From Ureaplasma sp. Hg2 (GTDB lineage: Bacteria > Bacillota_I > Bacilli_A > Mycoplasmatales > Mycoplasmoidaceae), in contig JAACJW010000006.1 of NCBI GenBank assembly GCA_021378525.1, forward strand, positions 1-39,994: a stretch of 39,994 nt of DNA, written 5' to 3'. Both the position numbers and the translations under genes were made by a program. Under the pieces are notes generated by a model. The model worked only from the letters and a program-made list of their open reading frames with translations, did no database searches and had not been told where the DNA came from. Each line of letters begins with the position of its first letter. Positions within the stretch are counted from its first letter, which is position 1. Below are positions 1 through 39,994 of the stretch, piece after piece.

Positions 1-800
1 ACAATAACTGCGGTATCAAAATTAACTGTAATATCAAGACTACCAGCTTTATCATCTATGTTGCTTTTTTTAATCGTTAGCTTATGACCACCACTTAAAT
101 ACCCTGCATCAATTTTCATTCAGTTATTAGTTATATATTGAGAATCAAACTTAATATCATTAACATGCAATGCAAGATCAGAAGGCGTAGGGGGAACTCA
201 ACTAAAATTATACTTAACAATAGGTGGTACATAAACTTTGAAGCCACTAAATGTTTTTGTAGCTGATTTAACTTTAGTGCCATTAAATAAAACAGGCGTA
301 TCAAAATTAACTGTAATATCAAGACTTCCGACATTGTCGTCTACATTACTTCTTGTAATTGTTATACTATGACCATCAGTTATATATGATGGGTCCATTT
401 GTATTCAGTGATCAATAATATATTGATTAGTGAAAGTTTTATCTTTAACGCTTAAGTTAAGATCTGAGGGCGAAGGGCCAACTCAATCAAAGCGATACTT
501 ATCAACCTTTTGGAAATTCTTAAAAGTTGTTGTTGTGGTTTTAACTTCTGAGCCAGCAACTGAAACATTCGTATCAAAATTAACTGTTACATCCATGGTT
601 CCAAGAGTATCATTTACATTAGTTTTTTTAATGGTTAATTTATGGCCATCTTTAAGATATGATGCATCAATATTAATTCAATTCTCAATTATATAAGCGC
701 TATCAAAAGTTTTATCACTTGGATGTAATTTAAGATCTGCGGGCGAAGGATCTATCCAATTAAAATTATAGCCAACAACAGGCGGTGTAACGCCTGTATT
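1..800 (-). repeat. Tandem ~285/273-bp coding repeats in lipoprotein gene
   Basis: A near-identical stretch beginning GTATCAAAATTAACTGT appears at 13, 298 and 571, spaced 285 and 273 bases (95 and 91 codons). Surrounding sequence is also conserved between copies, so these are tandem intragenic repeats that keep the reading frame. Confidence 0.8.
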
Positions 801-1193
801 AAACCCGCTAAATTGAACACTCATTGATGTAACGTTTTGAGTTTTATAAATAATGTTAACGTCGTTGCTGTAGATAACTTGAATGCCCAACAAACCATTT
901 GCATCATCAACATCTAAAATTATTTCTGGGATTTTATGGTGATCGAGATATTGCTTTTTAATATCAGCGTCGCCGTCACCAAAAACAACCCAGTTATTTC
1001 AAATATAGGAAGTACTAAAACTACTTGGTTTTCGCGCCAAATCTGCTGCTGATGGATTTTTCCAGTCTGCATTATAATTGGTTTTGTCAGTTTGTTTTGA
1101 ATCACTAGTGGCGCTACATGCCGATAAAGCAAAAGCCGGTATAGCAACCATCATTAAAATTGCAAAACAACTAATAAATTTTATTTTTTTCAT
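1..1193 (-). CDS. Repeat-containing surface lipoprotein (C-terminus beyond window)
   Basis: The first ~25 residues are a lipoprotein signal peptide (MKKIKF start, hydrophobic core, lipobox LSAC with Cys26), so the product should be a lipid-anchored surface protein. After a short linker there are at least three tandem repeats of 91-95 residues with the pattern W-x-x-P-(S/T)-P-x-D-L, a YI..W.. step, DGH-x-(L/I)-TI, and NFDT before a closing F-x-x-F. The layout resembles the mycoplasma lipoprotein-17 type of repeat. UGA is read as Trp several times. I chose the ATG at 1193, eight bases after AAAGGG; a GTG nine bases further upstream sits directly on that ribosome site. The reading frame is open through the left edge, so at least ~397 residues are present and the end is missing. 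Function is unknown; adhesion or antigenic variation is inference. Confidence 0.85.
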
Positions 1194-1265
1194 AGCGAGC
1201 ACCCTTTATATATATTTTATTATTATTTATTTAATCAACCAATTAAAAAACTTACTTTTGAATAG

Positions 1266-1297
1266 CAAAAAAGCTATACCATAGATATAACTTTTTT
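1266..1297 (-). terminator. Rho-independent terminator of the giant surface-protein gene
   Basis: On the minus transcript an 8-bp stem, GTTATATC paired with GGTATAGC with two G-U pairs and a TAT loop, is followed by a run of six T. The stem can be lengthened by the flanking A and T runs. It lies about 80 bases after the stop codon at 1379. It closely resembles the terminator after atpC at 6970-6993. Confidence 0.75.
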
Positions 1298-1378
1298 TAC
1301 TATAGGCAATTTGTAAGCTTCTAAAGTGGATTTATAATCGCTATCTTCTCTCTAGTTGTCCGTTTTTATTGAGGCAAT

Positions 1379-4300
1379 CTAAGATTTTTTAGTTTTCTTT
1401 TGTTGTTTCTTGAATTGCTTGTAAGTTTGCGGGCCACTTCCCTTTGCATTAACTTTGGCCCTTGGCTTACCTTGATGCATTTGAGGTTTTTTAGTTTTCT
1501 TTTGTTGGTTCTTAAATTGATTGTAAGTTTGTTGTTTAGCTTTTGAATTAAATTTAGCATTAGGTTTTTTATTCGTACTAATTTTAGATTTACCTTTAGC
1601 TTTAATTTTTGTTTTCTTTTTCGAATTAACTCTAGGCTTATCTTCGTCTCTCGAATTAAATTTAGTTTTACTATTGATTTTGTTAGTAGAAGCAGAATTT
1701 GATCATTTAGATCCATTAACTACTTCTTCAGAATTCACATCATCAATTTTATTATGACGTCTAGATTTAACAGATTTTGATGTTTTTTGGAATCCTCCAA
1801 TTAAAGTATCTAATTCTGTGTTGCCATTTAATTTAGATATTTTAGTTAATGATACATCTCTATCATAGTAATATTTTCGGTCACCTTTTGAAAACTTCTT
1901 TTGTTGCAAGCCCATTTTCTTATCGTTCATTATTAAGAAATTGTTTTTATTACTTTGTAATTGAATTCTTTTTTTACGTCGTTTAATTTGTGCTTTAACA
2001 GCTCGTTCTTCACGTGTTTTATTTAAATAATAGAAGATGAATGCAGCTACTAAAATAACTAAAGATGATATTATTAAACCGATAATTAAAGCTAAATCTT
2101 CTGGTTTAATTCCCGATTCAATGGGAAAACCAAAACTAGTTAAATCATAAGAATAAGTTGATGTGGTTGTATCACCGCTTGTTAAATAGTATGTTCCTTC
2201 AACTGTTAAACCACCTTCGCTATTATTGTATTCAAAGTGAATGTCGTCTATTACTAGTGAATGATTTGGATCGTTAACTTGCAAATAAGTGGAGTAATTA
2301 GATGAATTTACAACCGATGGTAAAACAGCTTGAGCCTTTGAAGTTATAACTGTAAATGTTGGTTTAATAGAAGTGCAAGCAAAACCATTCAATGTATGTG
2401 TATAGTTGCCTATTGTTCTAGCGCCGGTTTTTGGTTTGTTTTTATAATAAGTTCCTGAAATCGTTAACTCTCCCTTTTCATTATTTGAACTGAAATGAAT
2501 ATCATTCGGGATTAAAGTTTTACTTGGATCAATTACGTTTATGTATTTAGTATAATTACTTATACCTACTTTTGAAGGTAATGTTTTCGAAGCGGTTGAT
2601 TTTATAATGGTAAATTTTGGTGGCACTATTTTTATAGCAAAACCTGATAAGTCATACGAATAAGAACCTATTGATGTTTGAACATGATTTGTTGACGTTC
2701 AATAATTACCTGAAACTTTTAAAGTGCCATAAGCATCTTGTTGATTTGAGAATGTAATATCTTTTGTAATAAGGGTTTTATCTGGATCAACAACATCTAA
2801 ATAAGTTGAATAGTTTGTGGTATTAACACCAGATGGAAACACACTCGATGAGTTAGCATTTGTTTTAAAAACGGGCTTAGTTACATTTGAGTTAGCAAAA
2901 CCTGATAAGTCATACGAATAAGAACCCATTGATGTTGAAACATGATTTGTTGATGTTCAATATGATCCTGATATTGTTAACGTACCCTTTTTATCATTTT
3001 GATTAGAAATCTTAATATCCTTTGTAATTAATGTTGATGTATTAAATACATCCATATAATTAACATAATTAGTATTGGTTATTTTTGATGGTAATATTTC
3101 TTTTGATTTTGTATTTGGTGTGAAAATTGGTTTCTTTACATCTGTGTTAGCAAAACCTGATAAGTCATACGAATAAGAACCTATTGATGTTGAAACGTGA
3201 TTTGTTGATGTTCAATATGATCCCGATATTGTTAACGTACCGTTGGAATCGTTTTGATTAGAAAATTTAATATCCTTAGGGATTAATGTCTTATCTATAT
3301 CTATAACATTTAAATAAGGAGTGTAATTACCATTAGTTACTTTTGATGGTAAGATTTCAGGAGAACTACTATTTGGTCTGAATATAGGCGCTTTTACACT
3401 TGTGTTAGCAAAACCTGATAAATTATATAAATAAGTACCTGTGGAGGCTTTTGAGGTATGAATAGTTGATGATCAATATGATCCCGATACCGTTAATGTA
3501 CCATCTGTATCATTTTGATTAGAAAATTTAATATCATTTATAATTAACGTTTTTGGGTTGGTTACATCCATATAATTAACATAATTAGTTTTAGTTACTT
3601 TTGATGGTAATATTTCATGTGATCTACCATTTGAGCTAAACACAGGAGAAGTTACATTTGTGTTAGCAAACCCTGATAAGTCATACGAATAAGAACCTAT
3701 TGATGTTTGAACATGATTTGATGATGTTCAATACTTTCCTGAAATAGTCAAAGTACCATTCTTATCGTTTTGATTAGAAATTTTGACATCGCTTGTGATT
3801 AATGTATTATCTGAATCTTTAACTTTTAAATAATTAGTGTAATTAGTATTTGATATAGATGAAGGTAATATTTCTTTGGCATTAGTTCTTAATGTGAAAG
3901 TTGGTGCTGTTACGTTAGTATTAGCAAAACCCGATAAGTCATACGAATAAGAACCTATTGATGTTGAAACATGATTTGTTGATGTTCAATATGATCCTGA
4001 TATTGTTAACGTACCCTTTTTATCGTTAGTATTAGTAAATTTAATATCGTTTACAATTAACGTCCCATTTGGGTCGTTGGCTTTTATATATGTAGTATAG
4101 TTAGTGGTGTCTATTTTTGAAGGGACGATGTCTTGTGATTTACTAGTTGGTTTGAATGTTGGTGCTACTACATTTGTATTAGCAAAACCTGTTAGGTTGT
4201 ATGAATATTTTAATTTTGATGTTTGAGTTGTGGTTGATCAATAGTCACCAGAAACTGTTAAAGTACCTTTCTTATCATTCTCATTAGTAAATTTAATATC

Positions 4301-6898
4301 GTTCGTAATTAATGCATTATTAGAATCTGTGACTTTTATATAAGTTGTATAATTACTATTATTTATAGATGAGGGTAATACCTCTCCAACTATTGTTTTA
4401 TCTGTAAAAACTGGAGCATTAGTAGTATTCGCAAATCCCGACAATGGATAACTAAAAGAGCCGATGTTGGTGGTTGATGTTTTATCATTAGTTGTATGAT
4501 ATTTACCAGAAACTGTTAAAGTACCCTTTTTATCATTCTGATTAGTAAATTTAATGTCTTTTGGGATTAATACATTACTAGGATCATTAATTGTTAAATA
4601 AGGTGTGTAATTTAAACTATTTATTGCTGAAGGTAAAATTTGTGGTGAATTGTTATTGATTGTGATTGTTGGTTTTGTTGTATTACTATAAATAAATCCT
4701 TTAATAAAATATGAATAGAAATCAAATGGTGTTCCGGCCGTATGACTTGTCGTTGTATAGAATTTGATTCTAAAATCTAATTCCCCTGCTGAATTATGGG
4801 GAGTAATACTTTCAACATCGACAATGTCTGATTGATCACTTATATTTAAGTAAGTTTTATAATTGCTCTTGGAAACGACTGAAGGTAATACTTTTGTCCC
4901 AGCAGGACTAATTGTTATAGTTGGTTGAGATTCATTTGTGGCGAAACCTGATAATGAAACTTGGACTGAAAGAATCTTACTTGAACTTCATGACGTAGAA
5001 CGATAAAATACTTTAAAAATTGAATTAGAATAAGTAATATTTGTAAGTTGATCTTTTGCTATTCCAGTGATTGTTACATAATCACTAACATTGGTTTTAG
5101 TGTCTATGGGATTATTAGCTATTATTTTTTTGTCGAAAGCACTTTCGGTAATCGTACTAATATTCGTTTGATTAGGGTTTAGTGTTGGTGCTGGGTTTAT
5201 AGTTGCAAAACCTGTTATGGTTGTTTGGGTTGAAATTGGTGTACTTGTCGTTGAACTATTTGGATGAAAATAAAGTGTAAAAATATTAGTATTAGTATCA
5301 AAAGTAATATTTGTAATTAAATTTGGAGCTATTCCACCAATTTTCACATAATTCTTAATATTGCTAATAGTGGTGGTTGGATTATTAGGCGTAATTAATT
5401 TATTAAAATCAGCATTTGTAATTTTTTGAATATTAGATTGATTAATAGCGAATGTTGGTTTAAAGGAACTCTTTTCAAAACCTTTATATCACCCATATAA
5501 TGAACTGGTTGGGGCATTAGCACCTTTATATGTGGTTGAATAATAAACAACATTGATATCTAATTCACCACCCGCATTTCATGGGTTGAAACTAAATTTA
5601 CTTGGAATTAATACACCATCTGGATCATAAACATAAAAATAAGATCTAAAATTTGAAGCGTTAACATTGGCAGGCAATTCATGTGGTGCAGTCCCTGGAT
5701 TTGTGCTTAAATGAGGTCCTTTACTATTCCTAGCAAATCCCCCTATAACATAAGAATACGGATTTTGTTTACCTGTTTTTGAATGGTCTGATGTTTGATA
5801 ATAATTACCACTAATAGTAAGTTGTCCTGCCTTATCATTACTACTAAATTTAATGTCATTAATTATCAATGCATTATCTGGATCAATCGTTCTTAAATAA
5901 GTTGTGTAGTTAGTATTATCAACTTTTGATGGTACTTTTTCTTGTGCATGCTTTGTAATTGAAAATTTTGGGGCGGTGTTTCCATCATAAAATCCTTGTA
6001 AATTATAAGTTTTGGTTTCTGTTCTTGATCCTGACTTTTGAATATTAGTTGAATAATATTTGATTTTAAAATCAAGTTCTCCTGTTGTATCATGCGGAGT
6101 TATACTTACAACACTACTAATTTGATGAGATGGGGTTATATCTAAGTAGGTGCTATAATTAGATGCTGTCACAATTGAAGCGCGCACTTTATTACCGCTA
6201 CTATTAACAATGATTGTTGGTGGTGGAACAGTTGTTAAGAAACCTGATATAGTTTGATTGAAAGTGCCTTTATGAGTTTTCTTTTGATCTGAATAATAAC
6301 GACCTGATACTGTTACAGTTCCTTTGCTAACATCAGATGAAATATTGGTAAGATTGATAAACACACTATCGGGGTCTGTTTTAGTTAAGTAAGTTGAATA
6401 ATTAGTAATACTAACTTTTGAGGCAAAATTATTTCTACCAGCATTAGTAATTGTGAATGTGGGTTTAGTAGAATTCCCAACACCTAATTGAAAAGTGTGG
6501 GTAGTGTGTGCTGTTGTTCCGTTCGGTAGATAACTTGAAAAATCAATCTTCGCTTGATTTGATCCTTTATTAATTAAAAGCGTTTTACTATGGATATTAG
6601 TCGATGAGATATTTACTACATCACGATATTCCACATATTTAGTACTTCACGATTGTCCTACTTGGGGACAAGTAGATGAGTTATAATCATGGGTGATAGC
6701 AGCCGTATGAACTACAATGGTATAGGAAATACCAGACCCAACGTCAGTATTAGAAATTCAATCCCCATTAGCAGTAAGATTAGATGTACTTGATTCCGGG
6801 TCAATTTGGGTCTTATTATCTTGAATTAATAGTGGCACAAGCACAATTGGTGTGAGCAACAATGACAAGCCGAGGCCAAAAAAATGTATTTTTTTCAT
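1379..6898 (-). CDS. Giant repeat surface protein with C-terminal membrane anchor and basic tail
   Basis: The frame is continuous for 1839 residues when UGA is Trp; each apparent break is a TGA. Residues 1-~27 are a signal sequence without a lipobox Cys. About 17 repeats of ~86 residues follow. The consensus is LPS-x-(V/I)-x-x-x-NY-x-x-Y-(L/I), D-P-x-x-x-L-I-x-x-D-I-x-F, N-D-x-x-GTL-(T/K)-(V/I)-SG-x-YW, ending Y-x-Y-x-L-SGFA. This looks like the lipoprotein-17 (Pfam PF04200) domain of mycoplasma surface proteins. Repeats 5 and 6 are shorter and divergent. One transmembrane helix lies near 1602-1625, followed by ~214 very basic residues that should be cytoplasmic. The ATG has AAAGGGTG just upstream. 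It stands alone between two terminators. A role in adhesion or antigenic size variation is inference. Confidence 0.88.
2630..4440 (-). repeat. Near-identical ~258-bp tandem repeats in the giant surface gene
   Basis: A segment encoding the Y-S-Y-D-L-SGFA end of the domain recurs with very few changes near 2638, 2896, 3149, 3668 and 3927, with a more divergent copy near 3407. The period is about 258 bases (86 codons). Copies outside this block share the protein pattern but much less DNA identity, so this block is the recently expanded or homogenised part of the gene. Confidence 0.8.
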
Positions 6899-6969
6899 AG
6901 TAAACACCCTTTATTATATTTTAATCTTATTAAAGTAATAAACCCTTAAAATGCTTGATTTTGGGTAAC

Positions 6970-6993
6970 AAAAAACTATATCATAGATATAGT
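6970..6993 (-). terminator. Rho-independent terminator of the ATP synthase operon
   Basis: Nine bases after the atpC stop, the minus transcript has a perfect 8-bp stem, ACTATATC and GATATAGT with loop TAT, followed directly by a T run. Orientation and position fit the end of the atp operon. Confidence 0.85.
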
Positions 6994-7001
6994 CTCTTTT
7001 C

Positions 7002-7411
7002 TTACTTGGTTGATAAAGCTTTCATTTTTTGCAATTGGCGGTCTAATGCCGCTTCCAATTGACGATATTTATTAGAACTCTTATCAGAAATAGTTTTAAG
7101 TTGATCCTGAAGTTTCTTAATATCGTTGTTAATATAATCTTCACGTAGTTTTTCTTTGTATTCAAAGTAGTCTGTAAAGATTTTAACACTACCACGTTCA
7201 ACATATAGTAATCCGCCAGTGATAATCGCTTCTTCACGTTTATCACCTTTCTTATTTCTAATGTAGCTCGTACAGTTTTGGAGAATCCCAATCATGGGAG
7301 CAATGTTCCCACCGATTGTGATTCGACCATCGACTGTTGCAGTTTCGATGTTAGTTACTTCTTCATCAAATTTAGTTCCAGTTGGTGTGATGATTTTTAA
7401 TCTTGTGGACA

Positions 7412-7412
<1 letters not shown>
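7002..7412 (-). CDS. atpC: ATP synthase subunit epsilon
   Basis: This is the 136-residue epsilon subunit of the F1 central stalk, which couples rotation to catalysis and can inhibit ATP hydrolysis. The N-terminal beta sandwich is recognisable (ITPTG at the start, then a G-R-I-T-I-G-x-x-x-A-P stretch near residues 29-40 and GGLLYVE near 67-73). It is followed by a Lys/Gln-rich helical C-terminal hairpin. It is the last gene of the operon; its ATG overlaps the atpD stop by one base (TAATG), implying coupled translation, and a strong terminator follows. Confidence 0.95.
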
Positions 7413-8812
<1,400 letters not shown>

Positions 8813-8822
8813 TTACTTTGAT

Positions 8823-9674
8823 TTAATTTGCGCCACTACCGGCAATAATTTCGGTAATTTCGTTTGTAATATTACTTTGACGAACACGATTGTATTGTAA
8901 TTTATATTTATCAATTAATTCGTTTGCGTTCTTTGTCGCAGTATCCATCGCGTTTCTACGTGATGCGTTTTCACTTACTTTTGATTCAATGTATGAACCA
9001 TAAATCATTGTTGCCATATAACTTGGTAACAAAGATTCAACAACTTCATCAACTCCTGGTTCAAAATCAAATTGTAATGCGTTAACAGTTAAGTTTTGAT
9101 TTTCTAGGATTGATTTATCAAAAGGGATAACATCCATTTTGGTTGCGTTGAAGGTTAATGCGTTAACAAATTTTGTGTATAACATTTTGATTTCATTAAC
9201 TTCTCCACTTTTATATAATCTTAAGATATCGGCTCCTAAACGAGCACATACATCATAATCGAATTCATTATCGTTGAAGTTATAAGTATTGATAATTTGA
9301 TCACCCATTTTTTTGGTTTTTCAAAAATCAACACCACGACGACCGATAACGATTATTTTGTCTTGAGGTCTTACCATTGAATAAGCTAGTTTGCTAACGT
9401 TAGCATTATATGATCCACATAAACCCATAGTTGAGTTAATGACAATATATAATCGCGAATCCTTAGCATTTTTAACTTTCAAAAATTCAACATCTCCACA
9501 AATTGATAATAGATATCCAACAACATTGTAATATTCTTGATAGTAATCTTGAATATCCAAATATAATTTTTTTTGTTTTCTTAATTTAGACGATGCTACT
9601 AAATGCATTGCCTTTGTAATTTTAGCGGTAGTTTGAACAGATGCTATTTTTCTCTTGATTGCTTCTAAAGACAT
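8823..9674 (-). CDS. atpG: ATP synthase subunit gamma
   Basis: This 283-residue protein is the rotor shaft of F1. The N-terminal helix with R-K-I-A-S-V-Q-T-T-x-K-I-T-K-A-M is diagnostic, as is the C-terminal helix with S-R-R-N-A-M-D-x-A-T-x-N-A. A UGA at 9318-9320 encodes Trp within the Rossmann-like part. It starts only two bases after the stop of the unknown membrane-protein gene at 9677-10258. AAGGAACGGG upstream, inside that gene, serves as ribosome site, so the two genes are tightly linked. Confidence 0.96.
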
Positions 9675-9676
9675 TT

Positions 9677-10258
9677 TTAAGCACCCGTTCCTTCCATAAT
9701 AGGTTGAGCAATTGCTCCACCTAATTTTTTAGCTTTTTTAGCCGCTAGTTTTTCAGCCTTTTTTTGTTCCTTAAGTAATTTTCTTTCCAATTTAACTGCC
9801 GGTTCTGGTCTTGGTCTATATTTCAATAATAAACCAACTATTAATCATAATATTAGTGGAACTAACATTAATCATCCGAAAGCGTTACCTCACATGTAAC
9901 TTGAATAAGTTGAACTAACATTAGGCAATACTTCAGCTATCACTTTGCCAGTGGTAGGGTCAATCGGCGGGTTTAATAAATATCTATAATGAGCAAGCAT
10001 GTAAGCTTGACCATTATTAACTTTAACCATTTCTCAAACATTCGGTTGAATATTTTTATTGATATTTTGTCAAATTTCGTTACTTTTATTATCCTTAATT
10101 GTATGAGTTAACCAGGCGAAGTCGCTTGCATATTGATTTGATATCCACGCTAAACCAATTATTGCGTATATTAGCATTGCTAAACAAATAATTGAATAAA
10201 CTACTAATATTGATAATTGAATTTTGCGTTTTTTACTTAAGTTTTTTACTTTTAACAT
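9677..10258 (-). CDS. Unknown two-helix membrane protein inserted in the atp operon
   Basis: This 193-residue gene lies between atpA and atpG, where canonical atp operons have nothing. Layout: basic N-terminus (K-K-R-K), transmembrane helix at ~13-38, a Trp/Tyr/Asn-rich extracellular segment at 40-120, a second transmembrane helix at ~122-146, then a Lys/Ala/Glu-rich cytoplasmic tail at 147-193. UGA codes for Trp at several positions. No strong ribosome site precedes the ATG, which lies 17 bases after the atpA stop, so translation may depend on coupling. The tail resembles the C-terminal tail of AtpB, also at DNA level. I do not recognise the family. Position suggests an accessory or structural subunit of the ATP synthase; that is inference. 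Confidence 0.85.
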
Positions 10259-10275
10259 TGTGTTTTAATCACAAC

Positions 10276-12351
10276 TTATAAATAAGTTGGTCCTTTAATA
10301 GCTGTTAGGTTGTAGTCAGCTAATGTTTTAGGCGAATCAAATTTCTTTGCTTCGTCAATTAAGAAAACGTGAGCTGTTTTAGAACCACTAAATTTTTCAG
10401 TAAATTTATCTTTTGATAAATTTGTTTCATCTTTAACTTTTTTATATACAGTTGCAATCGGTCCAGAAACTAATTCTTTAATACTTGCTTCACCAATAAT
10501 GACTTTGTCTTTCTTGTTGAAGAAAATAATTTTCTTAACTTCCTTATCACTAAAACCTTTAACAATTAAAGCTTTTAAAGATTTATCAAATACGCTCATA
10601 ATTTCGGTTGCGTTAAAGCTAATAATAGCTGTTTTAACATTTGCTGCTTGAGACACTTCAGGTGTTTTTGATACATCTGTTGTTTCTTGCTTTGTTTCAA
10701 CTTCGGGTTTAGTTGCTTTAGGGGCAACTGGAGCTTCAGTTTTTTTTGTTTCAACTCCACCTTGAATTGCTTCAAGCGCTTTACTTTCATCATTTGTAAC
10801 ATCTAATCCTTCTAGTGAAAAATCAGTTGTGTATGCGTAGTTTGGTACACCTTTAAGAAATTGACGAATCATGCCTTTAATTTCAGCTTTGAAAGCTAAT
10901 ACTAATACATCGCTAAATGCTTTGCTTTTTTCTAATGTCGATCTTAATTTAGTGCCTTTAAAATGTTTTACTATATCAGATTTAAATCGCGAAATATCTT
11001 CAACTGGAATATAGCTAATCATGTGATGTTTAATAGTAAACAAAATAATCGCTTCATCTGTTTGTTGATACGGCTTGTTCTGAGGTTGTTTGATAATTTC
11101 CATTACCCGTTTCCCATGATCAAGAATTTTCTTAGTAGCAGAATCTAAATCTGAACCAAATTGACTAAAAGCATCTAATTCACGATAACTTGCCAATTCG
11201 ATTCTAAGACTAGAACCAACTTGTTTAACTGATTTAATTTGGGCATCCCCACCAACTCGTGATACTGATAACCCTGCATCAACAGCGGGTCTTTGACCTG
11301 CGTTGAATAATGGTGTCATCATAAATAATTGACCATCAGTAATCGAAATAACATTGGTTGGAATATATGCTGAGATATCACCCGCTTGAGTTTCGATAAT
11401 TGGAAGGGCTGTAATTGAGCCTCCCCCATTATCTTTGTTCAAACGACAAGCACGTTCAAGTAAACGACTATGTAAATAAAATACATCCCCAGGATAAGCT
11501 TCTCTCCCTGGCGGTCGTCTAAGCAATAACGATAATGTTCGATAAGCAACTGCATGCTTACTTAAATCATCGTAAATGATTAGTACGTCTTCTCCTTGCG
11601 ACATTCAGTATTCAGCCATTGTAACTCCAGCGAATGGAGCAATATATTTAAGGGCTGGTAAGTCAGCAGCTGTAGCTGATACAATAGTTGTATAAGCCAT
11701 AGCTCCTAAGTTTTCTAGATTACGTACAATACTTGCAACTGTTGAATTTTTTTGACCAATTGCAACATATACACAACGTACGTTTTTTCCTTTTTGATTA
11801 ATAATAGCATCTATCGCAACTGTTGTTTTACCAGTTTGACGGTCACCAATGATTAACTCACGTTGACCCTTTCCAATTGGGAACATTGAATCTATTACTA
11901 GAATCCCTGTTTCCAACGGTTGGTTTACTGACTTTCTAGTCATAACTCCAGGTGCAACTTTTTCGATTGGTAAAGCTTTATCAGTTTTGATTTTACCTTT
12001 ACCATCAATCGGTTGACCGATCGCATTAACGACACGGCCTGAAAGCGCGTTCCCCACAGGAACTTGCATAATTCGTTTTGAACGAACAACTCTATCGCCT
12101 TCTTGAATTTCTTCGAATTCTCCAAGCATAACCACACCAACTGAATCTTCTTCAAGATTCAATGCCATACCTTCTGTCCCATTTTCAAAAATAAGGATTT
12201 CATTAAGCATCGCATTGTCTAACCCACTTACTTTGGCAATTCCATCACCGATGGTGATAACTTTACCTTCTTCAGCAGTTAATATCTTGTCAGAATATTT
12301 TTTGATTTGATTTTGGATAACGGTTGAAAATTCGTCTAATTTAATAGCCAT
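10276..12351 (-). CDS. atpA: ATP synthase subunit alpha with ~170-residue C-terminal extension
   Basis: Residues 1-~515 are a standard F1 alpha subunit: P-loop GDRQTGKT at 169-176, the [11 protein letters not shown] stretch after the UGA-encoded Trp at codon 249, PGREAYPGD, and the SVSRVGG arginine-finger motif ending at Arg365. The gene does not stop there. A Lys/Thr/Pro/Glu-rich linker (~519-571) leads to a mixed alpha/beta-looking domain of ~120 residues (572-691) that I do not recognise. Total length is 691 residues against ~500-550 for the family. The start is the ATG directly after atpH, with an AGGAAG ribosome site. The extension is in frame and free of low-quality signs, so it looks genuine. 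Confidence 0.96.
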
Positions 12352-12354
12352 AAT

Positions 12355-12894
12355 TTATCTTCCTTTCTCACTAATTTTTCTAAGATTTTTTAATCTTCCT
12401 TGTAATGTTGAATCAACAGTCTTTGATGCAAAACTAAGTTTTACGCCACCGATAACGGTGGGATCAATGATGTTTCGATATTCAACTTTACTACTATATT
12501 TTTTTTCTATTGCTTTAACAATTTTTTTTGTTTCAGCATCAGTCAATGGATATGCTGTTCTAATTTCTAGAAACATAACCTTTAAATAATCATTTGTCTC
12601 ATGAACTAATATTTTCATTATTTGTTCTATATATTTCATAACATTTTTGTCAATTAATAAATAAAAGAAATTAATTAAATATATTGGTGCGCCTTTAAAT
12701 ATAGCGTTTACCACTTTTTTACGTTCATCCTTACTAATGTTTGGACACATTAGAATTTCAACTATTTTTTTATTTGCTTTGAAAGCATATAAGATATGTT
12801 TGAACCAAACAAAGTATTCTTCTACTTTGTTTTGTTCTTTTGCAATGTTAAGCATTGCAAGTGCAAAATTTTCTGCAATATCTGATCTAGTCAT
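12355..12894 (-). CDS. atpH: ATP synthase subunit delta
   Basis: The 179-residue delta subunit joins F1 to the peripheral stalk. The N-terminal helical bundle (A-x-x-F-A-x-A-L-like start) and the C-terminal I-D-P-x-V-I-G-G-V signature near residues 146-155 support the call, as does its place between atpF and atpA. Its start overlaps the end of atpF by eight bases, and the atpA ATG follows the stop by three bases. Confidence 0.93.
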   Translation of the reverse strand: MTRSDIAENFALAMLNIAKEQNKVEEYFVWFKHILYAFKANKKIVEILMCPNISKDERKKVVNAIFKGAPIYLINFFYLLIDKNVMKYIEQIMKILVHETNDYLKVMFLEIRTAYPLTDAETKKIVKAIEKKYSSKVEYRNIIDPTVIGGVKLSFASKTVDSTLQGRLKNLRKISEKGR

Positions 12895-13513
12895 GTTGAG
12901 CTAAATTCTTATCGATATTTTTGATAAAATCGTCAACAAGTCTTTGGTTATCTTTTTTGTTGATTTCTTTTTTAATCAATGCTTCTGCTGCAGAAAAAGC
13001 TACATTAATAATTTCTTTTTGCATATCTTGACGAAGTTTTTCCTCTTGTTTAAGAGCTTCATCCTTTGCTTCGTTTTGAATTCGTCGCGCATTTGCTTTT
13101 GCTTCAACTTCTAAACGTTCGCGAATTTTATATCCTTCATCGTTAGCTGCATTTACAATGTGAATTGCTTGTGCTTGTGCTCTAATTTGTTCTTCTTTCG
13201 ATTTTTCAAAGTTAGAGAATGCTTCTTCTTTTGCTTTTTTAGTTTGTTCAACTTCTCTCATTAGATGGTCTTTTCTTTTGTCAGTTCAACGGTTGGCTGG
13301 TTTTCACACTAGTCAAATAATTAAACTTAAAAGAATAATCATCGCAATTATTTGGGCAATAAATACTCAAACGTTGGGAAAGATTTGGTTGATAATTTCA
13401 TTAGATGTTACTCCGTCAATTTCAGCCGAACAACTTGTTAAAGGCAAAAGTAAAGTCATTGATGAACCTAGGCCTAAGGCCGCAATTAATCATCTTTTTT
13501 TAGTTTGCTTCAC
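12887..13513 (-). CDS. atpF: ATP synthase subunit b, lipoprotein form
   Basis: The 208-residue peripheral-stalk subunit starts with GTG at 13513, seven bases after a strong GGAGG. Residues 1-28 form a lipoprotein signal ending in LTSC, so Cys28 should be lipidated. A transmembrane helix follows at ~45-68, then W-K-P-A-N-R-W and a long charged coiled coil (E-x-x-K-x-A-R-R-x-x-x-E-A type). Four UGA codons encode Trp in the N-terminal quarter. The b subunit of M. pneumoniae has been described as a lipoprotein, so this is a known mycoplasma trait. Confidence 0.94.
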
Positions 13514-13547
13514 GTGATTACCTCCTTCGTTATTTCTTGATATTTTA

Positions 13548-13820
13548 TTAATTCATACCTGGTGCAACGAAGATAAGTAAAATCGCAATAATCAATGCGT
13601 AGATTGCAGATGACTCAGCCATCGCAGCTCCTACGATCATTGTTTTAGTAATTTTTCCTTCTACTTCAGGGTTACGTGCGATTGCCATTGCTGCGGCACC
13701 ACCTGCATAACCTTGACCAGCACCTACTCCAGATGCTGCGACCATAGCACAACCTGCACCGATATAAGCGCCTGCAACTTGAATGTTGCCAGTTATATCT
13801 GCTATTAATGATAAATCCAT
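13548..13820 (-). CDS. atpE: ATP synthase subunit c
   Basis: The 90-residue proteolipid forms the rotor ring in the membrane. Two hydrophobic helices flank the polar loop A-R-N-P-E at 48-52. The ion-carrying carboxylate is Glu69 in AESSAIY, and helix 1 carries GAGQGYAGG. Gln36, Glu69, Ser70 and Tyr74 together match the residue set known from Na+-binding c rings. It follows atpB with a good AAGGAG site. Confidence 0.96.
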   Translation of the reverse strand: MDLSLIADITGNIQVAGAYIGAGCAMVAASGVGAGQGYAGGAAAMAIARNPEVEGKITKTMIVGAAMAESSAIYALIIAILLIFVAPGMN

Positions 13821-13831
13821 TATGTTTCTCC

Positions 13832-14665
13832 TTAATTATTAGCTAAATGAACATTGTTATTTAGCTTTTTTTCTTTTTTTAATTCTAGTTTAGCTAATTT
13901 TTTTTCCTTAGCTAATTTTCTTTCTTCTTCATACTCAAGACCATGTTGATATTCTAATCCTCAATAACTTACAGTTAATAACGTAAATACGAAGGCTTGA
14001 ATCAAGCCAGCGAATAACGAAAAGTAAATCATAAGTGCTGGTAACAAGAATGTTCCAGCGACGATAATTACACCAATTGCAGGGAACATGTTAGAAACAC
14101 TTCCTAGCGCCCAGAAGATTACCGCGAAGATAATCGATCCAGACATGACGTTACCTCATAGCCGGAATGTAATTGAAAGTAGTGGTGTAAATTTACCAAT
14201 AATTTCTAATGGGTTAATCATTACAGGAATCTTGTGATCCATAATTGTTACCCGGATAAGAAATTGATTTACAAAACTTAGTTTTTGATATTTAATCGCC
14301 ACTACAAAAGTTCCAATAAACATAATCAAACCTAGAGTCATCGGAACTGTCGACGCAGTAGCTGGTTCTTTAAAACCAAAAACCATTGCGATATTTCCAA
14401 GACATAGGTAGGAAAGTAGGAAGATGAAATATGGTGTTAATTTAACAAATTTGACACCTAGTGATTCAACAACTAATGATCGACATGCTGCTATAAAAGC
14501 GTCCATAATTAATGTGAAACGTTTTGGCGTATCATCTGGTTTTAACTTTCGCACTTGAAGAAAGTAAATCAAACAAAAAGCTCCTATTACAATTGTTAAA
14601 ATTATAATCGAGGTAATTTGCGGAATTGCACCGTATTCAAGTGTTAAAGGATTGTATGCATCCAT
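13832..14665 (-). CDS. atpB: ATP synthase subunit a with basic C-terminal tail
   Basis: The 277-residue membrane stator forms the ion channel against the c ring. Several transmembrane helices are visible. The essential arginine is Arg168 in F-R-L-W-G-N, where W170 is encoded by UGA. After the last helix (~residue 235) the protein continues for ~40 residues with E-Y-E-E-E-R-K-L and many Lys, a cytoplasmic tail not found in standard a subunits. A similar tail occurs on the membrane protein at 9677-10258. The ATG follows GGAGGTGG by a short spacer. Confidence 0.95.
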
Positions 14666-14692
14666 TTATTCCACCTCCTGTGATTTATTATC

Positions 14693-15112
14693 CTAGTTTT
14701 TAGTATTTTTTTTGACTCAAACAATACTATATATAGATATATAGGTAATGCTTAATAGTAAAAAACCACATAACATGTAAATACTAAAAACGTTTGGATA
14801 ATAATAATTAACGGTAAAGCCGATTGCCATTGGAATAATATATATAATATTATTCAAGGTATTTACAAATGATAAAATCACTGTGGCTAAAACCCGTTTT
14901 GTTCTTTTTTTAGCTAACTTTTTAATGTACCCTGGTATCGAGCAATTTATAAATTTAGCTAAAACGACAAACGGTGCTGTTAAGATGGTTGCGTATAGAT
15001 ATTGTCATAATGAATTATCAACTCATCCCATTATCAAACATATCGTAATAATAAGTCCGCTAATGGCAAGATAAATTATGATTAAATCATTAAAAAAATT
15101 ATCACGTAACAA
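14693..15112 (-). CDS. AtpI-like four-helix membrane protein
   Basis: A 139-residue frame with three UGA-encoded Trp lies immediately upstream of atpB. It has four hydrophobic helices and short loops, with basic patches (K-K-L-A-K-K-R-T-K-R) on the inside. Position and layout match the AtpI-like protein that heads F1FO operons, thought to help assemble the c ring; sequence similarity alone is too weak to prove it. I see no ATG. The proposed start is TTG at 15112, five bases after GGGGTG and ~60 bases below the promoter at 15183-15210, which rules out longer starts. The start is the least certain part. Confidence 0.7.
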
Positions 15113-15182
15113 TCTTTCACCCCGCTTATTCAAGCCAAAGCAAGAAATTCATACTAAATGATAGGTGTTTGACTCAAAACAA

Positions 15183-15210
15183 ATTATACTCTTAACTTTA
15201 TAAAAATCAA
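15183..15210 (-). promoter_or_regulatory. Promoter of the ATP synthase operon
   Basis: On the minus strand TTGATT (15205-15210) and TATAAT (15183-15188) are separated by 16 bases. The -10 is a perfect consensus. Transcription would begin near 15175 and leave a leader of ~60 bases before the AtpI-like gene. Confidence 0.65.
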
Positions 15211-15379
15211 CGTTTTAGATAAAAATATTTTTTTAATTATTTCTTTGTCTAAAGGGCGGTCTATATATACATATAACGTTTAATCCAGTGATATCTTTAT
15301 GTCTTAAATGAATCCGAGTTAAAATCTTTCAGTGAGTCATCGGAATTAAACCGCGCTATTTTAAATGAATAACAACTAT

Positions 15380-16210
15380 TTAAATTAACTTAAAAAAATC
15401 TTCGCCATTTTTTTCTAAAGTTAAAATATGATATCCCGTTTTAATAAAAATGTAGTTGCTAGCTGATTTATCTAACAGCTTATTGCTTTTACTTATCATC
15501 TTATCTTCGCCCGATTGGACATAATAAACAATTGAATCTTCTCTGGCAATCTCAGTCACAAGTATTTTCCAAGCTTTTCTAAATGAGAAATGTGACGCTA
15601 ACGTTACTTTGGAACTATATTTAACTTTTGATTGCATTTTAACAATCCTTTTTAAAACCTTGTTGCTGCTTAATACTTCTGCAAAAGGCGAAAGTATTTT
15701 AGTATCAATATTAGTTAGTAAAGTAAAGCATATTTTAAGTGAAATGACTGTCTGTGATCAAACGGACAACGGCGAAATATTAACTATTTCATTTGGCATA
15801 TTGCAGCCTAGAATCTTACTAACATGATTGGGATATTTTTGATTATATAAGATGGCTAATGCCGTTCCCCAAGATTCACCTAATAGGATAATTTTTTTAA
15901 CGTGGGGCATTGATGCTTTTATATGATTAATTATTAAATCTAAGTCATCAACGTAAACTCAATAGTTTTTTGTTGGCTTATTATGGTTGTCGCCTTGTGC
16001 TCTTTGGTCAAATCCAAGTAAATATTTATCATCAAAGGTTTCAAAATCAAAATACGGAATCATACCGATGTTACCATTTAATCCGTTAATAAAAATGCAA
16101 ACTGTTTCACTTGCTTCTTTTGGTTCAACCATAATTATGGGAATTGGTTTTTCCATTCCTTTGAGGTTTAATTCTGATTTAGTGATACGAGCTTCATCGA
16201 ATTTTTTCAT
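15380..16210 (-). CDS. Alpha/beta-hydrolase fold serine hydrolase
   Basis: The 276-residue protein has a nucleophile elbow G-E-S-W-G with Ser113 after strand V-K-K-I-I-L-L. Asp236 (in G-E-D-K) and His261 (in G-Y-H) are likely the other triad members. An N-G-L-N-G stretch near 42-46 could form the oxyanion hole, and F-D-Q-R-A-Q-G-D near 67-74 fits the family. It is a lysophospholipase/carboxylesterase-type enzyme of unknown substrate; mycoplasmas use such enzymes to take host lipids. Trp codons at 15959 and elsewhere are UGA. It starts two bases after the glf stop, so the two are co-transcribed. No signal peptide is visible, so it should be cytoplasmic. Confidence 0.85.
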
Positions 16211-16212
16211 TA

Positions 16213-17355
16213 TTAGTTTTGGTCCTTGCTAATTTCTGATGCTAGATTCATTGCAGCAGCAATAATTTTATCCATGTCATAATATTTATATTCTGCAAGG
16301 CGACCTAGCACATATAAATTCTTATATTCACTTAAAAGCTCGTAATACTTTTTATATTGATTCAAATTCTTTTTATTATTAATTGGATAAAAGGGAATAT
16401 TGTAAAATTCATCAGTCGGATCATAAGCACCGGGGTACTCTTTTGAGATTGTAGTGTCATTAGTTTTTTGGAATGTCATTTTTTTATATTCACATATTCT
16501 TGTCATTGTTGGATGGGCTGGATAATTAATTACGGCCACATCCTGATATGAATCTTTTTTAATGTCGTTAAAATCTATTTTTAGCGAACGGTATGGCAAT
16601 CTTCCAAAACGATAATTAAACAAAGCACCAATTGGTCCGGTATAAATATTAATCACTTTGTCATTGATTACTTTAATGCCATCGGTATTTAGTTTGATTG
16701 TAATATTGGGGTGGTCAATTATCTTATTGATCCAAATACTATAACCTTCAACCGGCAAACCTTGATAAGGATGGTTAATAAAATAATTTCACGTTCGATT
16801 TAGATTAATGCTAACTCTTTTAATAATGTTGGGGTCTAATTTATCAATATTTATGCCTCACATTTTAGCACTATAATTAGCATAAACATAATCATAGATA
16901 TAACGGCAAATATCTTTATTTTTTGTTTCTTTTAGTTGATTTAATAATTCTGCAATATTAACTTTATTAACGTTTGGAAATAAGGTTTTAACCTCTTTTA
17001 TAAAACCTTGGATATCGTTAGGATATAAGGCTTCAATGCTGTCAAAATTAATTGGCATCTTAATGAATTTTCCATCAACTTCTACCAATACTTGATTAAT
17101 GTAATTATTGAATTTACTAAACCGATTAGCAAAATCTCACACAACCTTATTATCAGTATGAAAAATATGCGGCCCATACTTATGGACTAGAACTCCGTTG
17201 GCACGATAATAGTCATAACAATTACCACCAATATGATCTTCTAATTCATAGATAGTCACTTGATAGTTCTTTTCAGCGAGCAATCTAGCAAGCGTACAAC
17301 CTGCTAAACCAGCGCCGATAATGTTCACATGTAATTGTTTAGATTGAGTCTTCAT
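16213..17355 (-). CDS. glf: UDP-galactopyranose mutase
   Basis: This 380-residue flavoenzyme interconverts UDP-galactopyranose and UDP-galactofuranose. The FAD-binding N-terminus I-I-G-A-G-L-A-G (12-19) with E-L-E-D-H-I-G-G-N-C (36-45) and the active-site stretch K-Y-G-P-H-I-F-H-T near 59-67 are typical. Later conserved features include N-R-T-W-N-Y-F, E-G-Y-S-I-W-I and the C-terminal G-R-L-A-E-Y-K-Y-Y-D-M with near-invariant residues. UGA encodes Trp at 17134-17136. The ATG follows CGGAGG. Its presence predicts galactofuranose in a glycolipid or capsule. It diverges from the membrane-protein gene at 17502. Confidence 0.93.
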
Positions 17356-17443
17356 AAAAACCTCCGACGTTCATTGATGAGCAATGTAATTGTTTTATAT
17401 TGTAATAGATAATTTCATGTTTGGTAGATAATAAGATAAAAAG

Positions 17444-17472
17444 TTGATAATTATTAATTAAAATTATAAAAT
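17444..17472 (+). promoter_or_regulatory. Promoter of the LPG-synthase-type membrane-protein gene
   Basis: TTGATA at 17444-17449 and TAAAAT at 17467-17472 are 17 bases apart, each one mismatch from consensus. Transcription would start ~20 bases before the AAGGGGGG ribosome site of the gene at 17502. The same 146-base gap must hold the opposing glf promoter, for which I see only a weak TACAAT. Confidence 0.6.
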
Positions 17473-17501
17473 TAGAATAATAACTTTAAGGGGGGATCAG
17501 T

Positions 17502-18653
17502 ATGGGCGCAAGCAATACAACTTTCTGAACAAAAAGAAAAATCCTAACTTATAGTTTGCTACTAATAATTATTATTATTTTAAGCGTCTTAACCATAATC
17601 TTTATTTTGCAGATTAACTTTGTAGCAGTCTTCCAACAATTATTTGATTCATTATCACACGGTGGTTTAAATATCTTATGGTTTGTTTTATTGTTAATCT
17701 TACCTTTTTATAAATCAATGAGTTATTTCTTAATGGTTTATTTCCATATTAGAAAGATGAATATCCACTTTCATTGATATCAATGATTACAATATTGTTT
17801 CATTTTGGTCTTCTTAACTTCGGTAACCCCTTTTAGCATTGGCGCGGAACCTTTTATTATTTATTGACTAAATAAGAATAAAGTCCCGGCCAAGGAAGCT
17901 AGTGCAATGGTTCTGAGCAGCACAATTGTCGCTCAACTTGCAATCGTTTGTATTACCTGACCTTCATTTATTTACATTAGTACCATGTATAGCTCGTTAG
18001 CGGCGTCCTCTGAAGGTTTGCTTGGCTATTGATTTGGTTTAGTCGGAATGATCATCGACATGTTAGGCGTCACATGTTTTATCGTTTTAGGGATGAGTGT
18101 TAACGTTCACTATTGATTGGCACATGGCTTTAACTTATGTAAAAAACAAATGAAATTAAGTTATGTTGATAAAGCATCATTGAAAGAACAATATCAAAAA
18201 CAAGGTGATTTTCAATTACTATTCATTACTAAATTAAAAAACTATCCAGCGATGATAACTATTTTTATCTATAGTTTATCATATCAAGTCTTCTGTTATC
18301 TAGCGGTTTACTTGTCGTTATTAGAGTTAAGCAATAGTAGTGAAATACCATTCACTTTAACAGATATTTATAATTATAGTAATATTGCAATTACGGCTAA
18401 TAACTTTATGCCGGTTCCCGGTAGTGAAGGTACAATCCAATTATTAATGCAAACCTTAATTAAAGCCGGATCACAGACTGCACTAAGTAATGATGCGGTT
18501 ACATTATTAAATAATAGTTTGTTTATATGAAGATTTTTTAGTTTTTATTTACCAACACTAATCGGGTTATCTTGTTTGTTTAGTCAAATAGGCGTAATCT
18601 CTTACCATCATTTTCAAAACAAACATAACAAGATAGATACTAAACCGGTTTAG
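17502..18653 (+). CDS. LPG-synthase/MprF-type transmembrane flippase-like protein
   Basis: This 383-residue protein is the only plus-strand gene in the window. It has about eight hydrophobic helices. The short motifs G-A-E-P-F-I-I-Y-W (~residue 114-122) and N-N-F-M-P-V-P-G-S-E-G (~303-313) are characteristic of the lysylphosphatidylglycerol-synthase transmembrane family (PF03706, COG0392), the flippase half of MprF. The soluble aminoacyl-transferase half is absent. UGA encodes Trp repeatedly. The start ATG follows AAGGGGGG. Beside glf and two glycosyltransferases it may move a glycolipid across the membrane; that is inference. Confidence 0.85.
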
Positions 18654-19533
18654 CTTCAAATACTTTTAGAACGTATCATCTAACTATCATTCGATACAAT
18701 CATCTTAAATATCAAGGCAATCAATTATAGTTGATTGTTTTTTTTATATTCAATTTACGTTTTAGTTGTTTCCGATATGGACCCATCATGCTATACATCA
18801 AACCAACAAGGGGCGCGTTGTAATCGTTAATTAATGATTCGATAAGATTACTCCAAGCATCTACTTTTTTATCATGTCAAAGCTCAGTTGATGAATTACC
18901 TTCTCGCTCACTATTTCAAATTCCGACAACCTTATTTAAGTGAATTAATAAACCCACTGATTTGTTAATCATATCTTGAAATAGAATCGCATCTTGGAAG
19001 GAAATATTTTCTTTTAAACTATCACCTGAATAAAATAATTTCTGGCTGTAAAACTTTCCTATCGGCAAGCTGTATGGTGTCCGATAGGCATCCTTATTAT
19101 CGATGATTTGTTTATTAGTCCAAAACGGTTTGATAATTTTTTTAGATCCGTCAGCAAAAGAGCGTTGGTATCTCGAAGTTATTATCTCAATGTTTTGAAA
19201 TTGATCTATTATCTTTTTCACATTTGCTAGACAATTATAATAATAAGTATCATCTGCATCTAAAATGGTGATGTATTTACCATTGAGCAAACGTTCGCGT
19301 TTAACATAATTAATATTGCCGCCTCAATTACTATTTTCCTTGTGGAAGTAAAGAAAATTAGGTTTATCTTTAATGTATTCCTTAATTAAATCAGCAGATT
19401 TATCTTTGGAATCATCATCAATAATAATAACCTCATAAAAATTCTGATAAAGCGATTGATGAAAAATGCTATCTAAAGTAGCGATAATTGAATTTTCCAT
19501 ATTATAGACGGGCACAATTATGGAAAATAACAT
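18640..19533 (-). CDS. Family 2 glycosyltransferase (GT-A fold)
   Basis: The 297-residue protein begins with S-I-I-V-P-V-Y-N-M-E, then V-I-I-I-D-D-D-S-K-D and the metal-binding I-L-D-A-D-D-T, all typical of GT2 enzymes that use nucleotide sugars. No transmembrane helix is obvious. With UGA as Trp the frame does not end at the TGA at 18721 but runs to TAG at 18640, adding ~28 residues containing four UGA Trp and overlapping the convergent gene by 14 bases. The tail also contains the terminator of that gene. The ATG overlaps the stop of the upstream glycosyltransferase by one base (TAATG). Substrate unknown. Confidence 0.85.
18718..18745 (+). terminator. Rho-independent terminator after the plus-strand membrane-protein gene
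   Basis: CAATCAAT pairs with GTTGATTG (one G-U) around a TATA loop and is followed by eight T on the plus strand, 65 bases after the stop at 18653. It lies inside the predicted 3' end of the convergent glycosyltransferase gene. Confidence 0.8.
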
Positions 19534-20570
19534 TATCTAATTTCCTTTTTAATTACTTTTAAAAAAGGGTTTGAAGAGATAACAAAAATAAATCGGTTAA
19601 GTAAGCCGATATTTCCCTTTGATTTTAAAATGAAGTGGAAATAGCGTGTATTGATATATTTATTATAGAATTCATCAGGTAATTTACCTCTTACATTTTT
19701 TAATAATTCTAAAATTCTCTCGTGCTTTGTAGACCAACTTATTGATTCGTCCAAACTTATAATAAGAACATTTAAATAAATAATTGTTTTCAAAGCTCGA
19801 GCAATTGTGTCTTTGCGATTAGAAGAAATTGTTGGCGGAACTTCAATGTCTAAAGCTATTTCCAGAATTTTTAAATACTGGTCTTTATTTTTCATTAACA
19901 TATCTAATTGCATGCTTTGTTCGCCTGCATGAATAATATACATATAAACCGGAAGACTATCAACATAATGAATTGTTTTTGCTAATGTCAAACTTTTTAA
20001 AACTAATAAAGAGTCGGTATAGAAAATGCCTTCAGGAAGATTGAATCCTTTTTTATACATTCTTTTTGATAGTGTTAGTGAGTGAATCGATAACAATTGT
20101 TTATAAAGATTTATGTCATCCAAATCAACCGTTTTATCTAAAGCATTTTGTTTGGTAAAGATCTTATTAAGAGAACGGTATGAGATACTACTATTATTAC
20201 GGAATCCAAAATCAGTTACAACTAAATCAGCATCGATACATTTTAGCTTTTCAATAAATGTATTTAAATTAATTAATTCATCATCAGAATCTAAAATTTT
20301 TAGATACTTAGTATCAACTAGTGGGAAAACATAATTCATAACCGAACCCCAGTTACCATTTCCCTTTTTTAAGTAACGAAACATTTTAGGAAACTTATTG
20401 ATAAATGGTTGAATTTTTGCTTCTGTATCATCTGTACTTCCGTCATCTACAATAATAATATCTAAATCATCCACTTTTTCACAATTGATTGAAGATAATG
20501 TTCTTTCTATTTTTTTAGCTCTATTATACGTAGGGATAATTAGAGTTAGTGTTTTTTGTATTTTTGCCAT
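19533..20570 (-). CDS. Family 2 glycosyltransferase
   Basis: The 345-residue protein carries the GT2 hallmarks L-I-I-P-T-Y-N-R (residues 10-17), I-I-V-D-D-G-S-T-D-D (38-47) and the metal-binding I-L-D-S-D-D (92-97). The C-terminal third is helical and basic, a common membrane-surface binding feature. Its only Trp codons are TGG, unlike its neighbour. The ATG at 20570 has no close ribosome site; an AAAGGAGG lies ~60 bases upstream, and an in-frame TAG prevents extension to it. It is co-transcribed with the next GT2 gene. It may build glycolipid or capsule together with Glf. Confidence 0.87.
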   Translation of the reverse strand: MAKIQKTLTLIIPTYNRAKKIERTLSSINCEKVDDLDIIIVDDGSTDDTEAKIQPFINKFPKMFRYLKKGNGNWGSVMNYVFPLVDTKYLKILDSDDELINLNTFIEKLKCIDADLVVTDFGFRNNSSISYRSLNKIFTKQNALDKTVDLDDINLYKQLLSIHSLTLSKRMYKKGFNLPEGIFYTDSLLVLKSLTLAKTIHYVDSLPVYMYIIHAGEQSMQLDMLMKNKDQYLKILEIALDIEVPPTISSNRKDTIARALKTIIYLNVLIISLDESISWSTKHERILELLKNVRGKLPDEFYNKYINTRYFHFILKSKGNIGLLNRFIFVISSNPFLKVIKKEIR

Positions 20571-20677
20571 ATTTATTATAAATATCTACTTATAATGTAT
20601 TAAAAAATTAATAGTAGAAATATATATTTTCCTCCTTTAACAGATTAATGAGTTAACAATAATTAAAATCATACAAT

Positions 20678-20706
20678 ATTATACAACTTAAAAATTATTT
20701 ATGCAA
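20678..20706 (-). promoter_or_regulatory. Promoter candidate for the glycosyltransferase pair
   Basis: Minus-strand TATAAT at 20678-20683, with TTGCAT 17 bases upstream (20701-20706). It would give a leader of about 100 bases before the ATG at 20570, containing the isolated Shine-Dalgarno sequence. Confidence 0.45.
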
Positions 20707-20829
20707 GATATAGTATTTATGTGCAAAAGGAAGGGCTGTGCAAGGTGTTTGGGTTCTTTTATTAAATTAATTAGAGACTTATTCTAATTTTCAAATTTTC
20801 AAATAGATATGTAAATATCGTTATAATCG

Positions 20830-20850
20830 TTTTAGACTTTTTGTCTAAAA
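20830..20850. repeat. Short perfect hairpin
   Basis: TTTTAGAC and GTCTAAAA form a perfect 8-bp stem around a loop of five T. No T run follows on either strand, so it is not a standard terminator. Confidence 0.5.
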
Positions 20851-20933
20851 TACGTCGCAATAACTTTCGAATTGATCCTCTATATATTGCATTATAACTC
20901 CGCTTAGTGATCATCATAGTTTTAAATATTAGC

Positions 20934-20991
20934 AATAATATAAATATCCGTAAGTAAAATTCAAACTTTACTTACGGATATTTATATTATT
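20934..20991. repeat. Perfect 25-bp inverted repeat at the tdk stop codon
   Basis: Two 25-base arms (20934-20958 and 20967-20991) are exactly complementary around an 8-base loop. The core is ATATCCGTAAGTAAA. The first stem base on the minus transcript is the last base of the tdk stop codon. The stem is far longer than the other terminators here (7-12 bp) and lacks a proper T run, though a T-rich arm follows. It may be an unusual terminator, an mRNA stabiliser or a relic of a small mobile element. Confidence 0.9.
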
Positions 20992-21659
20992 TATTTTGTA
21001 TGACGACTTGATTTAATTTTATGTTTAGCTAAAATTTTATTATATTGTTCCTCAGCTAAAGTTTTTGGTTTGCCTGGAACTTCGTGATGATGGCGACATC
21101 TAGCAGTGTATTTTTCTGTGTTGCCAATTAATACAATTGGCGAATCATAAATCGCTGGCTTATGATTTATTAGCCTTTGTGTCATCGTAGCAGGTGCACC
21201 ACACTCTGTACAAATTGCCGTTAGCTTATGGATGTGTTCAGCATGCGTTAAAATTTCTGGTAAAGGTCCGAATGACTCACCTCTAAAGTTTTTTTCCAAA
21301 CCTGCCACTAATACAATATACCCATTATTGGCTAAAGTTGTACAAACGTCTTTTAGGTTAAGCGTGAAAAATTGAGCTTCATCAATCGCAATAATATGAG
21401 GGTTAGATTTAAATTCATAAATATGAGTAAAAATTTCAATTGGATCAGTAATCTCAATCGCGTTAATGGCTCGCCCGTCCCTTGATTTAATTTGTGAAGT
21501 TCGTGTGTCTAGTTTTGGTTTGAATACTAAAAATTCAACTTCGGCAAATCGCATTCGATTTAAACGACGCAGTAACTCCTCAGATTTTCCTGCGAACATT
21601 GGCCCGCAAATAACTTCAATTCAACCCTTAGGGGTTGTAAAAGCATTAAATTTAGCCAT
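20991..21659 (-). CDS. tdk: Thymidine kinase
   Basis: This 222-residue type II thymidine kinase phosphorylates deoxythymidine with ATP in nucleoside salvage, essential in mycoplasmas, which lack de novo pyrimidine synthesis. The P-loop G-P-M-F-A-G-K-S lies at 19-26, the catalytic base in D-E-A-Q-F at 93-97, and a zinc site in C-T-E-C-G with C-R-H-H-H downstream. The start is the ATG at 21659 with GGAGAAA upstream; a UGA Trp follows at codon 13, so the apparent shorter start at 21599 is wrong. It begins 17 bases after ychF and ends in the 25-bp inverted repeat. Confidence 0.94.
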
Positions 21660-21676
21660 TAATAATTTCTCCTTTT

Positions 21677-22777
21677 TTATACATTGAATTTAAAATTACA
21701 AACATCTCCATCTTGCATTAGATATGTTTTTCCTTCTAATCGCATTTTACCAGCAACTTTTACAGCTTGTTCATTTTTAAAAGTTATCAGATCTTCATAT
21801 TTCATTATTTCAGCTTTAATAAAACCTCTTTCGAAATCAGTATGAATAATTCCTGCACATTGTGGAGCTGTCATCCCTTTATGAAAAGTTCAAGCTCTAA
21901 CTTCCTTTTTACCAAAGGTAAAATAGGTAGCTAAATTTAACAATTCAAATGAACTTCTAATAACTTTGTCTAACCCTGTACTTAACATATGTAAATCATC
22001 CATAAAAAATTCTTTATCTTCAGGGTTTAATTGACTAATTTCAAATTCAATTTTGGCACTAATCGGAACTAATTTATTATTTGTTTCATTACAATAAGTT
22101 TTAAGTTGTTGATAGTATTCGTTACTAGCAGGACTACCAATTTCATCTTCTCCAATATTAGCTATATATAAAATAGGCTTTAATGTTAGCAGGTTATATG
22201 AACTAAGGTTTTCAATTTCCTCTTTATGTAGATGAATTTGACTAACAAGTTTTCCACTTTCTAAACAATCAACTATCTTAGTTAATAAAGCAGTTTCATT
22301 TTTAGATTCTTTGTCGCCTGATTCAGCTTTCTTTTTAATCCGGTATAAACGTTTACCCATTATTTCTAAATCGGCCATAATTAATTCTAGATTAACAACG
22401 CCAACATCTCTAACTGGATCAACAGAATCATGAACATGCGTTATTGCTTTATCTTTAAAGCACCGCACAACGTGACAAATAGCATCGACCTCACGAATGT
22501 TTTGCAAAAACTTATTACCTAAGCCTTCACCTTTGCTAGCCCCTTTAACTAAGCCTGCAATATCAACAAATTGACATGTTGCTGGCATAATTTTATCTGG
22601 GTCAATTAAAAGCGCCATTTGTTCTAGACGTTCGTCGGGAAGATTAACTATCCCAACATTTGGTTCGATTGTTGCAAACGGATAATTAGCCGCTTCAACT
22701 TGCGAATTAGTAATGGCGTTAAATAGTGTCGATTTCCCGACATTTGGTAAGCCTATAATTCCTGTTGATAATCCCAT
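21677..22777 (-). CDS. ychF: Redox-regulated ATPase/GTPase YchF
   Basis: The 366-residue member of the Obg-related family binds ribosomes and, unlike most of its relatives, prefers ATP. The G1 loop G-L-P-N-V-G-K-S (8-15), the [11 protein letters not shown]3 motif, the altered G4 N-I-G-E in place of NKxD, and the C-terminal TGS domain with [12 protein letters not shown] are all typical. A UGA encodes Trp just before T-F-H-K-G at the domain boundary. The ATG has an AAGGAG site. Confidence 0.95.
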
Positions 22778-22811
22778 AAAAATACTCCTTAAATATAATA
22801 TCTCGCTATTT

Positions 22812-22817
22812 ATTATA
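22812..22817 (-). promoter_or_regulatory. Possible -10 box of ychF-tdk
   Basis: A perfect TATAAT on the minus strand lies 35 bases above the ychF ATG, within a short imperfect palindrome CGCTAT/ATAGCG. No good -35 is seen. Confidence 0.35.
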
Positions 22818-22880
22818 GCGTTTTGTTTATAAAAAATCTATAACTTTCTTTTTGTTTATTCAATGGCCAAACAAAACCTT

Positions 22881-23627
22881 TTAAATATCGAATTTTTTTT
22901 GATAATTTACTTTCAATAAATATAAACCACATCCTGGAGCTTTTGTAATTGAAGCGCCTTTTTTAGGGTTATTAAGTAACTTGATAATATCATCATAACT
23001 TTTTTTATCATTGTTATAAACTAATAAATTACCTACAATCATTCTTACCATATTCCTAAGGAATCCTGTTCCTTTAACGAAAATCTTAACAATTCCATCA
23101 TCATTAGTAATGATGATGCTTTTGATGCATCGCGTTGAATTAGCAATTTGAGTCGTACTAAACGATAGGAAATCATGTTCCCCCACAAATTCTTGGGCCA
23201 ATTTATTTATTTTATCAATATCAATATCTTGATTATATTGATAAATAATATCCTCTTGAAAAATATCGTGTCTTTCGTTTGTGTTGATGCAATAAACATA
23301 TTCCTTATCAAGCACATGGTAACGGGCGTGGAAGGTGTCATCCACGACAACAACTTTGATAATTTCAATATCCTTAGGCAAACTACGTTTTAACGCGTAT
23401 GTCATCGTTGGTCCGTCTAATGTTAATTTCTTATGTTTAAAATTAAAAACTTGGGCATATGCATGAACATAGGCATCGGTTCGACCCGAACCGTTAATTT
23501 TAATTTTCCTTTTGAAGATTTCATACAGCGTGGTTTGAATGGCACCCTGCACCGTTACCACATCTTTTTGAATGGCTCACCCGTGGTAGTGGCTTCCGTT
23601 GTAGGCAACTGTAACTTTATAATTCAT
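22881..23627 (-). CDS. truA: tRNA pseudouridine synthase A
   Basis: The 248-residue enzyme makes pseudouridine at positions 38-40 of the tRNA anticodon arm. The catalytic aspartate is Asp51 in G-S-G-R-T-D-A-Y-V-H-A. Other conserved parts are F-H-A-R-Y near 88-92 and the C-terminal G-T-G-F-L-R-N-M-V-R-M-I-V-G. The start is the ATG at 23627, one base after the ecfT stop (TAACATG); a UGA Trp at codon 17 hides this start in standard code. The last gene of the ecf unit. Confidence 0.96.
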
Positions 23628-23628
23628 G

Positions 23629-24876
23629 TTATGCGAATATTAAGGAAGCTTCGAAGATACCATACGGGGTGAAGAAAACGTGGAAAATCGAAATTGATAT
23701 TAGGAACCCACAGACCACCGAAACAATAAAGAATCCTAACCAGTCAGTAAATTTTAAATTATACTTACGATATCTACTTCTTGCATATCGCGGATTATAA
23801 GCTCGCGCTTCCATCGCGTTAGCTAGATCCTCTGCTTTTTTAAAGGCGATCGAGAACAACGGCACAATCAAAGAAATTAAGGAGTGACTTTTTTCTTTAA
23901 GGCCACCATTCTTAAAATCTACTCCTCGTGAAGCTTGAGCATTAAGGATACGTTTTGATTCATCTAATAATGATGGCACAAACCGAAGCGCAATCGAGAT
24001 CATCATCGCACCTTCATTAACCGGTAATTTCAATATCCTTAATGGACTTAAAATATCTTCAAGCGCATATGTTAATTCAATTGATGATGTCGTTGATGTT
24101 AAGATTTCAGTTAAGATAATCATCATTGTAATTTTAATTGTAATGTAAAGCGATAAAACAATCGCTTGTGGGCTAAGTGTGTATCATGAAGCTTGATAAA
24201 AGATAACTTGGTTGCTCGCAATACTAGCAGAAGCTGCACCATGTAAGCTATATGCTGAGTATTCAACGCCATTAAATGAAAAGCCGTTGGTTATCATATA
24301 GTAATAAGTTCTGGCCGTTGTATCGCCGCCAATTAAATGTTGCTGTGTGGTAAAAGTGGAAATTTGTTCTTGTGCATCTTTAGAAAGATTATTTCAAACT
24401 CGATCAATCGAACTCTTATCACTACTATAAACTGAATTTAAAACAGTATTATGAGCATTGATTCATTGGGTATCATATCCAGAGATTGAACCACCTCAAA
24501 TGTTTGATACTAAATTACTATCAACAGATCCTGGCCCATTTCAAATCGGCCCATTTATCCAACTTGTCGAACCGATGAAAGCATCGTCGCTATTAGTGTA
24601 ATTATAAATAGCAATCGGGTCCTTATAGGTTACTCAGTTTATAAGGAACAATAATATAAATAAAACTGAAACCGATTTAAAAATTTCTTTTAGTGATTTT
24701 TTTGGTAATTTAGCCATTACATAAATTATTAAAATAATTCCCAATAAAATAGTTTGACCAAAGAAACCGATTGGTAAAAATACTAAAATAATGAATAAAA
24801 CATATGCAATAAATTTTAGCGAGGGGTTTAATTTATGGATCGGTGAATTTCTTCTAATGTATGTACCTGCACCCAT
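23629..24876 (-). CDS. ecfT: ECF transporter transmembrane coupling protein EcfT, with large insertion
   Basis: This 415-residue protein joins the EcfA ATPases to substrate-binding S components of vitamin ECF transporters. The coupling helices carry the two Ala-Arg-Gly-like motifs A-S-R-G-V-D and E-A-R-A-Y-N. The family is usually ~265 residues. The extra ~145 residues lie at ~82-228, after the first transmembrane helices. They are polar, rich in Ser, Asn, Thr and Trp (five of the Trp by UGA), and contain no obvious helix-forming hydrophobic run, which suggests an extracellular domain. The gene follows ecfA2 by two bases. Confidence 0.9.
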
Positions 24877-24878
24877 GG

Positions 24879-26180
24879 TTATTTCCCCTTTCTTTTTTGC
24901 TCATTGATAATGAGCGCAATTTCATCCGATAGTTTTTCAATTGTGTTCGGTTGCAAATCTATCAATTTACTAAATTTTTTATCAACAGCAATTAGTTCTT
25001 GAATAACATTGATAACCCGTGGTACATCAATTGACGTCGTTCTAATTAAATCCTGGTCCATAAAAATTTCATAAGGTGAACCGTGTTTAATGATTTCCCC
25101 TTGATCCATCACCAAAACATAATCAGCTACTTCAAGAACATGTTCCATTGTGTGCGTAATAACAAAAACTGTTTTGTTATCTTTTTTAGCTTCTTCAATA
25201 ATTCCCATCATTTCTTTTTCGCCTGCGGGATCAAGGCCTGCTGTCGGTTCATCAAAAATTAAAACTTTTGGTTCGATTGATAAAATTCCCGCAATTGCAA
25301 CCCGTCGTTTTTGCCCACCGCTTAAAGCGAATGGCGAACGTTCTAGATATGAATCATCTAAACCTAATTTATTTAAATATTTCTTAGCTAGTATTTTAGC
25401 TTCTGGTTTTTTAGTTCCTAAGGCCATTGGTCCGAACATAATATCCTTTTCAATTGTATCCTTAAATAATTGGTATTCAGGAAATTGAAAAACCATACTA
25501 ACTTTTTTTCGAAGTTTCTTAAACTCCTTTATTTTACCTGTATTTTTCCGATTATAAATTCTTATTTTTTCTTCGTTGCATTCATTTGGCTTCATGTCAT
25601 TGATATTTTTAGAATCTAGTATTTCTACATATTCATCTTCTCTTAAGGTAATTAATGCAAGTTTAGTAGAACTAAATCATTCCTCATCAATTTTTTGATT
25701 AAAATCATCAGACTTTAATACTTTTACCCTTTGTGGTTTCATTTTATAGTCAGCTTCAAAGGTTAAAGCGATATCACTCTTGCAAGCGTTCTTATTTGCC
25801 ACAACAATATAAAGGTTGCGATTTTTCATTACAATCTTATTGTTTAACATTTGAGCAATTTCATCGTTGCCCAAATCCAAGGGGAACAATAAGACCTTAT
25901 ACAAATCTTTTTTCCCATTAATTGAAATATCATCAATATTAATAATCCCGTATTTGCTTTTTAGTAGTCCGTTAAAATGGGCCACTAAAGTTGATTTACC
26001 AGAACCAGAATTACCAATAATAAAATAAATTTTATTTTTTTTGAAATTATAACTAAGGTTGTTAACAGCTATTAATTGATTTTCTGAACCTTGGTCGTAG
26101 ACAGCATAAAGATTATGAACGCTAATTGCATTTTCAGGATCTTCATATTGTTCGATTATTTCTTTTCTTTTTAATGGCAT
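24879..26180 (-). CDS. ecfA2: ECF transporter ATPase EcfA2, with large insertion
   Basis: A 433-residue ABC ATPase powering vitamin uptake with EcfA1 and EcfT. Walker A G-N-S-G-S-G-K-S at 56-63, Q-loop Gln232 in V-F-Q-F-P-E, signature L-S-G-G-Q at 286-290, then L-I-F-D-E-P-T-A-G-L-D. From Walker A Ser to the Q-loop Gln there are 169 residues, versus 41 in EcfA1 of the same operon, so ~128 residues are inserted at ~90-217. The frame is open across the insertion apart from UGA Trp. The insert has mixed charged sequence with strand-like segments and no recognised motif. The start overlaps the end of ecfA1 by ten bases. Confidence 0.9.
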
Positions 26181-27037
26181 ATTTGTTTAATCAATTCCTT
26201 ATGGTCTAATGTTAAATTAATTTTCTTGTTACTCTTTTCCTTTAATAAACGTGATAGTTTCAAAGTAAATGGAACATCCAATTTTATTTCTTGTAAAAAT
26301 GCTTCGTTTTCAAATACTTTAGCTGGTGTACCAAATCTAATAACACGTCCTTGATCCATTACAATTACTTTATCTGCTTTAATAACTTCTTCCATGTCAT
26401 GCGTGATTGAAATAACAGTTTTCATCGCTTCATCTCTTAATTTAACCATCAATTCTTTTAGTTCTGTTTTCCCTTTTGGATCCAACATTGAGGTGGATTC
26501 ATCAAAAATAATTACCTTGGGGTTAATAGCTAAAATGCTAGCGATTGCCACTCTTTGTTTTTGCCCACCAGAAAGTTCTGAAGATTCTTTTTTAAGTAGC
26601 TGTGTAATATCGACCGCTTCTGCTGCTTTCAAAATTATACTTCACATCATTTCGCGTGGAACTTTTCGATTTTCTAAACCGAAGGCAATATCGTCCTCAG
26701 CGGTCATTCCAATAAATTGGTTATCTGGATTTTGAAAAACAATCCCGATATTATTTCTTAAAAACTTAAGATTAGCCAAGCTAATTCGTTCCCCAAATAA
26801 TTTAATATGGCCCTTACTCGGTCTTAATAAACCTGTTAAAACTTTTGAAATAGTTGATTTACCAGAGCCGTTATGTCCGATAATACAAACATATTCGCCC
26901 TCATTAATTGAAAATGATACATCCTCGAGCGCCAATCTTTCTTTAGTATAACCATAAGAAACATTAGTAAATTCAACAGCCTGTTTAGCTGCTGCGATAT
27001 CTTTTTCTACCTGTCTTAAAATTTTATCATTGATCAT
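26171..27037 (-). CDS. ecfA1: ECF transporter ATPase EcfA1
   Basis: The 288-residue partner ATPase is of normal length. Walker A G-H-N-G-S-G-K-S at 54-61, Q-loop I-V-F-Q-N-P-D-N-Q, signature L-S-G-G-Q at 154-158, and the characteristic F-D-E-S-T-S-M-L-D of EcfA1. A UGA Trp at codon 132 joins the two halves. It heads the ecfA1-ecfA2-ecfT-truA unit below its own promoter, after the ribosomal operon terminator. Confidence 0.95.
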
Positions 27038-27072
27038 TAAAATATTACCTATCTAATTAATATATCTTATAT

Positions 27073-27101
27073 ATTATATTAAAATTTTATAAAAATGCTA
27101 A
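27073..27101 (-). promoter_or_regulatory. Promoter of ecfA1-ecfA2-ecfT-truA
   Basis: Minus-strand TTAGCA (27096-27101) and TATAAT (27073-27078) are 17 bases apart, about 36 bases above the ecfA1 ATG. Confidence 0.55.
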
Positions 27102-27161
27102 TTTTTTAATTGCTTTAACATTTCTTTAAATTTAATTTATTGCTTTGCATTCATAGTAAAT

Positions 27162-27193
27162 AAAAAAAATCTAACTGAAATTCAGTTAGATTT
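27162..27193 (-). terminator. Terminator of the ribosomal protein super-operon
   Basis: Five bases after the rplQ stop, the minus transcript has a perfect 12-bp stem (AAATCTAACTGA and TCAGTTAGATTT) with a 3-base loop, then eight T. This is the strongest terminator in the window. Confidence 0.92.
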
Positions 27194-27197
27194 AATA

Positions 27198-27557
27198 TTA
27201 AACTAATTCTAAAATAGCTTCTTCAGTGTTATCACCAGGTCTTGAACCTAGTTTTAAAACTCGGGTATAACCCCCGTTACGGGTTTTATATTTCGGTCCA
27301 ATTTTATTAAATAATTTCTTCAATAATTCATCACTGTTCATTGTACTAGTATTTAATAATACAGAAGCAGCTTTTCGTCTTGAAGCTAATGTATCCTTTT
27401 TTGCTAGTGTAACCATTTTATCGACATGTCGTTGTGATTCTTTTGCTTTAGTTACCGTAGTTGTAATTCTACCGTAAGCTATAACATCAGACACCTGTTG
27501 GCGTGTAATCATTTTTCGTCATGATCTAGTTTTTCCTTTTTTGTTTTGAAAAGACAT
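27198..27557 (-). CDS. rplQ: 50S ribosomal protein L17
   Basis: The 119-residue protein starts at ATG 27557 (M-S-F-Q-N-K-K-G-K-T-R-S-W-R-K-M), where the Trp is UGA; the next ATG at 27512 is internal. It is shorter at the N-terminus than the classic form, which begins with R-K-L-G-R, but retains I-T-T-T-V-T-K-A-K-E and the C-terminal G-G-Y-T-R-V-L-K-L-G-x-R-x-G-D. Last gene of the ribosomal operon. Confidence 0.93.
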
Positions 27558-27569
27558 TTATTGTTCCTC

Positions 27570-28553
27570 CTAACTATTATCTTTTAATTTTAAGCCACGT
27601 TCGTGAATCTTATGAATAATTTCGTTAACTGATTTTCTTCCTAAATTACGGATTCTATCAATTTCTGAACGACTTTTTTCAATCAATTCGTGGGTTGTGT
27701 TAATTCCAGCGCCTTTAAGTGCGTTGTATGCTCTTACTGTTAAGTCTAAGTCTTCAATTGGAATTGATAAACTTGCTTTTTTAGTTTCAGCTTCACGTTC
27801 TTTCATAACTTCGATTTCATGAATTCTTTCATTAATATCCACAAGTGGAATTAAATGTTCAGTTAATATTTTAGCAGCTAAAGCGATTGTATCGCTTGCT
27901 TTTTTAGCTCCGTTAGTGGCAACTTCAATAGTTAATCGATCACCAACAGATTGTCTGCTTAATTTATATTCTTCAACATTATATGAAACTTTGATAATCG
28001 GTGAATAATCTGCATCAGTTGGGATAATTGAAAGGCTGGTAATGCCTTCTTTATTTTCCTTGAAAGTTTTAAACCCTCGGCCAGTTCGTGCATATAATTC
28101 CATTTGAAATTTACTTTTTCGTGTAATTGTAGCAATATGAATGTCCTTGTTAATAACTTCAAAACCAGCAGGTACTTCAATATCGTGACCTGTGATATCA
28201 CCAGGACCTGAAAAATTAATTTTCAAGGTTGGTCATTCTTCGATATGAATGTTTTCTAATTCTTCATCACTATAAATATTTTCATCTATTGAAATAACTA
28301 ATTTTTTTAGATTTAAAATAATTTGTGTAACATCTTCGTAAACTCCTTCGATCGCTTGAAATTCGTGAGTTACCCCAGGAATTTTGATTGCGAACATTGA
28401 AGCTCCAGGGATGTTACTTAAAATGATTCTTCTAAGTGCGTTACCTAGAGTATTTCCAAAACCTCTTTCAAGTGGTTCAACAACTACTTTTGCATAATTA
28501 TCATCATCTGTTTTAGTTTCTACATCAATATTGTATTTTAAGAATTTTTCCAT
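27570..28553 (-). CDS. rpoA: RNA polymerase subunit alpha
   Basis: The 327-residue subunit nucleates RNA polymerase assembly. The N-terminal domain has [20 protein letters not shown], the dimerisation hallmark. A UGA encodes Trp near residue 107 (E-E-W-P). The C-terminal domain (~255-327) carries [11 protein letters not shown], the helix-hairpin-helix contact region for promoter DNA. The ATG follows GGAGAAATAA. Confidence 0.96.
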
Positions 28554-28562
28554 TTATTTCTC

Positions 28563-28928
28563 CTATCTTGGTTTTTTAGGTGGTCGACACCCATTATGTG
28601 GGATCGGTGTAACATCGTTGATGTTGGTAATTTCTAAACCAACAGCTTGTAAACTTCTAATTGCAGTGTCTCGTCCTGAGCCTGTTCCGTTTACGTTAAT
28701 GTTAACACTTTTAAGTCCTAAATCCATTGCAATTTTAGCAGTTGATTCCGCTGCTATTCCTGCTGAATATGGAGTTTTTTTCTTTGAACCTTTATAACCT
28801 ATAGATCCAGAAGATGCTCATGATATAACATTCCCTTTTTCATCTGTTAAGGTAATAATTGTATTGTTTCTTGTCGCGTGAATATGAGCAATCCCAGCTG
28901 TGAAACTTAATTTCTTCTTTTTAGCCAT
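28563..28928 (-). CDS. rpsK: 30S ribosomal protein S11
   Basis: The 121-residue S11 of the 30S platform is read from M-A-K-K-K-K-L-S-F. Conserved [31 protein letters not shown] and the C-terminal [14 protein letters not shown] are present. One Trp is UGA (V-I-S-W-A), which is why the gene is not seen as a single frame in standard code. Confidence 0.96.
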
Positions 28929-28939
28929 GTTACTGTCTC

Positions 28940-29314
28940 CTATCTAGATTCGATTTTCTTGTTAGCTACAGTTTTTCTCGGACCTTTACGAGTTCTTGCG
29001 TTAGTCTTTGTTCTTTGACCACGAACTGGTAAGTTTCTACGGTGACGCATGCCACGGTACGAGCCTATATCCATCAATCTTTTCTTATTCATTGCAACTT
29101 CACGTCGTAAATCTCCTTCAAGTGTGTACTTTGAAGCAATTTTACGAATTGTTGCCAATTCTTCATCGCTTAAATCTTTGATTCTTCTTGATTCATCGAT
29201 TTTAGCATCAGCTAATATTTTTTTAGCTGTTGTTTTTCCTATTCCAAAAATATATGTTAAAGAGATAACTGCTCTTTTATCATTCGGAATATCTACACCA
29301 AATATACGTGCCAT
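28940..29314 (-). CDS. rpsM: 30S ribosomal protein S13
   Basis: The 124-residue protein at the head of the 30S subunit, contacting 16S rRNA and the 50S subunit. [18 protein letters not shown] and the C-terminal [16 protein letters not shown] are standard. Between rpmJ and rpsK as in most bacteria. Confidence 0.97.
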
Positions 29315-29326
29315 ATATATTCTCCT

Positions 29327-29440
29327 TTATCCTTGTCTCTGTTTGTGTTTCGGGTTTTTACATATAACTCGTACACGCCCATGTCTTTTTATAATTTTAC
29401 AATCTTTACAGATTGGTTTGACTGATGCTCTTACTTTCAT
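29327..29440 (-). CDS. rpmJ: 50S ribosomal protein L36
   Basis: A 37-residue zinc-ribbon protein, [15 protein letters not shown], with the later C and H of the C4/C3H zinc site (V-I-C-K-N-P-K-H-K). Full family length. The ATG at 29440 has an AGGAGGTATC ribosome site. Confidence 0.96.
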
Positions 29441-29454
29441 TAAGATACCTCCTA

Positions 29455-29670
29455 TTAATGGTGTCTATAAGTAATTCTGCCACGTGTTAAATCATAAGGA
29501 CTTAACTCAACGTCTACGGTATCACCCGGTAAGATGCTAATTTTATAAACTCTCATTTTACCTGATACGTGCGCAGTAATTAAAACGCCATTTTCTAATT
29601 TTACTTTAAAACTTCCGCCTTGAAGGGTTTCTTGAATTTTACCCTTCATGCTGATTTTTTGATCTGCCAT
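29455..29670 (-). CDS. infA: Translation initiation factor IF-1
   Basis: The 71-residue OB-fold protein occupies the A site of the 30S subunit during initiation. It is full length, with the G-K-I-Q-E-T-L region, [24 protein letters not shown] and the final R-G-R-I-T-Y-R. Confidence 0.97.
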
Positions 29671-29679
29671 TTATTTCTC

Positions 29680-30426
29680 CTATTTTGTAAGCACTTCACA
29701 ACCATCGGCCGTTACTCAAATCATGTGCTCTCAATGTGAACTTAATTTTTTATTACTTGCGATAATTGATCAATTATTTTCTGCCATATAGAACTTACGA
29801 CTATCAGTCATAATCATTGGTTCAATACAGATAACCATGTTTTCCACTAATTTGTAACCCGGTATAAACGGGGTTACATAATTTGGAATGGCTGGGTCTT
29901 CATGAATTTGATTCCCACAACCGTGCCCAGTAAAATCGTGTAATAAGTAATATCCTTCGGATTTTACATATTCTTCAATTACCTTAGCAATTTTTTTGGT
30001 CGAAACGCCTGGTTTAATAATTTTAACAGCTTCGTCAATTGCTTGACGAGCAGTGTCGCGAATATGAATCGCTTCATCGCTTGCTTTACCCACAATAATA
30101 GTGAATGCTGCATCACAAAAATGTTTCTTGTATTCCGTTCCAACATCGAAGGTAACTGAGTCACCATCTTTTAGAGCGTAGTCATTTGGAATTCCATGAA
30201 TAATACATTCATTCACAGAAATACAGTTATATCCAGGGAACCCTTGGTAGTCATGGAAGGCACAAGTGCCGCCATTGCCTTCGATCGCATCTTTTAAGAT
30301 AAGATCAAGTTCCTTTAATGTCATGCCGACCCTGATAGCGCTAGTAACTGCTTCTCGCGCTTTCTTTCAGATGGATACGGCATGACGTATCATTTCTAAA
30401 TCATAATCTGATTTAATGAATATCAT
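29680..30426 (-). CDS. map: Methionine aminopeptidase type I
   Basis: The 248-residue enzyme removes the initiator Met. Metal ligands are recognisable in F-D-V-G (Asp), C-D-A-A-F-T (Asp), G-H-G-C-G (His) and C-I-E-P-M (Glu). The start is the ATG at 30426, overlapping the adk stop by 14 bases; a UGA Trp at codon 20 hides it in standard code. A second UGA Trp is near 186. Confidence 0.96.
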
Positions 30427-31057
30427 AATGAGTTTCCTTTTTTATAATTTCTATTACTTTATCAATAGGCAGTAAGCCATCAACTCTAACGAGTTTGTTT
30501 TGCTTTTCATAAAATTCAATTAAAGGTGCTGTTTGAGTTTGATAAACTTGCATACGGTTTTCGACCGTCTCAACATTATCATCCTTACGTTGTGATAAGA
30601 TCGATTGATCATCATCACAAATTTCATTATTTTTTGATGGATGGAAATAAATATTATAAATCCTTCCACATTGCGGACATGTTCTCCGCCCGATAATGCG
30701 TTTAATTAGAATGTCATGATCGACATCTAAATAAAACACTTTATCAATATCACAAACAGTATCTAAAAATTTTGCTTGATCAACGGTTCTTGGATATCCA
30801 TCCAAGATAAAACTTAAATTTTTACTAGTAGTAGCAATGATTTCGTTTTTAGCTATTTCGTTAGTTAAATCATCTGGAACCAATTGTCCACTACCCATAA
30901 TCATTCGTAATTTTTCTGATAATGGCCCGGTATCTTTAGCAGTCTTTCGAAAAAGATTGCCTGTTGAAATATGGATGATTGTAGCGTCCATTTTGGTTAG
31001 AGCAAAGGAAATTGTTCCTTTGCCAGCGCCTGGTGGGCCGACTAAAATTATTTTCAT
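30413..31057 (-). CDS. adk: Adenylate kinase
   Basis: The 214-residue enzyme balances ATP, ADP and AMP. P-loop G-P-P-G-A-G-K-G-T at 7-15, L-D-G-Y-P-R-T in the AMP-binding part, and a zinc-binding LID with C-P-Q-C near 130 and a later C-D-D-D. Full length. Follows secY by 12 bases and overlaps map. Confidence 0.97.
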   Translation of the reverse strand: MKIILVGPPGAGKGTISFALTKMDATIIHISTGNLFRKTAKDTGPLSEKLRMIMGSGQLVPDDLTNEIAKNEIIATTSKNLSFILDGYPRTVDQAKFLDTVCDIDKVFYLDVDHDILIKRIIGRRTCPQCGRIYNIYFHPSKNNEICDDDQSILSQRKDDNVETVENRMQVYQTQTAPLIEFYEKQNKLVRVDGLLPIDKVIEIIKKETHYDIH

Positions 31058-31069
31058 ATTAAATACCTT

Positions 31070-32470
31070 CTACCATAGTTGTACTAAATTTTCTTTATCA
31101 TCAACGACGTCATCATTCACTTGGGTTTCAATTTCCTTCTTAATATAATTATATGTTGAAGTAGTTGAAGCACTTCTGATTGATTGCCACAACTCAATGG
31201 AGGCAGAAACCATAATAACAATTCCTGTCCCTCCTAAAGCTGCACTTGATGGAATGACATTCCCACTTGCAACTGATACGACATATGGTAATGCCGCAAC
31301 AATCGCCAGGAATGGCCCCCCAATAAAGTTAATTCGGAGCAACGTCTTAGAAATATGTTTCTCTGTATCCAGCCCCGTTTTAACCCCAGGGATAAACCTG
31401 CCGGACTTCTTAAAGTCCTCGGATATCTTATTCGGGTTAATCTGGACGTAGGAGTAGAAGAAAGTAAAGAGGACGATCAGGACGGCATAGATTGCAATCC
31501 CACTTCAAGAGTTAAACGTTAGATACGTATCAATAAACCATTTTGGTCCATTTCCATCAGCCGGCAAAAATTGCGCAATGGTTGAAGGGATGGTCATTAC
31601 AGATGATGCGAAGATTACAGGAATAACACCTGCTGCATTAATCTTTAATGGTAAGTATGGTAATTCATCTCGGTTACTAGTTAATCCTTGGCCTGTTTGT
31701 TGGATTGGTATCTTTCTAACGGATCCGTTGATAAATACGACGGCTACCAGTAAGATAACATAGAACAACAGATAGACCACAAAGTTAATGACCGAAGTCA
31801 ATGCTTGCGATTGTCCCGCACTACTTGTTAAAGTTCCAAAAACAGTTTCGAAACTTGAGAATAATGAAGCAACGATCCCCGCAAGGATGATCAATGTGAT
31901 CCCATTCCCAACACCTTTTTTAGTGATGACATCACCTAGGAAGATAGCGACGTATGTTCCAGTAGTCATCAGCAAGATATAAAAGAAATAATAGAATGGA
32001 CTTAAACTATCGCCATTAGGCAAATTAAATGTTATTACATCGGTATTTGTTGAGGCTAGCGAAATAATCGCATAAGCCTGAATAACTGCAAACGGCAATG
32101 TAAAAATTCTAGTTATAATTTCGATTTTTTTTCGTCCTCGTTCACCACTTTTAGAAAGTCGCGATAAGGGCGGAATTAAATCCGAACTTAGTAACTGAAT
32201 AATAATTTGAGCAGTAATATACGGTGATATTCCAATTGCGAAAATTGAAATTCGTCGTAGACCACCACCACCTAGCATATTCATCATTTGTAAGAAACTA
32301 CTCTGACTTAAAGCGTCAGGGTTCATTGTTGCGAATGGCATCGGAATAACCGACCCTATTCTAAATAAGATAAGTAATGCTAGTGTCGTTAAGATACTTA
32401 CCATTACTTTTTTATTTCTTACAATTGACTTTAGCTCCTGAAATCCTGATGTAGTTTTTTTAGTTGCCAT
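31070..32470 (-). CDS. secY: Protein translocase subunit SecY
   Basis: The 466-residue channel of the Sec translocase has about ten transmembrane helices. The plug/lateral gate region and the conserved R-I-G-S-V-I-P, I-S-P-Y-I-T-A-Q-I-I, K-K-G-V-G-N-G, and Q-G-L-T-S-N-R loops are present. One internal Trp is UGA (T-F-N-S-W), joining the two halves; the C-terminal Trp is TGG. Confidence 0.96.
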
Positions 32471-32484
32471 AAATAGTCCCTTGT

Positions 32485-32931
32485 TTATTTGATTACTTCA
32501 AATTTACCTTTTGCATTCTTAATGCTTTCAAGCGCACCTTTAGTAAATTTGTGTGCTTTAATTGTAATTGAATTATTCAATTTTGTGTCACCTATTATCT
32601 TAACAGGTAAGTTTTTATGTTTTAACATACGTTTCTTCAACAATAATTCCGGTGTAATAACCTTATCTTTTAAACCGTTTAATTGTTCAATAGTTACTAC
32701 ATTAAATTTATGAGCGAAGTTATCATTGTTAAATCCAACTTTAGGAACTCGACGGTATAAAGGTGTTTGTCCACCTTCAAATCCTAAACGAGTATGTCCT
32801 GATTTACGTGATTTTTGACCATCTTGACCACGTCCACAAGTTTTACCAATTCCTGATCCGTTCCCACGACCAACACGTTTTTCACGGTGATTACGAGAAC
32901 CTTTGGTATATTCTAATTTACTTAAATCCAT
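32485..32931 (-). CDS. rplO: 50S ribosomal protein L15
   Basis: The 148-residue protein begins M-D-L-S-K-L and has the Gly/Arg-rich stretch R-V-G-R-G-N-G-S-G-I-G-K-T and G-F-E-G-G-Q-T-P-L-Y-R-R-V-P typical of L15. Normally preceded by rpmD; here the S5 gene is its direct neighbour, 12 bases away. Confidence 0.97.
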   Translation of the reverse strand: MDLSKLEYTKGSRNHREKRVGRGNGSGIGKTCGRGQDGQKSRKSGHTRLGFEGGQTPLYRRVPKVGFNNDNFAHKFNVVTIEQLNGLKDKVITPELLLKKRMLKHKNLPVKIIGDTKLNNSITIKAHKFTKGALESIKNAKGKFEVIK

Positions 32932-32943
32932 ATTCTTTTACCT

Positions 32944-33651
32944 CTATAAATCTTTCACATCTTTATCTCGAAGTCTTGCAACGTCTTTTGGAGACATTTG
33001 ACTTTCAAGTCCGTGCATAGTAGCTCGGATAACATTGATAGGAGTTTTTGATCCTTGACTTTTAGTATAGATATCACTATAACCTGCAAGTTCAATAACT
33101 GCTCGTACCGGTCCCCCAGCAATGATTCCAATTCCTTTTGGAGCTGGTTTGATTAATACTTTACCAGCACCATGATGTCCCAATGTTTCGTGGTACACAG
33201 TTCCGTTTTTATTAATCTTAACTTTGATTAAATTGTTGTTTGCATTTTTAATTGCTTTTTTAATAGCATCTGGAACTTCAATTGATTTTCCCATTCCAAA
33301 GCCGACAGTTCCCTTACGGTCGCCGATTACAACTAATGCGCTAAAACGCATTGATCGTCCACCTTTGGTGGTCTTTGAAATTCTTTTAATTTTTACAACT
33401 TTTTCTTCGAAACCACTATTTTCACGTTGGAAAGATTTTGATTTCATTGGTTTTAATGATTTTTTATGAGGTGAATTTCTTCGATCTCCATCATTACGAG
33501 CGCCGTCCTTGCTGTCGCTAGGTTTAGTTTCAGTCTTATCGCTTGGTTTGCTTTCGACTTTATCACTAGGTTTAGCTTCAACTTTAGCTTCTGGTTTTTC
33601 ACTAGTTACTTGAACTTTTTCGCTTGATTCTTTTTTAATAATTTCTGACAT
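32944..33651 (-). CDS. rpsE: 30S ribosomal protein S5 with N-terminal extension
   Basis: The core (~81-235) has [15 protein letters not shown] and G-K-G-T-V-G-F-G-like segments of S5, which takes part in decoding accuracy. Residues 1-80 are an extra charged, disordered stretch with three K-P-S-D repeats; S5 is usually ~166 residues against 235 here. Confidence 0.95.
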
Positions 33652-33669
33652 AATTTAGTTCTCCTTTAA

Positions 33670-34029
33670 CTAGAATTTTAATCCTGCTTCTCGCGCAGCA
33701 TTTGCTAGGGCTGATATTCGGCCGTGATATTTTGAACCACCACGGTCAAACGTTACTTCTTTAACGCCAAGACCGATTGCTTTTGTAGCAATGTCTTTCC
33801 CTACTTTTTTAGCGTTTTCTTTGTTTCCGTTTTTCAATTTCAAAGCAACAGATGAACTAGCTGCTATTGTTTTTTGAGTATCAACATCAATTAGTTGGAC
33901 AGCAATATGGCTGTTTGTTTTATTAACAACTAATCTTGGTCGACTATTGTCAATAACTTTAATCTTGTTAGATGTTCGTTTGTGTCGGATAACACGTTTT
34001 GCGTTTCGATCTACATTTATTCGTTTCAT
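33670..34029 (-). CDS. rplR: 50S ribosomal protein L18
   Basis: The 119-residue protein binds 5S rRNA. R-L-V-V-N-K-T-N-S-H-I-A-V-Q-L-I-D and the C-terminal F-D-R-G-G-S-K-Y-H-G-R-I-S-A-L-A-N-A-A-R are diagnostic. Confidence 0.97.
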   Translation of the reverse strand: MKRINVDRNAKRVIRHKRTSNKIKVIDNSRPRLVVNKTNSHIAVQLIDVDTQKTIAASSSVALKLKNGNKENAKKVGKDIATKAIGLGVKEVTFDRGGSKYHGRISALANAAREAGLKF

Positions 34030-34040
34030 ATTCTATCCTC

Positions 34041-34592
34041 CTATTTTTTCTTAGAACCTTCAGCTGTTTTACCAGCTTTTCTAATAATGTGTTCTCCTTT
34101 GTAAAGAACACCTTTACCCTTATAAGGTTCAGGTTTTCGGTAAGCACGAACTTCAGCGGCAAATTGGCCAACTTGTGCTTTATCGATTCCTGTAATTTTA
34201 ATTTCAGTTACAGTTGGTGTTTCAATTTTCAAACCTTGTGGAATGTCCTTGTTAACCGGATGACTAAATCCTAGTGCTAAATTTAATTTAGTGCCTTGGA
34301 TTTTAGCTTTGTAACCTACTCCTTTAAGAGTTAATTCTTTAATAAAGCCTTTTGAAACACCTTCGATTGCGTTTGAGATGTTTGAGTTAACGGTTCCATG
34401 ATACATTTTTGATTGTTTAATATCATTTGCTCTAGTAACTTTTACTTTATTAGCGTCAACCACACATGTGATCACGTCTGGATAATTTACAACTAAAGCT
34501 CCTAATGGGCCTTTAATGTTAACTATGTTTTTTTTAACTTCGACTGAAACTCCTGTTGGAATTTCTAGTAAACGGTTTCCTATTCTTGACAT
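34041..34592 (-). CDS. rplF: 50S ribosomal protein L6
   Basis: The 183-residue protein near the factor-binding site has the two repeated L6 folds: M-S-R-I-G-N-R-L-L-E-I-P at the start, G-Y-K-A-K-I-Q-G and the C-terminal R-A-Y-R-K-P-E-P-Y-K-G-K-G. Confidence 0.97.
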   Translation of the reverse strand: MSRIGNRLLEIPTGVSVEVKKNIVNIKGPLGALVVNYPDVITCVVDANKVKVTRANDIKQSKMYHGTVNSNISNAIEGVSKGFIKELTLKGVGYKAKIQGTKLNLALGFSHPVNKDIPQGLKIETPTVTEIKITGIDKAQVGQFAAEVRAYRKPEPYKGKGVLYKGEHIIRKAGKTAEGSKKK

Positions 34593-34601
34593 AAATTTTA
34601 C

Positions 34602-34997
34602 CTATCAAATATAAGCGATAACTTCACCGCCCATGTTTGCCTTTCGTGCATTTTTGTCAGTCATAATACCATTACTTGTTGAAATAATAGCAACGCCTAA
34701 ACCATTTAATACTTTTGGTAATTCATCAGCGTTCGAATAAATTCGAAGCCCTGGTTTAGAAATTTGACGTAAACCTGTAATTGATGAAACTTTATTTTTA
34801 TATTTAAGTTTAATCATTGTTTGTGATTTGTTATTATCAAGATTTTTAATTGAAAAATCTTTGATATAACCTTCACTTTTTAGCAATTGAAGAATTGCTG
34901 TTTTCACCTTAGAAGTAGGTAATACTACACTTTGATGTTTTGCTTTTTTAGCGTTTCTAATTTTGGTTAGAAGTTCTGCTATTGGATCTGTATGCAT
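34602..34997 (-). CDS. rpsH: 30S ribosomal protein S8
   Basis: The 131-residue S8 binds the central domain of 16S r[23 protein letters not shown] and the end G-G-E-V-I-A-Y-I-W are standard. The final Trp is encoded by UGA at 34605-34607 followed by TAG, a clean sign of the mycoplasma code because S8 in Gram-positives commonly ends in this Trp. Confidence 0.97.
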
Positions 34998-35009
34998 ATT
35001 AATTTCCCC

Positions 35010-35195
35010 CTATCATGAAGCTTTCTTGATGCCTGGAATAGCACCCTTGTAAGCCAATTCTCTAAAGCATAAACGGCAAACGCCGAATTTTCGGTTAACG
35101 GCTCTTGCTCGTCCACAACGTTCACAACGTGTGTATTCTCTAACTGCAAATTTTTGATGTTTCTTTTGTTTTGCGATTCATGATTTCTTTGCCAT
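35010..35195 (-). CDS. rpsZ: 30S ribosomal protein S14 type Z
   Basis: A 61-residue zinc-ribbon S14 with C-E-R-C-G and C-R-L-C-F as the zinc ligands, Y-T-R-C-E-R-C, and [10 protein letters not shown] at the end. Two Trp residues are UGA, one of them the penultimate codon. Its ATG overlaps the rplE stop by one base. Confidence 0.96.
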
Positions 35196-35749
35196 TATTT
35201 TTCCCCTTTAACTTTTTTAAATGGAGCTCCAAGCGCTTTAAGAAGCGCTCTAGCTTCGTCGTTTGTTTTAGCTGATGTTACGAATGTAACGTCAAACCCA
35301 CGTACTTGTTTAATGTCATCATAAATGATTTGTGGAAAAATAATTTGTTCTCTAATTCCTAAAGTGTAATTTCCTCTTCCATCAAACGATTTGTTTTCTA
35401 AACCTCTAAAGTCTCGAACACGAGGTAATGCAACATTAAATAATGTTTCTACAAAAGCTCACATTGTATTACCTCTTAAAGTAACTTTAGCGCCAATCCC
35501 TTGACCTTCTCTTAGTTTAAAAGAAGCAATTGATTTTTTAGCTTTTGTGATTACTGGTTTTTGACCAGTAATTCGTTCGATTTCATTGACTGCTAGTTCT
35601 AGATTTTTAGCATCTTGAACTGCATTCCCAACGCCCATATTAATAACTATTTTTTCAAGTTTTGGAACTTCCATAACTGAATCATATTTATATTTAGCCA
35701 TTAATTGAGGAGCGATTTTTTTAGTGTATTCTTGTTTTAAAAATGCCAT
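35195..35749 (-). CDS. rplE: 50S ribosomal protein L5
   Basis: The 184-residue 5S rRNA-binding protein: [34 protein letters not shown] and the C-terminal [24 protein letters not shown] Trp after G-N-T-M joins the two parts. Confidence 0.96.
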
Positions 35750-35760
35750 AATGTTCTCCT

Positions 35761-36084
35761 TTATTTAGTGCTAAATTCGTGCCCAGTTTTTCTAGCAACT
35801 CGAATTTTTTTACCGTCTTTATTTTTAGCGTATTTCACTTTTGTAATAACACCTTTTCCCTTAGGATCTAGTAATGCTAATTTACACATACGAATTGGCG
35901 CTTCAATTTCAATGATGCCAGATTCTTCGTGATCGTTATCTTGCTTTTGGTGTTTCTTAACTTTGTTCAAACCTTCAACAATAGCTGTCTGAGCCTTGAT
36001 GTTGGTTTTGGTTACTGTACCTTCAAGGCCTTTATTTTTGCCAGAGATAACTCGAACTGTATCGCCAAGTTTTATTCTATTCAT
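35761..36084 (-). CDS. rplX: 50S ribosomal protein L24
   Basis: A 107-residue assembly initiator with the KOW motif [13 protein letters not shown] near residues 7-19 and [12 protein letters not shown]. Confidence 0.97.
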
Positions 36085-36095
36085 ATTGTGACCTC

Positions 36096-36464
36096 CTATA
36101 GTACTTCTGGAGCTAGTGAAACAATTTTATTGTATCCACGCTCTCTTAATTCACGAGCAACTGGGCCAAAAATTCTTGTCCCCCTCGGTGTTTTGTCGTC
36201 TTTAATAATCACACAAGCGTTTTCATCAAACTTAAGAGTTGCCCCTGATTGACGTTTTACACCTTTTCGTGTTCTTACAACAACAGCTTTGAAAATTTGT
36301 CCTTTAGTAACATTACTGCCGGGTGTCAATTTTTTAACTGAAACAACGACTACGTCGCCAACTCCAGCATATCGACGTTTTGATCCGCCCAATACTTTAA
36401 TTACTCCGACTTCTTTAGCTCCGGTATTATCCGCAACTTTCATTCTCGTCATATGTTGAACCAT
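36096..36464 (-). CDS. rplN: 50S ribosomal protein L14
   Basis: A 122-residue protein of the 50S-30S interface with [20 protein letters not shown] and the C-terminal [13 protein letters not shown]. Full length. Confidence 0.98.
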
Positions 36465-36492
36465 ATTGATTTCCTCCTTTTATTAATATTTA

Positions 36493-36768
36493 CTATTTAG
36501 CTTTTTCTAGAATTTTACTTACTCTTCAAGTTTTTGTAGCACTTAAAGGTCTAGTTTCAATAATTTCAACTTTATCACCAATACCAGCATTTTCGTTTTC
36601 GTCATGCGCATGATATTTTTTGTGAGTAACAATTTGTTTTTTATACAATGGATGTTTAGCTTTTGTTTCAACTTTAACAACTACTGTCTTTTGCATCTTA
36701 TCTGAGACTACAATCCCAAACAAAACTTTTCTTCTATTACGAATTACTTCGTTAGTTTGTTTTTCCAT
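36493..36768 (-). CDS. rpsQ: 30S ribosomal protein S17
   Basis: A 91-residue protein with [17 protein letters not shown] and [18 protein letters not shown] Trp (K-T-W-R-V) near residue 81 extends it past the apparent stop to TAG at 36493. It overlaps the rpmC stop by one base (TAATG). Confidence 0.96.
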
Positions 36769-37652
36769 TATTTAGTCCCCTTTGTAATAGTTGCTTTTTT
36801 AACAACTGGTTTTTTAGCAGCTGGTTTTTTAGCAGCAGTTACTTTTTTAGCAGCAGTTACTTTTTTAACAGGTTCTACTGGTTTTTTAGTTGTTGGTTTT
36901 TTAACAGCTGGTTTTTTAGCAGCAGTTACTTTTTTAGCAGTTGCAGGTTTTGCTACTGCTGTAGTTTTTTTAGCTACAGTTGCTTTTTTAGCTATTGCTG
37001 GTTTTGCAGTTGCAGTTTTAGCTACAGTTGCTTTTTTAGCTGTTGCTGGTTTTGCAGTTGCTTTTTTAGTTGTTGCAGGTTTTGCTACAGTCGCTTTTTT
37101 AACAGTTGCGGGTTTAGCTGCTACTGGTTTTTTAGCTGTTGTAGTTTTCACTGCAGTTGCTTTTTTAACAGTTGTAGGTTTAGCTGCTACTGTTGGTTTT
37201 TTAGCTGTTGTAGTTTTCACTGCAGTTGCTTTTTTAACAGTTGCAGGTTTTGTAGTTGTAGTTTTAGCTTTAACAACTTTCCCCACAGCGTTAATTTCTT
37301 TATTAACAGCTTTAACCTTTTCGGCTTTAATAGTTGTTTTAGGTTTAACTAATTCACCTTCAATTTTGTGGATTGCTTTGATCGCAGTTGTGTTCTTTTT
37401 TGAATAAACCGCAGCAGAAGCTTTTTTAGCTTGCTTTGTTTTACTTAATGAAATAGTGATTCCTCTTTCATTAATAATAGTAAGAGCACGAGCTATCGTT
37501 CTTCTAATTTCTTGAATTGTATGTAACTTTTCAGCTTCACCGTTAGCCATGCTAAAACGTTGTTGTAAAAGTTGTGCTTTTAATTTAACGATTAGCTCAG
37601 CTAATTCATCATTAGATTTTTTTCTTAATTCGATTGTAATTCCATTAGCCAT
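36768..37652 (-). CDS. rpmC: 50S ribosomal protein L29 with ~220-residue Lys/Ala-rich tail
   Basis: The first ~75 residues are a normal L29 helical hairpin ([20 protein letters not shown], then I-R-R-T-I-A-R). Standard L29 stops there; here the protein continues to 294 residues with repeats of K-K-A-T-(V/A) and K-K-P-(A/T) units resembling the C-terminal tail of histone H1. The tail should be disordered and strongly positive, and near the tunnel exit. L29 tails are known in some mycoplasmas, though I am not sure how long they are. Confidence 0.93.
36780..37270 (-). repeat. Degenerate repeats encoding the L29 Lys/Ala tail
   Basis: Low-complexity DNA made of GCTAAAAAAGC-like and ACTGTTAAAAAAGC-like units. 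Similar units occur in the L22 tail region at 38864-39240. Confidence 0.8.
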
Positions 37653-38067
37653 TAGGAAGATCCCCCTTCTTTACGATTTTTCAAGAAACACATAGTTTGT
37701 TTCCAGCTGCCCGAAGTGCATTTTTTGCTACACTTTCAGGAACGCCAGCGATTTCAAACATTACTGTTCCCGTTTTAACAACAGCAACTCATTTTTCAGG
37801 GTTACCTTTACCAGAACCCATACGAACTTCTAATGGTTTCTTTGTTAATGATAAATGTGGAAAAATTCTGATTCACATTTTGCCGGTTTTGCCTAGTCGC
37901 TTGCTTATTGCAATACGAGCAGCTTCAATTTGACGATTATTTATTCAGTCACCTTCAGTTGCCATTAAGCCAAATTCTCCGAAGGCAACAAATGTATTAC
38001 CTTTTGCTTTTCCCTCGTAACTAACTTTATGAGATTTTCTATATTTTGTACGTTTTGGTTGTAACAT
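37645..38067 (-). CDS. rplP: 50S ribosomal protein L16
   Basis: The 140-residue protein near the peptidyl-transferase centre: [20 protein letters not shown] and [12 protein letters not shown]. Several UGA Trp break it in standard code. The stop overlaps the start of rpmC by eight bases. Confidence 0.95.
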
Positions 38068-38070
38068 TGT

Positions 38071-38859
38071 TTATTCCCCCTTGTTAGCTGTATTTTTTGA
38101 ACGGTCTCCATATGGCTTTCTATTGCCATCTGGTCTTTTGCCGTCTGCTCTTTTTGTAAATGGTTTTCTATTTCTAGAATCATTGTTACGGTTTTTTCTA
38201 ACAGTAGTGCTAGTGAAACCTTTCCCAAAGTATTCACCACGGTTAATTCAAACTTTAACGCCGATTATACCGTATTGTGTTTTTGCTTTTTCTAAAGCAT
38301 AATCAATATCTGTACGTATTGTTGATAATGGAATATTACCTTCAGAGTAACCTTCAGATCGAGCCATTTCAACTCCACCTAAACGTCCCGCAACATGGGT
38401 TTTAATTCCCTTTGCTCCTGATTTCATAACTTTACGAATTGCAAATTTTTGCGCAATTCTAAAAGATACTCTTCGTTCAATTCCATCAGCTATTTCACGA
38501 GCAATAATACGTGCACATAATTCTGGTTTTTCAATAGCAAGAATATTTAAATTAACTTTAATGTTTCTTCCTACAATTTTGTTTATTTCTAATTTAATTT
38601 TTTTAGATTCTGAACCTTCAGATCCAATTAGAATACCAGGTTGCATTGCGTAAACGAAAACATCAATTGCTTTTTGTGTTCGTTCGATTTCTATATGATC
38701 CACCATAGCCTTAGCATATTTTTGAATAATATATACTCGCAACTTATCATCTTCAACTAATCATTTAGCCATTTGCTTATTGTCTTGAGGAATTCATCGA
38801 GATTGTCAATTTTTGTTGATCCCGTATCTTAAACCATTAGGATTTACTTTTTGTCCCAT
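38071..38859 (-). CDS. rpsC: 30S ribosomal protein S3 with basic C-terminal tail
   Basis: The 262-residue protein starts [11 protein letters not shown] at 38859, overlapping the rplV stop by one base. Core features include the KH domain G-I-L-I-G-S-E-G-S, a variant of the usual GxxGxxG loop, and the [14 protein letters not shown] motif. After the core (~210 residues) there is a 45-residue Arg/Lys/Asn/Asp-rich disordered tail. Trp at UGA in the N-terminal 30 residues hides the real start. Confidence 0.95.
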
Positions 38860-39710
38860 TAGTTGGTTCCTCCTTTTTTAGCTGCTGGTTTTTTAGCAGT
38901 TGCAGGTTTTTTAGCTGGCGCTTTTTTAGCAGTTGCAGGTTTAGCTGCGGTTGCTTTTTTAACTGCAGGTTTTGCAGTTGAAGTAGTTGCCTTTTTAGCT
39001 ACTGGTTTTTTAGCAGTTGCAGGTTTAGCTGCGGTTGCTTTTTTAGCCGCTGGTTTTGCAGTTGTAGTAGTTGCTTTTTTAGCTGCTGGTTTTTTAGCAG
39101 TTACAGGTTTAGCTGCGGTTGCTTTTTTAACTGCTACTGGTTTTACCGTTGTAGTAGTTGCCTTTTTAGCTGCTGCTGGTTTAGCTGCGGTTGCTTTTTT
39201 AGCTGCTGCTGGTTTTGCAGTTGTTGGTTTTTTAGATTCAACTTTATCATTCGTCTTCTTTCCAGTTGACGCTTTATTAGTTTTGTCTACAACCTTTACA
39301 TCTGTTGCTCCGGTAATTTTCTTAGCTGACTTTTTGTATCTATTTTTAAGCTTTTCAATTTGAATAGCTCTTTCATTAGGTTCATCACTTAATTTAATTT
39401 CAAGGTGAGTTGTTCTTTTTAACATAAGATCAGCTGAGCCTTTTGCTCTCGGCATGGTTCTTTTTCAAGTTGGACCTTGGTTAGCTACGATTTCATAAAT
39501 ATATAGCTTACTAGCATCCATTGCATGGTTGTTAATTGCATTTGCAATTGCTGACTCTAATAATTTTTTAATTATTGGAGACATTTTCTTGTTTGTGTTT
39601 TCTAGAATTGTAATAGCTTCTCTAACTTCTTTGTTTCTAATCAAATCACATACTAATTTTGCTTTACGATGTGAAATATGAATATTTCTTTGAATAACTG
39701 TATTAATCAT
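38859..39710 (-). CDS. rplV: 50S ribosomal protein L22 with ~150-residue Lys/Ala-rich tail
   Basis: Residues 1-~112 form L22, which lines the peptide exit tunnel: [21 protein letters not shown], and R-A-K-G-S-A-D after a UGA Trp. From ~135 to 283 the sequence is a Lys/Ala/Pro/Thr repeat (K-K-P-A-A-K-K-A-T type). Bacterial L22 is usually ~110 residues; longer mycoplasma forms are known. Confidence 0.94.
38864..39240 (-). repeat. Degenerate repeats encoding the L22 Lys/Ala tail
   Basis: Recurring units such as GCTGCTAAAAAACCAG-like and GCAACTGCTAAAAAACC-like blocks. They share sequence with the L29 tail region about 2 kb away. Confidence 0.8.
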
Positions 39711-39719
39711 AATTTATAC

Positions 39720-39986
39720 CTAACGTTTCGCTTCCGTGTGATTTTTGAAATTACGGGTTGGTGAGAATTCGCCTAATTTGTGTCCGACCATATCTTCGGT
39801 AACGTAAACTTTAAGAAAAGCTTTACCATTATGAACTTCAAAGGTTAATCCGATGAATTCAGGGAAGATAGTACTACGACGTGACCAAGTTTTGATTGGT
39901 CTCTTTTTTGGGTTTGCATTCATAGCTACAACTTTTTTCATTAAGCTAGGTTCAACAAAAGCACCTTTTTTAGAACTTCTTGACAT
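39720..39986 (-). CDS. rpsS: 30S ribosomal protein S19
   Basis: The complete 88-residue protein of the 30S head: [23 protein letters not shown] and [11 protein letters not shown]. This is the first gene of the ribosomal operon inside the window; genes further upstream (rplB and others, by convention) lie outside it. Followed by rplV ten bases later. Confidence 0.97.
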
Positions 39987-39994
39987 ATATATAA

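Follow-up and report, generated by a model that had tools for sequence, protein, structure and literature searches.

The window, that is, the whole 39,994-nucleotide stretch of DNA analysed here (Ureaplasma sp. Hg2, contig JAACJW010000006.1), carries within its F1FO ATPase operon an additional gene, termed X, that encodes a two-helix membrane protein and sits between atpA and atpG. X is probably a hitherto undescribed additional component or helper of the ATP synthase of its clade, as it is present in every ATP-synthase-bearing clade genome examined and in no other mycoplasma operon that was read. The narrower reading, which makes X an accessory (supernumerary) membrane component, specific to this clade, of the Type 1 F1FO ATPase, is given an even chance on the basis of comparative sequence evidence. 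Few gene sets are as conserved as bacterial F1FO operons, which usually have eight subunit genes plus atpI; if this reading is correct, a ninth membrane gene kept by a minimal-genome clade would provide an example, rare among bacteria, of a supernumerary subunit.

Operon Organization and Architecture of X

The F1FO operon of the window is complete, lies on the minus strand, and reads under genetic code 4 in the order atpI-like, atpB, atpE, atpF, atpH, atpA, X, atpG, atpD, atpC. By ascending coordinate, its genes are as follows.

7002..7412, minus strand: atpC (epsilon), from position and matches in relatives
7412..8800, minus strand: atpD (beta), from the open reading frame and genome comparison
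8823..9674, minus strand: atpG (gamma), from family matches
9677..10258, minus strand: gene X, 193-residue two-helix membrane protein between atpA and atpG, from the open reading frame (code 4) and comparison with Hg1
10276..12351, minus strand: atpA (alpha), 691 residues with a C-terminal extension, from family matches
12355..12894, minus strand: atpH (delta), from comparison with relatives
12887..13588, minus strand: atpF (b), with lipobox LTSC, from family matches
13548..13820, minus strand: atpE (c), from a family match
13832..14665, minus strand: atpB (a), from a family match
14693..15133, minus strand: gene in the atpI position, with a weak MG406-family match (E 0.001, below cut-off)

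Subunit b is probably lipid-anchored on the outside, as in relatives of the window's b, because of its N-terminal lipobox LTSC. Immediately 3′ of atpC, at 1379–6907 on the minus strand, lies an 1842-residue repetitive surface protein with 14 Lipoprotein_17 stretches.

The X reading frame has an ATG start and 193 codons, five of which are TGA translated as Trp under code 4, and is set 17 nt 3′ of atpA and 2 nt 5′ of atpG, exactly as in the preliminary description, which had left out the strand. No terminator-like site was found on the minus strand between atpA and atpG. The protein can be divided into four regions.

10142..10222, minus strand: first hydrophobic helix (residues about 13–39), with a basic N-terminus ahead of it; from hydrophobicity, with 97% identity to Hg1 over residues 1–39
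9902..10141, minus strand: predicted outward-facing loop (residues about 40–119), fast-diverging; 42% amino acid identity and a DNA trough of 0.51–0.63 against Hg1
9818..9886, minus strand: second hydrophobic helix (residues about 125–147); from hydrophobicity, kept across genera
9680..9817, minus strand: Lys/Arg-rich predicted cytoplasmic tail; from the charge pattern

Hydrophobicity peaks at residues 17–35 and 127–145, charges of +6/−0 at the N-terminus and +14/−5 in the C-terminal tail, and an outer segment of roughly 80–90 residues containing 12 aromatics bear out the two helices, the external aromatic segment of about 80 residues and the basic tail first proposed for this protein. The predicted topology is N-in/C-in, with two helices able to sit beside FO. 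The C-terminal tail of AtpB (subunit a) is Lys/Glu-rich, KLAKEKKLAKLELKKEKK, and recalls the tail of X.

The genome of "Ureaplasma sp. Hg1" (a metagenome-assembled genome, JAACJV010000009.1) has X in the equivalent slot with 69% identity. Between the two, pN/pS is 0.05 for the N-terminus and first helix and 0.26 for the second helix and tail; these parts are under purifying selection. X is a real gene, given the same-place copy in Hg1 and the large deficit of nonsynonymous relative to synonymous changes in these regions.

X gave no match above noise in Pfam, NCBIfam, PHROGs, or the PDB. It matches neither the AtpI and MG406 family models of Pfam and NCBIfam nor ATP-synt_C and ATP-synt_B, and by sequence is thus not a paralogue of c or b. 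Structure predictions from two-row alignments were of low confidence (pLDDT 60 and 43, the latter for the alpha extension), and a fold search with the low-confidence X model returned no informative structural match.

Occurrence of X in Related Genomes

A two-helix open reading frame of 149–295 residues occupies the atpA–atpG slot in all 13 operons of the window's genus (g1), genus g11, and the sister genus g8. Genus g11 is identified as Ureaplasma, being the sole genus of the family with urease. Each of the 13 X proteins has two main hydrophobic regions, a basic N-terminus, a basic tail, and a positive-inside pattern, and across the clade the gene begins −17 to 20 nt after atpA and ends −1 to 7 nt before atpG. 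None of the 35 operons read outside the clade (22 from the same family, 13 from other families) contains X, the gap between atpA and atpG there being −5 to 22 nt; genera g4, g5, and g6 were covered by profile search alone and are not part of this gap reading. The 35 take in Malacoplasma and Mycoplasmoides, where the preliminary description had expected homologues; there are none there, and they occur instead in Ureaplasma and the sister genus. One genome of genus g10, which we take to be Malacoplasma penetrans, has no insert at the site.

A direct similarity search with X matches Hg1 only. A placing of homologues mostly away from atp genes, named at the outset as evidence against a link to the ATPase, was looked for and is not what is seen: every confident member of the X family occupies the atpA–atpG slot, and X is missing from genomes without atpD and atpG. 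No confident copy lies elsewhere in 95 family, 298 order, and 247 class genomes, although the profile is weakly sensitive to very divergent copies, for which absence outside the atp locus is therefore unproven. Weak profile matches in another family (G173, G165, and G052; E down to 3e-7) lie away from atp genes, look like FtsH N-termini, and were rejected.

The genomes in question are five of genus g11 (G112, G029, G114, G115, and G116) with no detectable atpD or atpG and no X found. They are 74–93% complete (G029, 93%), and incompleteness alone is unlikely to explain the absence of X from all five; they seem to have lost F1FO. All five have a match to arginine deiminase, an alternative source of ATP, that falls below the NCBIfam cut-off. 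Two of them carry urease. The window's genome likewise has an arginine deiminase match, with no urease found, and the four urease-positive, F1FO-bearing Ureaplasma genomes have no deiminase match. A tie between X and urease was considered and ruled out, X being present in g1 and g8 genomes in which no urease was found.

Common Descent of X

An IQ-TREE phylogeny of AtpA plus AtpG places the X-bearing genomes in one group (support 100) and joins g1 with Ureaplasma (support 97); G113, filed in g11, groups with g8. When the profile of the window's genus is aligned with that of the other two groups, helix 2 and the tail are matched with an hhalign probability of 92%, a score reached by none of 60 topology-preserving column shuffles, whereas against g8 plus G113 alone the match is weaker and 3 of 60 shuffles reach the score. 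A profile built without Ureaplasma recovers three of the four Ureaplasma X proteins, weakly, and one built without the window's genus does not recover X in the window's genome. Sequence homology of X across genera thus appears modest, with helix 2 and the tail as the alignable region. Within g8 itself identity is only about 20–35%, because the family evolves so fast. As cross-genus similarity is weak, orthology is argued mainly from position, architecture, and phylogeny, and sequence plays a supporting part.

With similarity between genera at the edge of detection, the X frames of the three genera could be membrane genes of separate origin that each entered one permissive site independently. 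We regard this as very improbable, as the distribution is monophyletic, slot and topology are identical, the helix-2/tail pattern is held in common with a profile score above all controls, and the 35 other operons have no insert at the site; moreover, identity falls just as low within g8, where descent is hardly in doubt.

Divergence of the Outer Loop

DNA identity between the window and Hg1 is mostly 0.8–1.0 over atpA, X, and atpG, and drops to 0.51–0.63 over 9886–10146, which corresponds to the outer loop; the 69% protein identity of X compares with 92–98% for the neighbouring genes. A second, independent pair (G017/G026) has a loop trough of 0.63–0.73 with flanks of about 0.9. The window–Hg1 dS is 2.7 in the loop, compared with 0.27 and 0.38 on either side, a difference that relaxed constraint alone would not explain. 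These values suggest a loop that is exposed and diversifying, or replaced, and they are better explained by recombinational replacement or by a history of local acceleration than by relaxed constraint alone. The window's genome (assembly about 79% complete) yielded no further copy of X, which argues against an internal donor.

A Possible Role for X in the ATPase

We infer both the physical association of X with the ATPase and its function from the comparisons above. The new FO-associated subunit of the preliminary description, co-expressed stoichiometrically, may be correct, but the rapid change of the outer loop allows for other roles. In the reading we prefer, a single gain of X in the common ancestor of Ureaplasma, the window's genus, and the sister genus was followed by its retention wherever the ATPase was kept. 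The two helices would form a membrane anchor adjoining the FO sector; on the cytoplasmic side, helix 2 and the basic tail would contact the complex or its lipids, and the loop would project from the outer face. Being translated directly after alpha and before gamma, the protein would arrive during assembly, and its most likely job would be the stabilisation or tuning of the membrane-bound complex. Against a subunit, X evolves far faster than the true subunits, its similarity across genera is weak, and its structural model is of low confidence; it is mainly the behaviour of the loop that keeps our confidence no higher.

That behaviour is what would be expected if X were a surface protein (an antigen, adhesin, or receptor) that took advantage of strong, constitutive expression from the atp operon while playing no part in the ATPase: the trough is sharp in both independent pairs, and a raised loop dS is typical of exposed regions that diversify or recombine. 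The best-conserved parts, however, are the helices and the cytoplasmic tail, which mere surface display would not need, and all members have one location; X is also absent together with the ATPase, although deletion of the whole operon would yield the same pattern. We consider a surface protein unlikely, and hold to the same low expectation an assembly factor, needed for building the enzyme and absent from its finished form. A small, fast-evolving membrane protein encoded in the operon and translated between two F1 subunits would suit such a factor, and retention with the operon fits it equally well. AtpI is a c-ring assembly factor in other bacteria, but a gene in the atpI position, with its weak MG406 match, is already present upstream, and X has no similarity to any known assembly-factor family. 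We favour an accessory membrane component over both.

Alpha Extension and Other F1 Features

The alpha extension mentioned in the preliminary description is present, with about 186 residues beyond residue 505, and is common to the AtpA of the window and of Ureaplasma. ASCH proteins form an RNA-binding-type superfamily, and the extension has a significant profile match to a solved member.

10279..10638, minus strand: ASCH-like domain at the alpha C-terminus (linker 10639–10836), from a profile of five extensions against ZmASCH 5GUS (E 2.1e-11)

The window's extension alone matches 5GUS, the Zymomonas mobilis ASCH protein, only marginally (E 0.013), and Foldseek with the low-confidence extension model gave uninformative output.

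The extension had been taken, together with X, as a sign of a remodelled ATP synthase. That proposal holds in part, in that Ureaplasma has the extension too, and fails in part, in that other clade members combine X with an alpha tail that differs or is nearly absent. For this reason X and the extension are separable, and alpha decorations come and go independently of X. A strict tie between X and the ASCH extension is likewise ruled out, as X is found with short or zinc-ribbon-like alpha tails; an apparent correlation between the lengths of X and of the alpha tail is confounded by phylogeny. As a whole, an F1FO of Ureaplasma and its sister genera with a new integral membrane subunit bearing a surface-exposed, diversifying loop, and in Ureaplasma and the window's genus also an ASCH alpha, would be a Type 1 synthase incorporating parts that no other described bacterium is known to have, a composite picture that we put forward tentatively, at somewhat less than even expectation.

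Further variation was observed in the F1 genes of the family. In part of g8 (L060, L061, and L062, from G033, G103, and G102) the AtpA tail ends in a Cys4 zinc-ribbon-like stretch, CSKCKDECFTSILLDSGNHICYRCW. Three Ureaplasma operons (L052, L054, and L055) have a second, truncated delta (about 92–102 residues, the C-terminal part) between atpH and atpA, and G113 (L056) has the short delta form only. In L057 (G008) and L064 (G010), a long stretch of additional open frame extends AtpD at its N-terminus, by about 140 and 320 residues, respectively.

Comparison with Known Systems

The mitochondrial supernumerary FO subunits e, f, g, and k, which are eukaryotic and often single-helix, are like X in being small, lineage-restricted, fast-evolving membrane additions to a conventional F1FO. 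They have no sequence match to X, whose gene lies inside a bacterial operon and whose association with the complex we infer. AtpI and MG406 are also small membrane proteins of atp operons; X, in contrast, is mid-operon and matches neither family, and the atpI position at 14693–15133 is filled by another gene. The hairpin of subunit c has a topology opposite to the N-in/C-in arrangement predicted for X.

Among mollicutes, GliD and GliE of the Mycoplasma mobile G1-ATPase (Type 2) are lineage-specific additions to an F1-type motor encoded in or near its cluster (PMC11864180). GliD is described as lacking a transmembrane segment and bridges alpha subunits of the Type 2 motor (PMC11864180), whereas X has two membrane helices and belongs to a true Type 1 F1FO operon. 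The X0 proteins of the Type 2 and Type 3 F1-like ATPase clusters resemble X as fast-evolving membrane proteins of mollicute ATPase clusters with conserved structural features (PMC3369863). Compared by description, they differ in size and setting: about 12 helices are given for Protein 1 and about 770 residues for Protein 5, and the clusters are without FO subunits (PMC3369863), whereas X has 193 residues and two helices and the window's operon has a, b, and c.

The atp operon of U. parvum is itself unusual. Koumandou and Kossida describe a long C-terminal extension (~250 residues) on one U. parvum alpha and a second delta gene in the locus (PMC4154653), and UU133/UU134 have been called "atypical delta" (PMC2751442); the alpha extension is the same feature as the window's. 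If the numbering of the two delta genes is followed along the operon, X would be UU131 in U. parvum. The accessible portions of these two papers mention neither an extra membrane gene nor the ASCH nature of the extension. A full-text search of openly accessible papers, a set without the original U. parvum genome paper, gave no description of X; in deposited genomes X is presumably annotated as a hypothetical protein. Ureaplasma reportedly makes 95% of its ATP through urea hydrolysis and chemiosmotic potential (PMC5015763), and so depends heavily on its ATP synthase; if a part peculiar to the clade exposes a loop at the surface, this long-ignored enzyme would become directly testable. Rotary ATPases with an added part have precedents in mitochondria and in the M. 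mobile G1-ATPase (PMC11864180), whereas a membrane gene added clade-wide to a true bacterial F1FO operon is, to the extent of our search, new.
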